DNA from: a virus
Strand: one strand, 5' to 3'
Length of the DNA stretch: 64,000 nucleotides
Virus record (IMG/VR): IMGVR_UViG_3300017987_000009
Location: 1 to 64,000 of that record
Shown: positions 1 to 64,000 of the stretch, piece by piece
Layout: each line of letters starts with the position of its first letter
Position numbering within the stretch: position 1 is the first letter of the stretch
Position numbers and translations under genes: made by a program
The notes under the pieces: generated by a model
Database searches by the model: none
Seen by the model: only the letters and a program-made list of their open reading frames with translations
What the model was told of the DNA's origin: nothing

Positions 1-1
1 C

Positions 2-3000
2 GGCGAGCCGAAGGAGGGCGGCGACCCGATGCACCCGCCGATGAAGGACTTGCCGACCAACGTCAAGAACGCGATCAAGAAGGGGAAGCCCGGCGACGGG
101 CTGGCGAACCACGTGCCCGCTGCCGGGCACTACGCGGCGTGGCTCGCGGCCGACAAGCCGTCGAGGACCGTCCTGACCGGGCGGCACCTCGTCCACCCGA
201 GCGGGAAGCGGTGGATCACCGCGCGCGAGGCCGCGCGGATCCAGGAGATCCCCGACGACTACAAGTTCGCGGTCGGCGAGCCCGGGGCGTGGAAGCTGCT
301 TGGCGACTGCGTGCCCGTTAGCCTGGGCACTGCGGTGTCGAAGAGGCTGCTGTCGTTCGTGTCCAAGGCGGTCGAGCCCCAGGTCGACGCGGCCGAGCTC
401 GCCGCCGGCCTCGAGGAGCTGGAGAAGGGGCTGTGGACCTGCGACGACATGGCGAAGGCCGACCCCGGTCTGCAGGGCCAGGCGCGTCGCGCCGAGCGGT
501 CGGACAAGCTGACGGTCGGCGAGTTCTTCCACATGCCTAAGCCGACGCGGCCGGCGCGGCCGGAGGAACTGCAGACGGTCGAGAACCTGCTCTCGCTGTA
601 CAGGGAGCGCGCGGAGAAGTGGCTGCCGACCTTCGTGCAGAAGAAGTACGACGGCGCCAACCACCAGGCGCACGTCGACGGCGACGACGTCAAGATCTTC
701 TCCGAGGACGGCGACGACAACACCGACCGCCTGCCGGGGATCGTCGAGGCGCTGAAGGCGCTCAAGCCCGACAAGCTGGTCGTGCCGATGGAGATCGAGG
801 CCTGGGCCGGGTCGCAGCACCTCCCGCGCGAGGCCGTCGCCGGCTATCTCAACTCGAAGGACGAGCCGGACGACTCGCACCTGGTCGCGAACATCTACGA
901 CGTCATGTGGGACGGCGACGCCGGCGACATCCACAAGTCGCCTACCGAGGAGAGGCTCGAGCGCCTGGCGGAGCTCGGCGTCCCGCAGAGCACGATGGGC
1001 GCGCCCAGCCTCAAGCACCGGCTGAACGCCGCGCCGAGCGTGAAGGCCGACGACCTCGAGGAGCTCGAGCGCGCGACCCGCAGGATCCGCAAGCTGCCCG
1101 GCTCCGAAGGCGTGGTGTGCAAGCACGCCGACGCGCCGTACCCGCTCGCGGAGACGACACCGGACTCGTGGGTCAAGTACCACAACGCGACGACGATCAA
1201 CGCGGTCGTAGTCGACCGCGAGAAGACGGCGGGAGGCGCATGGGTCTACCACTACGCCGTGAGGCCCGGGAAGGACGACCCGGCCGAGACTGTCGAGGTC
1301 AATGGCGAGAAGCTCGTGCCCGTCGGCCTGACGTTCGCGACCTCGCTCGACATCGGCGACGGCGACGGCATCTTGGTCGAGGCGGAGACCGTGAACCTGG
1401 AGCGGTCGCCAGACGGCGCGAAGCTGTCGGCTTGGGTGCCGCGCGCGATCTCCGAGCACGGCCGCGAGCCGGACACCGTCGACGCGGTCGCGTCGCGCGC
1501 ACGGAAGAACCTCGTCCTGCAGGAGAAGGACGTCGACGACGAAGGGAACGTCGAGTACCGCCCGACGCGAAAGGCGGAGAAGCAGCAGGACCCCTACCTC
1601 GAGGTGCCGCCCGACGAGGACCGGTACAGGTTCTCGGTCCAGCACCACTGGCGCGGCCGGAGCGTTCATGCGGACGTGCGTGTCGAGCTCAAGCCGCGGA
1701 AGCTGCTGATCGGCTGGACGATGAACACGCAGATCAAGGGCGCGGTGAAGGAGCCGGTCACCACGCTGGCGGAGGCGAAGCGGTGGTCGTCGGCGCAGAA
1801 CATCGACAAGGTCTCGAAGGTCGACTGGCGCACCGGCGAGTGGGCGTCGCGCCCGAAGGCCGGCACCGACAAGCTGGTCCGCGCGGAGATCCTGTCCGAG
1901 CGGAAGGCGCCCGAGCCGTGGGCGTGGCTCGACGTCGAGGGCAAGACGAAGGACCCCGAGCCCGGCAAGGCGCCGCCCGTCGGCGGGACGCGCCAGTTCC
2001 CGGGCGTGTTCGACCAGGTCGACGAGGGTTGGGTGGAGTTCGGCGCGCAGAAGCCGTGGTTCCACGAGTACTTCTTCCACGGCGGCGGGCTGAACTACCG
2101 GATGTTCTTCCGGCAGCTGCGGCTGTCGAAGTCGGAGGGGGCGGAGGTGTGCGAGGCGTGCGGGAAGGCCGCGGCTGCGCTGGTCGCGTGGGAGGACGCG
2201 CAGCCCACCGCCCTCTGCCGCGCCTGCGTGGACAGCGCGCTCGAGAAGGCCGACGTCGTCTTGCCGCCGAGCGAGGAGCAGTCGATGCCAGAGGGCGCGG
2301 CGTGGCTCGCGATCTACCCGGACGACCAGCAGCCGTACGTGCTGGACACGGACGCGGTCAAGAAGAAGTGGATGCCGCCCGACGGGCGCTCCGCCATGCC
2401 GAAGGCGGTCCGCTCGCAGGTCCCGGCCGAGCACCGGTTCTGGAAGAAGCGCGGTGAGGCGGCGCGGTCCGCGCGCGACGCGCTGGTAGAGGCGCTGCGA
2501 AAGAAGGAGGTCGAGCTCGACTACTCCGCGCCGTACAAGACGGCGAAAGCGTCGATGCTCGACGCGGACTTTGTCCTGCAGGAGCAGACCTGGAAGGGGC
2601 AGACCCAGGTCCGCGTCGGCCCGACCAGGACGAAGTGGTGGCTGCGCCTCGACGTCGGCCGGCCTGAGCTCGTGGTCGTGGAGCTCGAGCGAAACCCGCT
2701 CGACAACGAGGAGGTCGCCGCGCGGGTCGGCCGCGACCGGCACAAGAGCTCGATGAGCCTCGCCGGCGACGTCCCGCCTGGGCACTACCTCAACCCGACG
2801 AAGGAGACGCCGTCGAACGTCGAGCCGCTCGACCACGGGAAGGCGGAGGTGCTTGACCTGTCCGCCGACCTGCTGAAGGTCAAGCTCAAGGGCAAGCGGC
2901 TGAAAGGGCTGTTCACCGCGTCACGCAACGACGGCGAATGGCTGTGGGCCAGGCCGCAGGCCGCGCCAGGCACCGAGGACGCGGAGAAGCGCGTCGAGTT

Positions 3001-3445
3001 CGAGCTGACCATCCCGGTACACCACGTCGAGATCAAGAAGGCGAGGGACGGGAGGGAGAAGCGCCTGGTCACCGGGGTCGTGCTCGAGCCCGACGAGGTC
3101 GACGCGCAGGAGGACTGGGAGCGCGAGGAGACGATCGAGCGCGCGGCGCACGGTTTCCTCAAGGATTACAACAAGCCGGCGTCGGATGACGGCACCCAGC
3201 TTGGCCTGATGCACAGGGCGTTCGGCGACATCGGCCTCGAGCTAGTCGAGTCGTACGTCGCGCCGGCGGACCTCCAGCTGGGCGGGAAGTCGAAGGACAA
3301 GAAGGTCAAAAGAGGCAGCTGGGTGATGACAGTCCACGTCGTCGATGATACAAGGTGGAAAGAGGTCAAGGCCGGCAAGCTAACCGGATTCAGCGTAGGA
3401 GGCGTCGCGACGGTCGCGGGCAAGCGGAACGATGGGCAACAGTAA
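2..3445 (+). CDS. Polyprotein: C5-MTase end, ATP-dependent DNA ligase, LigD-type phosphoesterase, XkdF prohead protease (5' partial)
   Basis: The frame is open to the left edge, so the N-terminus is missing; residue numbers count from the first ATG at 29. Residues ~25-110 match motifs IX-X of C5-cytosine methyltransferases (TAREAARIQEIPDDYKF, then LGDCVPVSLG). The catalytic motifs would lie off the window. Residues ~200-385 are an ATP-dependent DNA ligase: motif I KYDG with Lys206, a YDVMWDGD motif, EGVVCK at 360-365 and WVKYH. From ~530 there is a LigD-type 3'-phosphoesterase start (FSVQHHW, then VHADVRVEL keeping H-x-D). A CEAC...CRAC zinc-finger-like insertion follows near 707-735, and a phosphoesterase-like end (KLKGKRLKGLF) near 960. 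Residues ~990-1138 are XkdF-like (PF14550 type): GVVLEPDEVDAQ, ERAAHGFL, ELVESYVAPADL and GFSVGG. The next genes are scaffold and capsid, which supports a head-protease role. The domain combination is unusual; ligase activity is inferred from motifs only. Confidence 0.85.
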   Translation, partial: GEPKEGGDPMHPPMKDLPTNVKNAIKKGKPGDGLANHVPAAGHYAAWLAADKPSRTVLTGRHLVHPSGKRWITAREAARIQEIPDDYKFAVGEPGAWKLLGDCVPVSLGTAVSKRLLSFVSKAVEPQVDAAELAAGLEELEKGLWTCDDMAKADPGLQGQARRAERSDKLTVGEFFHMPKPTRPARPEELQTVENLLSLYRERAEKWLPTFVQKKYDGANHQAHVDGDDVKIFSEDGDDNTDRLPGIVEALKALKPDKLVVPMEIEAWAGSQHLPREAVAGYLNSKDEPDDSHLVANIYDVMWDGDAGDIHKSPTEERLERLAELGVPQSTMGAPSLKHRLNAAPSVKADDLEELERATRRIRKLPGSEGVVCKHADAPYPLAETTPDSWVKYHNATTINAVVVDREKTAGGAWVYHYAVRPGKDDPAETVEVNGEKLVPVGLTFATSLDIGDGDGILVEAETVNLERSPDGAKLSAWVPRAISEHGREPDTVDAVASRARKNLVLQEKDVDDEGNVEYRPTRKAEKQQDPYLEVPPDEDRYRFSVQHHWRGRSVHADVRVELKPRKLLIGWTMNTQIKGAVKEPVTTLAEAKRWSSAQNIDKVSKVDWRTGEWASRPKAGTDKLVRAEILSERKAPEPWAWLDVEGKTKDPEPGKAPPVGGTRQFPGVFDQVDEGWVEFGAQKPWFHEYFFHGGGLNYRMFFRQLRLSKSEGAEVCEACGKAAAALVAWEDAQPTALCRACVDSALEKADVVLPPSEEQSMPEGAAWLAIYPDDQQPYVLDTDAVKKKWMPPDGRSAMPKAVRSQVPAEHRFWKKRGEAARSARDALVEALRKKEVELDYSAPYKTAKASMLDADFVLQEQTWKGQTQVRVGPTRTKWWLRLDVGRPELVVVELERNPLDNEEVAARVGRDRHKSSMSLAGDVPPGHYLNPTKETPSNVEPLDHGKAEVLDLSADLLKVKLKGKRLKGLFTASRNDGEWLWARPQAAPGTEDAEKRVEFELTIPVHHVEIKKARDGREKRLVTGVVLEPDEVDAQEDWEREETIERAAHGFLKDYNKPASDDGTQLGLMHRAFGDIGLELVESYVAPADLQLGGKSKDKKVKRGSWVMTVHVVDDTRWKEVKAGKLTGFSVGGVATVAGKRNDGQQ

Positions 3446-4415
3446 CGGCAAACCTGGAGACCTTGACAAGCAGGACGCCCGCGAGATACTAGATCTACGG
3501 GTCAGAGAGGTGTCCCTCGTAGACCGGCCGGCGATCCGGCGCAGTTTCCTGGTTGTAAAACGACAAGAGGAGGATGAGATGGGAGCTTTCCAGGGTGACA
3601 CGGGCAGCGGTGCCGAGGTCGACGAGGTCATCGAGAAGATGGACTGGCACGACATCGACGTCGAGAAGGCGCTGCCGGCCGATCTGGCCAGCGCGATCAA
3701 GGAGGCGGTGGCTTTCATGAAGAAGGCCGCGGGCGAGGAGGGGGCTCCCGCCGACGCGCTCAAGCGCGTGGCCGCGTTCCTCTCGAAGGTCGCGGGCGGC
3801 AAGTACCCGTACCCGAAGCCGGCCGGCAAGACCGACGGCGACGGCGACGGCGACGGCAAGACCGGCGACGGCGACACCTCCAAGCAGGAGAAGTGCCCGG
3901 AGTGCGGCGCGCAGATGAAGGACGGCGTCTGCCCCGAGTGCGGCTACAAGGCCAAGGCCAAGACCCAGAAGTCCGAGGGCCTGACCGTGACCGTCTTGCC
4001 GGACGGCCAGGTGCAGGTGAGCGGCGAGCCGGTCGAGAAGGGCGGCAAGCAGTTCACCGCCGAGCGCATCGCGGGTGTCGGCGCCATCGCGAAGCAGGCG
4101 ATGTCGCTGCTCGCGGAGACCGACCCCGATACGGCGAAGGCGATCATCGCCGAGCTGGTCAAGGCCACGCTGCCGGCCGACCTGAAGTGGACGCAGGGCA
4201 CGCACGCGGTCCCGGCCTCCGTCAAGAAGGAGGACATCGAGGCGGCGGTGAAGGCGGCGGTCGAGCCCATCACGAAGAAGGTCGACGACATCGGCAACAA
4301 GGTCGAGGACATCACCAAGACGCGCGGGGAGCCGAAGTCCGGTGACGGCGACGACGCCGCCGACCAGGAGCCCACGCAGAAGAGCGAGAACTTCTGGAAG
4401 GACTTGCCCCTCTAG
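3432..4415 (+). CDS. Scaffold-like capsid assembly protein
   Basis: This 327-residue protein overlaps the protease gene by 14 nt and precedes the capsid gene, the usual scaffold position. Residues 24-44 (REVSLVDRPAIRRSFLVVK) look like the segment that normally ends XkdF-family proteases, so the protease module seems split between two genes. The middle is acidic and low in complexity (repeated DGDGDG), followed by a zinc ribbon CPECG-x6-CPECG. The C-terminal third has charged heptad-like helices (VKKEDIEAAVKAAVEPITKK), as expected of a scaffold. It ends in NFWKDLPL, a peptide shared with two other morphogenesis proteins here. An internal ATG at 3579 has a better ribosome binding site than the first start. 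Scaffold function is inferred from position and composition. Confidence 0.6.
   Translation: MGNSNGKPGDLDKQDAREILDLRVREVSLVDRPAIRRSFLVVKRQEEDEMGAFQGDTGSGAEVDEVIEKMDWHDIDVEKALPADLASAIKEAVAFMKKAAGEEGAPADALKRVAAFLSKVAGGKYPYPKPAGKTDGDGDGDGKTGDGDTSKQEKCPECGAQMKDGVCPECGYKAKAKTQKSEGLTVTVLPDGQVQVSGEPVEKGGKQFTAERIAGVGAIAKQAMSLLAETDPDTAKAIIAELVKATLPADLKWTQGTHAVPASVKKEDIEAAVKAAVEPITKKVDDIGNKVEDITKTRGEPKSGDGDDAADQEPTQKSENFWKDLPL
3565..3581 (+). promoter_or_regulatory. Internal ribosome binding site and start within the scaffold-like gene
   Basis: AAGAGGAGGA lies about 5 nt before an in-frame ATG at 3579. It would make a 278-residue product without the XkdF-like first 49 residues. The upstream start at 3432 lacks an equally strong Shine-Dalgarno sequence. 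Nested scaffold starts are known in other phages (lambda C/Nu3), which makes dual products plausible. Confidence 0.45.
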
Positions 4416-4474
4416 GCCAGGGCTTCCAAAGGTCAGCGAACGGCAACCTAGTCAGTCAGTTCAAGGAGGAGAGG

Positions 4475-5668
4475 ATGACAAACGAGGAGTTGATCCAGAA
4501 GGCGATCACCGTCGCGGAGGCGCTGGTCACGCAGGGGAAGCTCAACCCGGCCCAGGCCGACAAGTTCATCGACTACGTCATCGACGAGTCCGTGATGCAG
4601 AACAACGTCCGGGTCGCGCGGTTCCGGAACGAAGAGTTGCACATCGACAAGATCGGCATCGGCAAGCGCGTGATGCACCCGGCGGTCGAGTACCAGGCCC
4701 CGGAGCGGCGCCTCGGCGTGTCGACCTCGCAGGTCAAGCTGAGCCCCCAGGAGGTCATCACCGCGTTCGACATCGGGGACAGCTTCAAGGAGCTGAACCT
4801 CGAGGGCGAGTCGGTGCAGGACCGGATCATCCGCATGTTCGCCACCGGCTGGCGGAACGACGCGGAGCTCCTGGAGCTGAACGGGGACACGGTCGGCCAG
4901 GCGTCGCTCGAGGGCGACGTCTGGGACGGCGGGTCGACCACGCAGTACATCAAGGACGACCTGCTCTCGATGTTCGACGGCTGGCTGCGGCTGTCAGACG
5001 GGGCCCACCTCGTCGACGTCCAGGGCGCCAACATCGGGCTGTCCGTCTTCGGGCAGATGATCCGGGCCATGCCTCAGAAGTTCCGGAGGAACAAGAAGGA
5101 GCTGCGGTTCTTCATGAGCTCCGACCTGGCGCAGATCTACATCGAGAAGATCGCGACCCGCATGACCGACAAGGGCGACAAGGCGGCCGAGGGCGAGACC
5201 CAGACGCCGTTCGGCATCCCCATCGTCGAGGTCCCGCTGATGGACCACCAGCCGACCGTCGTGGAGAGCGTCACGCTGGACGACGTGACCCCGGTCTCGC
5301 TCCGGTACGCGCCGGTGTCGAACGTCGTGGTCCTGCCCGACGCCCTCGACAAGACGCCCACCACGCCGTACCCGAACAACCTGACGGGCGGCGCGATCGT
5401 GAACGAGGCGGCGGGCACGCTCCTGTCGTTCGACAGCGGCAGCGGCCTCGACGGCGTCACCGTCAAGGTGACGTACTCCGCGCAGCCCATGCTCATGCTG
5501 ACGCACTGGCAGAACTTCATCATCGGCATCGGTCGCGACATCCGCATCGAGAAGCAGCGGAACATCCACAAGCGCGCCGACGAGTACGTCGTGACCGGCA
5601 AGCTCTCCGTGCAGATGGAGGAGCTGGACGCCGTCGTCAAGGCCTACAACGTCGGGCTCGGGGTCTAG
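4475..5668 (+). CDS. Major capsid protein
   Basis: This 397-residue protein has a strong ribosome binding site (AAGGAGGAGAGG) before ATG 4475. Its place directly after the protease and scaffold genes is that of a HK97-fold major capsid protein. Supporting features are a helical N-terminus, a long central domain with FRRNKKELRFFMSSDLAQIY, the typical FGIPIVEVPLM stretch, and a C-terminal β-rich part ending in IGIGRDIRIEKQRN and EYVVTGKLSVQMEELDAVVK. The last pattern is common in myovirus and XkdG-like capsid proteins. There is no obvious long N-terminal delta domain, consistent with the separate scaffold gene. A stem-loop follows the stop. Assignment rests on synteny plus sequence pattern. Confidence 0.85.
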   Translation: MTNEELIQKAITVAEALVTQGKLNPAQADKFIDYVIDESVMQNNVRVARFRNEELHIDKIGIGKRVMHPAVEYQAPERRLGVSTSQVKLSPQEVITAFDIGDSFKELNLEGESVQDRIIRMFATGWRNDAELLELNGDTVGQASLEGDVWDGGSTTQYIKDDLLSMFDGWLRLSDGAHLVDVQGANIGLSVFGQMIRAMPQKFRRNKKELRFFMSSDLAQIYIEKIATRMTDKGDKAAEGETQTPFGIPIVEVPLMDHQPTVVESVTLDDVTPVSLRYAPVSNVVVLPDALDKTPTTPYPNNLTGGAIVNEAAGTLLSFDSGSGLDGVTVKVTYSAQPMLMLTHWQNFIIGIGRDIRIEKQRNIHKRADEYVVTGKLSVQMEELDAVVKAYNVGLGV

Positions 5669-5690
5669 AGCTAACCAATAAACGGCGGGT

Positions 5691-5717
5691 GGCGGCGTCA
5701 GCGTACGGGGCGCCGCC
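5691..5717 (+). terminator. Stem-loop after the capsid gene
   Basis: A perfect 7-bp stem, GGCGGCG (5691-5697) with CGCCGCC (5711-5717), encloses a 13-nt loop in the 95-bp gap after the capsid gene. No T-run follows, so it is more likely an RNA-stabilising or partial termination element than a classical terminator. Confidence 0.35.
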
Positions 5718-5763
5718 GTCCTAGCACCTCCGTACGACGCATCCGATTGGAGGAATCTCAAGG

Positions 5764-6054
5764 ATGGCACACGCAAACGTGGTACTGAAGGGCAGCCTCT
5801 CGCACACCGTGCGGCTGCCGGGGACCTCGAGGGAGCTGAAGCTCGAGAAGAACAAGCCGTACCCGACGGCTGACCAGGCGCTGATCGACTACTGCAAGTC
5901 CAGGAAGCAGCTGTTCCTCGTGACCGAGACGGAGCCGGCGCCGGCCGAGAAGGCGAGCGGCGGCGACAAGCCGGCCGCGCGCGGCAAGCCCGGCAAGTCC
6001 GGCAAGTCCGGCAAGCGCGGGGGCGGGAAAGAGAAGGTGACCGGTGAGGACTAG
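5764..6054 (+). CDS. Small capsid-proximal protein with Gly-Lys tail
   Basis: This 96-residue protein of unknown function follows the capsid gene. The first ~60 residues look like a compact β-rich domain (NVVLKGSLSHTVRLPG, then KPYPTADQALIDYCKSRK). The last 35 are a disordered basic tail of GKPGKSGKSGKRGG type. A Shine-Dalgarno GGAGG lies about 10 nt before ATG 5764. It overlaps the next gene by 11 nt, and that product also ends in a Gly-Lys tail, so the pair probably works together. A minor head or head-completion protein is a guess from position. Confidence 0.55.
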   Translation: MAHANVVLKGSLSHTVRLPGTSRELKLEKNKPYPTADQALIDYCKSRKQLFLVTETEPAPAEKASGGDKPAARGKPGKSGKSGKRGGGKEKVTGED

Positions 6055-6361
6055 GGCGGTCACGGTTCCGGCCACTGTCGGGCCGGTCCAGGTCGAGGGC
6101 TTCCCGAAGGAGTGCAAGCGCAGGGGCTCGCTCCACCTCCGGCCGTCTACGGTCGAGCATCTGACGGACGCCGAGATCGCGCATGTCAAGAAGGCGCGGC
6201 CAGACGTCGCGGCGAAGCTCGTGGTGCAGGGCGACGCGCCTGTTCCGAAGGTGGAGGCCGCGCCTCCGCCGCCCGCGTACGAGCCGCCCACGCCGACCGA
6301 GAACGCCTTCGGCACGGGCGGCAGAGGCAAGAAGGGCAAGCGAGGCGGGAGCTCGAGCTAA
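6044..6361 (+). CDS. Small capsid-proximal protein with proline linker
   Basis: This 105-residue protein starts at GTG 6044 inside the end of the previous gene. A basic folded N-terminal part (GFPKECKRRGSLHLRPSTVE, then LTDAEIAHVKKARPDVAAKL) leads to a proline-rich linker (APPPPAYEPPTPTEN) and a basic tail GRGKKGKRGG. The HVKKARPD pattern is often seen in small head-completion or tail-joining proteins, but I cannot name the family. It is translationally coupled to its upstream neighbour. Confidence 0.55.
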   Translation: MRTRAVTVPATVGPVQVEGFPKECKRRGSLHLRPSTVEHLTDAEIAHVKKARPDVAAKLVVQGDAPVPKVEAAPPPPAYEPPTPTENAFGTGGRGKKGKRGGSSS

Positions 6362-6382
6362 GGTCCGCCGAAAGGAGGGCCG

Positions 6383-6748
6383 GTGCTCTGTGTCCACCTC
6401 GCGAGCGGCCGCACGCTCCGCTTCGACCTGGCTGACGAGGGCCAGACGCGCGAGTGGCGCGACCGCGCCGGCGATCGCTCTTTCCAGTCGGAGGTTCGCG
6501 GCCTGACCATCCGGCACAACGGGGTGCAGTACTCGCTGCCTAGGCCGGACGGCTTCGGCCGCGTGTTCATGTTCGCGGAGAGGCTCGAGCCCGACGAGGG
6601 CCAGAAGTTCAAGGGAGGCGAGCGCCTCGTTTTGCAGGCCGGCGACGTGCGGCTGGTCGTGATGGCTCACGAGGCGCAGCGCGCGTCGCGAGTTAGCCTT
6701 ACCAAGACGGGGACCGTAGTGTACAATCCTCTTGAGCGGAGAGGTTGA
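6383..6748 (+). CDS. Hypothetical structural-region protein
   Basis: This 121-residue protein starts at GTG 6383 behind a strong AAAGGAGGG ribosome binding site. It is predicted to be all β: LASGRTLRFDLADEG, then EVRGLTIRHNGVQYSLPRP. There is no signal peptide, membrane segment or cysteine motif. It is the last gene before a promoter-like sequence and a compositional drop into the fibre-like block. I do not recognise the family; it may be a small head-associated protein. Confidence 0.5.
   Translation: MLCVHLASGRTLRFDLADEGQTREWRDRAGDRSFQSEVRGLTIRHNGVQYSLPRPDGFGRVFMFAERLEPDEGQKFKGGERLVLQAGDVRLVVMAHEAQRASRVSLTKTGTVVYNPLERRG
6699..6727 (+). promoter_or_regulatory. Sigma70-like promoter before the fibre-like block
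   Basis: TTACCA (6699-6704), a 17-bp spacer and TACAAT (6722-6727) lie in the end of the preceding gene. Transcription would start near 6734, leaving a short leader with GAGCGGAGAGG before ATG 6750. TACAAT matches the -10 consensus at 5 of 6 positions and recurs at 37194. Confidence 0.5.
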
Positions 6749-6749
6749 A

Positions 6750-8630
6750 ATGGCGACGCGCGCAGACCACCCGATAGACCTGCTGACCCAGACGAACTGG
6801 GATGACGTCGCGGCGTCGGGCAAGCCGACGGCCGAGAACAAGAGCATGGCCGCGCTCGCCACCTCGGGCGACGGCGACCTCGCCTGCAACACGGCGATGG
6901 CGAAGACCCCGGTGTTCGGCGGGTACGTGGTCCCGTACATCCGCGGCATCGCTGTCACGATCGGCAACGGAACGAAGGACAAGTGCTGCTACCTGTCGGG
7001 CGATGGCGGGGCAACGGCCCGGGCGTTCGCCGACGTTGCTGCTGGCGACAAGCTGTACTGGAATCCGACGGTCGCGGGTTACAATCTACAAGCCGGATGG
7101 CGGATCGACCTGTACTACTTGGAATCGTATAGCGGGGCCATCGGCGGCGGTGGCGCGAGCGTGTCGAGCATTGTCACGACCGGCGCGATCGAGTTGTGGG
7201 TGCGACCGGTGGACGGCGACGATTCGAACAGCGGAACGAGTTCGTCTACGCCGCTCGCGACGATCCAGGCGGCGATCAACAAGATCCCGCCGATCGTGCT
7301 GCACAAGGTCGTGATCCATGTTGGGATGCACACGGGCAGCGCACACGCGGCGTGGTTGCTTGGCCCGCGCCAACTGCGCGCCAACATTTGGATTCTCTTC
7401 GATGGCGGTGGCACGGTCGGCGATGATGGATTTACCGAGCTGTTGGCAGCCGAACAGCTGTCTAGCGTCCCTACTCAGGGCCATGTCCAGTTCTTGCAGT
7501 TGAACACGATTCACGAATACCGAGGCAAGACGCTGGAGATTGTCGACGGCTCTGGTGCTGGCGATCGACGCACGATCCAAGACAGCGAACCATCCGGCGG
7601 GATCAATCAATGGCTGGAGGTCTACACGTGCGCCGACTTATCGAGCGGCGTTGCGCCTGGCGACATTGCGCGGATCGTCGAGCCGAAGGCGGCGATGTAT
7701 CTACCGCCTGCGCTCAATGGGCGTGCCAACGAGTACAGGGCGATCGTCACCGGCTGTGGGAATGGCGGCAGCGACTACTACTCCCAGGACTACAGCGGCA
7801 AGGTCTTCGTCGTGAACGCCAAGATCAAGCCGGATCCTTCTCTGGCCGTGGGAGCCGTGGCGTGCCTGGACTCGACCGTCGTGTTCCTCGGCTGCGAACT
7901 CGATCCGCTCACGCTGATCGCGACGTCGAACTCCTCGCGCATGATGTACGGCATCGAGGACGGCGCTTACGACTACTGGGTGCCGAGCGCCGTAGACGAC
8001 GGCGTTGGAGCGGTGCAGAGATCGTCCTGGTACGGGTGGGGCATCTACTGCCCAGATGGTCCGGCCGGGTACTACTTCGGAGGGGCGCCAGAGAGGGGGC
8101 ACCACCACCACGCCGGGATCATCGTGGCGTCGCAGGCGAACTTCTACTACTCCAGCGTCGAGGTGTTCGGCGGCAACTTCTTCGGCGACGCCGGGGAGAG
8201 CGGCGGGTCGGTCGACGTCGGCCTCAGCCGGGTGTCGCTCACCTCCAAGGGCGCGAACAAGACGCTTGTCTACGGTCCGCGCGCCGACAAGTCCGCGATC
8301 CGCTGCTGGCTGCGCGGTGAGCTGTTCATCCAGTACACGAAGATCACCGGCATAGGCGACGGGATAGTGGTGGAGCAGGAGAGCCTGTGCGACGGGTTCT
8401 ACAGCGCGGCCTACACCGAGATAGACGTCAGCGGGTTCGGCATCAGGATGCGGAAGTCTGGAAAGCTTGGGGTCGGCGTTAGTGGCGGTGGCGACGCCGG
8501 GGCGATCGTCGGGGCGGCTGGCGACATCTCGATGGACGACGGCGCCTCGTCGTTCGGAGGGGAAACCGTTACGAGCGGCACCAGCAAGTTCGAGGGTGAC
8601 CCGCACGGCACGGCGTTGTGGGGAAGATAG
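6750..8630 (+). CDS. Decoration/spike-like protein with β-helix domain
   Basis: The predicted protein is 626 residues. I chose ATG 6750 over upstream TTG 6732 because GGAGAGG sits correctly before it. Residues 1-~130 resemble small phage decoration domains of DUF2190 type (ADVAAGDKLYWNPTVAGYNL). Residues ~145 onward start like a pectate-lyase-type β-helix: RPVDGDDSNSGTSSSTPLAT, then IQAAINKI. Alternating β-strands and Gly/Asn turns run to the end. The combination suggests a virion surface protein that binds, and perhaps degrades, a polysaccharide. Its place between capsid and connector genes points to the head rather than the tail. GC is lower than in neighbouring head genes, suggesting transfer. 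Confidence 0.6.
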   Translation: MATRADHPIDLLTQTNWDDVAASGKPTAENKSMAALATSGDGDLACNTAMAKTPVFGGYVVPYIRGIAVTIGNGTKDKCCYLSGDGGATARAFADVAAGDKLYWNPTVAGYNLQAGWRIDLYYLESYSGAIGGGGASVSSIVTTGAIELWVRPVDGDDSNSGTSSSTPLATIQAAINKIPPIVLHKVVIHVGMHTGSAHAAWLLGPRQLRANIWILFDGGGTVGDDGFTELLAAEQLSSVPTQGHVQFLQLNTIHEYRGKTLEIVDGSGAGDRRTIQDSEPSGGINQWLEVYTCADLSSGVAPGDIARIVEPKAAMYLPPALNGRANEYRAIVTGCGNGGSDYYSQDYSGKVFVVNAKIKPDPSLAVGAVACLDSTVVFLGCELDPLTLIATSNSSRMMYGIEDGAYDYWVPSAVDDGVGAVQRSSWYGWGIYCPDGPAGYYFGGAPERGHHHHAGIIVASQANFYYSSVEVFGGNFFGDAGESGGSVDVGLSRVSLTSKGANKTLVYGPRADKSAIRCWLRGELFIQYTKITGIGDGIVVEQESLCDGFYSAAYTEIDVSGFGIRMRKSGKLGVGVSGGGDAGAIVGAAGDISMDDGASSFGGETVTSGTSKFEGDPHGTALWGR

Positions 8631-8634
8631 GCCG

Positions 8635-8766
8635 ATGGCGATAGACAAGGATAAAGCAGCGGAGCAGTTCCGGCGGATGCTCGAACAGCTACCCTTGTCA
8701 CCGGACGAGGTGGACGAGCGCGTGAGCAAGATGATCGAGTGGATCGAGGAACAGGAGGAGGAGTGA
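8635..8766 (+). CDS. 43-residue acidic helical protein
   Basis: This short gene (ATG 8635) sits 4 nt after the β-helix gene and overlaps the next gene by 4 nt. The product is helical and acidic at its end (DEVDERVSKMIEWIEEQEEE). The frame is kept exactly between two coupled neighbours, which supports coding. Function is unknown. A small assembly helper for the adjacent fibres is possible but not shown. Confidence 0.5.
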   Translation: MAIDKDKAAEQFRRMLEQLPLSPDEVDERVSKMIEWIEEQEEE

Positions 8767-9203
8767 GCGACGAGGGCCGCATACATCCTGATCAGATAGA
8801 GTCGGGCGGCGCAAGCCTCGACGAGATCCTGGTCTGGAACGGCTCCGCATGGGTGCCCGGTCCGCAGAGCGGTGGCGCGCAGGAGCAGCACGACCTCCTC
8901 GACAACGACTCGACCTACATCGTGGTCGGTGATATCACCTCGGACAAGGTCGTCCTCGTCCACTACTCCTTTCAGCTTCCGATCTCGGGACGGCAACGGA
9001 ACGGGACGTTGACGGTATCGCACGACGGCAGCACGCCCACGATCGATGAGGACTATTACTACGAGCTGGGTGATGAGATAACTTCCGTGACGTTCGGCAC
9101 GACCATCTCGGGCAGCGAGTTGCGCGTGACCATCGTCACTTCCAGCGTGGGGGAGAACCCGAAGCTGGTTTACCGAAGGGTTAGACTAGGCATCGCAGCC
9201 TAG
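8763..9203 (+). CDS. Small fibre-like structural protein
   Basis: The gene starts at GTG 8763 in a GTGA overlap, giving 146 residues. N-terminal DQIESGGASLDEILVWNGSA followed by WVPG is a pattern typical of phage fibre and virion-surface proteins. The rest is β-rich (RNGTLTVSHDGSTPTIDEDY). It is probably an adaptor or short fibre of the same surface structure as the neighbouring genes. The receptor or partner cannot be inferred. Confidence 0.55.
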   Translation: MSDEGRIHPDQIESGGASLDEILVWNGSAWVPGPQSGGAQEQHDLLDNDSTYIVVGDITSDKVVLVHYSFQLPISGRQRNGTLTVSHDGSTPTIDEDYYYELGDEITSVTFGTTISGSELRVTIVTSSVGENPKLVYRRVRLGIAA

Positions 9204-9216
9204 AAGGAGCGAGACA

Positions 9217-10023
9217 GTGGCGCACAAGGAATATGGACAGACCGGGGTCGCCTCCGAGGTAGAGTTCGGAAAGGGCGGTCCCAAACTCAAGGACGAGTCG
9301 GGTAAGCTCACGGCGTACCAGAACGACGGCGCGACGTTGCAGGAGGTGGAGGGCGCGGCGCCGACCGGCCCTAACGCTTTCGCGACGAGGGAGTACGTCG
9401 ACACCCGCTCTGGTGCGCCGGTCACCGGGCAGATCCCCGGAAGTTCGCCGCCTGCGGTGGTGGACGGTGCGTTCTACATCTGCACCGAGACCGGCGGGGC
9501 ATACACCGAGAAGAATCTGTATTACGGCAAGGGTGGTAGCTGGATCGAGAAGGTGCCCGTCGAGGGAATGACGATCCACGTTACCGACGCCCTGACCGGG
9601 TACAACCAGGAGTACCTCGCGGACCACGTTTACATCTGGGACGCCGACGCCTCGACGTGGAACGACATCGGGCCGTACAACACGAAAACCGTCAAGACGG
9701 AGCGCGTCACGTTGGCGTTCGGCGACACGGGCGTCAATAACATCGGCTCCGCGCTTCCGGCGAACGCGCGGGTGCGGTCGGTCAAGGCGAACGTCACGCA
9801 GACCTTCGACGGCACCACCCCGGTGCTGAAGGTCGGGGACGCCTCCGACGACGACCGACACATGACGGAAGCGGAGAACGACCTGGAGACGGTCGGGCTG
9901 TACCAAACCGAGGTCGCGCACCTGTACGGGTCGCAGACGCAGGTGACCGCCACGCTCACGATCGGCGGCACGCCGACACAAGGCGCGGTGGCGTTGGAGA
10001 TCGAGTACTCGTTGGTCGGGTAG
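9217..10023 (+). CDS. Fibre-like structural protein
   Basis: This 268-residue protein starts at GTG 9217 with AAGGAG upstream. It has short β modules separated by Gly/Thr turns: an N-terminal adaptor-like segment (VEFGKGGPKLKDESGKLTAY), a carbohydrate-module-like middle (FYICTETGGAYTEKNLYYGK) and a β-sandwich-like end (VTATLTIGGTPTQGAVALEI). The segments resemble those of tail or head fibres with no enzymatic motif. A strong stem-loop follows it. Confidence 0.55.
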   Translation: MAHKEYGQTGVASEVEFGKGGPKLKDESGKLTAYQNDGATLQEVEGAAPTGPNAFATREYVDTRSGAPVTGQIPGSSPPAVVDGAFYICTETGGAYTEKNLYYGKGGSWIEKVPVEGMTIHVTDALTGYNQEYLADHVYIWDADASTWNDIGPYNTKTVKTERVTLAFGDTGVNNIGSALPANARVRSVKANVTQTFDGTTPVLKVGDASDDDRHMTEAENDLETVGLYQTEVAHLYGSQTQVTATLTIGGTPTQGAVALEIEYSLVG

Positions 10024-10034
10024 CCGTTGTAACC

Positions 10035-10065
10035 GCCGGGAGGTCGCTCGCTCCTTCCTCCCGGC
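10035..10065 (+). terminator. Stem-loop between fibre-like genes
   Basis: A perfect 9-bp stem GCCGGGAGG/CCTCCCGGC has a 13-nt loop in the 55-bp gap, 12 nt after the stop codon. There is no downstream T-run. It may cap the upstream message or reduce read-through. Confidence 0.4.
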
Positions 10066-10078
10066 ATGAGGTGAGTGC

Positions 10079-11803
10079 GTGGCGATAGATCTCACACTGT
10101 CCAATCTAGTTCGCACCCTTCGCGATCAGTTCAACATCGGGAAGGGCACGACGCACTACCTCAAGCGCGACGGCAACGACCTCAAGTTCAAGGATCCGAA
10201 TAACGCCGAGAAGACGCTGACGCAGCTTGCGGCGGCTGGCGGTGGCAGTTCCTTCGAGGACACCTACACGCAGGTCTCGCATGGCATCGCTCAATGGAAG
10301 TGGGTCTACAACAACGCCGGAACGTGGACACAGTCGATTACACCGGCTTCGATTTTGTCAAACCAACCGATTGGTCTTGTCATAGCGGTTACGACCGACA
10401 CGTTGACGATCCGTTTCGGCGGTTTGGTTAGCCGCCCATCGCACGGCAAGACAGTAGGCGCTTTGTACTACGCTACGGCTAGCGGTGACGATTCTACTAC
10501 TCCGTACATCAACTGGACTAAGCCAGTGATGATACCGGTAGACGCGGACACGTTACTGGTATGTCCGCAGCGGGAGTCGCCAACCCGTGTAGCTGTCGAC
10601 TCGCCATCTGGAGATCAAGACGATTACGAACCCGGCAACTCCACTCAATGGGCGGAGTGTGTAGCAGCTAGGCTCAATCCATCTGTGGACATGGCGATAA
10701 CCGGCTTCGGTGCTATTGCTAGGGTATATCCGCAACCGAAACTATTGTTCAACATCAGTACCGCGTATACGATAATGCTGAAGCACGAAGACAGTAGCTC
10801 GTCTGCGGCAAATAGGATCTACAACGAAGGCGGTGGAAATCACGTCATAAGGCCGCAGACAGGAGCGGTTATATTCTATGACCCGACTAGCCTTAGATGG
10901 CGCTCCATCGGCCTGTGGACGCAGCCGCTTGCGATCAGCGATACGATCGCCGCGCAGGCCGATGACTATAATCCAACGGGCATTGACTACGCCGATACGC
11001 TGCGGGTTACGCTGACCGGTGACCAGGATATTACCGGATTGGTCGCTGGCGACGGCAACCTGCGCATCTGCATCGTGAATGTGGATGACATTGACGTCCT
11101 CACGTTCAAGCACGAGGATGCCAGCTCCACGGCCGCTAACCGGTTCTTGTGTCCTGGCGGCTTCGACATCTGGCTTGGGCCTGGCGAGAGCATTACCTGG
11201 GAATATGACGGGACGACTTCGCGCTGGAGGCCGATCGGTCATGTGCCGACCGCGCCAATAGAGCGCGAGCAGCATCTCCCGCAGCCGGAGCAGCCGGTCG
11301 GTTACATTGACGTCAGCGCGTACCAGAACACGCCTGCGCCGAACGATCTGCGCGGTGCCATTTACAGGACGGACCGCGACATCGAGTTCAATAGGATAGC
11401 TTTGCGACGCTCTACCTCCGCGACCGGGACGATGCGCGTGGTTATCTACCAGGCACCGAATGGCGAGGCGATAGATGGTGACTGGAGCAAGGTCTACGAG
11501 GGCACTTTCGCGTGGGCTGGAACCGGCGTCATTGTCCATAGCACGGGCAGTCCGGTAAGGCTGCGCAAGGGGCGATTCGCCTTTCTATTTGGCATGACCA
11601 CATTGGTCTATTTCTGGATCGACTGCTACATCATCGGCGCTGTCAACATGATCAACACCACCATGCCCGCGGAGGTTTATCCTGGCAACTTCGAGACGTC
11701 GATCGATGCCGGTTCAACCGCGCCTGCGTTATTCGATCCGGTTGCCGACGCGTCGGCAGATACTGGCAACCACACCCCTATCCTTCGGTTCAGGAGCAGC
11801 TGA
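10079..11803 (+). CDS. Fibre protein with duplicated module
   Basis: This 574-residue protein starts at GTG 10079. Residues ~180-285 and ~300-395 are two diverged copies of one module. Each begins DDYxP, has LxHEDxSSxAANR (LKHEDSSSSAANR and FKHEDASSTAANR), and ends in a Tyr then RWRxIG. This HED..S..NR pattern is common in phage fibres. The C-terminal ~160 residues look like a lectin-type β-sandwich (GTMRVVIYQAPNG). GC drops markedly inside the gene (28 of 60 bases at 10321-10380), so the module was probably acquired by recombination. It ends in a TGATG overlap with the next gene. Confidence 0.6.
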   Translation: MAIDLTLSNLVRTLRDQFNIGKGTTHYLKRDGNDLKFKDPNNAEKTLTQLAAAGGGSSFEDTYTQVSHGIAQWKWVYNNAGTWTQSITPASILSNQPIGLVIAVTTDTLTIRFGGLVSRPSHGKTVGALYYATASGDDSTTPYINWTKPVMIPVDADTLLVCPQRESPTRVAVDSPSGDQDDYEPGNSTQWAECVAARLNPSVDMAITGFGAIARVYPQPKLLFNISTAYTIMLKHEDSSSSAANRIYNEGGGNHVIRPQTGAVIFYDPTSLRWRSIGLWTQPLAISDTIAAQADDYNPTGIDYADTLRVTLTGDQDITGLVAGDGNLRICIVNVDDIDVLTFKHEDASSTAANRFLCPGGFDIWLGPGESITWEYDGTTSRWRPIGHVPTAPIEREQHLPQPEQPVGYIDVSAYQNTPAPNDLRGAIYRTDRDIEFNRIALRRSTSATGTMRVVIYQAPNGEAIDGDWSKVYEGTFAWAGTGVIVHSTGSPVRLRKGRFAFLFGMTTLVYFWIDCYIIGAVNMINTTMPAEVYPGNFETSIDAGSTAPALFDPVADASADTGNHTPILRFRSS

Positions 11804-12120
11804 TGATCGTGAAGCGTTACAGGATGAGACTCGCGCTGGTGTCGGAAATCGTCCGCGGTCAGTTCGACGAGTATGTTCGTGCGGATGAGATCACCGGCAT
11901 CGCCTTCGACGGACCCTATGTGGAGCAGGATCTCAAGTTGAAGGACGGCTGTGACCAGTCCATCGTAGATAACATGCACGCGAGGATGCTCGCGGCAGGC
12001 TGGGAGTACGTCGAGGACGACCCGTCCACGCAGCCGACCATCGTGTGCTGCGACGCAGATGGCAAGGAGACGCGACTGGAAGATGCCCTGAAGGACGTTG
12101 TGACGGCGCGGGAGCCGTAG
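11803..12120 (+). CDS. Hypothetical protein coupled to the fibre gene
   Basis: This 105-residue protein starts in a TGATG overlap with the fibre gene, so the two are translationally coupled. It is mixed α/β with ITGIAFDGPYVEQDLKL near the centre and an acidic end. A helper or chaperone for the preceding fibre is a reasonable but unproven idea, since such genes often directly follow fibre genes. Confidence 0.5.
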   Translation: MIVKRYRMRLALVSEIVRGQFDEYVRADEITGIAFDGPYVEQDLKLKDGCDQSIVDNMHARMLAAGWEYVEDDPSTQPTIVCCDADGKETRLEDALKDVVTAREP

Positions 12121-12128
12121 GAGGAAGC

Positions 12129-12401
12129 GTGGCGGTATCGCATGAGAAGATCGTCGACCTGATCGGCGAGGTGAACGGGGTCAACAAGAACTTCACAACT
12201 CCCGCGGAGTTCATCGCGGGCACCGAGCGCGCGATCGTCAACGGCGTGCTGTACCACGAGTCCGACCTGTACTTCGGCTGGTCGCGCATCTCGACTACGG
12301 AGATCCAGTTCGCCAAGGCGCCGCAAGCGGGATGGGGACTTCAGCTGTTCATGCAGGAGGCCGAGATGCAGGGGAGCCCGTTCGGCCCGGGCGAGGAGTA
12401 G
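12129..12401 (+). CDS. Small structural protein of fibre/neck boundary
   Basis: GTG 12129, with GGAGGAAG just before it, gives 90 residues. The sequence VNGVNKNFTTPAEFIAGTER, then NGVLYHESDLYFG, is the compact β-domain often placed in phage virion proteins (N.F.TP..F..G...V..NG). It ends 3 nt before the connector gene. Its role is unknown; it may be a decoration or adaptor domain encoded alone. Confidence 0.55.
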   Translation: MAVSHEKIVDLIGEVNGVNKNFTTPAEFIAGTERAIVNGVLYHESDLYFGWSRISTTEIQFAKAPQAGWGLQLFMQEAEMQGSPFGPGEE

Positions 12402-12404
12402 ACC

Positions 12405-13502
12405 GTGCCAGCCTTCGAGCGAGAGCAGATCCTGACGCAGAACGACCTCAACTGGTACCTCGAGGTGGCCGGCACGCTGACCGACCCGTACGAGATCAGC
12501 TACCAGATCTGGGACATCGTCGACGACCCGACCGGCGGCACGCAGATATTCCCTGCCACGCCGGACGAGTGGGAGGACGTCACGGCCGGCGGCCGGTTCG
12601 GCACCGGCAAGTTCTACACCTACGACAACGCCGAGGCGCGCGGGTACCAGATACCGGCCGACGCCAGGATCGGGTCGTACCGCGTCAAGTGGAGGTGGAA
12701 GGCGGCGGAGACCAGCCCGTACCGGTACGGGCAGGAGGACTTCAACGTCGTCCTCGAGGCCGGCGGCGTCGACACCTACATTGACATCTCCGACGTGCGA
12801 GCGGCCGGCGTCGCCGTCGACGTGGCGAGCGACTCCGAGGTCCTCGCCTCGATCCTGCTCTGGCAGGAGTTCTTCGACCGCGCTTGCCGCCAGTGGTTCC
12901 TGCCGCGCGAGCTCACGATCCAGTTCGACGGGAACAACAGCGACGTGGTCCACCTGGGAGTGCCGGTCGTCTCCGTCGAGTACCTGCGGATCAACGGGTC
13001 GTCGAACGACCTGGACGCCTCGCTCTACGAAGTATACGGGAACGCGGCCAGCTACCCGATGCACCGCCGCAACCCTCGGATCAAGCTCAAGCACTCGACG
13101 CAGGTCACGGACATTCACGTCGCGCCCTACTCCTACGGCGAGCTGAAGTTCTGGAAGGGCTACAAGAACCAGGTCGTCAAGGGGATCTTCGGCTACGTCG
13201 AGCCGGACCTCAGCGCGCCCCTGCTGATCCAGCGCGGGCTCCTGAAGCTGGTCTGCGAGAAGCTGACCAGGCCCATCGTCCCCGGCGACGACGCGCCCGA
13301 GCCGTCGTCCACGACCTTCGCCGGCGTCGTCGTCGAGGAGAAGACGGATGGCCACAGCATCAAGTACGGCGGCGGCGTGACCTACAACGCGCGGCGGCCG
13401 GGGCTGTCCGGCATAACGTCCGACCCCGAGATCCTAGATATTATCAAACTGCACCGCGCGCCTCTCGGCATCGCGATGCCGTCGCACTGGTCGTACTACT
13501 AA
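12405..13502 (+). CDS. Head-tail connector (gp6-like) with extra N-terminal β domain
   Basis: This 365-residue protein starts at GTG 12405. Residues ~5-125 form a β-sandwich-like domain (YEISYQIWDIVDDPTG) of Ig or invasin type. Residues ~125-365 resemble head-tail connectors of the HK97 gp6/YqbG type: a DVRAAGVAVDVASDSEVLAS helix pair, DRACRQWF, β-strands with VVSVEYLRINGS, and a C-terminal GIFGYVE segment with further helices. The following adaptor-like genes support placement in the neck. Which ring it forms cannot be told. Confidence 0.65.
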   Translation: MPAFEREQILTQNDLNWYLEVAGTLTDPYEISYQIWDIVDDPTGGTQIFPATPDEWEDVTAGGRFGTGKFYTYDNAEARGYQIPADARIGSYRVKWRWKAAETSPYRYGQEDFNVVLEAGGVDTYIDISDVRAAGVAVDVASDSEVLASILLWQEFFDRACRQWFLPRELTIQFDGNNSDVVHLGVPVVSVEYLRINGSSNDLDASLYEVYGNAASYPMHRRNPRIKLKHSTQVTDIHVAPYSYGELKFWKGYKNQVVKGIFGYVEPDLSAPLLIQRGLLKLVCEKLTRPIVPGDDAPEPSSTTFAGVVVEEKTDGHSIKYGGGVTYNARRPGLSGITSDPEILDIIKLHRAPLGIAMPSHWSYY

Positions 13503-13518
13503 GGGAGAGAGGTTCCTA

Positions 13519-13932
13519 ATGGTGATGCGCCGGCCGAAGCTGATCCACCCTGTCGACGTCGTCCTCGAGCAGGTCGACGACGGCGAGACAGCGTGGGACG
13601 ACCAGGCGCGCGAGCCAGTGTTCCAGGCGGCGCACAGCGCGGCCGTCACGCTCAAGGGGCAGGCGAGCTACGGGTCGAGCGCGGACCTGTCGTTCGAGCG
13701 CGCCGGCCGGAGGGAGAACGAGAGCGGCTACGTCCTGTTCCGCACCGCCGACCTCGAGGCCGCCGGCGTGGCGCTGCGACCCAACGACCGGATCACCAAG
13801 GTCGGCAACGTCGACCACGACGTCTACATCACGAGGCTCGAGCCCAAGGGGCACTACCCGAAGTTCGGGCACACCCTGGTCAAGGCGTACTTCGCCGACC
13901 GGAAACCCGAGAAGCAGAGGAGGACAGCATGA
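13519..13932 (+). CDS. Head-tail adaptor/stopper-like protein
   Basis: This 137-residue protein starts at ATG 13519 with GGGAGAGAGG upstream. Its β-barrel character (AAVTLKGQASYGSSADLSFE, then GYVLFRTADLE) and the GNVDHDVYITRLEPKGHY segment match phage head-closure or stopper proteins. Its position between the connector and the gp10-like gene agrees. It overlaps the next gene by 4 nt. Confidence 0.55.
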   Translation: MVMRRPKLIHPVDVVLEQVDDGETAWDDQAREPVFQAAHSAAVTLKGQASYGSSADLSFERAGRRENESGYVLFRTADLEAAGVALRPNDRITKVGNVDHDVYITRLEPKGHYPKFGHTLVKAYFADRKPEKQRRTA

Positions 13933-14345
13933 TCGGACCAACTTCAACCCGGACCGTCGAGGTCCACAAGGCGGACATCCCGCTGCTGGACGGCGAGACG
14001 ATCCAGATGTACGAGCGCAAGCTGCGCGCCGACCTGCAGAAGCGGTTCGGCAAGAAGCCGACGAAGAAGAGCGAGGCGTCGGTCTACGTCTGGCCGCGCG
14101 CCGTGTTCGCGGACCGGGTGGTCATCGACAAGGACGAGCTGGGGATCGGCGACTCCAGCGAGCGCCTGTTCTCCGTGGCCTACACGCGGAAGGACGACGG
14201 CGCCTTCGACTTCGGCGAGCTCGTGGCCGTGCGCGAGCAGGTCAGCTTCGTCCCGATGGCGAAGTCCGAGGGCGGCGAGGGCGGCGCGGCCGACGAGGTC
14301 GAGACCGTGAAAGTCGACGGCCTCTGGGACAACCTGCCGCTCTGA
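13929..14345 (+). CDS. Neck-region protein ending in the LWxxLPL peptide
   Basis: The gene starts at ATG 13929 in an ATGA overlap, giving 138 residues. A mixed α/β body (YERKLRADLQKRFGKKPTKK, then FADRVVIDKDELG and REQVSFVPMAK) is followed by a Gly/Glu linker and the final GLWDNLPL. That C-terminal peptide matches the ends of the scaffold-like protein and a small zinc-ribbon protein elsewhere in the window. The body shows no known motif. Its function is probably linked to assembly of the neck or tail. Confidence 0.55.
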   Translation: MIGPTSTRTVEVHKADIPLLDGETIQMYERKLRADLQKRFGKKPTKKSEASVYVWPRAVFADRVVIDKDELGIGDSSERLFSVAYTRKDDGAFDFGELVAVREQVSFVPMAKSEGGEGGAADEVETVKVDGLWDNLPL

Positions 14346-14346
14346 G

Positions 14347-14985
14347 ATGGCGACGCTGTTCCTAAAGGGCTGGAAGGGCTTCTCGAAGGCGATCGATCCG
14401 AAGCACGCGGGCCCGATCCTCAAGAAGCACGTCGGCCGCGCCACCGCGCGCAACGGGCACGCGGTGCGCAAGCTCGTCCGGCAGTACATCAAGGCGGGCG
14501 TGCCGCCGGAGAACAAGCCGCTGACCGCGCTGTTCAAGAAGGGCTCGACCCACCCGATCACCGGGACGCCCGGCGCCGACCTCTTCAACTCCATCGCCTC
14601 GGTGGTACACGACTGGCGGACCGCGTACGTCGGCGCGACCCGCGCGGAGGGCGACGCCAACATCGCCGAGATCGTCCACGAGGGCCGCGTCATCAAGGTC
14701 ACCGACAAGATGCGCGGCATGTTCTGGCTGCTCTGGCTGGTCTCGCGAGGGCGCGTCAGCCCCGAGAAGCTGACGGGCCGCGCGGCCGAGATTTACCAGC
14801 AGACCGACGGGGCCAAGGGAATCAAGCCGATCGCGAAGGCAACGCAGGCTATCGTCATCCCGAGGCGACCGTATCTGCAAGACGTGATAGAAGATCCGAC
14901 GACGCACCAGGTCCTCGACACCAACTGGACCAGGGCGGTAGCCGCCACGCTGAAAGAGATGGCGGAGAAGGGGATGAAGGTCTAG
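14347..14985 (+). CDS. Virion morphogenesis protein (gp10/gpG-like)
   Basis: This 212-residue protein begins with basic helices (ILKKHVGRATARNGHAVRKL), contains HPITGTPGADLFNSIAS, and ends with IVIPRRPYLQDVI before a terminal helix. The I(P)xRP(Y/F)L pattern near the C-terminus is typical of HK97 gp10 and Mu gpG-type neck or tail-completion proteins. Position between adaptor and sheath genes agrees. It starts 1 nt after the preceding stop codon. Confidence 0.6.
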   Translation: MATLFLKGWKGFSKAIDPKHAGPILKKHVGRATARNGHAVRKLVRQYIKAGVPPENKPLTALFKKGSTHPITGTPGADLFNSIASVVHDWRTAYVGATRAEGDANIAEIVHEGRVIKVTDKMRGMFWLLWLVSRGRVSPEKLTGRAAEIYQQTDGAKGIKPIAKATQAIVIPRRPYLQDVIEDPTTHQVLDTNWTRAVAATLKEMAEKGMKV

Positions 14986-16239
14986 GTGGAACTGCGCAGC
15001 TTCATAAAGCTTTTCACCTGGGAGGAGGGCGACCGCGACCGTGTCACGCTCGGCGACGGCACGCGGATCAACCCAGCCACGCACCGCGCGCAGCTCGGCT
15101 CCTACGACAGCGACGTCTACCCGACCGACGACGACCTGCACGTCAAGTCCTGGGTGGCGAACCCGCAGGCCGTCCGCCAGTGGCAGGGCTTCGAGGCGGA
15201 CGTGCGGCACAAGAGGATCGACGGCGAGACGGTCACGTCGGCGGGCTTCCGCCTGGGCGACGGCACCGACGAGTACTACTGGGACGGCGGCGCCTGGGCC
15301 GTCGCCGGCGCGAGCGACTGGAACACGGAGGTCGAGGTCGCGGCGAACATCTCGTCGTTCCCCGCCACGGCCCGCAAGCTGCAGGTGGTCGTCAACCTCA
15401 AGACGACCGACTCGTCGGCCACGCCCGAGCTCGTCTGCGTCAAGGTCCTGTTCGGCGCGCTGCTGGACGACGAGATCGAGGACATCGTGCTCCGGTCGCT
15501 GGCCCCGGCGCTGGAGGCGCTGCGGCCGGTCACGCGGCTGGACCTCAAGAAGGCGGGCGCCGACGACAAGGTCAAGCTCGGCGACTACCGGATCGACACC
15601 GGGTACGAGCTCCTCGACGTCGACGCGGTTTTCAACGAGACGGACGACCCGGACCACAACACCGACCTGTACTCCAGCCACACCTCGAACCCGGACGGTA
15701 CGATCGACGAGATCACGCTGACGGGCGCCGTCGCGGACGGCAAGCGGCTGCGGCTTCGCATGAGGTACAAGCCGGTCGTGGCGGTCTCGACCAGCCGCGA
15801 CTACCACGAGGTCGAGCACGTCCCGTCGATCCTGATCGACTCGATCGTCTACTCCGGGCGGGAGCTGTGGGGCGAAGACCACGTCGGGAACAAGGGCGAC
15901 GGCACCGCCAAGGTCATCCCGGCCCCTCTGCAGGGGCGTCTCGAGTTCGACATGACGGGGGTCGCGGCCCTGCTAGTCGACCACCTCCGCCTCCAGAAGA
16001 AGGTGACAGAGTTCTTCGGCGCCAACCACACGATAGTCTCGACAGGGCTGGACGAGTCGTATAGGCTGTGGCTTGTAGACGAGCACGAGCACAGGGCCGT
16101 CTCGAACGCGGAGGATCTACACTCTTGGCGGAAAACCTTTAGGATCGAGGACTTCAGGGTGTGGGCGAGGGGAGTCGAGGACGGCTACCTGGTCCAACGC
16201 TTCAAGCTCACTGGCGACCTGAACGCCACGGTGCAGTAG
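14986..16239 (+). CDS. Tail completion/neck protein, β-rich
   Basis: This 417-residue protein starts at GTG 14986 immediately after the previous stop. It is β-rich in the first two thirds (ADVRHKRIDGETVTSAGFRL, YYWDGGAWAVAG). The C-terminal third carries DYHEVEHVPSILIDSIVYSG and ends with a tail-terminator-like segment (WRKTFRIEDFRVWARGVEDG). It directly precedes the sheath gene, where neck, collar or tail-terminator proteins lie. I cannot assign a family. Confidence 0.5.
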   Translation: MELRSFIKLFTWEEGDRDRVTLGDGTRINPATHRAQLGSYDSDVYPTDDDLHVKSWVANPQAVRQWQGFEADVRHKRIDGETVTSAGFRLGDGTDEYYWDGGAWAVAGASDWNTEVEVAANISSFPATARKLQVVVNLKTTDSSATPELVCVKVLFGALLDDEIEDIVLRSLAPALEALRPVTRLDLKKAGADDKVKLGDYRIDTGYELLDVDAVFNETDDPDHNTDLYSSHTSNPDGTIDEITLTGAVADGKRLRLRMRYKPVVAVSTSRDYHEVEHVPSILIDSIVYSGRELWGEDHVGNKGDGTAKVIPAPLQGRLEFDMTGVAALLVDHLRLQKKVTEFFGANHTIVSTGLDESYRLWLVDEHEHRAVSNAEDLHSWRKTFRIEDFRVWARGVEDGYLVQRFKLTGDLNATVQ

Positions 16240-16258
16240 GAAGGAAAAGGAGAGGGTC

Positions 16259-18577
16259 ATGGCAGATAAGATTTACGGTCCGGTACGTGGAGCAGGCACG
16301 CAGATCAGGGAGCGCACGGGCGACAAGCCGGTCTCTGAGGGCCAGCTCGGCTGGCGCGCGTACGCCGGCATCCTCGAGAAGGGGCCGCCCGACGAGCTCA
16401 TCTGGGCGAAGACGAAGGAGATCGCGGAGCGGAGGGTCGGGGGCTACATCGCCGATTCGCTCCTGCCGGACGCTGTCTACGACTCGTACAGGACCGGGGC
16501 GGGCGCCGGCGGCGTGCTGCTCAAGCGCGTGACCGACGGCAACGAGGTCCAGGCGCAGGCGACGCTGTACTCGCGGCGCGGCTCGCTGCTCACGCCGATG
16601 GGCACGCTCAAGGCCCACAACGGCGGGAACTGGGGCGGCAAGCTCAAGCGGTACTCTGCCGACCTCTCGGCGATCGGCAAGCTCGCCAACACCACGCTCG
16701 ACACCGAGGACACCACCTCGTTCAAGAAGGACGAGTGGAAGGGCGGCTACGTCCAGCTCAGCGGCGGGGCGAACCCCGCGAAACAGTACCCGATCGTCGG
16801 CAACACCGCCGACGGCGTCGTCACCGTGGCGTCGGACCAGACGATGCTCGACGACCTGAACGCCGGCACACCGGCCGACCTGCGCTACTACCTCGTGCGC
16901 GAGAACGAGGCGAAGGCCGTCAGCTACGTCATCCGCGACGGCGACGAGAACCCCGACAGCGAGTGGGCGCTCGACATCTACGTCGACGGCACCCTTGTCA
17001 GCTCGTACCCCAACCTGCACACCGACCCGACCCACGCGCGGTACTGGGTCAACGTCATCAACAACGACACGGCGAACTACGAGGTGGAGGCGGTCGACCT
17101 GTGGACCGGCGCCCACACCGCGGACGTGAGGCCGGCGAACATTTACGGGGTCATCGACACCGTCACCGCGACGGTCCTGACCCGCAAGCTGTACGACTTC
17201 ACGGTCAACTCGCCCGGCGGTGGCGATCCGACTTTCGCGCTGGGCACGACCGCCGACGAGATGGTCGCGCAGAAGATCACGGTCACCATGTCGGACGCCA
17301 CTACCGGCGTGGCCGTCAGCGACAAGTTCGGCGCGCTGGGGACCGTCACGCTGGGCACGCTGTTCGACCCTCCTGGCGGCGCCGGCGGCGCGGACAAGAA
17401 CAAGTGGGTCCCGCCCTTCACCGTGACGGCTGGTGCCTCGCCGCTCGTCGCGACCGACACGCTGGTCTTCAACTACAAGCCGTTCATCGTGGACGCGCTG
17501 ATCGGCGGGTACGTCTACCCGGACAAACCCAACTCGAAGCGGGAGAAGTACCGGATCGTCGACAACGACCACGAGAGCCTGACCGCGGCGGACGGCTCCG
17601 ACCTGACCGCGAGCGGCGCGATCGGCGACGAGTTCCTGGTCGAGGCGCCGCTGGAGCTCGAGGGCGGCCGCGACGGCAACGCCGACGTGGGCGACTCCGA
17701 GTACATCCAGGCGTGGGATCCGGACACCTGCCTGTTCAACCGGGTGCGGGACCGCGGCATGGGCCTGCTCAAGCTGGCGACGCCGGGCGTCACGGCGACC
17801 GCGGTGCAGAAGGCCGGGCTGGCCTACGCCGACGCCAAGAACCACCAGTACCGGATCGAGATCCCGGACAACGTCACGACCGACGAGGCGGCCGACGCCT
17901 ACGTCAACGAGACGATCGGGCGCAGCAACTACGAGGCGGTCGCGTTCCCGTCCTACTCGTACGTGGTCGACCCCGAGGCCGGCACCTCCGTCAAGCTGAA
18001 GCTGACCTCGAGGACCGGCGAGATCCACGGCCGCGAGGCGCGGATGGCCGTCGACAACGAGGGCTACCACAAGGCCGCGGCCGGCGTGGACGCCACCCTG
18101 CCGTCCGTCGTGAAGCTGACGACGGGCGAGCGGATCATCGACGAGGAGCTGCTCAACCCGCGCGGCCTGCAGGTCCTGCGGAAGAAACAGGGCAACTTCG
18201 TCATCTGGGGCGACCGCATTCCGGCGTCAGACCCGACGTGGACCTGGAAGCACCAGCGCGAGCAGTTGTCGTACTACGAGCAGGTTCTGATCGAGAGCTA
18301 CGACTGGATCGTCTTCGCGCTGCACAACCTCGAGACGCGTCAGCGCGGGCTCCAGTCGATCCGCGAGTTCTTCCGGCGGGAGTACAAGCGGCAGGCGCTG
18401 GACAACGACTACGACTTCTCGGAGGCCGCGGTCATCAAGCTCGACGCGGAGCTCAACACGCAGGACGTCAAGGAGGCCGGCGACATGCTGTGCCACATCG
18501 CGCTGCGGCTGGTCGGGACCGTCGAGCGGTTCATCATCAGCATCGGCAAGCAGGGGATCTTCGAGTCTGTGGGGTAG
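16259..18577 (+). CDS. Contractile tail sheath protein
   Basis: This 772-residue protein starts at ATG 16259 (GGAAAAGGAGAGG upstream). The C-terminal domain is diagnostic of phage sheath proteins: GNFVIWGDRIPASDPTWTWK, then EQLSYYEQVLIESYDWIVFA, with the final strand FIISIGKQGIFES. The middle holds several β-rich insertion domains, which explains its length above the usual 400-500 residues and could form the variable outer sheath surface. The tube gene lies 0.6 kb downstream. It establishes contractile-tail morphology. Confidence 0.9.
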   Translation: MADKIYGPVRGAGTQIRERTGDKPVSEGQLGWRAYAGILEKGPPDELIWAKTKEIAERRVGGYIADSLLPDAVYDSYRTGAGAGGVLLKRVTDGNEVQAQATLYSRRGSLLTPMGTLKAHNGGNWGGKLKRYSADLSAIGKLANTTLDTEDTTSFKKDEWKGGYVQLSGGANPAKQYPIVGNTADGVVTVASDQTMLDDLNAGTPADLRYYLVRENEAKAVSYVIRDGDENPDSEWALDIYVDGTLVSSYPNLHTDPTHARYWVNVINNDTANYEVEAVDLWTGAHTADVRPANIYGVIDTVTATVLTRKLYDFTVNSPGGGDPTFALGTTADEMVAQKITVTMSDATTGVAVSDKFGALGTVTLGTLFDPPGGAGGADKNKWVPPFTVTAGASPLVATDTLVFNYKPFIVDALIGGYVYPDKPNSKREKYRIVDNDHESLTAADGSDLTASGAIGDEFLVEAPLELEGGRDGNADVGDSEYIQAWDPDTCLFNRVRDRGMGLLKLATPGVTATAVQKAGLAYADAKNHQYRIEIPDNVTTDEAADAYVNETIGRSNYEAVAFPSYSYVVDPEAGTSVKLKLTSRTGEIHGREARMAVDNEGYHKAAAGVDATLPSVVKLTTGERIIDEELLNPRGLQVLRKKQGNFVIWGDRIPASDPTWTWKHQREQLSYYEQVLIESYDWIVFALHNLETRQRGLQSIREFFRREYKRQALDNDYDFSEAAVIKLDAELNTQDVKEAGDMLCHIALRLVGTVERFIISIGKQGIFESVG

Positions 18578-18603
18578 AACGCCCCGTTCACTAGGAGGAG
18601 ACA

Positions 18604-19065
18604 ATGACGGCAACACTGAAGAAGGATCTAGGGAAGGCCGGGGCGTTCCTCGGGGACGAGTCCGGCGGGTACTTGAACAGCGCGCTCCGCGACTCGCTCG
18701 TGGAGATGGCGCTCGGTCCGCGCGACCTGAACGGGCACCAGGACACGGTCGCCACCGCGACTATCGCGGGTATGCTGGCGAAGCGCGCCGGGTTCCTGAC
18801 GGGGCTGCGCACCTCGGTCGGCACCTGCGGCACCGCCGACTCGACGACCGTGCAGGTCCACAAGAACGGCGCGGCCGTGACCGGGCTGGAGCTGAGTACG
18901 GCGCACGACGAGGCGGACGGCACGAAGAAGGCGGTCGCGCTGGACACGCCGGTCGCGATCGCGGCCGGGGACCTCGTGGAGCTGGTCGTGTCGGCCGCGC
19001 CCACCGCCGGGTCGGCGCTCGACGCCACCGCGGAGGTCATGCCGGACATCACGGTCGAGACGTAG
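18604..19065 (+). CDS. Hypothetical protein between sheath and tube
   Basis: This 153-residue protein starts at ATG 18604 behind AGGAGGAGA. A helical N-terminus is followed by a β-sandwich-like part with TAGMLAK-like and TTVQVHKNGAAVTGLEL strands, then VALDTPVAIAAGDLVELVVS, a pattern seen in phage decoration domains. A minor sheath or tail-surface protein is possible. There is no homologous motif to name it. Confidence 0.5.
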   Translation: MTATLKKDLGKAGAFLGDESGGYLNSALRDSLVEMALGPRDLNGHQDTVATATIAGMLAKRAGFLTGLRTSVGTCGTADSTTVQVHKNGAAVTGLELSTAHDEADGTKKAVALDTPVAIAAGDLVELVVSAAPTAGSALDATAEVMPDITVET

Positions 19066-19129
19066 GCCGCGCGGCCTGCGGTAGCGATAGGCGCTGTCAA
19101 GGGGCGAACTAGCTGCAAGGAGCAGAGAC

Positions 19130-19570
19130 ATGACGCTGAAGGGAAAGATCAAGGACAACCACATCCCGCTCAACAAGTTCGAGCTGCTGGTGGCGGGGCT
19201 CCCGCAGATCACGCTGATTACCACCGACGACATCGAGGAGTCGATCAACGTGATCGAGATGCCCGACCGGACGAAGCGCAGCGGCGGGCAGACCTCCGCG
19301 GTCGAGTTCACCGGCACGATCCCGATGCACCACGACGTCGAGGTCGCGGCGCTCGAGGCCTGGTACAAGCAGGGCCAGGACCCGGTGCAGGAGGGCTACC
19401 TCAAGGCGGGGTCGATGATGTGGTACCGGAACGACGGCAGCCCGAGGCCGTTCGAGCTGATCAACCTCTGGGTCTCCGGCCGGACCATACCGGGCGGGGA
19501 CATGGAGAACGACGGAGAGCCGGCGATGCTCACGTTCACCTTCCAGGCGGACGAGGTCACGCCGGTATAG
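19130..19570 (+). CDS. Tail tube protein
   Basis: This 146-residue protein has the size and pattern of contractile-tail tube proteins: an N-terminal β start (HIPLNKFELLVAGLP), TKRSGGQTSAVEFTGTIPMH, then DVEVAALEAWYKQGQDPV and a final AMLTFTFQADEVTPV. It lies after the sheath and before the chaperone and tape measure, the canonical order. A good ribosome binding site (AAGGAG) precedes ATG 19130, and a GC hairpin follows, as expected for an abundantly made protein. Confidence 0.85.
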   Translation: MTLKGKIKDNHIPLNKFELLVAGLPQITLITTDDIEESINVIEMPDRTKRSGGQTSAVEFTGTIPMHHDVEVAALEAWYKQGQDPVQEGYLKAGSMMWYRNDGSPRPFELINLWVSGRTIPGGDMENDGEPAMLTFTFQADEVTPV

Positions 19571-19584
19571 CAGTCAAACCGACA

Positions 19585-19600
19585 GCCCCGGCGGCGGGGC
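19585..19600 (+). terminator. Stem-loop after the tail tube gene
   Basis: GCCCCG-GCGG-CGGGGC forms a perfect 6-bp stem with a 4-nt loop in the 64-bp gap before the chaperone gene. No T-run follows. It probably lowers read-through or protects the tube message. Confidence 0.4.
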
Positions 19601-19634
19601 CTATCAAGGCCGCTAGGCCGATTGGAGGTGCGCC

Positions 19635-20600
19635 GTGACAGAATCGGAGACAGTGGGCGGCATCCCGTCCCACGACGGCAACGTGAAGGACGGTCCCGAG
19701 CAGGCGGCCGGCCTGGCCCAGACGACCCTCGGGGGGCGCGGGCCGGTCCTCGCCATGGGCGTGCCGGGCCCAGGCGGCAAGCTCGCGCGTGACATCGAGC
19801 TCCGACCGTGGAAGGGCAGGCAGATGCGCGAGCTCGGCAGGCTCCGCGAGGAGAACGAGAACGCGAACATGTCCGAGCACATCGGGCTGGTCCTGTCGTC
19901 GATGTGCTCGCGCCTCGGCGGGCAGGACTTCTCGAAGCTGCAGGCGAAGGAGCGGAAGCTGTTCGTCTCGCGGATGTACATGGGCGACGTGTTCCACGCG
20001 TACTGCTACGCGCGGCTCAAGTCGCTCGGCCCAGACTTGCACGTGAACTTGACGTGCCCAGCCTGCCGGCTCGAGTTCCCGTGGACCGGCGACCTCGAGA
20101 CGCTGACGGTCGCGACGGCTGAGAGGGTCGAGGACGCCATGTGGGAGTACGAGCTGTTGTCGCCGGTCGAGCTGCGCGGGCAGGCCGTCGAGAGGCTGTC
20201 GATGGGGCCGCCGTACTGGCACCACGTCGAGCGCGCCCAGGTGGAGGGGAGCCTCGACCTCGAGGGCGGCAAGCTCGCGCTTGTCGCCGGCGCGGTGTAC
20301 GGGATCGTAGGCCGCGACGCGCAGACGCCGCTGACCGACGCGGAGATCGACGAGCTGGAGGGCCGTGACATCGAGGGGATCATCGCGCGGCTCGACGACC
20401 ACCACGTCGGGCCGGACATGCGGATCGAGACGCGCTGCGAGCGGAAGGGCTGTCGCAGCCGGATCCTCCGCCCGATCGACTGGAGCTACCAATCTTTTTT
20501 CGGAAGTTCTTCCCGCTCCCCGACGCCAAGGAGCTCTTCGACCGGATGTTCGCGATCACCTTTCACTCTAAGGGCGCGGTCGGCTGGGGCGACGCCCTAG
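19635..20600 (+). CDS. Tail assembly chaperone, zero-frame product
   Basis: GTG 19635 (GGAGG upstream) gives 321 residues. A disordered Gly/Pro start is followed by a helical domain (NMSEHIGLVLSSMCSRLGG, then DFSKLQAKERKLFVSRMY). Two zinc-binding pairs follow, CPACRLEF and a later CERKGCRSR. After codon 289 the zero-frame tail is Ser/Arg-rich low complexity. At codons 287-289 the message reads T-TTT-TTC, a canonical -1 slippery heptamer. Position between tube and tape measure is that of gpG/gpGT chaperones of lambda and equivalents in myoviruses. Its role is to coat the tape measure protein and recruit tube subunits. Confidence 0.8.
   Translation: MTESETVGGIPSHDGNVKDGPEQAAGLAQTTLGGRGPVLAMGVPGPGGKLARDIELRPWKGRQMRELGRLREENENANMSEHIGLVLSSMCSRLGGQDFSKLQAKERKLFVSRMYMGDVFHAYCYARLKSLGPDLHVNLTCPACRLEFPWTGDLETLTVATAERVEDAMWEYELLSPVELRGQAVERLSMGPPYWHHVERAQVEGSLDLEGGKLALVAGAVYGIVGRDAQTPLTDAEIDELEGRDIEGIIARLDDHHVGPDMRIETRCERKGCRSRILRPIDWSYQSFFGSSSRSPTPRSSSTGCSRSPFTLRARSAGATP
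20495..20501 (+). promoter_or_regulatory. -1 ribosomal frameshift site T-TTT-TTC
   Basis: The heptamer fits X-XXY-YYZ in the zero frame (codons TTT 20496-20498, TTC 20499-20501). Slipping one base back leads into a frame that stays open to 20734, five bases before the tape measure start. This is the standard layout of phage tail chaperone frameshifts. Confidence 0.85.
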
Positions 20601-20734
20601 ACATGACGCTCGAGGACCAGGAGGAGTACTTGCGGCGGATGGAGGAGCAGCAGAAGCTGGAGGAGCGGGAGGCCGAGAGGCTGCGCAGGAGGCTGAAGCT
20701 GCGGAGGCCGCGGACCAGGAGGTTCAGGAGGTAG
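20495..20734 (+). CDS. Tail assembly chaperone, -1 frameshift extension
   Basis: After the slip the protein continues RKFFPLPDAKELFDRMFAIT, then acidic and basic coiled-coil sequence (EDQEEYLRRMEEQQKLEERE) ending RRPRTRRFRR. The fused product is about 366 residues: 289 zero-frame plus 77. The extension, as in lambda gpGT, probably contacts the tape measure protein. The ATG at 20546 in this frame has no convincing ribosome binding site, so the frameshift explains the open frame better than a separate gene. Confidence 0.8.
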   Translation, partial: FFRKFFPLPDAKELFDRMFAITFHSKGAVGWGDALDMTLEDQEEYLRRMEEQQKLEEREAERLRRRLKLRRPRTRRFRR

Positions 20735-20738
20735 GGCG

Positions 20739-23051
20739 ATGCCGGCCGGCGGGAGCATGCTACTGAAGGCGATCCTCGAGTTCGACGTCGGGCGCGCGAT
20801 GGCGAACATGGGGAAGGCCTCGGTCGGCTTCCGCAGGATGCAGTCGAGCGCCAACCGCGTCACCGGCGGGATGGGCAAGATGGGCGGCGCCTTCGGCCGG
20901 GCGGCGCTTGGCCTCGCGCCGCTCGCTGTCGGCTTCGGCCTGGCCGTCCACCACGCGCGCCAGTTCGGGCGCGGCGTGTCGGAGGTCGCGACGATCGCGG
21001 ACGAGGCCGAGTTCCCGATCTCGAAGATCGAGGCGACGACGCTCGACCTGGCCAAGACCTTCGGGACGGCGCCGGTCGAGCAGACCAAGGGCCTGTACCA
21101 GGCGATCTCCGCCGGCGCGACGTCCGCGGCGGAGGCGACCGGCCTGCTGGACGCGGCGAACAAGCTGGCGATCGGCGGCGTGTCCGACACCTTCACGTCC
21201 ATCGACGTGCTGACCACGGCGCTGAACGCGTACAAGCAGCAGGAGCTCGAGGCGACGGACGCGACGGACACGCTGTTCACCGCGGTTCGCCTGGGCAAGA
21301 CGACGGTCGACGAGCTCGGAGCCGGCCTCGGGCAGGTCATCCCGACAGCGGCGCAGCTCGGCATCAAGTTCTCCGACCTGAACGCGGCGGTCGCGGCCAT
21401 TACCACGCAGGGCATCGTGACCGCGCAGGCGACGACCGGCCTGAACGCGGCCCTCGCCAACATCATCAAGCCGAGCGACCAGGCCAAAGAGGCGGCGGCG
21501 GGGCTGGGGATCGAGTTCACCTCGACCGCGCTCAAGTCGAAGGGGCTGGTCCAGTTCATGGGCGAGATCGTCGACAGGGCCGGCGGGGACGAGGTCGCGC
21601 TGTCCAAGCTGTTCGGGTCGATCCGCGGCGTGCGCGCCATCATGGCGCTGACCAACGCGGAGGGGCAGAAGTTCAACGAGATCGTCGCCGCCATGGAGGA
21701 CCGCGCCGGCGCGGCGGACAAGGCGTTCCAGAAGATGGCGGGGACCGCCGGCTTCCAGATGCGCAAGCTGAACGCGCTGCGCGTGGTGGCGTCGACGGTG
21801 CTTGGCCAGGTCATGACCGGATCGCTGGTGCGGATGGCCGCGCCGCTGGCCGACGTCCTCGAGGGCTTCGTCGGGATACTGGAGGCCGTGAAGTCGGGCG
21901 ACATGAAGGGGCTCGGGCCGACGTCGGCCGCGATCGCGAGCGGGATGCGCGACGCCTTCGACGCGATCAACGCCGGCGTCGACTCGCTCGTCTCGTCGTT
22001 CCGATCAGCCGGCGGCTGGCTGACGAAGGTGCTCGGCCCCGACGCGTGGCAGAAGATCGCCAAGTTCGGGACTGTCCTCGGCATCGCGGCCGCGGCCATC
22101 GCGCCGATCGGGCTCGCCCTCGCCGGCGTCGGCTTCATCGTCCCGGCGGTCGTCACCGCTGTGACGGGCCTCGCCACCGTGATCTCCGGCGCGTTCGGCC
22201 TGATCCTCGGGCCTATCGGCATCGCCATCGCCGCGGTTATCGTGTTCCGCGAGCAGCTGTGGAGCGCGTTCCAGGGGCTGCTCGAGGTGGTCGGCCCGGT
22301 GTTCGAGGACATCAAGGCGATATTCTGGGACCTCGTCGACACCGTGATGCGCGCGTTCGGCGTCATCACCGGCCAGTTCGACCAGGGCACTGGCGCCGCC
22401 AAGGCGGACTGGAGGGAGGTCGGCCGGGTGGTCGGCGCGGTGCTGGGCGCCATCCTGACCAGCGTGGCGAAAGTCGCCGCGTTCGTTGTGAAGCTCGGGG
22501 TCTGGGGTACTGTCGCGTTCAAGTCCGTGGGCGAGGCGATCGGCGAGCTCGGCGGCATTATCGTCAGCATGGCGCTGAGCCCGCTCCGCACGTTGGCCCG
22601 CGGGCTGGTGGCCTTCATGGAGTTCTCGGGGATGGAGGTCCCGTTCTCCATCCGCGCGTACGCCGGCGGCGGCGCCGCGCCGCGGGCGGCCGGCCGCGGG
22701 GTCGGGGGCGGGCAGGCGCGCGGCCTGGGCGAGCGCGTCGCGCAGTTCGGCAAGGCCGAAGCCCGCGCGTCGGCGGAGGAGAAGGTCGCGGCGGAGGAGC
22801 ACCGCGGCGCGCTCGCCTCCGTGCTCGACGAGGTCAAGAACGCGGCGAACAGCGCGGCGGACGGAGCGCACTCAGCCGCCGACGCCGCCAAGAAGAAGCC
22901 TTGCGCGTCCGTCAACCTCGACGGCCGCGAGGTCGCGCGCTCCAACCGCAAGGCGGAGGATGAGATCAAGGAGCGGTCCGGCTTCACCGCGACGCCGTGG
23001 CAGCGGCGGATGGCGGTCGAGCACGGGGCCGTACCGGTGACAAGGAGCTGA
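20739..23051 (+). CDS. Tape measure protein
   Basis: This 770-residue protein is TP901-type: residues ~90-330 contain LDLAKTFGTAPVEQTKGLYQ, AISAGATSAAEATGLLDAAN and FTSIDVLTTALNAYK. A hydrophobic region near 440-500 (IAAAAIAPIGLALAGVGFIV and a second stretch) probably crosses or perforates the membrane at ejection. An Ala/Gly-rich part and a charged end follow. At the usual ~0.15 nm per residue the length would suggest a tail near 115 nm. It starts four bases after the chaperone extension ends. Confidence 0.9.
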   Translation: MPAGGSMLLKAILEFDVGRAMANMGKASVGFRRMQSSANRVTGGMGKMGGAFGRAALGLAPLAVGFGLAVHHARQFGRGVSEVATIADEAEFPISKIEATTLDLAKTFGTAPVEQTKGLYQAISAGATSAAEATGLLDAANKLAIGGVSDTFTSIDVLTTALNAYKQQELEATDATDTLFTAVRLGKTTVDELGAGLGQVIPTAAQLGIKFSDLNAAVAAITTQGIVTAQATTGLNAALANIIKPSDQAKEAAAGLGIEFTSTALKSKGLVQFMGEIVDRAGGDEVALSKLFGSIRGVRAIMALTNAEGQKFNEIVAAMEDRAGAADKAFQKMAGTAGFQMRKLNALRVVASTVLGQVMTGSLVRMAAPLADVLEGFVGILEAVKSGDMKGLGPTSAAIASGMRDAFDAINAGVDSLVSSFRSAGGWLTKVLGPDAWQKIAKFGTVLGIAAAAIAPIGLALAGVGFIVPAVVTAVTGLATVISGAFGLILGPIGIAIAAVIVFREQLWSAFQGLLEVVGPVFEDIKAIFWDLVDTVMRAFGVITGQFDQGTGAAKADWREVGRVVGAVLGAILTSVAKVAAFVVKLGVWGTVAFKSVGEAIGELGGIIVSMALSPLRTLARGLVAFMEFSGMEVPFSIRAYAGGGAAPRAAGRGVGGGQARGLGERVAQFGKAEARASAEEKVAAEEHRGALASVLDEVKNAANSAADGAHSAADAAKKKPCASVNLDGREVARSNRKAEDEIKERSGFTATPWQRRMAVEHGAVPVTRS

Positions 23052-23053
23052 CT

Positions 23054-23254
23054 ATGAGCAAAGAGAACGGAAACCTGGGGGCTGGCGCTGGCGGGCTAGG
23101 CCTCGGGCCAGGCGGGAAGTGCGTGTGCCCCAAATGCGGCACGAAGGTCGACCACGAGACCGGCAAGACGTGCCTGGACCAGAAGTGCCCGAAGTGCGGG
23201 GCGTCGATGTCCCGCGAGGTGAAGAAGGGCTTCTGGGGCGGGCTCCCACTGTAG
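23054..23254 (+). CDS. Small double-CxxC zinc-ribbon protein ending in FWxxLPL
   Basis: ATG 23054 follows the tape measure stop by 2 nt and gives 66 residues. A Gly-rich start (GAGAGGLGLGPGGK) leads to CVCPKCGTKVDHETGKTCL and then CPKCGASM. This double zinc-ribbon pattern (CPKCG...C...CPKCG) is known from small proteins of cellular bacteria. The last eight residues, GFWGGLPL, match the ends of two other proteins in this window. It is placed between tape measure and baseplate genes. The role is unknown; metal-stabilised tail-tip or assembly adaptor is a guess. Confidence 0.65.
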   Translation: MSKENGNLGAGAGGLGLGPGGKCVCPKCGTKVDHETGKTCLDQKCPKCGASMSREVKKGFWGGLPL

Positions 23255-23263
23255 GCGGCCGGA

Positions 23264-24100
23264 ATGACGCTCGTCCGAGACCTGGCGCAGATCGCGGCCG
23301 GCCCCCTGGCCTCGATCATCAACGCGCTCGGCGCGAAGAAGGTCCACCGCTGGACCATCACCAACCTCGACACGGGAGGCAAGGTCGAGGGGCAGTTCGC
23401 GCCGATCAACCCGCGCGAGACGCCAGGAGGGTCCGAGTTCGCGGAGCATATCTCGCTCAACCGCGACAAGCCAATCACGCAGTTCCTCCACGGGGGCGCG
23501 GACTCGTTCTCCTTCACGGCCATGTGGTTCGCGGTGTTCGAGGCGGACGACACGCCCGAGAAGCGGATACGCACCCTGAGGTCCTGGGGCCGGCGGTTCA
23601 CCGACCTGCAGCGCCCGCCGCGGGTGTCGTTCACCGTCGGCGACGGCACGCTCCTCCCGGGCGAGTGGTTCCTGAAGGTTGGCGAGATCGCCTACTTCGA
23701 CCCGCCGAAGGACGCTGGCGGCATACGCGGGGTGACGGCCGCCGTGGCGCTGCGGGAGTACACGCCGTGGGCGCTGACGTCCGAGCCGGCGCCCGAGACG
23801 CGCTACCACCGCGCGAAGCAGGGCGACTACTACGAGCTCATCGCCTGGTTCGAGTACCGCGACACGACGCGCGGCGACGTGATCCGAAAGCGGAACCCCG
23901 AGAAGCTGTCGCTCGAGATCGGCGACGTCGTGCCGCTGCCGTCGCTCGCGGCGATCCGCACGGTCGCCCGCGTGCCGACGTCCACCACGTTCAAGGGCGT
24001 GACAAAGCAGAAGGCCTCCGACCAGAAGGCGCTGCGCCAGCTGGTGCAGGACCGCAACGACCGGGCGTACGCGTCGGGCACGGTGCCGGAGGGGCTGTAG
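23264..24100 (+). CDS. LysM-domain baseplate/tail protein (gp53/XkdP-like)
   Basis: This 278-residue protein has an N-terminal β domain (HRWTITNLDTGGKVEGQFAP) and, near residues 185-225, a LysM-like segment (YHRAKQGDYYELIAWFEYRD, then GDVIRKRNPEK). Proteins of this kind sit directly after the tape measure in contractile phages and join tube, hub and wedge. The stop codon overlaps the next gene's GTG start. The family assignment is by pattern and position. Confidence 0.7.
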   Translation: MTLVRDLAQIAAGPLASIINALGAKKVHRWTITNLDTGGKVEGQFAPINPRETPGGSEFAEHISLNRDKPITQFLHGGADSFSFTAMWFAVFEADDTPEKRIRTLRSWGRRFTDLQRPPRVSFTVGDGTLLPGEWFLKVGEIAYFDPPKDAGGIRGVTAAVALREYTPWALTSEPAPETRYHRAKQGDYYELIAWFEYRDTTRGDVIRKRNPEKLSLEIGDVVPLPSLAAIRTVARVPTSTTFKGVTKQKASDQKALRQLVQDRNDRAYASGTVPEGL

Positions 24101-25275
24101 TGCCGGGGCGCGACGAGCACAGGGACCTCGCGCCCGGGTTCGAGGTCGAGATCGCGGGCTCCCGCCTCGGCGCGGGCCTGACCGAGCTCGTGCAGTCGCT
24201 GGAGTACGAGAGCGTCGACGGCATCGCGGACGAGGCGCGACTGACTATCGCCAACCCCGACTACGCGCTGAGCAACTCCCCGCTCTGGCAGCCCGGCAAC
24301 GAGATGTCGCTCTGGTTCGGGTACGGCGCGGAGCTCGGCTTCGTCGGGCGCGTCATCACCGTCAAGCCCGAGCCGGCCTTCATGCAGAGCGCGCTGCCGA
24401 CCATCACGCTCAAGGGCTACACCAAGGACCAGCTGATGATGCAGAACAAGCCGTCGCGCGAGAAGGCCGACACCCGGAACTTCGAGGTCGACTCGATCCG
24501 CGACGCGGTCGAGCGCGTCGCCGCCAGGCAGTCGCCGACCGGCGAGAGCGTTTACGCCTTCCAGCACCTCGACATCGACGAGACGCCGCGCAACCGGTTC
24601 GCCGCGCCGCAGAAGGCGGACATGTCAGACTACAACTACGTCAAGGGGCTGGCGAACCTCCTCGGCTGGCTGTTCTGGGTCGACTACCTCGAGGGCCGCG
24701 GCTGGTCCCTGCACTTCAAGGACCCAGAGAACCTCGACGTCCAAGAGAGGAAGTACACCTTCGAGCACAACGCCGGCGACGCGAGCTCGCTGCTCGAGTT
24801 CTACCCCGAGCTCGCGCTGACGGGCGCCGTCACCAAGCTGCAGGTCCAGTCGCGGAACCCCGACACCGGCGAGTCGTTCGTCGAGGAGTTCGAGGACACG
24901 GAGGACGCGCCGGACGCGAAGTACACCGGCGACCCGGCGAAGACCGTCGACGAGCAGTACACGACCGCCGGCGCGGTGGTGAAGCTGTTCTTCGGCGACT
25001 ACGCCGTCGACGTCGTCAGCGACAAGAAGTTCCAGAGCGCCGCGGACATGAAGATCTGGGCGCAGCAGTGGTGGCGCCGCAAGCGGGAGAACTTCGTCGT
25101 CGGCCGCGGCAAGACGGTCGGCGTCGAGGACCTGTTCGCGCGGCAGACGCACCGCCTAGTCCTGCCCGTGGCCAGCCTGACCGGCGACTACTACTTCCCG
25201 CGCGTGCGGCACGTGTTCAACGGCACCGACGGGTACGTCTGCGACGTGAACGCCAGGAAGGAGACGCCGTCGTGA
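24100..25275 (+). CDS. Baseplate hub protein (gpD/gp27-like)
   Basis: GTG 24100 gives 391 residues. The start FEVEIAGSRLGAGLTELVQS and the AGxWxPGNEMSLWFGYG-like stretch are typical of late-control gpD/XkdQ hub proteins, as is the DYNYVKGLANLLGWLFWVDY segment around residue 180. The hub trimer connects tube and spike. Placement between the LysM protein and the spike agrees. The product overlaps the next gene by 4 nt. Confidence 0.75.
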   Translation: MPGRDEHRDLAPGFEVEIAGSRLGAGLTELVQSLEYESVDGIADEARLTIANPDYALSNSPLWQPGNEMSLWFGYGAELGFVGRVITVKPEPAFMQSALPTITLKGYTKDQLMMQNKPSREKADTRNFEVDSIRDAVERVAARQSPTGESVYAFQHLDIDETPRNRFAAPQKADMSDYNYVKGLANLLGWLFWVDYLEGRGWSLHFKDPENLDVQERKYTFEHNAGDASSLLEFYPELALTGAVTKLQVQSRNPDTGESFVEEFEDTEDAPDAKYTGDPAKTVDEQYTTAGAVVKLFFGDYAVDVVSDKKFQSAADMKIWAQQWWRRKRENFVVGRGKTVGVEDLFARQTHRLVLPVASLTGDYYFPRVRHVFNGTDGYVCDVNARKETPS

Positions 25276-26084
25276 TCTCGTACGAGAAGTACGACGCGGT
25301 GGTGGCGGACACTGCCGACCCGGAGCAGAGGTTCCGCGTCAAGGTGAAGTGCGCCGCGCTGCTCGGCACCGAGGACGTGGTGCTGAACCGGTGGGTGACG
25401 CCGAAGCTGCCGTGGGGCTTCGTCGTGGTGCCGGACGAGGGCGAGCAGATCGAGATCGAGGTCCCGACGCAGGGCGACACCGACGAGGTCCCCGGCCAGT
25501 CGTTCCTCGAGAACCTCGACATCCGGTGGACGGGGAAGAGGTACCAGGGGCCGGGCGCGTACGAGTCGATGTTCTCGTCGAGCAACTACGGCAAGCGGCG
25601 CGGGTTCGTCACGCCGCGCGGCCACATCCTGATGTGGGACGACACCGAGGGGCAGGAGAAGGTCAACCTCGTCTGGCACAGCGCGGACGACGGGTTCTGC
25701 GTGCTCTCGTTCGACGAGGACGGGTCCGTCGTCGTCGCCAACAAGAAGGGCTCGCTGATCTACCTGAACGCCGCGCTGGGCGAGACGTCGTTCGTCGACG
25801 AGCACGGCAACTCGCTCTCAAGCAACAAGGACGGGATGAAGCTGGTCGACCACGCCGGCGGCTTCGTCGACCTCGACGCGAAGAACAAGCTGATCCAGGT
25901 GATGCAGGGGACCGTGTACCTGGGCGGGCTGACCGGCACCGAGCCCGGCGTGCTGGCGGGCCAGCTGCTCACCCACTTCCGGGCGCACGTCCACCCGACC
26001 GGGACGGGGCCGAGCGGCCCGCCGACCGAGACGCCGCCGCTCGCGTTCGACTCCATGAAGTCCGCAGTACTGCAACTGAAATGA
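25272..26084 (+). CDS. Baseplate central spike protein (gpV/gp5-like)
   Basis: GTG 25272 (GTGA overlap) gives 270 residues. Residues ~8-85 form an OB-fold (RFRVKVKCAALLGTEDVVLN, then VVPDEGEQIEIEV). A β-helical region follows with repeated short strands (GSVVVANKKGSLIYLNAALG, GGFVDLDAKNKLIQVMQG). The end has HFRAHVHP-TGTGPSGPP; an HxH near a Gly/Pro-rich tip is typical of gpV spikes, where it binds iron. No lysozyme domain is present. Confidence 0.8.
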   Translation: MISYEKYDAVVADTADPEQRFRVKVKCAALLGTEDVVLNRWVTPKLPWGFVVVPDEGEQIEIEVPTQGDTDEVPGQSFLENLDIRWTGKRYQGPGAYESMFSSSNYGKRRGFVTPRGHILMWDDTEGQEKVNLVWHSADDGFCVLSFDEDGSVVVANKKGSLIYLNAALGETSFVDEHGNSLSSNKDGMKLVDHAGGFVDLDAKNKLIQVMQGTVYLGGLTGTEPGVLAGQLLTHFRAHVHPTGTGPSGPPTETPPLAFDSMKSAVLQLK

Positions 26085-26087
26085 CCG

Positions 26088-26423
26088 ATGACAAGCAAGT
26101 GCACGTTCCCGACCCTGCCGACACCGGGCATCCCGGTGCCGCCGTTCCCGCCGCCGGTCCCGTCGCTGCCGACCATGCCGTCGCTGCCGGTCCTCGACGT
26201 GCCGATCCCGCTGCCGACGCTACCGACCCTTGGCGCGCCGATCCCGCCGTTCCCGCCGCCGCTGCCGGCGCTGCCGTCGCTGCCGTCGCTCCCGCCGATC
26301 GACCCGGACATCGACATCGACCTGCCGGTGCTGCCGTCGCTGGCACCGCCTGTCCCGCCGTTCCCGCCGCCGCTGCCGGCGCTGCCCGCGATGCCGCAGC
26401 TGCCGCCGTGCCCGCTGGACTGA
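26088..26423 (+). CDS. Proline-rich three-fold repeat protein
   Basis: This 111-residue product contains 44 prolines. The core is three copies of an 18-residue unit at 17-34, 52-69 and 89-106, of the form [VI]PPFPPP[LV]P[AS]LPxxPxLP. Similar 17-19-residue spacers separate them. Single cysteines lie near each end (Cys5, Cys108). It probably folds as polyproline-II rods. It lies between spike and gp25 genes, so it is likely a hub or spike accessory. Base composition alone could produce such a frame, but the phased repeat and tight spacing (3 nt after the spike) support a real gene. I know no family for it. Confidence 0.65.
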   Translation: MTSKCTFPTLPTPGIPVPPFPPPVPSLPTMPSLPVLDVPIPLPTLPTLGAPIPPFPPPLPALPSLPSLPPIDPDIDIDLPVLPSLAPPVPPFPPPLPALPAMPQLPPCPLD

Positions 26424-26432
26424 GGTGACGCC

Positions 26433-26915
26433 GTGACAATGAGCCAGGGCACACTGAAGGACGAGCTGGTCGGCATGGGGCTGTTCGGCGAAGAAGCGCC
26501 CGCGATCGCGGCCTGGGCGGCTGCGTTCCGCGCGTACATGGCGGACGCCGAGGCGCCGCTGGGCGGCGTGCCGATCAACACGGCCGCGCTCGGCGCGCCA
26601 GAGACCGCGATGGCCGGCGCGATGGCGGGCCTGTCGAACGCGGGGCAGGCGGCCGCGAAGATCGCGGCGGGCATAACCGCGTTCTGGGGCGCGATGGCGG
26701 CCTCGCCCGCGGTCTACTTTACAGGAGCCACCGCCATCACTCCGCCGGCCGCGCTGACTGGACTAGCGGCCGCGCTGGCTGCTACCTTTGCGGCTAACGT
26801 CTCGAGCGAGGCGTCGGCGTCGGAGGCGTACGACGCGATCGCGACAGACATCGACACGGCCAACACCGGCGGAACCGCAACCTTCCCAGGACCCGTAGTG
26901 CAGACGATCGAGTGA
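26433..26915 (+). CDS. Alanine-rich baseplate-region protein
   Basis: This 160-residue protein starts at GTG 26433 (ATG 26439 is an alternative). It is helical, Ala/Gly-rich and moderately hydrophobic (AGAMAGLSNAGQAAAKIAAG, then LTGLAAALAATFAANVS), resembling amphipathic helical baseplate or membrane-interacting proteins. It has no signal peptide and no certain transmembrane helix. Unknown function; encoded between the proline-rich protein and gp25. Confidence 0.5.
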   Translation: MTMSQGTLKDELVGMGLFGEEAPAIAAWAAAFRAYMADAEAPLGGVPINTAALGAPETAMAGAMAGLSNAGQAAAKIAAGITAFWGAMAASPAVYFTGATAITPPAALTGLAAALAATFAANVSSEASASEAYDAIATDIDTANTGGTATFPGPVVQTIE

Positions 26916-26916
26916 C

Positions 26917-27294
26917 ATGGCAAAGGGACTGAAGATACCGGTCGGAGTGACAGCCACAGGCGGCACCGCGGCAGTCGAGGGGGAGGAGCACAACCTCCAG
27001 CTGATCGGCACGTCCCTGTCGAGCAGCGAGAGCGCGAACGCCTGGCAGCAGGAGGTCAACCTCGGGGAGGACATGATCTTCGGCCTGGACGAGTCGACGC
27101 TGCGCACGACTATCCTCCGCAGGCTGTACCAGATATTCGAGGCGTTCGAGGCCAACAAGCTGTACCAGCTAGACCGCGACTCGATCGAGTGGTCGAGGGA
27201 GCAGGATGGCGAGCTCACCCTGGAGCTCCGGTACATCGACCTCGAGACCGACGAGCCGCGGACCTTCCGCAAGACCTTCACCACGGGAGCGTGA
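26917..27294 (+). CDS. Baseplate wedge protein (gp25/gpW-like)
   Basis: This 125-residue protein starts one base after the previous stop. NLGEDMIFGLDESTLRTTIL, RRLYQIFEAFEAN, then a β-hairpin ELTLELRYIDLET and FRKTFTTGA match the gp25/gpW wedge family, which binds the sheath initiator position and gpJ. The length is as expected. It is followed 1 nt later by gpJ. Confidence 0.75.
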   Translation: MAKGLKIPVGVTATGGTAAVEGEEHNLQLIGTSLSSSESANAWQQEVNLGEDMIFGLDESTLRTTILRRLYQIFEAFEANKLYQLDRDSIEWSREQDGELTLELRYIDLETDEPRTFRKTFTTGA

Positions 27295-27295
27295 C

Positions 27296-29521
27296 ATGGG
27301 GCAGATTGAGATTCCCTCGTTCGACTGGTCGGCCTACTACTACGGCGAGATCCTCGAGGCGCTGCTGGCCTTCAAGCGCGTTCACGCGCCGGAGTTCACC
27401 GACGAGTCGCCGCAGGACCCGCTGATCCAGGCGCTGCGCGCCTACGCCTGTGTCGGCCACCTGAACAGCTGCGACCTCGACGTGCTCGGCAACGAGAACA
27501 CGCTGCCGACCTCGCGGCTCCCCGAGAACGTCCGGAACATGCTGCGGCTGATCGACTACGAGATGGCGTCGGCGTCGCCGTCGGAGGCCGACGTGGTGCT
27601 CAAACTGCGGGCCGCGCTCGCGGCCGCGACCACTGTCGTGTTCGAGCGGTCGCAGGTGTCGACCAGGCGGACGGCGGACGAGGCCGCGGTCGTGTTCGAG
27701 GTGCTGGAGGAGCTGGCCGCGACGCGCAGCGACCTCGGGCACATCACGAAAGTGCTGGCGCTGTACAACGTGACGTCGGCTTTCACCGACTACACGGCGG
27801 AGGCGAACAGCGCGCCGGGAGACGACTTCGCCCCCTGGCCGGCCCCGCCGGACGGCGGCGACATGCTGTACATCGGGCACGCCGACGTGATGTTCGACCA
27901 GATCGGCGTGGAGCTGGACACGAACGGCGACGACTACGACGGGCGCTGGGAGTACTACAACGGCGAGGTCCTAGACGGGAAGCCCGACTCTGTCGAGCGG
28001 GTCGGCTCGACGCTTCGCTTCGTCGTGAACGGGGTGGTCGGGGTGTCGGAGGCGCTGGGGCTGGTCGTGCGCGTGCAGCTCGACAAGACCGGCGCGTACG
28101 AGGACTGCGTCTCGCAGTGGGGCGATCTCGGATCCGGCGACGTGAACTACATTGTCACCTCCACCCTGCTCGGGCAGACGATCGGCGAGGCCGACCTGAC
28201 GAGCGTCGCGGACTACACGGTCGGCAGCGAGTGGAACGAGGTGCCCGACCTCGACGACGGGACCGACGCCGGGACCGGCGGGATGCAGACGCCCCTAAGC
28301 CAGCCGGGCGACGTCAAGTTCTCGCTGCCCGAGTCGCTGGTCGACAAGTGGCAGAAGACCACGATTGAGGAGGTCGAGGCGTACTGGGTCAGGATGCGCG
28401 TCGTCGCGAACGGAACACCGACCACCCCGGTCATCGACAGGCTGCGGATCGACCAGGGCGGACAGTACGTCAAGACGACCGCGGTGCAGGGTCAGACGCA
28501 GAACGACCCGAACCTCGGGACGGCGGACGGAGTCACGCCGAACCAGTCGTTCGAGACCACGCGCGACGGCTTCATCGACGGCAGCGAGACGGTCACGGTC
28601 GGCGGCACCGTGTGGACGCGCGTGTCGAACTTCCTGCAGAGCAAGCCGACAGACCGGCACTACAAGGTCGCCCTCGGCGAGCGCGACCGCGCGTCCTACA
28701 AGTTCGGCAACGGCGTGAACGGCGCGATCCCGTCCGGCCAAGTCGCGTCGGTCTATCGGTACGGCGTCGAGACCGACGGCAACGTGGGCGCGGGAACAAT
28801 CACGCAGGACAAGTCGGGGCTGGCGAGCGTAGCCTCGCTCTGGAACCCGCGGCCGGCGGTCGGCTGGCAGCAGGCGGAGAGCGCGACGGAGGCGACGCGC
28901 GAGCGCGCCAAGGTTGCGGGGCCGGCGTCCCTGCGGTCGGGCGAGGTCGCGCTGGGGCCGGAGGACGTCGAGGACTTCACGGTCAACAGGTACACCGACC
29001 CCGACACTGGCGCCAAGCCGTTCACCCGCTCGACCGTGATCGAGGGGTCCTTCGGCCCGAAGACGATGGAGAACGTGGTGGTCGGCGCGGGCGGGAACCC
29101 TGCGACTGCGGCGCAGCTGGCCGCCCTCGACCTGTGGCTCAACGGCGACAAGTACGCATCGCCGCCAGTGCGCAGCCGGGTGGTCGCCAACCAGGAAGTG
29201 ACGTCGACGAACTTCGCGCCGCGGACGATCGGCGTGCGGGCCGACGTCTACGGCGCGAGCAGCACGAGCGCGATCGAAGACGCGCTCGAGGCGCTGCTCC
29301 AGCCAGAGACCAGGCAGGAGGACGGCGTCAGCTTCGAGTGGGAGTTCGGCGGCGACATATTCCTGAGTCGCATAACGCACGAGATATTCGCGGCCGACCC
29401 CGGCGTGACGCGAGTCGAGAACCTCGAGCTCCACGACGGCACGAGCTGGGTAGCGGCCAACGTACCGCTTGGCAGCCGCGAGCTCCCGGTGGCCGGGACT
29501 GTCACCATCACGGCGGCGTAG
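27296..29521 (+). CDS. Baseplate wedge protein gpJ-like
   Basis: ATG 27296 gives 741 residues. N-terminal FDWSAYYYGEILEALLAFKR, PQDPLIQALRAYACVGH, NTLPTSRLPENVRNMLRLID is the classical start of gpJ/gp6 baseplate proteins. The C-terminal part has GVRADVYGASSTSAIEDALE and FGGDIFLSRITHEIF. The middle ~350 residues are β-rich insertions, making the protein about twice the length of P2 gpJ. It sits between gp25 and gpI, the conserved order. Confidence 0.85.
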   Translation: MGQIEIPSFDWSAYYYGEILEALLAFKRVHAPEFTDESPQDPLIQALRAYACVGHLNSCDLDVLGNENTLPTSRLPENVRNMLRLIDYEMASASPSEADVVLKLRAALAAATTVVFERSQVSTRRTADEAAVVFEVLEELAATRSDLGHITKVLALYNVTSAFTDYTAEANSAPGDDFAPWPAPPDGGDMLYIGHADVMFDQIGVELDTNGDDYDGRWEYYNGEVLDGKPDSVERVGSTLRFVVNGVVGVSEALGLVVRVQLDKTGAYEDCVSQWGDLGSGDVNYIVTSTLLGQTIGEADLTSVADYTVGSEWNEVPDLDDGTDAGTGGMQTPLSQPGDVKFSLPESLVDKWQKTTIEEVEAYWVRMRVVANGTPTTPVIDRLRIDQGGQYVKTTAVQGQTQNDPNLGTADGVTPNQSFETTRDGFIDGSETVTVGGTVWTRVSNFLQSKPTDRHYKVALGERDRASYKFGNGVNGAIPSGQVASVYRYGVETDGNVGAGTITQDKSGLASVASLWNPRPAVGWQQAESATEATRERAKVAGPASLRSGEVALGPEDVEDFTVNRYTDPDTGAKPFTRSTVIEGSFGPKTMENVVVGAGGNPATAAQLAALDLWLNGDKYASPPVRSRVVANQEVTSTNFAPRTIGVRADVYGASSTSAIEDALEALLQPETRQEDGVSFEWEFGGDIFLSRITHEIFAADPGVTRVENLELHDGTSWVAANVPLGSRELPVAGTVTITAA

Positions 29522-29524
29522 GCG

Positions 29525-30691
29525 ATGACCGTACCCCGAGACATCTACGACTTCTTCATCGAGCCGATCCGGCGCGAGGACCAGCGCAAGGGGCACCAGT
29601 TCCTGCAGCGTTACCTGCGCGGGCACCAGCACGTGTGGGAGACGCTGCACGAGAAGATCCACTCGGTCACGGACCTCTGGTCGGTCGAGGACTGCCCGGA
29701 CGAGCAGCTGAAGTACTTGAAGTGGATCGTCGGCTGGACGAGCGCGCTCGACTACGTCACGCGGGAGCTAGGCTTCGACGAGCTGCGCCGGCTGATCTCG
29801 ATCTCCGGCCGGCTGTGGAAGGAGCGCGGCGCGGAGAGCGCGATCGTGGACGTGATGTTCTTCGCCACCGGGGCGCGCAACCGGACGTGGAACTGGTTCG
29901 ACTTCCGCTGGATCGTCGGCGAGACGTCGCTCGCGGAGGACCACCAGGGGTGGGACCCTTGGATCGTCGGCACGGACGAGGAGACGGAGTCCAACCTTCG
30001 CATCGTCGACGATGGCGCGCTGAACCGCGCCCTTGTGGCCAACCTCCTCAAGCTCATGCGGGCGGCTAACGAGAAGTGGGAGATCACGTACCTGCACTTC
30101 CTCGACCAGTTCCTGCAGGACGGCGACATTACCCAGTGGCGTGTCGACGCGACCGACTGCCCGACGCTCGCCGTAGAGGGCGGCGTCATGTCTATGACCG
30201 ACAGCTCCCAGGTCGAGCGGACACGCGCCGCCGCCGGGACGTTCGGCAACGAGTTCTCCGCGTTCTTCCGACTACGCGGCGTCGGCAACACGACCAAAGG
30301 CTTCGGCTTCGAGTGGAATGTGGACCCGACGTCCGGGGTCGGGCGGTACTTCGCGCGCTGCGCGCCGGGGTCGAAGAAGATCAGCTTCTACTACATGAGC
30401 GGGGCGACGCCGGTCTGGTTCGGCGAGGCGAACCTGGCCGGGGAGGCGTACTACGGCCGCGTCTGGTACGGCTACCGCGTCACCTCCACGATCGAGGAGA
30501 CGACGAAGCGGCGCTTCCGGGTCTACCTGGACGGGTCGCTCGTGTTCTCGTTCCTCTGGACTACCGCGCCTCACTCGGGCGGCACAATCGGTGTCTTCCA
30601 CGAGGACGCTACCAACCGTTACGTGGAGTGCAGCGAGGCGGAGGTGGCGAGGCTGCCCGCCGACTACGACTACATCGGCATCAACCCGTAG
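29525..30691 (+). CDS. Tail protein gpI-like with C-terminal lectin-type domain
   Basis: This 388-residue protein is bipartite. Residues 1-~190 have the gpI pattern (YLRGHQHVWETLHEKIHSVT, then LKYLKWIVGW and RRLISISGRLWKERGAESAI). Residues ~205-385 are a concanavalin-like β-sandwich (FSAFFRLRGVGNTTKGFGFE, then RRFRVYLDGSLVFSFLW). gpI joins baseplate wedge to fibres; the lectin domain may bind a surface glycan or cap the fibre joint. Confidence 0.75.
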   Translation: MTVPRDIYDFFIEPIRREDQRKGHQFLQRYLRGHQHVWETLHEKIHSVTDLWSVEDCPDEQLKYLKWIVGWTSALDYVTRELGFDELRRLISISGRLWKERGAESAIVDVMFFATGARNRTWNWFDFRWIVGETSLAEDHQGWDPWIVGTDEETESNLRIVDDGALNRALVANLLKLMRAANEKWEITYLHFLDQFLQDGDITQWRVDATDCPTLAVEGGVMSMTDSSQVERTRAAAGTFGNEFSAFFRLRGVGNTTKGFGFEWNVDPTSGVGRYFARCAPGSKKISFYYMSGATPVWFGEANLAGEAYYGRVWYGYRVTSTIEETTKRRFRVYLDGSLVFSFLWTTAPHSGGTIGVFHEDATNRYVECSEAEVARLPADYDYIGINP

Positions 30692-30700
30692 GAGACGACG

Positions 30701-32575
30701 ATGGCGACAAAGAATGAGTACACCAATATAATCCTCAAGCGGCTGCTCGATTGGGACCACCTCGGGGCCTACCTCTTCGACTACATGATGGACGAGCTGC
30801 GCGCCGCCTTCGCTCGCGTCTACGACAAGGACGGCACGTTCGGCAGCACGAAAGTCACGATCGCGGCGAGCGGCAACGATGAGTTCGATCTGTCGTCGCA
30901 GCAAGGGACCGACGGGCGAGGCTGGTTCCTGGAGAGCGGGCTGCTGTACAGCTCGGTCGACTACGAGCAGAACGTGCCGTTCGAGAATACCAACACCGTC
31001 ATCTATGACATCGGCCTTCGGCGCGCCCTTGTGCCCATCGGCGTTCACAACGGCTCGCGCTCTGGCGTGCCGGAGTACAAGCGGTGGCAGGAGCGCATCG
31101 GGAAAGTCGGAACCCCCGACAGCATTGGCACCGGTCTCTCGTCCAACGTGTACCTCAACCTCCCCGCCTCCATCTGCGACAACGACCGCACGCACGCTGG
31201 CCGGAAGGTCTTGGCGTGGAAGGTCGACCCGCTGTCGAGCGAGGAGGCCGTCGCGATCCAGTTGCTCACCGTCGAGTTCACGGGCAGCGTGAACCGCGTT
31301 CTTTCCAACGACTTCTTCGGAGGCGACTCGAAGGACTCCACGGCCGCGAACTACCGCGTCTGCCTTCTCGGCCCGCGCGTGACGCGGCAGAGCGAGACGC
31401 CGCTCCAGAGCGAAAGCAACACGTGGTATGTGGGGCAGATCGTCGGCGCCGGGGCTGGCAACCCGCCGACAAGCCCTTCGGTGGCAAACCAGCGGTTGAT
31501 CGAGTACTCGCTCTCCGACTGGATCGCGCAAGTGGACACGAACAAAGCGCTGTCCGAGGGGAACTTCGGCGTGCGGCAAGCGGCGTCGATCGGCAACTGG
31601 TTCCTCGGCGCCGAGGCCGCGTCCGGCGGCGACTACAGCGCGAACGACGCGGCGGGTGGTCGCACCGGTAGCGCCACGACCGCTGGCGGGACTTACTGGG
31701 TCGTCGTCGGCGACGACGACGGGTCGGACGCTTTGTTGTTTTACTCGAACCGCGGACGCGAGTGGACGGAGAAGGCGAACCCGAAGGCGTACGACCTCAA
31801 CGGCGTCGTCTACGATCCCTCCAACGACATCTGGATTTCCGTTGGCGACGCAGACGGCGCCGACGCTTACATCATCACATGTCCGTCGTCGCCGAACCAG
31901 ACGTGGACCGAGCGCGCGAACGCCAAGAACGTGTCCCTGAACAAGATCGCCACGGACGGTTCGGGCACCTCGATCGCGGTCGGCGCGAACGACGGTTCGG
32001 ACGTCTACGCGTTGAAGACGACGAACGGCACCTCGTTCAGCGAGCTGTCCCTCGGCGGCTCTGGAGACGTCGGCAACGACATTGCCTACGGCGAGCCGGG
32101 CGGCGTGCCGACCTGGGTGGTCTGCGGGCGGAACGGTTCGACGCCGAAAGTTTGGTACAGCATTGACGGCGGTTCGTCCTGGAGCTCGGCTACCGTGCCG
32201 GGGTCCTTCGCCGACCCGTGCAAGACCATTGCCTGGAACGGGCGCAAGTTCGTGGTCGGCGGCGACAGCGGCGACATGATGAATAGCGCCGACGGGCAGA
32301 CTTGGGCGTTCATCCACGACCAGTGGGGCGACCTCAACAACGTCGAGGGCGACACGCTGAACCATGTATTCCTCGGATCGACCGGTGCGCAGTTCTTCGC
32401 CTCGCTTGACGACGGCGACACCTGGCAACGCTTGCCGCACTATCCGCATCGGGCGGGCGACGAGACGAATGCCCCGGCGCGCGTGGCGCATGACGGCTAC
32501 GCGTGGCTCGGCTACGAGGTGGACTTTACCGACGACAAGCTCTGGACGGCGTTCTCGGGCAACACGAACTTCTAA
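30701..32575 (+). CDS. Tail fibre / receptor-binding protein with β-propeller-like end
   Basis: This 624-residue protein starts at ATG 30701 (GGAGACGACG upstream). The N-terminal ~100 residues are an adaptor-like part. The middle is β-rich. Residues ~320-610 contain repeated blades of BNR/sialidase type: YWVVVGDDDGSDALLFYSNR, WISVGDADGADAYII, then KVWYSIDGGSSWSS and QFFASLDDGDTWQR. Asp-box-like S.DGG..W motifs are seen twice or more. It is the last tail gene before lysis, the usual place of the receptor-binding protein. No catalytic residues for a sialidase are claimed. Confidence 0.7.
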   Translation: MATKNEYTNIILKRLLDWDHLGAYLFDYMMDELRAAFARVYDKDGTFGSTKVTIAASGNDEFDLSSQQGTDGRGWFLESGLLYSSVDYEQNVPFENTNTVIYDIGLRRALVPIGVHNGSRSGVPEYKRWQERIGKVGTPDSIGTGLSSNVYLNLPASICDNDRTHAGRKVLAWKVDPLSSEEAVAIQLLTVEFTGSVNRVLSNDFFGGDSKDSTAANYRVCLLGPRVTRQSETPLQSESNTWYVGQIVGAGAGNPPTSPSVANQRLIEYSLSDWIAQVDTNKALSEGNFGVRQAASIGNWFLGAEAASGGDYSANDAAGGRTGSATTAGGTYWVVVGDDDGSDALLFYSNRGREWTEKANPKAYDLNGVVYDPSNDIWISVGDADGADAYIITCPSSPNQTWTERANAKNVSLNKIATDGSGTSIAVGANDGSDVYALKTTNGTSFSELSLGGSGDVGNDIAYGEPGGVPTWVVCGRNGSTPKVWYSIDGGSSWSSATVPGSFADPCKTIAWNGRKFVVGGDSGDMMNSADGQTWAFIHDQWGDLNNVEGDTLNHVFLGSTGAQFFASLDDGDTWQRLPHYPHRAGDETNAPARVAHDGYAWLGYEVDFTDDKLWTAFSGNTNF

Positions 32576-32592
32576 CTCGGCAAGGAGGCTTC

Positions 32593-33258
32593 ATGAGCAA
32601 CGCGATCATAGTCAACGGGAAGTGCTATCCGGTGAACGTGCCGGTGAAGCTGTGGGACGAGACGGGGCTGGAGGTCGTACCGTGGCGCGGCGCCCGCAAA
32701 CGCCGTCGCTCGATCACCGTCGGCGTATGGCATTGGACCGGCGGGGAAGGAGGAGCGGCCGGACTGTTCCGCGTCCTTCGCAACAAGGGGTACGGCGTCG
32801 AGTTCTACATCGACCAAGCGGGAACCATCTGGCAGTTCTGCGATCCCGCGCTCGTCGACACCTTCGATGCTGGGTGGATGAACTCACGCTCGTTCGGCGT
32901 GGAGATCGCCAACTACGGCTTCCGACGTCGCGGCGTGCTGCCGCCGAAGAGGGGACGAGGGCGCCCGACCTACCTCTGCAAGCTCAACGGACGGCGCCGG
33001 GAGTTCGCCCACTTCTGGCCTGCGCAGTTCGCCGCCGCGATGGCGCTGGCCGACGCGATGTCCAACGCGTGTCCGGTGCCGCGCAGCGTGCCGACGATCG
33101 GCGGGCAGGTGGTCAACCCGAACACCCTCGAACCGGAGGAGGCGCAGCACTTCGCCGGACACCTCGGCCACTTCCACATCACCAAGCGCAAGAGCGATCC
33201 GGGCCTTGACCTGCTCTCGATGTTCGCCGCGCAGTTCGCCCAGACCATTAGGAGCTGA
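32593..33258 (+). CDS. N-acetylmuramoyl-L-alanine amidase endolysin
   Basis: ATG 32593 (AAGGAGG upstream) gives 221 residues of amidase-2/PGRP type. Visible motifs are GVWHWTGGEG (first zinc His), VEFYIDQAGTIWQFCDP, SRSFGVEIANYG, and HLGHFHITKRKSDPG with the remaining ligand and Lys/Asp residues. It cleaves the amide bond between muramic acid and the peptide stem. There is no signal peptide, so release would need a holin; two membrane proteins follow at 33588 and 34104. Confidence 0.85.
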   Translation: MSNAIIVNGKCYPVNVPVKLWDETGLEVVPWRGARKRRRSITVGVWHWTGGEGGAAGLFRVLRNKGYGVEFYIDQAGTIWQFCDPALVDTFDAGWMNSRSFGVEIANYGFRRRGVLPPKRGRGRPTYLCKLNGRRREFAHFWPAQFAAAMALADAMSNACPVPRSVPTIGGQVVNPNTLEPEEAQHFAGHLGHFHITKRKSDPGLDLLSMFAAQFAQTIRS

Positions 33259-33265
33259 CGCTCCT
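33250..33265 (+). terminator. Small stem-loop over the amidase stop codon
   Basis: AGGAGC-TGAC-GCTCCT forms a 6-bp stem with the stop codon in the loop. There is no T-run. It may stabilise the end of the amidase message or act as a weak pause site. Confidence 0.25.
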
Positions 33266-33295
33266 GTGTGGTAGCCTGACGAGGAGAGGTTGCAC

Positions 33296-33568
33296 GTGAA
33301 ACGACCTGACTTCAGCGCGCTGCGTGGCCTGCTCGACCGCGTCCTCGAGAGGTGGGACAAGGCGAAGGCGGAGCGCCGCAAGAAGGAGGAGCTGAGGCGT
33401 CGCGCGGACGAGATCCTCGCCAAGCACGAGGCGGCGCTGAGAGCCGGGGTCCTGGGCGCGCGCGACCGGCTGGAGCTGGCGGACATCATGCGGGTCAAGG
33501 ACGTCGACGAGCGGCGGCGCAGGCTGGTCGAGTTCGACGAGCGCGGGCGCCGCCCCCGTCCGAGGTGA
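33296..33568 (+). CDS. Basic coiled-coil protein in the lysis region
   Basis: GTG 33296 with GAGGAGAGG five bases upstream gives 90 residues. The product is highly charged and helical (DKAKAERRKKEELRRRADEI), ending with a Pro/Arg tail. There is no membrane segment. It may be a small regulator or a spanin-like accessory; the sequence alone does not say. Confidence 0.5.
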   Translation: MKRPDFSALRGLLDRVLERWDKAKAERRKKEELRRRADEILAKHEAALRAGVLGARDRLELADIMRVKDVDERRRRLVEFDERGRRPRPR

Positions 33569-33587
33569 CAAGTCGGGAGGTGTAGTT

Positions 33588-34100
33588 ATGTTGGGCACTA
33601 TGTCGCACGCGAAGAGGGCGGCCCTCGTTCTCCTGCTGTACGTGGTTGTGACAACGCTCGCCAGCTGGTCGATCCTGGCCATGTCGGCCCGGGCCCAGCC
33701 CGCCGCCGGCGGGGAGCCCGCGGCGGGAGTCGAGGCGGACGGCGGTTCTGCCGCGACGGAGGCGCCAGGCGGGCCCAGGACGCCCGCCGCCGGCGGAGGC
33801 GACGGACCGCTCGTCGTCGTCGCCCGCGGCGACACGGCGCCGTTTGGCGGCCTCCTGCTGCGCGACGAGAGGTACGCCGAGCTGAAGGACGCCGAGCTGC
33901 TGGTGAACGACGCCGAGTTCCGGGCGCGGCAAGCGGCCAGGGCGCAGGCGGACCTCGAGAAGGTCCTGAGCGCGTGCCTCCAGGTGGAGGAGGAGTCGTT
34001 CTTCGGACCGAGCTTCTGGATCGGGACCGCGGTCGGGGTCGTGGCCGCGGTCGCCGTCGGCTGGCTCGGCTTCAAGATCCTCGACGACGAAGGAGGCTAA
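33588..34100 (+). CDS. Two-membrane-segment protein, candidate holin/spanin
   Basis: This 170-residue protein has an N-terminal hydrophobic segment (residues ~11-31, ALVLLLYVVVTTLASWSILA), a Pro/Ala/Gly-rich stretch, and a PFGGLLLRDERYAELKDAEL region with a following coiled coil. A second membrane segment lies at ~146-165 (FWIGTAVGVVAAVAVGWLGF). The 'PF.G.LL' plus coiled coil plus C-terminal helix arrangement is common in phage lysis cassettes. It probably supports lysis with the neighbouring amidase. Holin versus spanin cannot be decided. Confidence 0.55.
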   Translation: MLGTMSHAKRAALVLLLYVVVTTLASWSILAMSARAQPAAGGEPAAGVEADGGSAATEAPGGPRTPAAGGGDGPLVVVARGDTAPFGGLLLRDERYAELKDAELLVNDAEFRARQAARAQADLEKVLSACLQVEEESFFGPSFWIGTAVGVVAAVAVGWLGFKILDDEGG

Positions 34101-34103
34101 CCG

Positions 34104-34595
34104 ATGCCCGCGCACGACTCGCAGTACCCGGACGAGCACAAGCCGCGGTCGTTCCGCGTGGACCCGTCCGGCATCTCCATGAACTGGCGGTACACGTCGG
34201 TGGCCGTCGGGGCGATCTTCGCCGCGTTCGCCGGGACCGGCGGCTACGCCTCCTTCCGGCTGGTGACCGAGGCGCAAGTGAACCAGAAGATCGTCGCCAG
34301 CGAGAGCAGGACCACCAGGGAGGTCAAGGCGGTGGACGACAAGGTCGAGGTGCTCAAGACCGAGATCAGCGGGCCCGCCGGGCTGAAGGCGACGATCGGC
34401 GACCTGCAGCACGTCCAGCACAGCGACATCGCGATCCGCGAGGCAAGGCGCGTGGTCGACGAGGAGGTCGCGTGCCGGCGCAACGACGACGAGTGCCAGG
34501 AGCGGAAGGACTACCAGCGGGAGCGGCTGCGCCGGACGAACATGGAGCGGCTGAAGAACAAGCGGGAGCCGTGCGCCTCGCTCGTATGCGACTGA
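34104..34595 (+). CDS. Single-pass membrane protein with coiled coil
   Basis: This 163-residue protein has a hydrophobic segment near residues 30-55 (YTSVAVGAIFAAFAGTGGYA). A long charged coiled coil follows (KVEVLKTEISGPAGLKATIG), with cysteines near the end (VACRRNDDEC and PCASLVC). It starts 3 nt after the preceding membrane protein's stop, so it belongs to the same operon. An outer spanin or lysis regulator role is possible; no lipobox is evident. Confidence 0.5.
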   Translation: MPAHDSQYPDEHKPRSFRVDPSGISMNWRYTSVAVGAIFAAFAGTGGYASFRLVTEAQVNQKIVASESRTTREVKAVDDKVEVLKTEISGPAGLKATIGDLQHVQHSDIAIREARRVVDEEVACRRNDDECQERKDYQRERLRRTNMERLKNKREPCASLVCD

Positions 34596-34628
34596 GCGCG
34601 GGGAACCGGGTGTCCTGACGCCGGAGTT

Positions 34629-34645
34629 CCGGGTACAATACCCGG
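34629..34645 (+). promoter_or_regulatory. Inverted repeat with -10-like core just before the helicase start
   Basis: CCGGGT-ACAAT-ACCCGG is a perfect 6-bp inverted repeat ending 3 nt before ATG 34649. The sequence TACAAT within it matches the -10 of two other promoter candidates here. No good -35 is seen at the right distance, and no Shine-Dalgarno precedes the ATG. It could be an operator, or a -10 giving a leaderless message. Confidence 0.35.
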
Positions 34646-34648
34646 ACG

Positions 34649-37114
34649 ATGGCGACGCTGACAGTAGACAACAGGCACGCGTACGTGGAGGGCGCCCCGC
34701 TCCACGCGCAGCGCGCGATCGCGCGCGAGACCAGCTACCTGCAGGCCGGGTACAAGCACACCGCCGGGTTCAAGACGAAGCGGTGGGACGGCAAGCGGAA
34801 GCTGGCGTCGATGCTGAAGGACGGGCGAATCAAGGTCCCGGCCGGGCTGGCGCAGGCGGTGGCCGACACGCTGTGCGACGAGGGCGTGCCCGTGCGGACG
34901 GTCGACGAGCGCCGCCGCCAGGAGCGCAGCGTGGCCTACGGCTGGGACCCGGGGTGCTCGCTGCGCCCGTACCAGGAGCGGGCGGTCGCGCTCGCGACGA
35001 CGCCGCGCGGCACGCTCGGCCTGGTCGGCCGCGGGATCCTGAAGCTGCCGCCGCGCAGTGGCAAGACGCTGGTCACCGCCGCCATCGTCCGCGAGCTGGG
35101 CGCCCGCGCGCTGTTCATCGTCCCGTCAAAGTACCTGCTGCACCAGGCGAGGGCCGCCATCGGCGACGCGCTCCAGGCCGAGGTGGGGCAGGCGGGCGAC
35201 GGCGAGTGGGAGCCGCGCGACGTGACGGTCGCGACGGTACAGACGCTGTGCAGCCGGCGCGGGAAGAACACCAAGAGGGAGCCGGCCGCGCCGGAGTACA
35301 CCGAGCTGCTCGCTCGCTCCGACCTGGTCGTGTTCGACGAGTGCTTCCCGGCGGGGACCATAGTCGGCGACAAGCGAATCGAAAAGATCCGAATCGGGGA
35401 CGAAGTCCCGTCCTTCGACGAAGGTAGCCGACGAGCAGTGAGCGGGCGGGTCGTACGCCTGTTCAAGAAGCGGTGCGTCGAGTTGGTCAGGGTTCGTTTT
35501 ATCTGCGGGAGGTCGCTGGTCTGCACTCCTAACCACCCCTTGTACTCGTCGCGCGGGTGGGTCCGCGCCGACAGCTTGACTGAAGGATCGGAGGTGCTGC
35601 GTGTCGATGACAACGATGGCGTGCACCGGCTGCGGACAGCCGGTGATCAAGACCAGAAAGAGACCGACCGCCTATTGCGAAGCGTGCCAGGCGGCGCGGC
35701 GATTGGCCCGGCGAAAGAAGGTCCAAACCGAGTGCGCCTGGTGCGGGGCGCAGATCCAGTTGAGCGGGCGCCTCGGTCTGCAAGCGGCGAATCGGGGACG
35801 GGGGTACTGCTCGAAACAGTGCAAAAAGAAGTGGATGAAGCGGCGCTGGTCGGAAACGATGGCGGCGACGAACCGGAAGCACGCGTCAGCTCGGATGAAG
35901 AAGAACAACCCGTCAAGGAGACCGGATGTGCGAGCGAAGATATCGCGAACGCTGCGACTCATCGGACACCGTCCGCCGTGGACCGGCGGCAAGGGGCGAG
36001 GGACGACACGACCGCAGCGAGCGCTTCTAGCGGCGCTAACGAGAATCCAAGACGGGTGGACGGCCGAGCTGCCGATCGGCGTCAGAGGAGTCTCGGGGCT
36101 ACCGAGGTGCGTCTACGTGGACCTGGCGCACGAGGCGAGCAAGACGGCGGTGGAGGTGGACGGCGGAAGCCACTGCACGCTCAAAGCTCAAGCGTCGGAC
36201 CGGAAAAAGGAGCGGTTCTTAGCTGGTCGCGGGTGGACCGTGTTGAGGTTCTCGAACCGGGAAGTGACGGAAGGTTTGGAGGCGTGTGTCCGGACGGTCA
36301 CGTCTACAACCTCGAAGTCGACCGGTTCCACACGTACACGGCCGACGGCTTCGTAGTCCACAACTGCCACCACCTCTCGTCCGACGAGTGGCGCAAGGTC
36401 GTGCGCGAGAGCGACGCGCCGTACAAGATCGGGCTGAGCGCGACCGCGTTCGTCGACCGCGAGGAGGAGGCGGAGCTTGGCGTGATCTGGCTGCGCGCCT
36501 GCACGGGCGAGGTCCTGGTCGACCTGTCGTGCAGCGACCTGATCAGGCAGGGCTACCTCGTCCGCCCGGAGATCCGCGTCCACGCGATCCGCGAGCCCGA
36601 CCTCCGGCGGCGCGGCTGGAGCACGAAGCTGCACCGCGACGCGATCTACAGGAACGAGCACCGCAACCGGAAGATCGCCGAGCTCGCGTGCGGGCACGCG
36701 GCCGCCGGCCGGCGGACCGTCGTCGTCACCAGCAGGCTCGAGCAGGTCGGCGCCATCACGCGCTTGCTTGGACAGACGCGTGTCCGCTTTGCGCGCGTGG
36801 TCGGGCAGACGCCTCAGTCGACACGCGACCGACAGGTCTCGCGCCTGCGGCGCGGCGAGCTCGACGCGCTCGTCGGCACTGTGCTGGACGAGGGCGTCGA
36901 CATCCCCGAGGTCGACGCGGTGGTCAACGCCGAGGGCGGCGCCGACGACAAGACCACGTACCAGCGCCTGCGCTGCCTGACGCCGCACCCAGGCAAGGCG
37001 CGCGCGTACGTCGACGACTTCGTCGACCTGACGCACCCGTACTTCGCGGCGCACTCGCTCAAGCGGCTGGCCGTGTACCGGTCCGAGCCCGAGTTCCGCG
37101 TCGCGGTCCGCTGA
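34649..37114 (+). CDS. SF2 DNA helicase (UvsW-like) interrupted by an intein
   Basis: The precursor is 821 residues; removing the intein (residues 232-572) leaves a 480-residue helicase. Motifs: SLRPYQERAV, Walker A PPRSGKT (~133-139), motif II split by the intein (VVFDE|C...N|CHHLSSDEW), motif III-like IGLSAT, and C-terminal helicase motifs (DEGVDIPEVDAVVNAEGG, then YQRLRCLTPHPGKARAYVDD). An N-terminal region of ~85 residues resembles the UvsW DNA-binding part. In T4-like phages UvsW resolves branched DNA and R-loops and switches origin- to recombination-dependent replication. Activity requires splicing because the insertion sits inside the DECH box. No Shine-Dalgarno precedes the ATG. Confidence 0.85.
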   Translation: MATLTVDNRHAYVEGAPLHAQRAIARETSYLQAGYKHTAGFKTKRWDGKRKLASMLKDGRIKVPAGLAQAVADTLCDEGVPVRTVDERRRQERSVAYGWDPGCSLRPYQERAVALATTPRGTLGLVGRGILKLPPRSGKTLVTAAIVRELGARALFIVPSKYLLHQARAAIGDALQAEVGQAGDGEWEPRDVTVATVQTLCSRRGKNTKREPAAPEYTELLARSDLVVFDECFPAGTIVGDKRIEKIRIGDEVPSFDEGSRRAVSGRVVRLFKKRCVELVRVRFICGRSLVCTPNHPLYSSRGWVRADSLTEGSEVLRVDDNDGVHRLRTAGDQDQKETDRLLRSVPGGAAIGPAKEGPNRVRLVRGADPVERAPRSASGESGTGVLLETVQKEVDEAALVGNDGGDEPEARVSSDEEEQPVKETGCASEDIANAATHRTPSAVDRRQGARDDTTAASASSGANENPRRVDGRAADRRQRSLGATEVRLRGPGARGEQDGGGGGRRKPLHAQSSSVGPEKGAVLSWSRVDRVEVLEPGSDGRFGGVCPDGHVYNLEVDRFHTYTADGFVVHNCHHLSSDEWRKVVRESDAPYKIGLSATAFVDREEEAELGVIWLRACTGEVLVDLSCSDLIRQGYLVRPEIRVHAIREPDLRRRGWSTKLHRDAIYRNEHRNRKIAELACGHAAAGRRTVVVTSRLEQVGAITRLLGQTRVRFARVVGQTPQSTRDRQVSRLRRGELDALVGTVLDEGVDIPEVDAVVNAEGGADDKTTYQRLRCLTPHPGKARAYVDDFVDLTHPYFAAHSLKRLAVYRSEPEFRVAVR
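35342..36364 (+). mobile_element. Intein in the helicase DECH box
   Basis: The intein is 341 residues. Its first residue is Cys232 (CFPAGTIVG, block A, then RIEKIRIGDEVPSF). Block B has T293-x-x-H296 in SLVCTPNHPLYSS, followed by GWVRADSLTEGSEVL. The end is HVYNLEVDRFHTYTADGFVV-H-N (blocks F/G), and the next extein residue is Cys. All nucleophiles needed for self-splicing are present. The central ~200 residues have no endonuclease motif in this frame and look like shadow sequence, because a homing endonuclease gene overlaps them in another frame (35601-36356). It may move by homing into intein-free helicase alleles. Confidence 0.85.
35601..36356 (+). CDS. Vsr-like homing endonuclease nested out of frame inside the intein
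   Basis: GTG 35601 is preceded by GGAGG six bases upstream and gives 251 residues in the +1 frame relative to the helicase. Order of parts: two zinc knuckles (ACTGCGQP...YCEAC and CAWCGAQI...YCSKQCKKKW), a NUMOD3-like DNA-binding segment (ARMKKNNPSRRPDVRAKISR), then a Vsr/PD-(D/E)XK-type nuclease: CVYVDLAHEASKTAVEVDGG, SH, DRKKERFLAGRGWTVLRFSN and EV. The last ~20 residues are only the other-frame reading of intein block F. Similar endonucleases occur as free-standing genes in phages. Here the nuclease shares its DNA with the intein linker, so both frames must stay open. Confidence 0.85.
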   Translation: MSMTTMACTGCGQPVIKTRKRPTAYCEACQAARRLARRKKVQTECAWCGAQIQLSGRLGLQAANRGRGYCSKQCKKKWMKRRWSETMAATNRKHASARMKKNNPSRRPDVRAKISRTLRLIGHRPPWTGGKGRGTTRPQRALLAALTRIQDGWTAELPIGVRGVSGLPRCVYVDLAHEASKTAVEVDGGSHCTLKAQASDRKKERFLAGRGWTVLRFSNREVTEGLEACVRTVTSTTSKSTGSTRTRPTAS

Positions 37115-37123
37115 GCTTTCCTG

Positions 37124-37153
37124 TTTACTCCGGCCGGCCGGCGGCGGTATTAT
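37124..37153 (+). promoter_or_regulatory. Sigma70-like promoter P1 before the replication genes
   Basis: TTTACT (37124-37129), 18-bp spacer, TATTAT (37148-37153) lie just after the helicase stop. The hexamers match consensus at 4 and 5 positions, and the AT-rich hexamers stand out in a GC-rich genome. Confidence 0.6.
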
Positions 37154-37170
37154 ACCGGCTCGCGCGCTGT

Positions 37171-37199
37171 TTGGAGAAGAACGGGAACGTGCCTACAAT
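37171..37199 (+). promoter_or_regulatory. Sigma70-like promoter P2 before the replication genes
   Basis: TTGGAG (37171-37176), 17-bp spacer, TACAAT (37194-37199). The same -35 hexamer with the same spacing occurs at 59500 before the AdoMet decarboxylase gene. Transcription would start near 37206, right before a long hairpin. Confidence 0.6.
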
Positions 37200-37208
37200 C
37201 AAACTACC

Positions 37209-37287
37209 CCCGCCCCTCGCGGCAGTTAGACCGGTTCCGGTTGGTCCCGGGTCCCGTTCTTCGGCTGCGCGCGAAGCGAGGGGCGGG
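37209..37287 (+). ncRNA. Candidate structured leader RNA
   Basis: CCCGCCCCTCGC (37209-37220) pairs perfectly over 12 bp with GCGAGGGGCGGG (37276-37287). GCAG/CTGC (37222-37225 and 37265-37268) extends the stem inside, and ACCGGTTCCGGT in the loop can form a small hairpin. The element starts where transcripts from P2 would start and ends 13 nt before the ribosome binding site of the gene at 37313. It may be a regulatory or stabilising 5' leader; no known riboswitch class is recognised. Confidence 0.5.
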
Positions 37288-37312
37288 CGGCTCCAACTCG
37301 AGGAGGTGGGAC

Positions 37313-37621
37313 GTGGCTAAGCGCAAGCGGCCGGACGAGTGGGTCCGGCTGGACGAGGCGTACGACGCGCTGACGCGAGAGGCGTACGCGGTGTGGGTCA
37401 GGATGATGCTGGTGCCGTCGTCGTCGCTGGAGGGCGCCGGCCTGGCTGGGCTCGCGCGGGTGTTCCGGTACAAGGAGCGCGGGTTCCGCGAGGTCCTGCG
37501 CGAGCTGCGCAACAAGGGGTACCTGCGAGTGGTCACCCCGCCGCGGCCGGGGCAGAAGGCGGCGATCGAGATCGTCAAGAAGCCGGTGCTGGTCGGCGCT
37601 GACAGGTTCGTCAGGTTCTAG
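37313..37621 (+). CDS. Winged-helix replication-region protein
   Basis: GTG 37313 with AGGAGG upstream gives 102 residues. The body is a winged helix-turn-helix: DEAYDALTREAYAVWVRMML, LARVFRYKERGFREVLRELR, NKGYLRVVTPPRPGQKAAIE. The same type of domain is found in phage replication initiators and DnaD-like proteins. As first gene after two promoters and directly upstream of a second initiator-like gene, it is probably a replication regulator or initiator partner. Confidence 0.6.
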   Translation: MAKRKRPDEWVRLDEAYDALTREAYAVWVRMMLVPSSSLEGAGLAGLARVFRYKERGFREVLRELRNKGYLRVVTPPRPGQKAAIEIVKKPVLVGADRFVRF

Positions 37622-37630
37622 GAGGGCGGC

Positions 37631-38932
37631 GTGCGCGAGAGGCAGTCGAGGAAGTACCGGAAAGTCAGCGCGCGGCTGTGGAACGACCCGAGGTTCAGGT
37701 CGCTATCGCTGCCCGGACCGAGCGGGCAGTTCCTCTACTGGTTCCTGCGGACGGGGCCGCAGGCGAGCATCGTGCCGGGCCTGTTCGAGGCGCGGGCGCC
37801 GGGCTTGGCGGATCGGCTCGGCTGGAGCGTCGACGACTTCAAGCGGGAGTTCAAGTCGCTGTCGTCGACGTCGCCGCCGCTGGCGCTCGCCGACTGGGAC
37901 GCGGGGCTCGTGTGGATCCCCGACGCCGTCGACGACGACCGGCCGCAGTCTGTCAACACAGTCAAGTCGTGGCAGAACTCGTGGGACGAGCTGCCCGACT
38001 GCGAGCTGAAACTTGAAGCGTATCAAGCACTTAGAAATTGCATGTCACATGCCATGTCACATGCTTTTGCAGAAGCATGTCGCCGACCATGTAACACTCA
38101 GACACAGACACAGACACAGACGCAGACACAGACGCAGACACACCGCGCTATGCGCGGTGACGCGCGTACGCGCGAGGCGCAGGCGCAAGCGCGTGAGGAG
38201 AAACCTCGGCAGGCCGGCGTCGACCACTCCCGCCTGCGAGAGGCGCTCGTCGCCGCGAAGGGGAAGAAGTCGACCGGCCGGCCGGCGCCCGTCGACGATA
38301 GCCCGTCAAACCCCGAGCTGTTCGGCCTGCGGTTCAAGGATCGATCCAAGCTGATCCGGTTCCTGGAGTCCGAATACGCGAAGGGCGCGGACCTGCGGCG
38401 GCAGAGAACGCTGCTCGCGAAGATCGAGGACGAAGTCGTCCGCGTGTACCGCGCCGCGAGGTGGCGCGCGACGGGCAACGACTACGTGAAGCTCGGCGAG
38501 GCCGGGCGGAAGGCGGCGCGCGCGATCGGAGTAGCGTGCGTCGGGCACGGCCTGGCGCCCGAGCAGGTGGTCGCGTACTGGCAGGACCCGGAGAACAACT
38601 TCACCAACATGGCGTTCCCGTCGCTCTCGTTCATGGGCGGCGAGAAGAACATCGAGCGGGCGGCGGCGGCGCTCAAGCCGGCGAGGGCCGGGCGGTCGAC
38701 GGCGGCGAGGCGCGGGCACAGCTACGACGACGGCGGCGAGCTGCACCCGCGGCTGCGCGAGGCGCTGGTCGAGGCCGGCCTGCTCGAGGTCGCGCGGTCG
38801 ACGACGAACCGCGAGCTGATGACGGTGCAGAACGCGGCGCTCGCGGTCCTCGAGGGCCGCGACCCGGGGATGAGCCACTTCCTGCGCAGGCAGGCGGAGG
38901 CGGTCGTCCACCTGTTCAAGGAGGGAGGCTGA
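37631..38932 (+). CDS. Replication initiator-like protein carrying candidate origin
   Basis: This 433-residue protein starts at GTG 37631 (GGAGGGCG upstream). The start SRKYRKVSARLWNDPRFRSL, GPSGQFLYWFLRTGP is typical of phage replication-initiation proteins related to DnaT/lambda O-type helicase recruiters. A central low-complexity stretch (residues ~156-171, alternating Thr-Gln) is encoded by a hexanucleotide repeat. Just before it lie CATGT repeats. The C-terminal half is helical and likely contacts helicase or loader. A DnaC-like loader and DnaB helicase are encoded 2-3 kb downstream. Origin sequences inside the initiator gene resemble the lambda arrangement. Confidence 0.6.
   Translation: MRERQSRKYRKVSARLWNDPRFRSLSLPGPSGQFLYWFLRTGPQASIVPGLFEARAPGLADRLGWSVDDFKREFKSLSSTSPPLALADWDAGLVWIPDAVDDDRPQSVNTVKSWQNSWDELPDCELKLEAYQALRNCMSHAMSHAFAEACRRPCNTQTQTQTQTQTQTQTHRAMRGDARTREAQAQAREEKPRQAGVDHSRLREALVAAKGKKSTGRPAPVDDSPSNPELFGLRFKDRSKLIRFLESEYAKGADLRRQRTLLAKIEDEVVRVYRAARWRATGNDYVKLGEAGRKAARAIGVACVGHGLAPEQVVAYWQDPENNFTNMAFPSLSFMGGEKNIERAAAALKPARAGRSTAARRGHSYDDGGELHPRLREALVEAGLLEVARSTTNRELMTVQNAALAVLEGRDPGMSHFLRRQAEAVVHLFKEGG
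38040..38174 (+). other. Candidate replication origin
   Basis: Within the initiator gene: palindrome GCATGTCACATGC (38040-38052), a second copy of CATGTCACATG (38053-38063), and further CATGT at 38076 and 38088, so starts are 12, 23 and 12 bp apart. A CAGACA-type repeat follows (~38099-38142), then CACCGCGC-TAT-GCGCGGTG (38141-38159) and CGCGCGTACGCGCG (38161-38174). The iteron part has only 27 GC in 60 bases (38041-38100), far below the genome average. Confidence 0.5.
38099..38142 (+). repeat. CAGACA/CAGACG hexanucleotide tandem repeat
   Basis: About seven units of CAGACA or CAGACG in tandem encode alternating Thr-Gln inside the initiator. Unit number could change by slippage without breaking the frame. 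Confidence 0.8.
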
Positions 38933-38933
38933 C

Positions 38934-39158
38934 GTGACGAGAGGCAACTACGACTGGCAGAGGCGAGCGACGGTGCGCGAGTTCCCGTCGTACGGGTCGC
39001 ACGGCGACGTGGAGTGCTTCAACTGCGGCGAGGCGACGGGAGGAGAGCCGCTCGACACCGAGTACCCGGACGGCGTCGGCAGGTTCCGGCAGACGTGCCC
39101 GGCGTGCGGCTACCACACGTACTACGACTTGAGGGACGGTCGGAAGGAGGAGGGCTGA
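38934..39158 (+). CDS. Small zinc-ribbon protein
   Basis: GTG 38934 with GGAGG upstream gives 74 residues. Two pairs, CFNCGEATGGEP and CPACGYHTYYD, form a likely zinc ribbon; the rest is charged. It directly follows the initiator gene. Small zinc-ribbon proteins of this type are common in phage early regions; function is unknown. Confidence 0.55.
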   Translation: MTRGNYDWQRRATVREFPSYGSHGDVECFNCGEATGGEPLDTEYPDGVGRFRQTCPACGYHTYYDLRDGRKEEG

Positions 39159-39234
39159 CGCGGCGAAGCGACGAGAGCGGCGGCAAGCCGAATAGGCAGG
39201 ACCGGGTAACGAAGAACAAGGAAAGGAGTGAGCA

Positions 39235-39441
39235 ATGACCTACGAGGAAGCGAAGGCGGCGTGTGACGATCGTTGCGGCATCTACCGCACGGCGACGAAG
39301 GTGATGTACTGGAAGCGGGCCGACACCGACCTGGACGGCCGCGTGTCGTCGGGCGACAAGGCCGAGACGGACTGGTGCGTCTACGACCCGCGGTCCGACG
39401 AGAACACGGACATCGGGTTGACGCCCGAAGAGGAGAGCTAG
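39235..39441 (+). CDS. Hypothetical 68-residue protein
   Basis: ATG 39235 is preceded by GGAAAGGAG. The product is acidic with three cysteines (ACDDRCGIYR and later DWCVYDP) and an EF-hand-like DTDLDGRVSSGDKAETD loop of the DxDxDG type. Calcium binding is possible from this loop alone, which resembles dockerin/EF-hand loops, but one loop may be chance. It is translationally coupled to the next small gene. Confidence 0.5.
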   Translation: MTYEEAKAACDDRCGIYRTATKVMYWKRADTDLDGRVSSGDKAETDWCVYDPRSDENTDIGLTPEEES

Positions 39442-39548
39442 TGGCGAACAGGTACATCACGACGGAGAAGGAACTCAGGGATGACCTCACCAACCTCCGC
39501 GCCTCGCACGAGGCGGCGGCGCGGCGGGCCGTGCTGCCCGGAGGATAG
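39441..39548 (+). CDS. 35-residue protein
   Basis: GTG 39441 overlaps the preceding stop by one base and has GAAGAGGAGAG upstream. The product is charged and helical (TTEKELRDDLTNLRASHEAA). The good ribosome binding site supports translation. Function is unknown. Confidence 0.4.
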   Translation: MANRYITTEKELRDDLTNLRASHEAAARRAVLPGG

Positions 39549-39552
39549 ATCG

Positions 39553-39810
39553 ATGAAAGAGAAGACCAGACGATTTTACCTGGACAACAGCGAGTTGCTG
39601 AGCGCAGCCGAGTGCCTGGAGAGCTACGCCCAGGCGCTCGACGACGATGGAGAGCCGGACGCCGCCGGGGTCGAACGCGACACAGCCGAGACCATGCGGC
39701 ACATCGCCTTCCAGGCGCAGGGAGGCAAGCCCGTTCGAAACGCGGCCGGGCTATTGTTGCCCACGATCGAGATCATGGTGCGCGCCACGGTGGAAGTGGA
39801 GGATGTGTAA
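39553..39810 (+). CDS. Hypothetical 85-residue protein
   Basis: ATG 39553 with GGAGGAT upstream was chosen over an open frame reaching further left. Acidic and helical (NSELLSAAECLESYAQALDD), with no recognised motif. The stop TAATG overlaps the next gene's start, showing coupling. Confidence 0.5.
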   Translation: MKEKTRRFYLDNSELLSAAECLESYAQALDDDGEPDAAGVERDTAETMRHIAFQAQGGKPVRNAAGLLLPTIEIMVRATVEVEDV

Positions 39811-40217
39811 TGCGTGGGAGCTATTTGAACGACCCGTGCCGCGAGCTGCGTACCGGCGAACCAGACGACGGACCAACCAGGCCGGCACCTGGAACGCGAC
39901 TATTGAGGCGGCGCGGTGACACCACCTGGTCGTCGTTGGTTATCGAGATCTGCACGGTGCAGCATCGAGGCGGTCTCGAGGTCGAGGAGGTCTATGCCTT
40001 GCACGAGTCGGGCTTGACGTTCAGCTGGTCCCCACTGTCGGGCTGGCCCGGGCGCTGGACGGTGCGGGTGATGGAGCCCGCCGAGCCGGTTGTCGGTAAC
40101 GGGCCGATGTCGGGCAAGACGCCGGTAGAGGCTCTGCGCGCCGCTGTCGAGAGGTACAGGTCTCCGGCCTGGTCGGCCGAGGTGAAGTTGTTGGAGAGGT
40201 TGGAACAAGGAGGATAG
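39810..40217 (+). CDS. Hypothetical 135-residue protein
   Basis: Starts at ATG 39810 in a TAATG overlap. The middle is β-rich (SSLVIEICTVQHRGGLEVEE), followed by a DUF-like phage ending GNGPMSGKTPVEALRAAVER, a pattern (G..P..AL..A..RY) often at the end of small phage proteins with a substrate-binding-like α/β fold. No function can be assigned. Confidence 0.5.
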   Translation: MRGSYLNDPCRELRTGEPDDGPTRPAPGTRLLRRRGDTTWSSLVIEICTVQHRGGLEVEEVYALHESGLTFSWSPLSGWPGRWTVRVMEPAEPVVGNGPMSGKTPVEALRAAVERYRSPAWSAEVKLLERLEQGG

Positions 40218-40221
40218 ACAG

Positions 40222-40653
40222 ATGAAAGAGAAACTATTGTTTGCTGTGCACCTGGGCTTGGTGGGCGACCGCCCTGCCGGGATAATCATGCAGAACCATT
40301 GCCTGCCGATCGCGTTTTCGCACGCGTCGTGGGAAGGAGATGACGGCCGGGTGCACGCCGAGGCGGGTTTCGCCGCGTGTTGGGAAGCCACGGCCGACGT
40401 GGAGGAGTTCTTCGCGTACCTGGGCCTGTCGAGCATCGAGAACGGGCTGCTACGCCCGGGCTCCAAGGATGTGAGGCCGAACGGGATGCACGTCTACGAG
40501 GTGGAGTACGATGAGGAGGGCGTATCCGACGATGAGGACGACGAGGAGTTCTGGTGGGTTCACCTCTCAGGCGGTACCCTTCGTAGACCGACGGCGGAAG
40601 AACTGGAGCCGCTCACGCGCGGACAGGCCCCGTGGGGAGGGATGGTGCTGTGA
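40222..40653 (+). CDS. Hypothetical 143-residue acidic protein
   Basis: ATG 40222 has AAGGAGG upstream. α/β mixture with EATADVEEFFAYLGLSSIEN and a strongly acidic segment (EYDEEGVSDDEDDEEF). It might mimic nucleic acid or bind a basic partner, but there is no family signal. It overlaps the next small gene by 4 nt. Confidence 0.5.
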   Translation: MKEKLLFAVHLGLVGDRPAGIIMQNHCLPIAFSHASWEGDDGRVHAEAGFAACWEATADVEEFFAYLGLSSIENGLLRPGSKDVRPNGMHVYEVEYDEEGVSDDEDDEEFWWVHLSGGTLRRPTAEELEPLTRGQAPWGGMVL

Positions 40654-40799
40654 AACCAAGTGTTAGCGTATTGTTGGAGCCGGTCATGGGTACGACGAGC
40701 GCGATGAATGAGTTGCGGAGTTTGCTGGAGGATTACGGTTACCTCGCCTCCGAACTCGCCGCCCCCGGTGAGGCGGTCGGCACCGAGGAGAAGAGGTGA
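40650..40799 (+). CDS. 49-residue protein coupled to the helicase loader
   Basis: GTG 40650 starts in a GTGA overlap and the stop overlaps GTG 40796 of the loader gene. The product (TSAMNELRSLLEDYGYLASE) is helical. Coupling at both ends supports translation. Function is unknown. Confidence 0.4.
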   Translation: MKPSVSVLLEPVMGTTSAMNELRSLLEDYGYLASELAAPGEAVGTEEKR

Positions 40800-41467
40800 G
40801 GACCCACGACGAGGTCGAGGACTTCAAGGTCCGGACGAAGAAGGATGGCGACACCTTCACCCGGGCGAAGCACGTCTCGCTGTACCGCGCCTGCGTGCCG
40901 CGCGACTTCTGGGACGTGCGGCCCGACGACGTCGCCCACAACGTCGAGGCGTTCCGGTCGTACGTCGTGCCGTACTGCACGCGGCTGGACCGCGCGCGGG
41001 CCAGCGGCTACGGCCTGTTCTTCGAGGGCGACAACGGGGTCGGCAAGACGATGTTCCTGTCGTACGTCCTGGGCTACGCGGTCGAGCGCGGGTACCTCGC
41101 GTACTACACGACGGTCCTCGACCTGGACTTCGACCTTAAGCGCGGGTTCGGCGACCGCGAGATCATGGGCCGGATGGACCAGCTGCTCGACTCCGACTTC
41201 CTCGCGCTGGACGAGCTGAGCAAGGAGCAGTTCAGGTCGGGCGACTCGTGGATCCGGACGCAGGTCGAGCGCGTGCTGAAGCGGAGGCACGACAACAACA
41301 TGCCGACGCTGGTGGCGTCGAACGCCAGCGCGAAGAAGGTCGGGCAGGCCTACGGCGCGACCGTCGCGTCGGTCCTGGCCGGGAAGTACCAGCACGTCGT
41401 GTTCGACGCCGGCGACTACCGGGACCGGCTGAGGTCGCGGATGCGGGAGGACATGGGCTATGAGTGA
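40796..41467 (+). CDS. DnaC-like helicase loader, AAA+ ATPase
   Basis: This 223-residue protein starts at GTG 40796. Walker A is GDNGVGKT at ~78-85, Walker B FLALDEL, and a sensor-like TLVASNASAK. It has the overall pattern of DnaC/IstB loaders that open the DnaB ring on single-stranded DNA. The N-terminal ~70 residues would bind helicase. The DnaB gene lies 0.2 kb downstream, separated only by a 59-residue gene. Confidence 0.8.
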   Translation: MRTHDEVEDFKVRTKKDGDTFTRAKHVSLYRACVPRDFWDVRPDDVAHNVEAFRSYVVPYCTRLDRARASGYGLFFEGDNGVGKTMFLSYVLGYAVERGYLAYYTTVLDLDFDLKRGFGDREIMGRMDQLLDSDFLALDELSKEQFRSGDSWIRTQVERVLKRRHDNNMPTLVASNASAKKVGQAYGATVASVLAGKYQHVVFDAGDYRDRLRSRMREDMGYE

Positions 41468-41639
41468 GGGGCGGCGCAGGTTCGCGGTCGACTACTACGC
41501 CGGCGCGTACAGCGGGACGCGCGTCGTGCTGGCGCGCGACGCTGCGGAGGCGGTCGAGATCGTCCGCGCGTGGGTACGCCGGCAGATGTCGTCGCCGATG
41601 TACGCGGACGGCTACGAGGCGCGGGAGTGCGATGGCTGA
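41460..41639 (+). CDS. 59-residue protein between loader and helicase
   Basis: ATG 41460 overlaps the loader end by 8 nt, and the stop overlaps the helicase start by 8 nt. The product (RFAVDYYAGAYSGTRVVLAR, then DAAEAVEIVRAWVRRQM) looks like a small β-β-α module typical of phage. Coupling suggests co-expression with loader and helicase. Function is unknown. Confidence 0.5.
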   Translation: MSEGRRRFAVDYYAGAYSGTRVVLARDAAEAVEIVRAWVRRQMSSPMYADGYEARECDG

Positions 41640-42990
41640 CTACGACCGCGACTTCGAGCTCGAGGTCCTGGCGCAGTGCCTCAAGGACCCGAAGTACCTG
41701 CGCGAGGCGTCGCGGGTGCTGGACCGCCGGCACTTCGTCGTGCCGGAGCACGCGTGGGTGTGGCGGCTGATCAAGGAGACCTGGGCGGCCGCGAGCGAGG
41801 TGCCGAAGCCCGCGCTGTTCAAGGCGCGCGCCGACGCGGACTTCCGAGACACCGACGAGCGGCGCGGGTACTTCGACGTGGTGGTCGCGATGTTCCGCCA
41901 CGACACGCCGGCGCCGCGCACCGCGCTGGAGGAGCTGCGGCGGTTCGTCCGCACCGCCGACCTGCAGATCGCCATCGAGGAGTCGGTCAAGCTGCAGGAG
42001 CGCGGCGAGTGGGACGAGGCGTGGGACCCGATACGGAGCCTGGTCCGGACGGACGTGCGCCGCACGGGCTACCGCGTGTCGCGCTGGATCGAGGAGTTCG
42101 ACGAGCGGCAGCGGCAGCGGCGCCACCGGCGCGAGCACCCGGAGATGTACCGCTCCATCCCGACCGGGTTCCGCGCGCTGGACCGCGTCATCACCGGCGC
42201 GCAGGAGGGCGAGCTGTGCGGCGTGATGGCCACGACCAACCGCGGCAAGTCCGCGATGGCGGTCAACCTCGGGTTCAACGCGATCTCCCGCGGGTACAAC
42301 GTCGTGCACTTCTCGACGGAGATGGGGCACCTGAAGGTGGCGCAGCGGTACGACAGCCGGTTCACGCAGTACGAGTACCGCAAGTTCAAGCGGTTCGACT
42401 TCACCGACGAGGACCTGGCCAAGATCGACGAGATGGTCGCGCGCAGCACGCGGAAGTACCGCGGCCGGCTGCGGATCATCTCGACGCCGCTGCGCTCCTG
42501 CGACATCGACCTGATACGCGGGGTGGTCGAGGACATGCGCGTCGAGATGCCGAGCGTCGACATGGTCGTCGTCGACAGCGGCGACCACCTGCAGGCGCGC
42601 GGCCGGTTCGAGAAGAAGTACGAGGCGGAGGGCTCGAACTTCTGGGACCTGAAGGACTTGGCGGAGGACCTGGAGATCCCGGTCTGGGTGACGCTGCAGG
42701 CGAAGCAGGAGTTCGAGACCAAGCTCGCGACGACGCGCGCGTCCGGCGGCGCGTACGCCAAGTCGCAGATCGTGGACTTGCTCATCTCTATCAACGAGCC
42801 CGGCGAGCGGTCGCGTGTCGCCGCCGTGACGTCGGACAGCGCGGACGTGCCGGCGCCCACGCACCGCGCGGACCTCGAGCTGTTCGTCGCGAAGTACCGG
42901 GACGACGAGAGCAAGTTCTTCATCCCGATCGAGACCGACCTCAAGCGGATGCTGATCAAGGAGTTCGACGCGATGGGTGGCGCGGAGTGA
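41632..42990 (+). CDS. dnaB: Replicative DNA helicase (DnaB-like)
   Basis: ATG 41632 gives 452 residues. An N-terminal helical domain (ELEVLAQCLKDPKYLREASR) is followed by a RecA-fold motor. Walker A is ATTNRGKS (~199-206), unusual in lacking the first Gly of GxxxxGK[ST]. Walker B is DMVVVDSGDHL, with SRFTQYEYRK and later motifs. The C-terminus contains a Lys/Gln-rich VWVTLQAKQEFE motif as in DnaB-family motif H4. It forms the hexamer unwinding DNA at the fork, working with the loader and primase encoded alongside. Confidence 0.85.
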   Translation: MADYDRDFELEVLAQCLKDPKYLREASRVLDRRHFVVPEHAWVWRLIKETWAAASEVPKPALFKARADADFRDTDERRGYFDVVVAMFRHDTPAPRTALEELRRFVRTADLQIAIEESVKLQERGEWDEAWDPIRSLVRTDVRRTGYRVSRWIEEFDERQRQRRHRREHPEMYRSIPTGFRALDRVITGAQEGELCGVMATTNRGKSAMAVNLGFNAISRGYNVVHFSTEMGHLKVAQRYDSRFTQYEYRKFKRFDFTDEDLAKIDEMVARSTRKYRGRLRIISTPLRSCDIDLIRGVVEDMRVEMPSVDMVVVDSGDHLQARGRFEKKYEAEGSNFWDLKDLAEDLEIPVWVTLQAKQEFETKLATTRASGGAYAKSQIVDLLISINEPGERSRVAAVTSDSADVPAPTHRADLELFVAKYRDDESKFFIPIETDLKRMLIKEFDAMGGAE

Positions 42991-43226
42991 CGGGCAGGGT
43001 GTTCGACTTCGGCCGGCTGTCGTCGGTCGCCGAGATACAGGGCAGCGCGCGCGACTACCTGAGGCTGTGCCGAGCGGCGCCGACCAGGATGGCGAAGTCG
43101 CTGATCGGGTCGATCGCCCTGGTGCCGAACCCTCGCCTGCCGCCGGGGACCGTCGTGATGCGCGACGCGCAGGTCCGGCTCGTCGAGATCGTCAACCTCG
43201 ACGACGAGGGCGTGGATGCCGATTGA
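42987..43226 (+). CDS. Hypothetical 79-residue protein
   Basis: GTG 42987 lies in a GTGA overlap with the helicase gene, and the gene overlaps the primase by 11 nt. Helical start, then β-rich end (GTVVMRDAQVRLVEIVNLDD). Unknown function. Location suggests a role with helicase or primase. Confidence 0.5.
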   Translation: MTGRVFDFGRLSSVAEIQGSARDYLRLCRAAPTRMAKSLIGSIALVPNPRLPPGTVVMRDAQVRLVEIVNLDDEGVDAD

Positions 43227-44337
43227 CCCCTCGTCGTGGGTGGAGGAGAACCTCGACGGCGCGCGCAGGCGCGGCGGCTCGTACGAGGCGACGTGCCCGT
43301 TCTGCGGGAAGGCCGGCCACCTGTACGTCAACGGCGAGGAGGGCTACTTCACCTGCTTCAAGTGCGGCGAGAGCGGGCGCGACCTGGTCAAGCTGATCGC
43401 GGAGGTCGAGGGGATCACCGCGAGGGAGGCGCGGCGACGGATGTTCCGCGACGCCGTCAAGTTCAAGCGGCGCCCCGAGTCGGCGGCCGAGGTGGGCGGG
43501 CGGCTGGCCGCGTTGCGCGGCCGCGAGCCCGAGGGGAGCGTCGACATCCCGCCGCCGGCGACGCTCAACCTCGTGTGGGACGGGGCGCGCTGGCGGATGC
43601 CGCGCTACCTGTCGGACCGCGGCGTGTCGCGCAGGCTGGCGCGCCGGCTCGGCCTCGGCTGGTGCGGAGCCGGCCTGTGCGCGGAGGCGCCGTCCGCGTG
43701 CGAGTTCCCGGAGGGGACGCGAGACTGCGTTGAGCAGGACCGCTGCCGGTACGCGCACCGGATCGTGCTGCCGTTCTCTTGCCCTAACGGGCGCAGCTTC
43801 ACGACCAGGTCGACGGCACCCGACGTCGAGCCTAAGTACCTCAACCCGCCCGGGCCGAAGGGGCGGCTGCTCTACGGCTGGCCGCTCGTCGAGCCCGGCG
43901 CGGACGTCGTGCTGGTCGAGGGGCCGTTCGACACGATCCGCCTCGCGTCGCACGGGCTGGCGTCGCTCGCGGTGATGGGCCTGTCGCTGAGCGGCGCGCA
44001 GCGGTCCTTGTTGGCACAGCTGCGTCCGTCGTCAGTGACGCTGATGCTTGACGCGGGTGTCGAGACAGAGGCGCAGGGGATGGCGGCCGCGCTCGTCGGT
44101 GTCGCCGGCGAGGTGCTCGTCGCGCGGCTGCCGGACGGCGTCGACCCCGGCGAAAGCACGCGGGAACAGGCGTGGTCCGCGTTCCGCGGCGCCGAGCGGT
44201 ACAGGGCGTCGCTGGCGGGGCGCGCCGCCTCGATCGGCAGGAAGCTTCGGGCTGTCGCTTCGGAGTTTACTCGCCGACGCGGCGGTGGTAGATTAGACGA
44301 TCCGGGCTACGGTCCGGGGACAAGGAGGCAGGCGTGA
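43216..44337 (+). CDS. DNA primase (DnaG-type)
   Basis: This 373-residue protein has a zinc finger CPFCGKAGHLYVNGEEGYF then TCFKCGESG at ~27-54, followed by a helical region (AREARRRMFRDA) and a Toprim domain from ~225. The Toprim Glu is VLVEGPFDT (Glu235), then LMLDAG near 279. The DxD motif is partly changed, with Gly in place of the second Asp. It makes RNA primers at the fork. Ends in a GTGA overlap with the next gene, and a promoter lies inside its last 70 bases. Confidence 0.8.
   Translation: MPIDPSSWVEENLDGARRRGGSYEATCPFCGKAGHLYVNGEEGYFTCFKCGESGRDLVKLIAEVEGITAREARRRMFRDAVKFKRRPESAAEVGGRLAALRGREPEGSVDIPPPATLNLVWDGARWRMPRYLSDRGVSRRLARRLGLGWCGAGLCAEAPSACEFPEGTRDCVEQDRCRYAHRIVLPFSCPNGRSFTTRSTAPDVEPKYLNPPGPKGRLLYGWPLVEPGADVVLVEGPFDTIRLASHGLASLAVMGLSLSGAQRSLLAQLRPSSVTLMLDAGVETEAQGMAAALVGVAGEVLVARLPDGVDPGESTREQAWSAFRGAERYRASLAGRAASIGRKLRAVASEFTRRRGGGRLDDPGYGPGTRRQA
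44266..44294 (+). promoter_or_regulatory. Sigma70-like promoter inside the primase gene end
   Basis: TTTACT (44266-44271), 17-bp spacer, TAGATT (44289-44294). The -35 hexamer is the same as that of P1 at 37124. It would start transcription near 44301 for the gene at 44334 and the polymerase block behind it. Confidence 0.55.
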
Positions 44338-45068
44338 AGGTTCCGAGCTGCGCCGGGACGTACGAGCCCGGCAACGTGGACTGCGACGGCGGCGGGCGCA
44401 AGAGGGAGAAGCCGTGCGCCTGGCGCGACGGCTGCCGGGACTTCAAGGACTGGTGCGCGGACCAGGACGTCGACCGCGAGGAGGCGGTCGCGGGGTGCGA
44501 GTCGATCGAGGCGCTCGAGGCGCGGATGCGCGGCGTCGACCTCGACGAGGAGACGGGGCAGGCGAAGGGCACGCTCGCTCAGGTGTTCGCGCGCGAGGAG
44601 GCGCGCGCCGTCGAGATCCCCGTCGAGTGCTGGCAGCTGCACCTGCACTGGGAGAACCTACTCCGCGACCGGTTCGGAGACGCTCGCGTGTACTCGCACC
44701 TCCACCGGCAGGGGATCCCCAAGGTCGTCGTGACGCCGGGCTCGTTCTACCCGGTCGACCGCGCCGCCCGCTCGCGGTACGTGGTCTGGTATTGCAAGGC
44801 CGAGCGCGGGCTCGACGTCGGGCTGGCGGTCGTGCACCTGGTCGCCACGTTCCGCGACGTCGCGATCCAGCTGCCGTTCGACGAGGAGCTGCTGCGCAAG
44901 AGGCTCAGCGCCGCGACGCTGTCGAAGCTCCGGCCGGAGGGGAAGCCGGACGGGCAGTTCAAGACGATCTGCCGGAGGCTCGGCCACGAGGGCGTCGGGC
45001 TGGCGGTCGGCGTCGTCCAGAAGCTAGTCGAGCGCGGCGACTACGAGCTGCCGAAGTACGAGGGGTAG
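44334..45068 (+). CDS. Hypothetical protein with cysteine-rich start
   Basis: This 244-residue protein starts at GTG 44334 with AAGGAGG upstream. The N-terminus has five cysteines in ~35 residues (CAGTYEPGNVDC, CAWRDGCRDFKDWC), likely a metal site. The main part is α/β (YVVWYCKAERGLDVGLAVVH, LPFDEELLRKRLSAATLSKL). No known family. As first gene after the promoter it may be regulatory or a polymerase accessory. Confidence 0.5.
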   Translation: MKVPSCAGTYEPGNVDCDGGGRKREKPCAWRDGCRDFKDWCADQDVDREEAVAGCESIEALEARMRGVDLDEETGQAKGTLAQVFAREEARAVEIPVECWQLHLHWENLLRDRFGDARVYSHLHRQGIPKVVVTPGSFYPVDRAARSRYVVWYCKAERGLDVGLAVVHLVATFRDVAIQLPFDEELLRKRLSAATLSKLRPEGKPDGQFKTICRRLGHEGVGLAVGVVQKLVERGDYELPKYEG

Positions 45069-45070
45069 GA

Positions 45071-45775
45071 ATGAAGCCAGTGGATCAAGACAGGTTCGGC
45101 GACGGCCACGGCAACTGTTTCGCGGCGTGCGTCGCGTCGGTGCTCGAGTTGCCGATCGATGAGGTGCCGAACTTCTGCGAGGGGTGGAACGAGGAGTGGT
45201 TCGACGAGTTCCTCGGCTGGCTAGCCGAGCGCGGCCTGTCGGCGGTCGAGCTGTGGGTGACGTCGGAGTGGAGGCCGAACCCGGGGCAGGTCTGCATCCT
45301 GTCTGGCAAGTCGCCGCGCGGCGACTTCGACCACGCCGTCGTCGGCGAGTGGACCGGCGAGGAGTTCCGCGTCACGCACGACCCGCACCCGTCGCGCGAC
45401 GGTCTCAAGGGGGCGTTCCTGCAGGCCGCGTACTTCATACCGCTGGACCCCCGGCCGTTCTTCGCGAGCAGCTGGAGGCCCACTGGCTGCGGCCGATCGC
45501 AGGTTGCCGTTGTTTCTTGTGCGCGAGATACGAGGCGAGCGATGAAGCAAGGTGACTGGACAACGATCTACCCGACCAGCAGGCAGGACCCGAAGAACCA
45601 CCTCGCCACGATCGTCACCATGCTGGAACAAAGCACGGTCGTCTACAGCGTGACGACGCGGTGCGGGAGACAGTTCTACTACCCTGGCAAGCTGAAGAAG
45701 GACGGCCGGGGACGGCGTCTGTTCGCCGACTGCAAGGTCTGCCGCATGGCCGCTGAGAGCGACGGGAGGCGCTAG
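45071..45775 (+). CDS. Papain-like/C39-like cysteine peptidase-type protein with extra C-terminal part
   Basis: ATG 45071 gives 234 residues. Residues ~10-140 resemble small phage C39-like peptidase folds: GHGNCFAACVASVLELPIDE (candidate Cys), FDHAVVGEW (His) and VTHDPHPS (Asp). Such proteins often lack a known substrate. Residues ~158-234, starting at an internal Met (ATG 45542; MKQGDWTTIYPTSRQ), are a separate small domain with CGRQFYYPGKL and CKVCRM. In the neighbouring frame the first domain can be read to a stop at 45555 that overlaps this ATG, so an ancestral pair of genes may have been fused by a frameshift. Confidence 0.55.
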   Translation: MKPVDQDRFGDGHGNCFAACVASVLELPIDEVPNFCEGWNEEWFDEFLGWLAERGLSAVELWVTSEWRPNPGQVCILSGKSPRGDFDHAVVGEWTGEEFRVTHDPHPSRDGLKGAFLQAAYFIPLDPRPFFASSWRPTGCGRSQVAVVSCARDTRRAMKQGDWTTIYPTSRQDPKNHLATIVTMLEQSTVVYSVTTRCGRQFYYPGKLKKDGRGRRLFADCKVCRMAAESDGRR

Positions 45776-46545
45776 TGATGTTCTCTCGTAAAACGTCCGG
45801 GGTGTATCGAATCCTTTGCACGATAACCGGTAAAGAGTACGTCGGCAGTTCCGAAAGCGTCGGTAGGCGGTGGAGCCAGCATCGGACAGACTTGCGCGGC
45901 GGATACCACGCGAATCCGCACTTACAACGAGCATGGGACAAGTATGGGGAGCGAGGTTTTAGGTTGGAGGTTTTGGAGAAGTGCGCGCCAGCGGATCTTC
46001 AGAACCGCGAGCAGGCGTGGATTGACGAGCGTAGTCCGGAGTTGAACATCTCGCCCAACGCCGGACCGCCGTTACGCGGGCGGAAGATGTCGAAGGCGCA
46101 GCGCGAGAAGCTGCGGCCGTACTGGGACTCGCAGAAAGGGAAGCCGGTAAATCCGCCAGGCGAGCCGTTGTCTCCGCAGCACCGGGCGAGCATAAGCGAA
46201 TCGATGAAGGGTAACACCTATCGGCGCGGGAAGGAGTCGAGCGCAGAGGCGAAAGTTAAGTTGAGTGCGTCGCTGAAGAAACATAATCAGGAAGTTCCTC
46301 GGAGCGAGGAGTGGAGAGGCCGTCTTAGTCGATCGCTGAATGGACACATTGTGTCGGAAGAAACGAAGCGTAAGTTGTCGCTGACGCAGAAAGCGCACCA
46401 GGCGAAGCACGGCAACCCGATGGAAGGCAAGGCGCGACCTGATCTTGCAGAGCGTAATCGTCAACGAGTGTGGGATAAGGAGGCTAGAGAGGCGGCGAGG
46501 AGGCGAACTGCGGCAAGAGAACGAATCGACGGGAGGTTAGCGTGA
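45775..46545 (+). CDS. GIY-YIG homing endonuclease with NUMOD3 repeats
   Basis: This 256-residue frame starts at GTG 45775 or ATG 45778. The GIY-YIG domain occupies residues ~8-90: SGVYRILCTITGKEYVGSSE, then RWSQHRTDLRGG and a helical NREQAWIDE with the catalytic Glu. NUMOD3-type DNA-binding repeats follow (KMSKAQREKLRPYW, SPQHRASISESMKG, and others). It is free-standing, not within an intron, between the peptidase-like gene and the polymerase gene. GC falls to 28 of 60 at 45781-45840, showing foreign origin. Confidence 0.9.
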   Translation: MMFSRKTSGVYRILCTITGKEYVGSSESVGRRWSQHRTDLRGGYHANPHLQRAWDKYGERGFRLEVLEKCAPADLQNREQAWIDERSPELNISPNAGPPLRGRKMSKAQREKLRPYWDSQKGKPVNPPGEPLSPQHRASISESMKGNTYRRGKESSAEAKVKLSASLKKHNQEVPRSEEWRGRLSRSLNGHIVSEETKRKLSLTQKAHQAKHGNPMEGKARPDLAERNRQRVWDKEAREAARRRTAARERIDGRLA

Positions 46546-49500
46546 CCACGAAGCGATCGCCCGAAGGTTTTGTGCACCTCCATACGCATTCGGATTACAG
46601 CACTTTGGACGGCTGCGCGAAGGTGGACGACTACGTCAAGGCGGCGGCGGAGCGCGGCAACCCGGCGGTGGCGCTGACCGACCACGGCACGATGCGCGGC
46701 GCGTTCGCCCTGACCGAGTCGTGCAAGAAGCGCGGCGTCAAGCCGGTCTACGGGGTCGAGCTCTACGTCTGCGACGACATGGCGCGTAGGGGCCTTACTG
46801 ACGCGGAGAAGAACGCGGTCGCCGGCGGCGAGCAGAACAAGGCGCGGCGTCGCGAGCTGATCAAGGCGGAGGAGGAGCGGGCCGGCGTGCGTCGCACCGC
46901 GCACCTGACCGCGTGGGCGCTGACCAACGAGGGGCTGCGCAACCTGTACCGGCTGACGAGCAAGGCGTGGGACGGCGGCTACTACTACCGGCCGCGCGTC
47001 GACGTCGACGCGATCTGCGCGCACGCCGACGGCGTCGCGGTCGGCACGGGCTGCGTCGGCTCGGCGATCTACGGGGCCGTGTTCGAGAAGAGGCCGCGCA
47101 AGGCCGACGCGATCTTCGGCAAGCTTGACGACGCTTTCGGCGACAGGCTGTACCTCGAGGTGATGCCGCACAGCCTCCGCGACTACCGCCAGCACAAGGC
47201 GAACCGGCACGCGCTGTTCCTCCGGCAGTTCGCGAAGCACCGGCTGCTCGCCACCCAGGACGCGCACTACATTGCGCAGAAGGACGCGCGCCACCACGAC
47301 GTCCTGCTGGCGATCGGCACGCACGACGTGCTCGGCGACCCGGAGCGGTTCCGGTTCGACGGCTCGCAGTTCTGGTTCAAGACGCGCGAGGAGATGGCGC
47401 AGTCGTTCGCGCGCGACCACCCGTACATCGAGCCCTCGGAGCTGGAGGAGGCGCTCGAGTCGACGGTCGAGCTGGCCGGGCGGTGCGACGCGCTGATCGG
47501 GATCAACCCGCTGAAGTGCCTGCTCCCGCCGGTCGAGCTGCCCGACGGGTTCGCCGACGAGTACAAGTACCTCGAGCACCTGGTCGTGCTCGGGAAGTCG
47601 GAGCGCGGCATGTCGGAGCGGGTGAAGCGGCTGGCTGAGAGGGAGGGCGTGTCGTACCGGCACGCGCACCGCCGGTACGTGGAGCGCGCCGGCCACGAGC
47701 TGAACGTCCTGCGCAAGTCCGGCTTCGTCGCGTACTTCCTGATCCTGCGCGACCTCTACCAGTGGGTGCGCAAGGAGGGGATCGCGCGCGGGCCGGGGCG
47801 CGGTAGCGCGGCCGGCTCGCTCGTCGCCTTCCTGCTCGGCATAACCGACGTCGACCCGATCGAGCACCGCCTGCTGTTCGAGCGGTTCATCGCGCCGGGC
47901 CGGATCAACATGCCCGACATCGACTGCGACTTCGCGGACGACCGGCGCGCCGAGATCGTCGAGTACCTCCGCGAGAAGTACGGCGAGGACAAGGTCGCCG
48001 GCATCTCGACGATGGGCGAGATGAAGGGGAGGCAGGCGCTGAGAGACGTGGCGCGCGTGTACGAGATCCCGTTCCAGCGGGCGGCGGTCGCGGCCGGCGC
48101 GATACCCGATGAGCCCGGTGGCGATAGCGCGATCGAGGAGGCGGTGCAGCGGTCCGAGCACTTCCGCAAGTTCCGCGAGGAGTACCCGACCGTGGTGCGC
48201 CACGCGGCCGCGCTAGAGGGGATAACCAAGACGATCGCGCAGCACGCCGCCGGCGTCGTCACCTCGCCGGTCCCGCTCGTCGACGTGGTGCCGGTGGAGG
48301 TGCGCCGCCCGCCCGGCGGCGAGGTCCGCGTCACGGCGTTCGACATGAGGGGCGTCGAGGGGATCGGCCTGCTGAAGATCGACGTGCTCGGGCTCAAGAC
48401 GGTCACGCTCCTCGAGGACGCGCGGCGGATGGTCGAGTCGCGGACCGGCCGCGAGTGGGACCTGCTCGACCTGCCGCTCGACGACCGCGAGACCCTCGAC
48501 GCCTTCACCGCGCGGGACTTCGTCGGCGTGTTCCAGTTCGACACGCCCTCGTCCCACTCCGTCTGCGACGGAATGAAGTTCGAGGTGTTCGACGACATCG
48601 CGGCGGTGAACGCCATCAACCGGCCGGGGGCGCTCGCCTTCGCGGACGAGTTCAAGAAGCGGCGGAAGGACGCGGCCCTGGCCAGGCGCGACGTGTTCCA
48701 CCCGAAGGTCAGCGAGATCACGAGGGACAGCCTCGGCCTGATGATCTACCAGGAGCACGTCATCCGGGTCCTGACCGACGTGGCCGGGTACTCGCCGGCC
48801 GACGCGGACAAGCTGCGCAAGAAGATCGGCAAGAGCGAGGGCGAGGCCGCGCTCGAGGTCGAGCGCGGGGTGTTCACGCAGGGGTGCCGCGAGACGACGA
48901 AGGACATGGACCGCGACACGGCGGAGCGGCTGTTCGACGCGATCGTCAAGTTCGGGCGGTACGGCTTCAACCGCGCGCACGCCGTCTGCTACTCGATGCT
49001 CGCGTACTGGACGATGTACCTGAAGCGGCACCACCCAATCGAGTTCTACTGCGCGCTGATGCGGAGGGAGAGCGACGCGCAGAAGATCCAGCGGTACGCG
49101 AAGGACGCGAAGGGGCACGGCGTTGACACGCTCCTGCCGGACGTCAACGTGTCCGGCGCGGGGTTCTCGGTCGACTACGGGGCGAGCGCCGTGCGCGGGT
49201 CGCTGATAGAGATCAAGGGCCTGGGCGAGGCGGCGGTCGGCGCGATCGTGGAGGAGCGCGAGAGGGGCGGGCCGTTCAAGGACGCGGTCGACTTCGTCGC
49301 GCGGTGCCGCAGCAAGAAGGTCACCAAGCGGACCGTCGACGCGCTCGCCAGGTCGGGCGCGCTCGACTCGCTCGTGCCGAACCCGCGGTGGTTCGCGCAG
49401 CGGCTCGGCGAGCAGTGGAAGCACTTCGAGCGCGGCCGGTCCGAGCAGGTCCGCATGGCGATGGAGCGGTCGGCGAGCGCGCACCAGTGGACGGAGAAGC

Positions 49501-50363
49501 AGCGGCTGATCGAGGCGGCGGAGGTGAACCCGCTCGCGACGCCGCCGCACCCGCTAATAGACTGGGAGCCGTGGCTGCGGAGGAACGTGAAGGTTCCGCT
49601 CTCCGAGCTGAGCGCGGAGCTGCTCGCCGAGCAGCGTTCCGTGTTCGTCGCCGGCGCGGTGACGGAGCTGGAGGAGCGCGAGGTCGGCGACACCAAGTCC
49701 CTCGACGAGTTCCCCGACGAGGAGGTCCGCGAGGCGATCGGGTGGGGCAAGCCGTGGCTGCGGCTGACGCTGGCCGGCCTGAACTTCTCGTGCTGGGTGA
49801 AGCTCGACTGGCAGCTCGTCGACGAGTTCCGCGACGCGGTCGACCGGCCGGGGCGCGAGGCGCCGGTCGTGCTCGTGAGCGCGCGCACGCGGCCGGACTG
49901 GCAGAACCTCGACGCGCACTTCGTCGCCGGCCTCGACCGGCTGGCGGACGGCGACGGCGTGGCCGCGCTCGACGGACTGACGCTGTGGGAGCGGATGTTC
50001 GTCAGCCACCCCGCCGAGACGTACCCGTTCGACAGCAAGGCGGACCGGCGCCTCGCGCAGAAGAACTTGGTCGGGGCGGCGAGGCGGGCGACCGGCTGGT
50101 TCTCGGTCATCGGCGTGGTGTCCCGCCTGTTCGAGCGGCGGGACAAGCGGCGGCGGCTGATGGCTTGGCTGGGGATCTCCGGGCCGCGCGACTACATCGA
50201 CGTGGTCTGCTTCGGCTCGGCCTGGCCGGAGTACCGCGCGCACATCAAGCGCGGCGCGCTCGTCAAGCTGCGGCTGAAGAAGCTGGACGACGGGACGGTC
50301 GTCCTCGAGGACAGGCCGGGATCGGTGAGGCTTTACGAGAAGGAGGCGACATGCCGGGAGTGA
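46542..50363 (+). CDS. dnaE: DNA polymerase III alpha subunit (DnaE-type)
   Basis: This 1273-residue C-family polymerase starts at GTG 46542 in a GTGA overlap. The PHP domain begins FVHLHTHSDYSTLDGCAK, with DHGTMRG. The palm contains MPDIDCDF with catalytic Asp461 and Asp463 and a third carboxylate at Asp614 (LKIDVLGLKT). Finger and β-binding parts follow: GLMIYQEHV, FGRYGFNRAHAVCYSMLAYW, and helix-hairpin-helix near IKGLGEAAVGAIVEER. It copies the phage genome, independent of the host polymerase. Many PHP His/Asp residues are present, so proofreading or phosphatase activity may remain. Confidence 0.9.
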   Translation: MTTKRSPEGFVHLHTHSDYSTLDGCAKVDDYVKAAAERGNPAVALTDHGTMRGAFALTESCKKRGVKPVYGVELYVCDDMARRGLTDAEKNAVAGGEQNKARRRELIKAEEERAGVRRTAHLTAWALTNEGLRNLYRLTSKAWDGGYYYRPRVDVDAICAHADGVAVGTGCVGSAIYGAVFEKRPRKADAIFGKLDDAFGDRLYLEVMPHSLRDYRQHKANRHALFLRQFAKHRLLATQDAHYIAQKDARHHDVLLAIGTHDVLGDPERFRFDGSQFWFKTREEMAQSFARDHPYIEPSELEEALESTVELAGRCDALIGINPLKCLLPPVELPDGFADEYKYLEHLVVLGKSERGMSERVKRLAEREGVSYRHAHRRYVERAGHELNVLRKSGFVAYFLILRDLYQWVRKEGIARGPGRGSAAGSLVAFLLGITDVDPIEHRLLFERFIAPGRINMPDIDCDFADDRRAEIVEYLREKYGEDKVAGISTMGEMKGRQALRDVARVYEIPFQRAAVAAGAIPDEPGGDSAIEEAVQRSEHFRKFREEYPTVVRHAAALEGITKTIAQHAAGVVTSPVPLVDVVPVEVRRPPGGEVRVTAFDMRGVEGIGLLKIDVLGLKTVTLLEDARRMVESRTGREWDLLDLPLDDRETLDAFTARDFVGVFQFDTPSSHSVCDGMKFEVFDDIAAVNAINRPGALAFADEFKKRRKDAALARRDVFHPKVSEITRDSLGLMIYQEHVIRVLTDVAGYSPADADKLRKKIGKSEGEAALEVERGVFTQGCRETTKDMDRDTAERLFDAIVKFGRYGFNRAHAVCYSMLAYWTMYLKRHHPIEFYCALMRRESDAQKIQRYAKDAKGHGVDTLLPDVNVSGAGFSVDYGASAVRGSLIEIKGLGEAAVGAIVEERERGGPFKDAVDFVARCRSKKVTKRTVDALARSGALDSLVPNPRWFAQRLGEQWKHFERGRSEQVRMAMERSASAHQWTEKQRLIEAAEVNPLATPPHPLIDWEPWLRRNVKVPLSELSAELLAEQRSVFVAGAVTELEEREVGDTKSLDEFPDEEVREAIGWGKPWLRLTLAGLNFSCWVKLDWQLVDEFRDAVDRPGREAPVVLVSARTRPDWQNLDAHFVAGLDRLADGDGVAALDGLTLWERMFVSHPAETYPFDSKADRRLAQKNLVGAARRATGWFSVIGVVSRLFERRDKRRRLMAWLGISGPRDYIDVVCFGSAWPEYRAHIKRGALVKLRLKKLDDGTVVLEDRPGSVRLYEKEATCRE

Positions 50364-50668
50364 GACAGATGTGCCAGGACGTGCGGGCCCGGTGCCCGTA
50401 CTGCGCGAGGTCGCTGGACCTGAGCGACTTCGGCGTCGAGCTGTTCCGCCGAATGCTCCGGGCCCTGGGCCGCGGCGAGCGTGTAGAGGTCGAGGGGTTC
50501 GGCGCGTTCCGCGCGCCGGTCGTGAAGGGCCGCAAGGTGCGGGGGTTGAAGGGCAACGTCCGGCTGACCGCGGACAAGCGGATCATCCGGTTTAGGGCGT
50601 CGGCGCGGGCGAAGGCGCTCGTCAACCAGGCGCAGGCAGAGGACAAGGACAAGGAGGCGACGAAATGA
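50351..50668 (+). CDS. HU/IHF-like DNA-binding protein with N-terminal CxxC
   Basis: ATG 50351, overlapping the polymerase end by 13 nt, gives 105 residues. The core VELFRRMLRALGRGERVEVE, then GFGAFRAPVVKGRKVRGL and RIIRFRASARAKALVNQ, fits the HU/IHF fold with DNA-binding arms. The front end has RCPYCARSL, a half zinc site, not usual in HU. It probably bends or coats phage DNA during replication or packaging. Confidence 0.6.
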   Translation: MPGVRQMCQDVRARCPYCARSLDLSDFGVELFRRMLRALGRGERVEVEGFGAFRAPVVKGRKVRGLKGNVRLTADKRIIRFRASARAKALVNQAQAEDKDKEATK

Positions 50669-51174
50669 AGACTGGCAAGAAGGGGATGCCGTCGGTCGAG
50701 AAGCTGACCATCGGCGAGGAGACGTTCGAGATTGATGTGGTGGCGGAGTGTAGGATCACCGATCTCGACAAGGACATGGCGGAGGTCGCGGCGCGGATCG
50801 CCTACTGGGGCGCGGTGCTCGGCGCCGCTATCGAGGAGCGCGATCTGTGCGAGGCGCGCTACCGGGCGTGGCGCGCGAAGATCAACACGGCCGCGCTAGA
50901 GGAGGACCCGAAGATCGCGGAGTGGAAAGTCAAGGCCACCATCGAGGCGGACAAGACTTTCATGCAGTACAAGGAGGCGTCGGCGCGCGCCGAGCACAAC
51001 GTCGCCACTCTGAACTACCTGATCCGGGCGCTGATGGAGAAGTCGCCAAACCTTCGGAGCAAGGGGGCGCGCGAGCGCGCCGAGCTCGACGCTACCGACA
51101 TGAGCACCCCGTCCGATAGGACGGCTGCCGGCCACAAGCGACAGCTGCGGTCGCAGAAAGATGGGGGCCGCTAG
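50665..51174 (+). CDS. Helical protein of the recombination block
   Basis: This 169-residue protein starts at ATG 50665 in an ATGA overlap. It is almost wholly helical (CRITDLDKDMAEVAARIAYW, KVKATIEADKTFMQYKEASA). The layout resembles small proteins that lie between polymerase and ssDNA-binding protein genes in phages. It might bridge SSB and recombinase, as UvsY does in T4; that is inference from position. Confidence 0.5.
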   Translation: MKTGKKGMPSVEKLTIGEETFEIDVVAECRITDLDKDMAEVAARIAYWGAVLGAAIEERDLCEARYRAWRAKINTAALEEDPKIAEWKVKATIEADKTFMQYKEASARAEHNVATLNYLIRALMEKSPNLRSKGARERAELDATDMSTPSDRTAAGHKRQLRSQKDGGR

Positions 51175-51179
51175 GCCCC
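51164..51179 (+). terminator. Stem-loop over the stop before the SSB gene
   Basis: GGGGCC-GCTA-GGCCCC is a perfect 6-bp stem whose loop holds part of the stop codon. GCAACCAAGCAACCAA direct repeats follow in the 42-bp gap. No T-run is present. Confidence 0.35.
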
Positions 51180-51216
51180 GCAACCAAGCAACCAAGTCCC
51201 GATAGGAGGGAACGAC

Positions 51217-52521
51217 ATGCCAATGGACACCAAGAGAATGAACCAGAAGCGGGAGCAGGTTCGGCGCACGTCCGGACGCGGCGCCGGCGGCGACCTGTGG
51301 ACCATCAAGGAGGGCGAGTGGCTCGTGTTCGTACACGGGCAGACGTACCCCGACGACGACAACGAGCTGACGCGCGGGTACAACTTCATCGAGGTGGTGC
51401 AGCACTACGGCGTCGGCGGCAAGCGCGGCGGGCGCATGTGCCTGGACCCGACGGTGAACCCGGCGATCTTGCACCCGATTGTGCAGGAGTTCCTCGCCAA
51501 GCGGAAGAACTCCTTCAAGGTCACGGAGGACACGCGCTGCCCCGTCGACGACGGCATCAGCGCCGGCGAGATCTCCGGGGCCGACGCAGAGCGGCAGACC
51601 GGTCAGACCAAGTGGCTGTTCGGCGTGACGCCGATGTTCTTCCGCGCCGACAGCAACGACGACTGGGCGAAAGTGAAGTTCGAGCCTCGCGTCCTGATCG
51701 CCGGCATCCAGATCTTCAACCAGCTGACGGGGAAGATCATCGACATGGCGCCGGCCGACCCGACCGACCCTAACGCGGCGACGCTGTTCAAGGTCGTGCG
51801 GACGGGCAGCGGCTTCGGCGACACCGAGTACGAGATCGACGTGCACACGCCGACGGTGCGCGAGCCGCTCCGCTTGGACAAGGCGCAGCGCAAGGCGGTC
51901 GAGGAGGCCACGAAGCCGGGCGGGTCGTGCGACCTGTTCCGCGTCCTGGCCAACCTGATGTCGTCGCCCACCGCGCTCAAGGCGCAGATGGCGGGCGTGG
52001 CCGTCGACGAGAGCGACGCGTCCGAGGACGCCGACGACGGCAAGCGCGACTGCTTCGGGCAGGACTGGGCGGACGACGACGAGTGCCGCGCCTGCCCGGA
52101 CAGCGACGAGTGCAGGGAGGCGTGCGGCGGTGCCGGCAAGGGCGCCGGCGGCGCCGAGCCTGCCAACGACCGGGAGCCGGCCGACGACGAGTCGGCGGAC
52201 GACGACGCGGGCGGGGACGACGGCGACCGCGAGCGCCCGCCCTGTTACGGCGACTACGAGGCCGACGATACCGGCTGCCGGAGGTGCGAGATCGCCGGCG
52301 ACTGCGAGGTCGCGACCCAGAACGCGGACGCGGAGCAGGCCGACATGGCCGGGGCCGCGGACGGCGACGAGCCCGAGCCCGAGCCGACCGGCGGAGAAGG
52401 CGAGGATCCGGCGCTGGCCCGCATGGAGGAGGAGGCCGCGCGCCTCGCCTCCGAGAAGCGTGGCGGCAGAGGCAAGGCGGGAACTCGCGGTAAGACTGGC
52501 AAGTCCGGCAAGGGGAAGTAA
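51217..52521 (+). CDS. ssDNA-binding protein with two cysteine knuckles
   Basis: This 434-residue protein starts at ATG 51217 (GGAGGGAA upstream). The N-terminal domain (residues ~25-210) has OB-fold-like strands (TIKEGEWLVFVHGQTYP, KWLFGVTPMFFR, AKVKFEPRVLIAGIQIFNQL), as in phage gp32-like SSBs. The middle is acidic and holds two cysteine clusters with the same C-x10-C-x2-C-x5-C spacing. The tail is Gly/Lys-rich (GKAGTRGKTGKSGKGK) rather than acidic, so it may contact DNA rather than recruit partners. It lies next to recA and the Mre11-Rad50 fusion. Confidence 0.7.
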   Translation: MPMDTKRMNQKREQVRRTSGRGAGGDLWTIKEGEWLVFVHGQTYPDDDNELTRGYNFIEVVQHYGVGGKRGGRMCLDPTVNPAILHPIVQEFLAKRKNSFKVTEDTRCPVDDGISAGEISGADAERQTGQTKWLFGVTPMFFRADSNDDWAKVKFEPRVLIAGIQIFNQLTGKIIDMAPADPTDPNAATLFKVVRTGSGFGDTEYEIDVHTPTVREPLRLDKAQRKAVEEATKPGGSCDLFRVLANLMSSPTALKAQMAGVAVDESDASEDADDGKRDCFGQDWADDDECRACPDSDECREACGGAGKGAGGAEPANDREPADDESADDDAGGDDGDRERPPCYGDYEADDTGCRRCEIAGDCEVATQNADAEQADMAGAADGDEPEPEPTGGEGEDPALARMEEEAARLASEKRGGRGKAGTRGKTGKSGKGK

Positions 52522-52523
52522 CC

Positions 52524-53561
52524 GTGGCGAAGTCCGGAAGCACGCCCGCGAAGAAGCGGGCCGCTGCGGCCGGGCGCGAGAGGGAGCTGCTCGAGGAGCT
52601 GAACAAGGGCGAGGACAACGCGCCCGCGCAGTTCCTCGGCAGCGACCTCCAGGCGCTCAAGATCCGCGGCGTCATCTCCACGCAGTGCGTCACGCTCGAC
52701 CGCGCGATAGGGCGCGGCGGCGTGCCGCTCGGCCGCCTCACCCTGCTGCACGGCAAGGAGGGCAGCGGCAAGACGACTATCGCGCTGCACCTGATCGCGG
52801 AGGCCCAGAAGCGCGGCGGCCTCTGCGTCTACATCGACGCCGAGCACAAGCTCGACCCCGACTACGCCGAGCGCATCGGCGTCGACATCGCGCGGCTGCT
52901 GCTGGTGCAGCCAGACTACGTCGAGAAGATGTTCCCGATGGTGGAGAAGGCCGTCGCTATCGCGAAGAAGTACCGCGAGCAGGGCGAGCCGTTCCCGATC
53001 CTGTTCGTGCTCGACTCTATCAACGCGCTGCCGACGAAGGAGGAGTTCGAGGCTGGTTGGGAGGACCACCACGTCGCGCCCGACGCGAGGGCGTACAGCT
53101 CCAAGCTGAAGAAGCTGATGCCGATACTGAAGCGGGAGGACGTCGCGCTGGTGTTCGTGTCGCAGGTCCGCGAGAAGGTCGGGGTGATGTTCGGGTCGAA
53201 GGAGCGGACGGGCGGCGGCAACGCGCCGAAGTTCTACTCGTCGCTGATCCTCGAGACCACGCGGACCGGCGCCGTCAAGGACGGAGACAGGGAGATCGGC
53301 AACCTGACGAACGTGCGGTGCAGCAAGAACCAGATCGCCCCGCCCTTCAAGCACGCCGAGTTCAAGCTCGTGTGGGGCAGGGGCATCGACTACGAGGACT
53401 CGCTCCTGCAGGAGGCGCTGCGCGCCGGCGTCGTTGAGAAGGCCGGCGCGTGGTTCAGCCACAAGGGCGAGCGGCTCGGGCAGGGCGCGGCGAACGCGGC
53501 GAGCACGCTGCGCGGCAACCCGGAGTGGGCCGCGCGGATACTGGAGGAGGTGTCGCCGTGA
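52524..53561 (+). CDS. RecA/UvsX-type recombinase
   Basis: GTG 52524, two bases after the SSB gene, gives 345 residues. Walker A GKEGSGKT is at 77-84. YIDAEHKLDPDYAERIGVD (the RecA GEHALDP-like element), FVLDSINALPTKEEF (Walker B), and LVFVSQVREKVGVMFGSKE with the TGGGNAPKFYSS region are clearly RecA-family. It forms the strand-exchange filament for recombination-dependent replication with the SSB before it and the nuclease after it. The gene ends in a GTGA overlap. Confidence 0.9.
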   Translation: MAKSGSTPAKKRAAAAGRERELLEELNKGEDNAPAQFLGSDLQALKIRGVISTQCVTLDRAIGRGGVPLGRLTLLHGKEGSGKTTIALHLIAEAQKRGGLCVYIDAEHKLDPDYAERIGVDIARLLLVQPDYVEKMFPMVEKAVAIAKKYREQGEPFPILFVLDSINALPTKEEFEAGWEDHHVAPDARAYSSKLKKLMPILKREDVALVFVSQVREKVGVMFGSKERTGGGNAPKFYSSLILETTRTGAVKDGDREIGNLTNVRCSKNQIAPPFKHAEFKLVWGRGIDYEDSLLQEALRAGVVEKAGAWFSHKGERLGQGAANAASTLRGNPEWAARILEEVSP

Positions 53562-56500
53562 CGGCTCGGAAGAAGAAGGCTGGCGCGCACACGTACCGCG
53601 CGCTGTTCACCGCGGACTGGCAGCTGTGCAACTCGCTGCCGCACTCTAAGCCCAGGTCGCTCGACGCGGAGCTCTCGGCGAAGCCCGGACTGACGGACAG
53701 GTTCTGCGACCAGCTCGACGTTGTCGCGCAGATCGAGGTGCTCGCGCAGAAGGAGAAGGTCGACGCGGTGTTCTTCCTCGGGGACCTATTCGAGAAGTCG
53801 CTGCTCGACGCGGTCACGCTGACCCACGGGGTCGGCGCCGTCGTCAACCTGTCGAAGGTCTGCCCGGTCTACGTCCTGCCCGGGAACCACGACGCGCACG
53901 GCTCGGCCGGCGTGCGGTTCACGCCGGAGGTGTTCGACGAGATCGGCGCGGACATTAAGTTCCTCGGAGGCAAGGAGGTGCTGCGCCCGAGCGGGCAGGT
54001 CAAGGTCGCGTTCCACCCGCTGCCGTGGCGCCCGCCTGGCGAGGTGATGCCGAGGGTCGAGGACTTGCGCGCGGCGGCGAAGAAGGGCGAGACGAACGTC
54101 CTGCTCCTGCACAACAGCGTCGTCGGCTGCCGGCACCAGGGCTGGGTGTGCGACGACGGCGTCGACGCGGAGCGGCTGTGCGTCGGGTGGGAGCTGGTCC
54201 TGGCCGGGCACTTCCACGACCCGCAGCGGTTCGGCGAGTCGGTTCCCGGCCGGTACGTCGGCGCCCCGATGCAGCACGACTTCCGCGATGCGGACTCGCC
54301 GGATCGCGGGGTGTGGATCTACGAGTTCGAGAAGGGCGGTCAGTTCAACGGCAAGTTCCACGAGCTGGAGTCGCCGAAGTTCCACATCGCGAAGTGGGAG
54401 CTGCCGCACCTGGTCGAGTGCGCCGAGCAGGCGGATGAAGGCGACTACATCCGAGTGGTCGCGGAGATGACGCACTCCGAGTGGACCGCGATGTCGAAGG
54501 AGATCGAGGTCCGGTGCAAGGAGCTGGCGGACGAGCGGAACGTCCGCGTCCTGCCGCTGCACAAGCCGGTCTACCACCACGAGGTCCGGCTTGACACGGA
54601 CGGCGGGGTAATCTTGCCGGAGGAGGCCGTGTCGAAGTACCTGGCGATCGCGAATACCGACGGGCTGAGCGACGACAAGCTGAAGGAGATCGCGCTCGGC
54701 GCGCTGCGGGAGGTCGGCCGCAACGAGCCGGGCGCGGCGATGGGCGCGGCTGCGAACGTCGTCCACCTGAAGGCCACCGACTTCTGTTGCCTCAAGGAGG
54801 TGTCGCTCGGCTTGTACCGGATCGGCTTGGTCCTCGTCATCGGCGAGAACCGCGACACTGACGCGGCCGATAACAACGGCGCTGGCAAGTCCACGATCTT
54901 CAAGGCCGTGACGTGGTGCCTGTTCGGCGAGACGATCGACGGCGACCGGTACGACGAGGTGATCCGGTGGGGCGCCAAGCGGGCGGAGGTCGCCGTGCTG
55001 CTGGCCGCGGGCGACGAGACGTGGATCGTCCGGCGCTGGAGGACGAAGGGCAAGCCCGGCCTGTCGCTCCACATCATGCGGTCGAAGAAGGACGGCGAGC
55101 GCCGCGTGTCCACGGTCGAGGAGCCGTGGCCCGGCGACACCAAGGCGGTGCAGGCCAAGGTCGTTGAGCTCGTCGGTCTGGATTTTCGCGGCTTCTGCAA
55201 CACGGTGCTCTACGGCCAGGGCGACGTCGACAGGTTCTTCTCGTCGACGGACACGGCGCAGAAGGAGACGCTGCACCGCGCGCTCCGCACCGACGTCTAC
55301 CGCAAGGCCGAGCTCTGGCTGCGCGACGTCCTGAACAAGTCGCTTAGGCCGAAGGTCGAGGGCGCCCAGCGCGACCTCGACAAGGCCGACGCAAGGTACG
55401 AGGAGCACGACGTCGAGGAGATCGAGCGCGCGTTCGACGAGTGGGAGGCGGAGCACGACCGCGAGGTCAAGGAGAGGGCCGACGAGGTCATCGACCTGAC
55501 GAGGCGCGCGCGCGCCGTCGACGACGCCGCAGCGGCGAGGCGGGAGGAGCTGGAGGCCGAGCGGGCCGAGCTCGAGGCGGCGCTCGCCGCCGCCGCCGAG
55601 AAGGACGCCGAGCTCGACAAGGTGGTCGGCCTGCGGGAGGAGGCGCAGGAGAAGCTGACCGCCGCCGGCCGCGCGCGCAACGCGAAGGACGAGGAGCTTA
55701 AGTCCGCGCAGCGCCAGCTCGCCCTCCTAGACGGCGACAGATGCCCGACCTGCACGGCGCCGCTCGCGCGCGGCGCGCCGGCCAAGTTCGCCAAGCAGCT
55801 CAAGACGCGGAGCGGGCAGCTGGCCGGCGAGCTCGAGGCCGCGAGCATCGAGGTCGAGCGGCTGGACGGCGAGGTCGAGCGGCTGACGAGGGAGCGCGAC
55901 GGTATCCGCGACTGGCTCTACGAGAACGCCGTGCCCGACGGCAAGCTAGCCGACGTGAAGGCGGACATCGCCGCCCTGGGCGCGGAGGCCAAGACGGAGA
56001 AAGCCTCGCTGAAGCGGCAGGCCGCCGAGGCGCTCGCCGCGGCGGGGGCCCTCGCGAAGAAGGAGAACCCGCACAGGCGGTCGCTCGACCAGGCGCACGA
56101 GCGCGCGAAGGAGCTGTCGCGCCTGCTCCACGAGGCGACGTCCAAGCGCGACGCGGCGCAGCTCGACGTGGCGCACCACGAGTTCTGGGTGCGCGGCTTC
56201 GGCGTGCAGGGCCTGCCGTCGATCCTGCTGGACGGCACGATGCCGTACCTGACGGAGCGCGCGAACCACTACCTCGAGACGCTGTCGGACGGCGACATCG
56301 CGGTCTGCTTCGACACGCAGCGCGAGCTGAAGTCGAAGAAGGGCGAGAAGCGCGACGAGCTGGAGATCGCGTGGACGATCGAGGGCGTGCCCGGCGCGAC
56401 GCCGAGCAACGGGCAGAAGCGGAAGCTCGAGGTCGCAACCGACCTCGCGCTGATGGACCTGGTCTCGTCGCGCGAGGGCGAGCTCGACCTGCTGCTGATG

Positions 56501-56686
56501 GACGAGGTCCTCGACGGCCTCGACCGCGAGGGGGTGGCGCGCGTGCTCCAGCTCCTGCAGCAGCTCCGGGCCAAGCGCGGGAGCGTGCTCGTCGTCACGC
56601 ACGAGCCGGGGCTCGCGGAGTCGTTCGAGCGCGTGGTACACGTCGTCAAGTCGGGCGGAGCCTCGACGCTGAAGGAGGTTAGCTGA
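53558..56686 (+). CDS. Fused Mre11-Rad50 (SbcD-SbcC, gp47-gp46) recombination nuclease
   Basis: GTG 53558 gives one 1042-residue chain. Residues 1-~330 are the Mre11/SbcD phosphoesterase: FTADWQL (Asp20, but Gln22 in place of the usual His), VFFLGDLFEK, LPGNHDAHG (109-114), LLLHNSVVG and VLAGHFHD. Residues ~415-1042 are the Rad50/SbcC ATPase: ENRDTD then NNGAGKST (Walker A ~440-445), coiled coil with zinc hook CPTC at 729-732, a second coil, ATPSNGQKRKLEVATDLALM (signature), and LLLMDEVLDGLD (Walker B). T4 and bacterial homologues are two proteins. It resects DNA ends to feed the RecA filament. Confidence 0.85.
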   Translation: MTARKKKAGAHTYRALFTADWQLCNSLPHSKPRSLDAELSAKPGLTDRFCDQLDVVAQIEVLAQKEKVDAVFFLGDLFEKSLLDAVTLTHGVGAVVNLSKVCPVYVLPGNHDAHGSAGVRFTPEVFDEIGADIKFLGGKEVLRPSGQVKVAFHPLPWRPPGEVMPRVEDLRAAAKKGETNVLLLHNSVVGCRHQGWVCDDGVDAERLCVGWELVLAGHFHDPQRFGESVPGRYVGAPMQHDFRDADSPDRGVWIYEFEKGGQFNGKFHELESPKFHIAKWELPHLVECAEQADEGDYIRVVAEMTHSEWTAMSKEIEVRCKELADERNVRVLPLHKPVYHHEVRLDTDGGVILPEEAVSKYLAIANTDGLSDDKLKEIALGALREVGRNEPGAAMGAAANVVHLKATDFCCLKEVSLGLYRIGLVLVIGENRDTDAADNNGAGKSTIFKAVTWCLFGETIDGDRYDEVIRWGAKRAEVAVLLAAGDETWIVRRWRTKGKPGLSLHIMRSKKDGERRVSTVEEPWPGDTKAVQAKVVELVGLDFRGFCNTVLYGQGDVDRFFSSTDTAQKETLHRALRTDVYRKAELWLRDVLNKSLRPKVEGAQRDLDKADARYEEHDVEEIERAFDEWEAEHDREVKERADEVIDLTRRARAVDDAAAARREELEAERAELEAALAAAAEKDAELDKVVGLREEAQEKLTAAGRARNAKDEELKSAQRQLALLDGDRCPTCTAPLARGAPAKFAKQLKTRSGQLAGELEAASIEVERLDGEVERLTRERDGIRDWLYENAVPDGKLADVKADIAALGAEAKTEKASLKRQAAEALAAAGALAKKENPHRRSLDQAHERAKELSRLLHEATSKRDAAQLDVAHHEFWVRGFGVQGLPSILLDGTMPYLTERANHYLETLSDGDIAVCFDTQRELKSKKGEKRDELEIAWTIEGVPGATPSNGQKRKLEVATDLALMDLVSSREGELDLLLMDEVLDGLDREGVARVLQLLQQLRAKRGSVLVVTHEPGLAESFERVVHVVKSGGASTLKEVS

Positions 56687-56787
56687 TGACGGAGATTCTC
56701 GTGGGGATAGTCGCGATCGGGACTACGCTGGTCGGAGTCGCGGTCTTGACGGTCGTCGCCGTCGGTTGGGCGATTCGGAGGCTCTGA
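56686..56787 (+). CDS. 33-residue membrane peptide
   Basis: ATG 56686 overlaps the nuclease stop (TGATG), and the stop overlaps the next start in the same way. The product is one hydrophobic helix (IVAIGTTLVGVAVLTVVAVG) with a basic C-terminus (WAIRRL). Coupling at both ends supports it. It may be a membrane anchor or regulator; function is unknown. Confidence 0.5.
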   Translation: MTEILVGIVAIGTTLVGVAVLTVVAVGWAIRRL

Positions 56788-57275
56788 TGCCGAGGTCAAT
56801 CTTGTTAGAGCCGCTGCCGGCCGATGGCATGTACGCGCTGCACCTGCCGGTGTCGTTCCAGGTCGGCGACCGGCTGTACCACATACCCAAGGGGTTCAAG
56901 ACCGACGGCGCGTCGATCCCGCGGTTCGCGTGGTTCACGACCGGCACGCCGTTCGACCCGCGCCACATCCGGGCGGCGGTCATCCACGACTTCATGTACC
57001 AGCACGGGGCGATCTCGCGGCAGCTCGCCGACGCGCTGTTCCGCGAGATGCTGCTCGAGGACGGCGTGCCGGAGTACCTGGCCGGGAAGATGTACTGGTC
57101 GCTCCGCCTGTTCGGGTGGGCGGCCTGGCGCGCGTACCGCAGGAACAAGCGGCGACGCTACACGGAGTTCTGCCCGGACTGCGACGTGCCGATGACCAAG
57201 GTGCCGGGCCCGCTCGGCGAGAACCAGCGGGTGATGTGCGAGCAGTGCGGCCGGACGCACAAGGTGTTCGAGTGA
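56787..57275 (+). CDS. DUF1353-like protein with C-terminal zinc ribbon
   Basis: ATG 56787 gives 162 residues. GFKTDGASIPRFAWFTTGTP, AAVIHDFMYQHGAISRQLAD, then AGKMYWSLRLFGWAAWRAYR match the DUF1353 phage family, found in many dsDNA phages, of unknown role. The last ~35 residues add CPDCDVPM and MCEQCG, a zinc ribbon that family members usually lack. Both ends overlap neighbours by one base. Confidence 0.7.
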   Translation: MPRSILLEPLPADGMYALHLPVSFQVGDRLYHIPKGFKTDGASIPRFAWFTTGTPFDPRHIRAAVIHDFMYQHGAISRQLADALFREMLLEDGVPEYLAGKMYWSLRLFGWAAWRAYRRNKRRRYTEFCPDCDVPMTKVPGPLGENQRVMCEQCGRTHKVFE

Positions 57276-57976
57276 TGGCGCGCGTCGGCAACAGGGTGCT
57301 CGGCGTCGACATCTCGCCGAACCACGCGGGGTTCGTCCTACTGAGCGACGGCGAGCCGACCCACTACCGGTACGTGGCCGAGCGGCAGGCTGTCGCGAAG
57401 AAGTCGAAGGCGCTCGGCGCCTATGTCGACTTCTCGAAGGTCAAGGACCTCCACGAGCGCGGGTGTCGGCGTGTCGCGTTCTGGTGGGACTATCTCCAGC
57501 GGGTGCTCGTCGACTGCGAGCCGGAGTACGTCGGGATCGAGGACTACGCCTACGGCGCGGGGCGGAACGCGCACCAGATCGGCGAGGTCGGCGGGCTGCT
57601 GCGGCTCCTCGCCTGGCGGCGCGGCGTCAGACTACGGCTGCACGACCCGTCCAGCCTCAAGATGTTCGTCGCGCACGACGGCACGGCGGACAAGCGCGAA
57701 GTCGCGCACTTCGCGAAGGAGCGGTGGCACGACTGCCGTACGTTCGAGCGGTTCTCGTACGACACGCCGAAAGGCAGGCACACCACGACGGAGGAGGACC
57801 TGTGCGAGGCGTTCGCGCTGGCCGAGCTCGTCTGGCTGGAGGTGCGCCTGCGCGACGGTCGCGCCAGGCTGGGCGACCTCCACCCGAAGGAGGTGCAGGT
57901 GTTCAACCGCGTGACCCACCGGTGGCAGTCCAACCTGCTCGACCGCGACTGGCTGCAGAGGAGGGACGCGCTGTGA
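57275..57976 (+). CDS. RuvC-like Holliday junction resolvase
   Basis: ATG 57275 gives 233 residues. GVDISPNHAGFVLL carries the first Asp (Asp12). VGIEDYAYGAGRNAHQIGE has Glu89, and TTTEEDLCEAFALAEL has the last acidic pair near 175-178, all in RuvC order. It cuts four-way junctions so that recombination concatemers can be packaged. The gene is coupled to the uracil-DNA glycosylase gene (GTGA overlap). Confidence 0.75.
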   Translation: MARVGNRVLGVDISPNHAGFVLLSDGEPTHYRYVAERQAVAKKSKALGAYVDFSKVKDLHERGCRRVAFWWDYLQRVLVDCEPEYVGIEDYAYGAGRNAHQIGEVGGLLRLLAWRRGVRLRLHDPSSLKMFVAHDGTADKREVAHFAKERWHDCRTFERFSYDTPKGRHTTTEEDLCEAFALAELVWLEVRLRDGRARLGDLHPKEVQVFNRVTHRWQSNLLDRDWLQRRDAL

Positions 57977-58581
57977 GCGACGCGGCTTCCAAGCTGGACA
58001 GAGTCGTCCGCCGCTGGCGGAACTGCGAGGCGTGCCGGCTGTGCAAGGAGCGGACACGCGTCGTGTTCTGGCGCGGCAACCACATCGGCAAGCTGGCCGT
58101 GGTCGGCGAGGCGCCGGGCGCGGTCGAGGACGAGAGGGGCGAGCCGTTCCTCGGCGACGCCGGCGCGCTGTTCGACGAGCTCTGCGAGAGCGTGCTCGGG
58201 CCGGAGCCGTGGGACATGTTCGTCTGCAACACGGTCGGCTGCCGGCCGCCAGGCAACCGCAAGCCAAGGCCGGACGAGTTTCGGGCCTGCCGCGCCAGAC
58301 TGTACGCGATGCTCGCGGCGGTCCGGCCAAACGCTGCGCTCCTGCTCGGCGCGTCGCCGCTCGAGTTCCTGACGCCGCACCGCAGGATCACAGAGTGGCG
58401 TGGGCGGCAGGTGCGCGTGTCGTTCCCGTGGAAGGGGGGTAAGATTGAGATCCCCGCGGTGCCGACGCTGCACCCGGGGTTCCTGCTGAGGACGCGCGAC
58501 GCGCGGCTGAACAGGGCGGTGGCTGCGGACATCAGAGAGGCTTGGTCGCTGGCCGCGGACAGCTACTTGAAAGGAGACTGA
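57973..58581 (+). CDS. Uracil-DNA glycosylase, family 4/5-like
   Basis: GTG 57973 gives 202 residues. CEACRLCKERT, then LAVVGEAPGAVEDERGEPFL, GDAGALFDELC, NTVGCRPPGNRKPRPDE and TLHPGFLL match the Fe-S uracil-DNA glycosylase superfamily. The four cysteines (CxxC near the start, then C..C around CNTVGC and the following region) may hold the cluster. It removes uracil from DNA, or, in phages with modified bases, may act on another substrate. Neighbouring RuvC supports a repair role. Confidence 0.8.
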   Translation: MSDAASKLDRVVRRWRNCEACRLCKERTRVVFWRGNHIGKLAVVGEAPGAVEDERGEPFLGDAGALFDELCESVLGPEPWDMFVCNTVGCRPPGNRKPRPDEFRACRARLYAMLAAVRPNAALLLGASPLEFLTPHRRITEWRGRQVRVSFPWKGGKIEIPAVPTLHPGFLLRTRDARLNRAVAADIREAWSLAADSYLKGD

Positions 58582-58582
58582 C

Positions 58583-58840
58583 ATGGGAGACTACATCGAG
58601 AACTTGGTCGAGCAGTTGCTCGGCAGCACGTGCAGGCTGGAGACGACGGACGGGTCTACCCGGATCGAGACCGTCTACTCGGTCGGCTGGAAGGAGATCG
58701 AGTTCAACGGCGAGACGGTCAGGTTCCCCGTCACGCTGTTCTTCGACCAGGGCGAGGTCGACGGCGTCGAGCTCCACCTGCTCAAGAGCGCGGAGGTCCT
58801 GGACCGAGACGCCGCGGACGACGGGGCGGAGGTGGCGTGA
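58583..58840 (+). CDS. Hypothetical 85-residue protein
   Basis: ATG 58583 follows the glycosylase by 1 nt, with AAGGAG upstream. β-rich with TCRLETTDGSTRIETVYSVG and FPVTLFFDQGEVDGVELHLL. A compact phage protein of unknown function; overlaps the next gene by 4 nt. Confidence 0.5.
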   Translation: MGDYIENLVEQLLGSTCRLETTDGSTRIETVYSVGWKEIEFNGETVRFPVTLFFDQGEVDGVELHLLKSAEVLDRDAADDGAEVA

Positions 58841-59517
58841 CAGAGAGGTCGTACCTGGCGTGGGTCGGCGTCGAGTACGCGCCGACGATCGCGGACTTCG
58901 TGCGCGAGGCCGGGGAGGTCGGAGCGGCCAAGCGGCTGCCGAACCTCGGCGTCGCGCGCGGGCTCGCCAAGGACGGCGCGGTTATGTACCTCGCGCATTC
59001 GCAGGGCGTCGGGCGCGTGTGCCTGGCCTGCGCCGAGCAGGTCCCGTGCCCGTTCTGCAAGGGCGACGGAGGCGAGGACTGTCGCCGGTGCCGCGGGCTC
59101 GGCGCGGTCGAGGTCGGCACCGGCGGGTACGCGGTCGTCGACGGCGAGCGGTGGTTCTACGTACGGTACATCAAGCTGAAGCGGCACACGTCGCACCCGT
59201 TCTGGGACGACGAGCACGAGATCGGAGAGGTGTCGTACTGCCGCGAGTGCGGCGGGCGCGGGTCGATCCCGCAGGGCCTGGTGTTCGCGAGGTTCAGGCC
59301 GGAGGTCCTGGCCGTCGGAATCCCGGGCGACGAGCCCGGCGTCCGGTACGTCGCGCTGGCGGAGTCGGCGTCGATGCCGCGTCTGGGCGGCGAGCTGAGG
59401 GCCGGGTACTACGCCGACGTGACGGAGCTCGAGCTTCTCGAGGAGCCGGTCCCGTACCTCGGCAAGCACTTCCGCGGCGTGAAGCGGTGGTCGCCGGACT
59501 TGGAGGGCGAGAGCTGA
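58837..59517 (+). CDS. Protein with DnaJ-type zinc-finger motifs
   Basis: GTG 58837 gives 226 residues. Middle: CLACAEQVPCPFCKGDGGED, CRRCRGLGAVEV and later CRECGGRGSI, repeats of the CxxCxGxG kind seen in DnaJ zinc fingers. No J-domain or other chaperone part is present. A metal-stabilised nucleic-acid or protein-binding role is likely. The end of the gene carries the -35 region of the next promoter. Confidence 0.55.
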   Translation: MTERSYLAWVGVEYAPTIADFVREAGEVGAAKRLPNLGVARGLAKDGAVMYLAHSQGVGRVCLACAEQVPCPFCKGDGGEDCRRCRGLGAVEVGTGGYAVVDGERWFYVRYIKLKRHTSHPFWDDEHEIGEVSYCRECGGRGSIPQGLVFARFRPEVLAVGIPGDEPGVRYVALAESASMPRLGGELRAGYYADVTELELLEEPVPYLGKHFRGVKRWSPDLEGES

Positions 59518-59528
59518 TGCTGTATATT
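59500..59528 (+). promoter_or_regulatory. Sigma70-like promoter before the AdoMet decarboxylase leader
   Basis: TTGGAG (59500-59505), 17-bp spacer, TATATT (59523-59528). The -35 and the spacer length equal those of P2 at 37171. Transcription would begin near 59535, at the start of the structured leader. Confidence 0.6.
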
Positions 59529-59532
59529 GCAG

Positions 59533-59652
59533 GACGGGCGCCGAGCCTTCTCGCCTTCTTGTCCAAGGGGCGTCGCCACGTCCCTCTAGCCGGGCAACCC
59601 CACCGCCCGTCGAAAAGAGAGGCGCGGCGCCCCCTTACTTCGGGAGACGGCG
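59533..59652 (+). ncRNA. Candidate switching leader RNA of the AdoMet decarboxylase gene
   Basis: The non-coding leader has overlapping pairings. GACGGGCG (59533-59540) pairs fully with CGCCCGTC (59604-59611), while GGGCGCC (59536-59542), sharing the same bases, pairs fully with GGCGCCC (59626-59632). A separate hairpin, GGGGCGT-CGCC-ACGTCCC (59567-59584), lies between them. The weak Shine-Dalgarno GGGAGA is at 59642-59647. Two mutually exclusive long-range helices are what a riboswitch or attenuator needs. The ligand is unknown; AdoMet or a polyamine would fit the gene. I recognise no known riboswitch class. Confidence 0.5.
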
Positions 59653-60060
59653 ATGCGCGAGCACGGCAAGCACATCAAGATCCAGGTGTACGGCGTCGAG
59701 TTCGGGAAGCTGAAGGACGTCGCGCTGATGGAGCGGCTGCTCGTCGACCTGGTCCGCGCGACCGGGATGCGCGAGCTCGACGAGCCGTGGGTGTACGACA
59801 TCAGGGAACAGCTGGAAACGCGGGGCGAGGAGCCGGACCCGGACGAGCCGGAGGGTGTGACCGGAATCGTCGTCCTGTCGACGTCGCACGTCGCGGTTCA
59901 CACGTGGCCGCACCGCGGGTACGCCGTGTTCGACGTATACTCCTGCAGGGACTTCGACTCGGCACCGGCGACGCAGGAGATCGCGCGGACGCTTGTGCCG
60001 AGGCACGACAAGGTCGACGACCTGAGCTACTCGCTCGAGATGCCGGAGGCGCCGACCTGA
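59653..60060 (+). CDS. S-adenosylmethionine decarboxylase-like pyruvoyl enzyme
   Basis: This 135-residue protein matches the prokaryotic class-1B AdoMetDC: VTGIVVLSTSHVAVHTWP and DVYSCRDFD. The catalytic set keeps normal spacing: Ser78 (future pyruvoyl), His83 (5 on), Cys98 (20 on). Differences are Thr77 in place of the usual Glu before the cleaved bond, and His87 in place of the Glu of HTWPE. The enzyme makes decarboxylated AdoMet for spermidine synthesis; related phage and bacterial proteins have changed to arginine or ornithine decarboxylation. No spermidine synthase is seen in the window. An alternative role is lowering AdoMet to blunt restriction-modification. Confidence 0.8.
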   Translation: MREHGKHIKIQVYGVEFGKLKDVALMERLLVDLVRATGMRELDEPWVYDIREQLETRGEEPDPDEPEGVTGIVVLSTSHVAVHTWPHRGYAVFDVYSCRDFDSAPATQEIARTLVPRHDKVDDLSYSLEMPEAPT

Positions 60061-60073
60061 AAGGGGCCTGGCT

Positions 60074-60733
60074 GTGAGGTGCTTAGCTTTGTTGATACTG
60101 GCCGCGCTCGTCGCGTCGACCGCGGCCGCGCGGCCGACGCCGCTGCCGCTCGACCAGTGGACGCCGAGGGCGCACGTGTGGCTCGCGCGGGGGATGGTTG
60201 CCGAGGCCGGCTGGCTGGCGGAGCGGGACCACGTGGCTATCGCGTACGTGCTGGCGCGGCGGTGGAACGCTCGCGTGAGGAGGTACCCGCGCATAAGGTT
60301 CGTCGACATCATCCGGGCGTACTGCGCGGGGCTGGAGCCGGGGCTGCACTCGCCGACGCGACGTCAGCGGTGGCTGCGCTCGCTGTCGTTCGACTTCGCG
60401 CAGCCTGAGGCGTGGCCGAAGAAGGCGTCTTGGAGGCGCCACAAGCCGCTCTGGAGGGCCGCGCTTCAGCGGTCGCACGACTGGTCGCGCGGCAAGTTCC
60501 GCGACCCGTGCCGCGGCTTGGCGTGGCACTGGGGCGGGTACATCGACCCCGCCCGCGGCAAGATGGTTCCCGTGGCGTGCGGCGACACGCGCAACACGTT
60601 CTACGGGCTGGACAACGGACAAGGAGGTGGAGACCATGAAGACGGGAAAGAAGACGGGGAAGACGACGGCGGCGGGCGAGACGAGCGTGACCAGGTCGCT
60701 GAAGCGCAGTGGGCGGAACGCCGGAGCGGATAG
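60074..60733 (+). CDS. Secreted protein, possible cell-wall hydrolase-like
   Basis: This 219-residue protein starts at GTG 60074 and has a signal peptide (MRCLALLILAALVASTAAA, cleavage near Ala19). The mature part has AEAGWLAERDHVAIAYVLAR and, after a helical stretch, GLAWHWGGYIDPARG and TRNTFYGLDNG. The AEAGW.....A.AYVL pattern resembles phage muramidase-like exolysins whose Glu could be catalytic, but this is weak. The last ~37 residues overlap the next gene by 98 nt and are Gly/Asp-rich, so the natural C-terminus may be shorter. Not linked to the main lysis block. Confidence 0.5.
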   Translation: MRCLALLILAALVASTAAARPTPLPLDQWTPRAHVWLARGMVAEAGWLAERDHVAIAYVLARRWNARVRRYPRIRFVDIIRAYCAGLEPGLHSPTRRQRWLRSLSFDFAQPEAWPKKASWRRHKPLWRAALQRSHDWSRGKFRDPCRGLAWHWGGYIDPARGKMVPVACGDTRNTFYGLDNGQGGGDHEDGKEDGEDDGGGRDERDQVAEAQWAERRSG

Positions 60734-60968
60734 CGGCTCGCAGTCGACGACGCCCGAGGAGATCGAAGGGGCGGTCGCGGAGGCGAGCTGCAGCGTAGGC
60801 CGGACCGTGCAGCCCGCGCAGTTCGAGGCGCTGAAGGTCGAGGTCGGCGTGAGGCTGCCGTGCTCGGTCGAGGACGCGACCAGCGGCGAGGCGCACCGCA
60901 GGGCGTTCGAGCTGTGCCGGCGCGAGCTGCGAGACCAGCTCGAGCGCGGCACCGAGGGACTGGAGTGA
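60636..60968 (+). CDS. Hypothetical protein with basic disordered start
   Basis: ATG 60636 has AAGGAGGTGG upstream, one of the best ribosome binding sites in the window. The 110-residue product has a basic start (KTGKKTGKTTAAGETSVTRS), a Ser/Gly stretch, then helices (EEIEGAVAEASCSVGRTVQP). Start is inside the previous gene. Unknown function; a nucleic-acid-binding role would suit its N-terminus. Confidence 0.55.
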   Translation: MKTGKKTGKTTAAGETSVTRSLKRSGRNAGADSGSQSTTPEEIEGAVAEASCSVGRTVQPAQFEALKVEVGVRLPCSVEDATSGEAHRRAFELCRRELRDQLERGTEGLE

Positions 60969-61312
60969 TGGCCCGCCGCAAGCGGATATCCAAGAGCGTC
61001 GCGAAGCTGTCGACGCTCGCGGAGCTCGAGGAGTCGAAGCTGAGAGCGTGCCTCGGGCGGGTGGTCGCTGGCGCGACCGAGGCGTTGGCCGGCGAGGGCC
61101 GGGTCTCGCTCGCGAACATGAACGCGATGCACGAGGCGACGCGCTCGGCGACTCATTGCGCGGGGCGCTTGCACGGGTTCCGCGTCGCGATCGCCGCGCT
61201 GTCCGAGCTCGACGAGCCGGTCGTCGCCGGCGTCACGATCTCGGCCAAGGACGCCGCGTCCGGCGTGTCCGGGCGGGCCGGCGACGACGACGACCTGGGC
61301 GAGGTGCGCTGA
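60968..61312 (+). CDS. Hypothetical 114-residue protein
   Basis: ATG 60968 in a TGATG overlap. Basic helical N-terminus (ARRKRISKSVAKLSTLAELE) and a compact α/β middle (SLANMNAMHEATRSATHCAG), with a Gly/Asp tail. No motif recognised. Part of a tight run of coupled short genes. Confidence 0.45.
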   Translation: MARRKRISKSVAKLSTLAELEESKLRACLGRVVAGATEALAGEGRVSLANMNAMHEATRSATHCAGRLHGFRVAIAALSELDEPVVAGVTISAKDAASGVSGRAGDDDDLGEVR

Positions 61313-61506
61313 TGGCCTTCGAGATCGAGGGCGCGCGGTGCATCCACGAGAAGGGCGACGCGATCCTAGTCGAGGCGCCAGACTTTGACGAGCCCGAGTG
61401 GATCCCGCAGTCGCAGATCGACGACGACAGCGAGGTCTACAAGCGCGGGACGGAGGGCACGCTTATCGTGACCGACTGGCTCGCGGAGAAGCGGGGCTGG
61501 CTGTGA
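61312..61506 (+). CDS. Hypothetical 64-residue protein
   Basis: ATG 61312, one-base overlap at the start. Small acidic β protein (RCIHEKGDAILVEAPDFDEP, then LIVTDWLAEKRGWL). This pattern (W.P.S.I...SEV...G..G.L.V..W.A...G) is common in small phage proteins of unknown function. Confidence 0.5.
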   Translation: MAFEIEGARCIHEKGDAILVEAPDFDEPEWIPQSQIDDDSEVYKRGTEGTLIVTDWLAEKRGWL

Positions 61507-61733
61507 GCGTCGACGCCGAGATGAACACGCGCTGGCTGAAGGCCGTGAGCTGCATGTCGCTCGCGGTCGCGGTCGGCTACCTCCTTGACTACGCGCTGCA
61601 CGGCGAGGTGACAAGCGACGGCGTCGTGGTGTTCCTGCTGATGTTGCTGGTCGCGTTCGAGTTCGACAAGCTGCTGCGCGAGCGCGACCGCCGGAGGCGC
61701 GAGGAGATGGAGAGGCGCGGGGTGTCGGAGTGA
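61503..61733 (+). CDS. Two-helix membrane protein
   Basis: GTG 61503 gives 76 residues. Two hydrophobic segments (AVSCMSLAVAVGYLLDYAL and GVVVFLLMLLVAFEFD) precede a charged cytoplasmic-type tail (KLLRERDRRRREEMERRG). It is probably inner-membrane bound and may influence superinfection or host envelope; function unknown. Confidence 0.5.
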   Translation: MSVDAEMNTRWLKAVSCMSLAVAVGYLLDYALHGEVTSDGVVVFLLMLLVAFEFDKLLRERDRRRREEMERRGVSE

Positions 61734-61996
61734 GCCGCGAGCGAATGGAGTCTAGCGTCAGGCGCGCGATCGGCAGCAAGCCGGAGCTGCACGGCTGTTG
61801 CGTCGCCGCGAGGCGGTACCTGCGGACCTCGTGCGACTCGCTCCAGTGGACGTGGCACTTCGTCGATCCGTTCGTCCGCGTGCGGTCGGGCGCGCAGGAC
61901 CCGATCGTCGTCTACTGCCCGTGGTGCGGCGAGAAGCTGCCGGAGCGCGGGCGCCTGCGGGTGACGGAGGTGGGAGATGAACGCCAAGACGGCTAA
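61730..61996 (+). CDS. Zinc-binding-type small protein
   Basis: GTG 61730 (GTGA overlap) gives 88 residues. ELHGCCVAARRYLRTSC near the start and IVVYCPWCGEKLPER near the end look like a split zinc site; the CPWCG end is widespread in small phage proteins. Overlaps the next gene by 20 nt. Unknown function. Confidence 0.55.
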   Translation: MSRERMESSVRRAIGSKPELHGCCVAARRYLRTSCDSLQWTWHFVDPFVRVRSGAQDPIVVYCPWCGEKLPERGRLRVTEVGDERQDG

Positions 61997-62318
61997 GCTG
62001 CTGAGGGAGTACGCGGCCGCCGCGCTGCCGCAGCCGGTACGGCGGAAGTACCCGGCGATGGTCGGCCAGCTGCAGCGCGCGCTGAAGGTATGGTGGAACG
62101 CTTACCTGAGCGCGAAGGAGCGCGAGGAGTTCCGCAGGCTCGCGGAGAGGCTGGGGCCGCTGCCGGACCGGCTCAAGCGGTTCGCCCGCGACCGCGGGAT
62201 CATCGTCGAGTGGCCGCGGCTGATGGAGAGGGGCGAGCCAAAGAAACCGCGCCGCCGCGACTGGGGCAAGCCGAAGTCGTGGCGGCACAGGCAGTACGGG
62301 CCGAGGAGGGCGCGATGA
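61977..62318 (+). CDS. Basic helical protein
   Basis: ATG 61977 with GGAGGTGGGA upstream gives 113 residues. Helical and basic (LLREYAAAALPQPVRRKYPA, RRDWGKPKSWRHRQYG), probably nucleic-acid associated. No recognised family. It overlaps the next gene by 4 nt. Confidence 0.5.
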   Translation: MNAKTAKLLREYAAAALPQPVRRKYPAMVGQLQRALKVWWNAYLSAKEREEFRRLAERLGPLPDRLKRFARDRGIIVEWPRLMERGEPKKPRRRDWGKPKSWRHRQYGPRRAR

Positions 62319-62548
62319 AGGAGCGAGGCGACGTCGAGGTGTTGGAGTCGGACCTCACCGATGGTCGTTGGACTCTGAAGATTCGAGTCCACGACGACCG
62401 GTTGTGGAAGATAATCAAGGGAGAGTACCGACCGTGGTGGCTACGAGTGGTCAACTTTTTCCGGTGGCTGTTTCGCTTGCCGCCTATCCACGGACGTCGC
62501 GTGGGGGCGTTCTCGATCGGCGGCAAGGTGGAAGGAAGGGCGCGATGA
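62315..62548 (+). CDS. Stand-alone protein resembling the XkdF protease C-terminus
   Basis: ATG 62315 gives 77 residues. GRWTLKIRVHDDRLWKIIKG and later GAFSIGGKVEGRAR parallel the prohead protease end encoded at ~3320-3440 (SWVMTVHVVDDTRWKEVKAG, then GFSVGGVATVAGKR). Between them lies an amphipathic, aromatic insertion of ~25 residues (YRPWWLRVVNFFRWLFRLPP). Catalytic parts of the protease are absent. It might bind head components, membranes or compete with the protease; it could also be a decayed duplicate. GC is lower than in neighbours. Confidence 0.5.
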   Translation: MKERGDVEVLESDLTDGRWTLKIRVHDDRLWKIIKGEYRPWWLRVVNFFRWLFRLPPIHGRRVGAFSIGGKVEGRAR

Positions 62549-62829
62549 AGGAAGGCGGGAAGCTGACGGAGGAGCAGGCGGACCGGTTCATCGAGCTGGC
62601 TTGCGACGAGTCGAAGGTGCTGCGGGACATCAAGGCCGTGTGGACGTGCCCGCACTGGCAGATTCCGATACGCGCGACGATCGGGCGCCTCGCCTTCGAG
62701 CTGAAGTTCCACGCGAGGCGCTGGGAGTACCTGGACGCGGGCGAGGAGCCGAGGCACGCGGAGCTGGTGCGGTCGCTCGCCGACAAGCTGGAGCGGCTGG
62801 AGCGGTTCCTGTGTGGAGGTCTGCGATGA
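62545..62829 (+). CDS. Hypothetical 94-residue protein
   Basis: ATG 62545 in an ATGA overlap. Helical with TEEQADRFIELACDESKVLR and FELKFHARRWEYLDAGEEPR. Two cysteines (WTCPHW and FLCGGL). Unknown function; one of several coupled small genes. Confidence 0.45.
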   Translation: MKEGGKLTEEQADRFIELACDESKVLRDIKAVWTCPHWQIPIRATIGRLAFELKFHARRWEYLDAGEEPRHAELVRSLADKLERLERFLCGGLR

Positions 62830-63128
62830 GCGAAGAGAAGAGCGAAGAGAAGGTCGACGACCTGCTCGACCGCCTCGGCCGGTTCGAGGTGATCAGCGTG
62901 TTCATGGAGGAGAATACCCGCGACGTGCTCCGCGTCATGGCGCGCTGCGTCGTGCTGCGGTGCGAGTACTCGTACCACGAGCGCGTGTTCAAGTACGTCG
63001 CGTACTCGCCGGACTTCGACCCGATCCCGGAGGGCGCGCGGGCGCCGGAGTACGCGTGGCAGTTCGACACCGTGGCGGGGACGCTGCGCGCGATCCGCCT
63101 GTCGGCGGGAGGCTCCGGTGGACCTTGA
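62826..63128 (+). CDS. Hypothetical 100-residue protein
   Basis: ATG 62826 in an ATGA overlap. N-terminal coiled segment (SEEKSEEKVDDLLDRLG), then β-rich part (RCVVLRCEYSYHERVFKYVA) with the typical small phage ending. No family can be named. Overlaps the next gene by 11 nt. Confidence 0.45.
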   Translation: MSEEKSEEKVDDLLDRLGRFEVISVFMEENTRDVLRVMARCVVLRCEYSYHERVFKYVAYSPDFDPIPEGARAPEYAWQFDTVAGTLRAIRLSAGGSGGP

Positions 63129-63408
63129 GCGCGTGAGGCGGTACCGCGACGGCCTGCCGCGCCGGCACGTGAAGCTCGCGCGGATACGGGCGCACGACGC
63201 GTTCGACGTGCTGTGGCGGCGCGGGTACATGAGCCGGCCGGCGGCGTACGCCTGGCTGTCGCGCGAGATGGGCGTCGACGAGGCGCACATGAAGACGATG
63301 GGCTGCGAGGAGTGCGAGCGCGTGGTCGAGCTCGTCGAGGAGCTGCTCCGAGACCTGGCTGTGGAGACGATGCCGCCAGAGTCGTTCGAGGGCTTGGAGG
63401 GACAATAG
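63118..63408 (+). CDS. DUF3268-like zinc-finger protein
   Basis: GTG 63118 gives 96 residues. AHDAFDVLWRRGYMSRPAAY, AWLSREMGVDEAHMKTMGCE, ECERVVEL match the DUF3268 family of phage and bacterial proteins (W..G......AY.WL...MG......IG....CE). Here the H..M..GCEEC part is the metal-site candidate. Function of the family is unknown. Confidence 0.65.
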   Translation: MDLERVRRYRDGLPRRHVKLARIRAHDAFDVLWRRGYMSRPAAYAWLSREMGVDEAHMKTMGCEECERVVELVEELLRDLAVETMPPESFEGLEGQ

Positions 63409-63642
63409 ATGGCGAAGCGGATACAGGCGGCTAACAGCTTCACGAAGGACCAGGTGCAGATTCTCGCGTTCGTCGTAGACACGCTGCTGCGCGGCGGCGA
63501 CGCGCGCATGGCGGTCAGGCACAAGGCGTTCGCTGGCCTGGCGGCGAAGGTCCACAAGATGAGGGACACGGTCCGCTCGCTCGAGCGGAAGAGACAAGGA
63601 GGCAAGGATGGGACAGTCAAAAATGGCGAAGGCGACGGCTAG
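63409..63642 (+). CDS. Hypothetical 77-residue protein
   Basis: ATG 63409 follows the previous stop directly. Short helical product (SFTKDQVQILAFVVDTLLRG, LAAKVHKMRDTVRSLERKRQ). No motif recognised. The next gene begins inside its last 35 nt. Confidence 0.45.
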   Translation: MAKRIQAANSFTKDQVQILAFVVDTLLRGGDARMAVRHKAFAGLAAKVHKMRDTVRSLERKRQGGKDGTVKNGEGDG

Positions 63643-64000
63643 GCGTGCGGTCTTGGCGGTTGTCGGCTGGATCAGCGAGAACGGGCCGCTCGCCGGCCGG
63701 TGGGACCGGATGGGCGCGAGCGACCGAGCAGCGGTGGTCGACGACCTGGTCGACGTCGTCGCGCCGCTGTGCGAGTCGCTAGTCGACAGGGCTGGCGAGC
63801 TGGCCGACGACGAGGTCGCCACGCTGCTGTCGGCACTGGCCGGCGCGCGCGGCCACCGGAACCTGGCCGAGACGCTGGCGGAGCTGCATCGCGGCATGCT
63901 CGGTGAGGCGACGCGCGGCGGGTTCGAGATCGTCGGAGCGCGCGAACTCGCGGAGCTGAAGGCCGTGTGGGCGGATAGGGTTGAAGTGGGCGAGGCGCCG
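63608..64000 (+). CDS. Hypothetical helical protein, 3' partial
   Basis: ATG 63608 has AAGGAGG upstream and the frame stays open to the right edge (131 codons). The product is helical (RRAVLAVVGWISENGPLAGR, DDLVDVVAPLCESLVDRAGE, ELHRGMLGEATRGGFEIVGA). No recognised domain. The C-terminus is outside the window. Confidence 0.5.
   Translation, partial: MGQSKMAKATARRAVLAVVGWISENGPLAGRWDRMGASDRAAVVDDLVDVVAPLCESLVDRAGELADDEVATLLSALAGARGHRNLAETLAELHRGMLGEATRGGFEIVGARELAELKAVWADRVEVGEAP

Follow-up and report, generated by a model that had tools for sequence, protein, structure and literature searches.

A C5-cytosine methyltransferase, an ATP-dependent DNA ligase, tandem LigD-type 3'-phosphoesterase domains and an XkdF prohead protease follow one another from the N- to the C-terminus of a single predicted viral protein of 1,341 amino acids. 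We favor the view, to which we assign a probability of about 55%, that this fusion is a late polyvalent protein of the head locus, which would load enzymes for DNA modification and for healing and sealing of DNA ends into the prohead. Like known polyvalent proteins it unites several disparate domains in one protein that is encoded among virion genes. The window, i.e. the whole stretch of 64,000 nucleotides that was analysed, opens in the middle of the gene, and its frame 2..3445 on the + strand is the 3' part (Table 1). From its start at contig position 90,885 the gene runs across the joint of a circular contig of 91,588 bp, the terminal 123 bp of which are identical to the initial 123 bp. It is located between the portal/MuF genes and the scaffold and capsid genes, which directly follow the XkdF part, and apart from the replication genes at ~41-57 kb. 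An earlier note on this DNA was right about the genomic position and about one frame uniting a methyltransferase end, ligase, LigD-type phosphoesterase and XkdF. All its domain calls held, the methyltransferase, ligase and XkdF by Pfam and the phosphoesterase by PDB profile and AlphaFold model.

Table 1. Features of the fusion gene and its downstream neighbours. Positions refer to the window unless stated otherwise; an arrow marks a candidate cut and Φ a hydrophobic residue.
Feature	Position	Strand	Basis or remark
C5-cytosine methyltransferase, N-terminal part, aa 1-194; motifs I, IV PCEPFS, VI ENV, VIII	contig 90,885-91,465		upstream of circular joint
C5-cytosine methyltransferase, C-terminal part, aa 195-310 of 1,341; motif X (LGDCVPVSLGTAVSKRL)	2..349	+	profile and sequence
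Methyltransferase-ligase linker; three candidate protease sites VSK↓A (aa 314-317), LEK↓G (334-337), MAK↓A (344-347)	350..502	+	motif inferred
ATP-dependent DNA ligase, adenylation domain and OB-fold-like part	503..1558	+	Pfam part 629-1180
LigD-type 3'-phosphoesterase domain 1	1580..2125	+	alignment of relatives, structure
Zinc-ribbon insertion CxxC...CxxC (C911, C914, C933, C936), lineage-specific	2150..2227	+	sequence, alignment
Conserved helical segment and LigD-type phosphoesterase-like domain 2	2294..2953	+	model, profile
Linker ahead of protease, low confidence (pLDDT ~31)	2957..3001	+	AlphaFold model
XkdF (Peptidase_S78_2) prohead protease; motifs GLMH (His1265), TGFSVGG (Ser1325)	3038..3412	+	Pfam, fold
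Scaffold-like protein; start overlaps end of fusion; six candidate Φ-x-K↓A/S/G sites	3432..4415	+	
Major capsid protein (PHROG 1623, virion structural protein)	4475..5668	+	

The methyltransferase matched the Pfam family DNA_methylase (PF00145) in one chain over residues 4-310 of the joined protein (E 1.5e-40, 140 bits). With motifs I, IV including the catalytic cysteine, VI (ENV), VIII and X all present it is a complete C5-methyltransferase. The upstream motifs to which the earlier note had pointed were found as DVFCGIGG, PCEPFS and ENV, PCE replacing PCQ in motif IV here as well as in the homologous fusion of contig L035. The ligase part matched Pfam DNA_ligase_A_M at residues 404-587 (E 6.7e-17) and DNA ligases of the PDB (E 1e-19). 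It contains the nucleotidyltransferase motifs I, III, IV and V, seen as KYDG with the catalytic Lys409 (positions 644-646), EIE, SEGVVCK and VKYHN, and its OB-fold-like part appears to end in a motif-VI-like WVPRAI. These motifs, WVPRAI included, align with those of the relatives and are nearly invariant in 22 sequences.

Profile searches for each domain, as the earlier note had proposed, succeeded with the methyltransferase, the ligase and XkdF, while the phosphoesterase was missed by Pfam, NCBIfam and the PHROGs profiles; its recognition required alignments of the relatives and structure. In domain 1 H743, H750, D752 and R754 were invariant in 19 of 19 sequences of relatives. The spacing of this His/His/Asp/Arg signature is one residue longer than in LigD, and no position in the fusion could be assigned to the later His/Tyr pair of the LigD phosphoesterase. 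Domain 2 of this protein has lost the catalytic His/Asp signature, and its profile matched solely LigD-type phosphoesterases of the PDB (3p43, E 2e-7; 3p4h, 1.7e-4). LigD/NHEJ phosphoesterases were also the best three PDB matches of the AlphaFold model of the phosphoesterase region and the best six of the model of domain 1 alone. Taken together, profiles and models confirmed the predicted LigD-type phosphoesterase fold. The earlier description of a phosphoesterase with a zinc insertion stood with respect to enzyme type and zinc motif; there are, however, two copies, and the zinc ribbon is located between them.

The C-terminal part matched Pfam Peptidase_S78_2 (PF14550) at residues 1207-1331 (E 1.5e-25; 90.1 bits with a cut-off of 24). 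The serine of the TGFS(V/I)GG motif aligned in all members compared, and the histidine region aligned with small gaps in distant members. Foldseek matched this part to T4 gp21 (5jbl) with a probability of 0.93-0.96 and to XkdF proteins in BFVD. Judged by sequence and fold it is a predicted protease of the XkdF prohead protease family. Prohead proteases act inside the prohead.

According to the mechanism we propose, the XkdF part would bring the entire chain into the prohead, where the protease would digest the scaffold and cut the fusion between its domains, probably after lysine at Φ-x-K↓A/S/G. The freed enzymes would remain with the packaged DNA and, in the head or after ejection, could clean 3' ends, seal nicks and ends and methylate the phage DNA, which would favour survival in the face of restriction and damage. 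The candidate motif was initially spotted by eye in five of these same phages. In held-out scaffolds of XkdF phages it was observed 59 times versus 17.8 ± 3.9 times in shuffled sequences, a 3.3-fold, lysine-specific enrichment, and beside S78-type proteases there was no clear enrichment. It also recurs between the domains of the fusion: linkers of fused proteins contained 30 sites versus 8.9 ± 2.8 expected by shuffling, and unfused linkers showed a weaker lysine enrichment (20 versus 12.1 ± 3.4). Because arginine at P1 was enriched in fused linkers as well (17 versus 6.5), the enrichment at the junctions was given less weight. Release of the enzymes by the protease is supported only indirectly, by a candidate motif in scaffolds and between domains and by the low-confidence linker ahead of XkdF. 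As proposed, the motif would make processing predictable in many uncharacterised phage heads.

Ligase, phosphoesterase and XkdF were found in a single frame in 13 contigs, or 11 without near-identical pairs. Two matches to Planctomycetota MAGs may bear on the host. The order portal-MuF-enzymes-protease-scaffold-capsid was conserved wherever the contig extends far enough, and in distant relatives the enzyme cassette is still at the head locus. For each domain of the close pair L022/L037 dN/dS was 0.04-0.08, which indicates purifying selection throughout. The N-terminal slot is exchangeable and holds a C5-methyltransferase, a D12 N6-adenine methyltransferase, a TGT/DpdA-like transglycosylase or other domains. 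In L008 genes for a QueE-like protein and FolE adjoin the TGT-like enzyme; PADLOC gave no match for the TGT-like domains. Relatives also carry a nucleotidyltransferase domain, and one has a PNK3P-like phosphatase. The N-terminal swap fits a shared task, the modification and sealing of the phage's own DNA. The data suggest that enzymes of DNA protection and repair are loaded into the particle together with the genome.

The enzymes might instead be ordinary late cytosolic ones, the fusion merely joining neighbours: the protease would free itself soon after translation, and methyltransferase and ligase would act on replicated DNA before packaging. Late co-expression would be expected to yield the same gene order, yet the cassette lies in the interval from portal/MuF to capsid, away from the replication genes. 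Several distant relatives encode enzymes and protease in adjacent, separate genes (in L023, L027, L043 and L051 a protease-like ORF, read by eye, adjoins the cassette), and the protease fusion is thus dispensable for the arrangement. Nevertheless, about 11 lineages retain the fusion with an unchanged C-terminal order, even though the parts could be split by a stop codon. The contig shows no ligase match other than that of the fusion, which may therefore have to serve replication or repair. On the other hand, a protease active within the prohead would take along any parts attached to it, and we consider a purely cytosolic role unlikely.

We regard it as quite improbable that the enzyme domains serve chiefly as structural or DNA-binding ballast, which would fill the prohead in the manner of a scaffold, be degraded at maturation and perform hardly any catalysis or none. 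The second phosphoesterase copy without catalytic residues would agree with this, as would L025, where the second phosphoesterase is shortened and the ligase has lost its catalytic lysine, so that ligase activity is not always kept. Nor was the standalone XkdF product of phage PaP1 (gp048) among the mature-virion proteins found (PMC3652863), which implies that the protease and anything still attached may leave or be destroyed. Against a mere filler stand the catalytic residues of phosphoesterase domain 1, invariant in all 19 sequences, the nearly invariant ligase motifs in 22, and independent swaps that placed active-looking modification enzymes in the slot. Finally, a sequencing frameshift or misassembly of separate genes, a possibility raised by the earlier note, has a negligible probability even with the contig joint falling within the gene: the methyltransferase match continues over the joint at residue 195, L035/L036 carry the same four-part fusion within one contig and free of a joint, the ligase-phosphoesterase-XkdF part recurs in many other contigs, and independent same-frame homologues with 51-66% amino acid identity together with the low dN/dS of one close pair exclude chance or artefact.

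We therefore return to a polyvalent protein of the head locus as the preferred reading; the earlier interpretation, according to which the protease could free DNA enzymes for packaging and injection, is as a whole partly supported. A tentative extension sees the head-maturation protease as the loading vehicle of an exchangeable DNA-enzyme kit, in which a modification enzyme is combined with a module for the healing and sealing of ends. This kit might be cut free in the prohead and work on the genome either within the capsid or as it enters the cell, comparable to an end-joining and epigenetic-protection system that lacks Ku and arrives together with the DNA. Should the enzymes be packaged, the particle itself would supply sealing, repair and modification of the incoming genome. 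A single slot that exchanges three DNA-modification chemistries unrelated to one another offers a natural series for probing what counts at genome entry.

Standalone XkdF proteases (Lactococcus ul36-like phages, PaP1, psiM2, ICP1) belong to the same family and have the same location within the head operon; the inspected records showed no attached enzyme, the Lactococcus gene combining the protease with a C-terminal scaffold-like part. Pseudomonas and Rhizobium phage genes labelled 'DNA methyltransferase' proved to be XkdF alone (149-212 aa) and not methyltransferase-protease fusions. PHROG 1530, likewise named DNA methyltransferase, matches these genes solely with its C-terminal part, which bears XkdF. 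Papers on the proteomes of PAK_P1-like phages mention neither methyltransferase nor protease for the XkdF-type gene. The archaeal virus ANMV-1 encodes homologous nucleotidyltransferase, ligase and phosphoesterase copies (AJP62006; 27.7% identity over 72% of the query) in a chain without XkdF and methyltransferase. Bacterial LigD/NHEJ ligases likewise join an ATP-dependent ligase and a 3'-phosphoesterase in one chain. In view of its domain order LIG-PE-PE, no POL domain among its Pfam matches, and no match to the LigD family model PF13298 or to Ku (PF02735) on the contig, the fusion is not a LigD protein of NHEJ.

Polyvalent proteins with C-terminal assemblin-like peptidases are known from Iyer et al. 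(2017), who proposed their processing in the virion (PMC5512222). The fusion resembles them in its many disparate enzyme domains, its head-locus origin, its C-terminal protease and the proposed processing at assembly and delivery with DNA. The main text of that paper refers to ligases only as RNA ligases in the section on 2H and did not yield DNA ligase, LigD phosphoesterase, C5-methyltransferase or TGT/DpdA together with XkdF (PMC5512222). The ligase/phosphoesterase content and the swapping of modification enzymes were not found in the literature searched. A second likeness is to the Dar system of phage P1, where DarB, a methyltransferase-helicase, is packaged as a head protein and believed to enter the cell, protecting DNA from restriction (PMC9024508). 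DarB differs by its SWI2/SNF2 helicase and N-terminal capsid-targeting signal and has neither a fused protease nor a ligase. From the packaged DarB, the site of action of prohead proteases and the proposal of Iyer et al. we soundly infer co-encapsidation of the fused enzymes.

The 91,588-bp contig IMGVR_UViG_3300017987_000009, of which the window covers bases 1-64,000, ends with the same 123 bases with which it begins. Read across this joint, the frame described in the earlier note forms the 3' portion of a fusion gene of 1,341 codons, starting at contig position 90,885 and ending at window base 3,445, with residue 195 at window base 2. Pfam matches on this gene confirmed the claim of the earlier note that one frame joins methyltransferase, ligase and XkdF (Peptidase_S78_2). 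The methyltransferase carries DVFCGIGG, PCEPFS, ENV, QARKR and motif X. Thus, of the two motifs that were to be sought upstream, ENV was found, while PCQ reads PCE, likewise in the relative L035 (L-numbers denote the loci compared; L004 is another part of the window's contig). The ligase model had no further match on the contig, and no Ku was found there.

Features of the fusion protein, its contig and related loci
Feature	Position or locus	Remark
C5-cytosine methyltransferase, whole	aa 4-310	Pfam E 1.5e-40
ATP-dependent DNA ligase, adenylation domain	aa 404-587	Pfam E 6.7e-17
First phosphoesterase copy	aa 721-902	
Zinc ribbon	C911, C914, C933, C936	absent in several relatives
XkdF prohead protease	aa 1207-1331	Pfam E 1.5e-25
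Candidate cleavage sites	aa 314, 334, 344	methyltransferase-ligase linker
Candidate cleavage sites	aa 902, 941	around zinc ribbon
Candidate cleavage sites	aa 1041, 1205	1205 at XkdF start
Candidate cleavage sites, three more		inside methyltransferase
Slot: C5-methyltransferase	window, L035	
Slot: D12 N6-adenine methyltransferase	L015 (two), L018, L019, L022, L037	
Slot: TGT/DpdA-like transglycosylase	L008, L016, L020, L021, L025	PHROG 887 E 4e-15 to 7e-8 (own profile for L021)
Slot: 2H phosphoesterase	L007	
Gene upstream of fusion	contig about 88640-90279 (L004:12640-14280)	ASCH-like, helical and nucleotidyltransferase-like (GGLANxGxTxGDxDIL) domains; homologous to N-terminal half of 1,766-aa L007 fusion
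MT-A70 methyltransferase, separate gene	contig 78609-79193 (L004:2610-3194)	Pfam E 3.5e-19
MuF-type head protein, 1,248 aa	contig 84184-87930 (L004:8185-11931)	long C-terminal extension, weak HipA_C match (E 3.8e-4)
Helicase (ResIII/Helicase_C)	window 34649-37114	apparent intein or HINT-type insertion (Pfam PT-HINT, Intein_splicing)
LAGLIDADG intein, 354 aa	L008:6148-7209	directly after KKYDG (ligase adenylation motif) of DpdA-like-ligase-phosphoesterase-XkdF fusion
TGT-ligase-phosphoesterase-XkdF fusion	L025:6471-9266	ligase catalytic lysine lost (KRHDG); second phosphoesterase copy shortened
Unfused enzyme gene	L043:6378-11282	PNK3P-like polynucleotide-kinase 3'-phosphatase domain beside ligase, 2H and phosphoesterase: complete end-healing and sealing set
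Unfused enzyme genes	L026:4173-9419, L028:3414-9446	ligase, metallo-beta-lactamase-fold, ASCH-like, D12 methyltransferase and phosphoesterase domains combined

The region from ligase to protease matched no Pfam, NCBIfam or PHROGs model. In an alignment of 19 relatives H743, H750, D752 and R754 of a first phosphoesterase copy were kept in 19/19. They match the active-site pattern of LigD phosphoesterases such as PaLigD, except that the spacing is longer by one residue. For the second copy, which is devoid of catalytic residues in the window's fusion, a profile matched nothing in the PDB but LigD-type phosphoesterases (3p43 at E 2e-7, 3p4h at 1.7e-4, then 3n9b, 2lj6 and 5dmp). When aa 721-1341 were modelled with AlphaFold (mean pLDDT 77), the top three Foldseek matches were 3p4h, 3p43 and 3n9d (E 4.9e-6 to 7.3e-5), and T4 head protease gp21 (5jbl) was matched at a probability of 0.93-0.96. 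A separate model of the first copy (pLDDT 90) had LigD/NHEJ phosphoesterases as its six top matches (best E 5.7e-3, probability 1.00). Thus, the profile and structure matches bear out the LigD-type phosphoesterase with zinc insertion proposed earlier, now refined to two copies with the zinc ribbon between them. The second copies of L026 and L028 have kept the HxD motif that is lost in the window.

Scans of viral contigs showed 13 contigs in which a single open frame encodes ligase, both phosphoesterase copies and XkdF, i.e. the window, L007, L008, L015-L018, L020, L022, L025 and L035-L037 (11 without the near-identical pairs L016/L017 and L035/L036). A frameshift or misassembly joining separate genes is ruled out by these single-frame contigs, by the complete C5-methyltransferase-ligase-phosphoesterase-XkdF order within one contig in L035/L036, and by the comparison of L022 with L037 (88% aa identity), where dN/dS lies at 0.04-0.08 in each of the nucleotidyltransferase, D12, ligase and XkdF domains and in the two phosphoesterase copies. 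Activity is not preserved in every module, because L025 has lost the ligase lysine. Every fused relative is metagenomic; among 50,697 phage records there was no ligase-phosphoesterase-XkdF fusion. The archaeal virus ANMV-1, the only such case among these records, has the nucleotidyltransferase-ligase-phosphoesterase part, but XkdF is absent.

In L023, L027, L043 and L051, which are devoid of a fused XkdF, the gene following the enzyme gene reads as a standalone prohead protease, judged by eye and not by profile from NHD/NHE- and SIGG-like motifs. In all contigs long enough to show it, the gene order is portal, MuF, enzymes, protease, scaffold, capsid. Because the standalone protease adjoins the enzyme gene and the head order is constant, the fusion probably arose when two neighbouring genes of the head locus were joined. 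Whether or not a protease is fused to it, the enzyme cassette is part of this locus. The domain set of L043 supports end healing as a theme. The 1,248-aa MuF-type protein is possibly another polyvalent head protein. L050 and L051, contigs of Planctomycetota MAGs, encode phosphoesterase-D12 methyltransferase proteins in their head loci, which may hint at a host of the wider family.

The enzymes upstream of the ligase differ between phages. That three unrelated DNA-modification chemistries occupy one place argues that they serve a common task on DNA. Domains assigned by motif as ASCH-like and as Pol-beta-like nucleotidyltransferase (the window's copy has no Pfam match) lie in the same chain or, as in the window's phage, in a separate gene just upstream. 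In L008 a radical-SAM QueE-like gene and a FolE-type GTP cyclohydrolase are located near the slot; DpdA proteins insert 7-deazaguanines protecting phage DNA (PMC6884629).

A motif PHI-x-K-[A/S/G], PHI being V, L, I, A, M or T, recurs in linkers and scaffolds. Because the window, L006, L007, L008 and L018 had served to define it, it was tested on seven other scaffolds, which held 59 sites vs. 17.8 ± 3.9 in shuffles (0/600 shuffles reached 59). Variants with Arg, Glu or Asp at the Lys position showed no enrichment (5 vs. 6.6, 6 vs. 17.6 and 13 vs. 10.3 shuffled), and a hydrophobic P3 was required. Unrelated XkdF-phage scaffolds were likewise enriched (ul36-like 12 vs. 1.9, KIL1 8 vs. 2.2, PaP1 gp049 6 vs. 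1.7, Rhizobium 7 vs. 2.8). Enrichment was not clear in three capsid proteins and one portal, nor in six ORFs beside enzyme cassettes without XkdF (1-4 vs. 1.2-2.6), where the highest ratio, 3 vs. 1.2 in L027, was reached by 48/400 shuffles. Linkers of fused proteins contained 30 sites vs. 8.9 ± 2.8, with Arg sites also raised (17 vs. 6.5); in unfused linkers the motif was weakly raised (20 vs. 12.1 ± 3.4). We take these counts to predict, in a testable way, but not to prove, that the fusion is cut at this motif.

Gene, domains, position and conservation are established, and we put the probability that the fusion's enzymes are packaged as head cargo at roughly 0.55. The protease part would carry the whole chain into the prohead, the chain would be cut between domains during maturation, and the enzymes would stay with the DNA; in the head or after ejection they could act on the DNA by cleaning its 3' ends, sealing breaks and adding marks. 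This full course of injection and action we consider less likely than not. XkdF itself may be absent from mature virions, because the product of the XkdF gene gp048 is not among the proteins listed for the PaP1 proteome (PMC3652863).

L010, L011 and L053 (PaP1 gp048, RHph_Y1_11 EVC30_149, KIL1_0052) are annotated as DNA methyltransferases, yet encode the XkdF protease alone; we regard this label on Pseudomonas and Rhizobium phage genes as propagated misannotation. XkdF may be joined to a broader range of cargo, because BFVD also includes phage proteins that contain XkdF and bear the annotation zeta-toxin-domain protein. The methyltransferase/ligase/phosphoesterase-XkdF combination was not found described in the open-access main texts searched. 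The idea of the earlier note, that a fused protease could free enzymes in the prohead which would then be packaged and injected, was already proposed in general terms by Iyer et al. (PMC5512222) for polyvalent proteins, and P1 DarB demonstrates that a large methyltransferase can be head cargo (PMC9024508).
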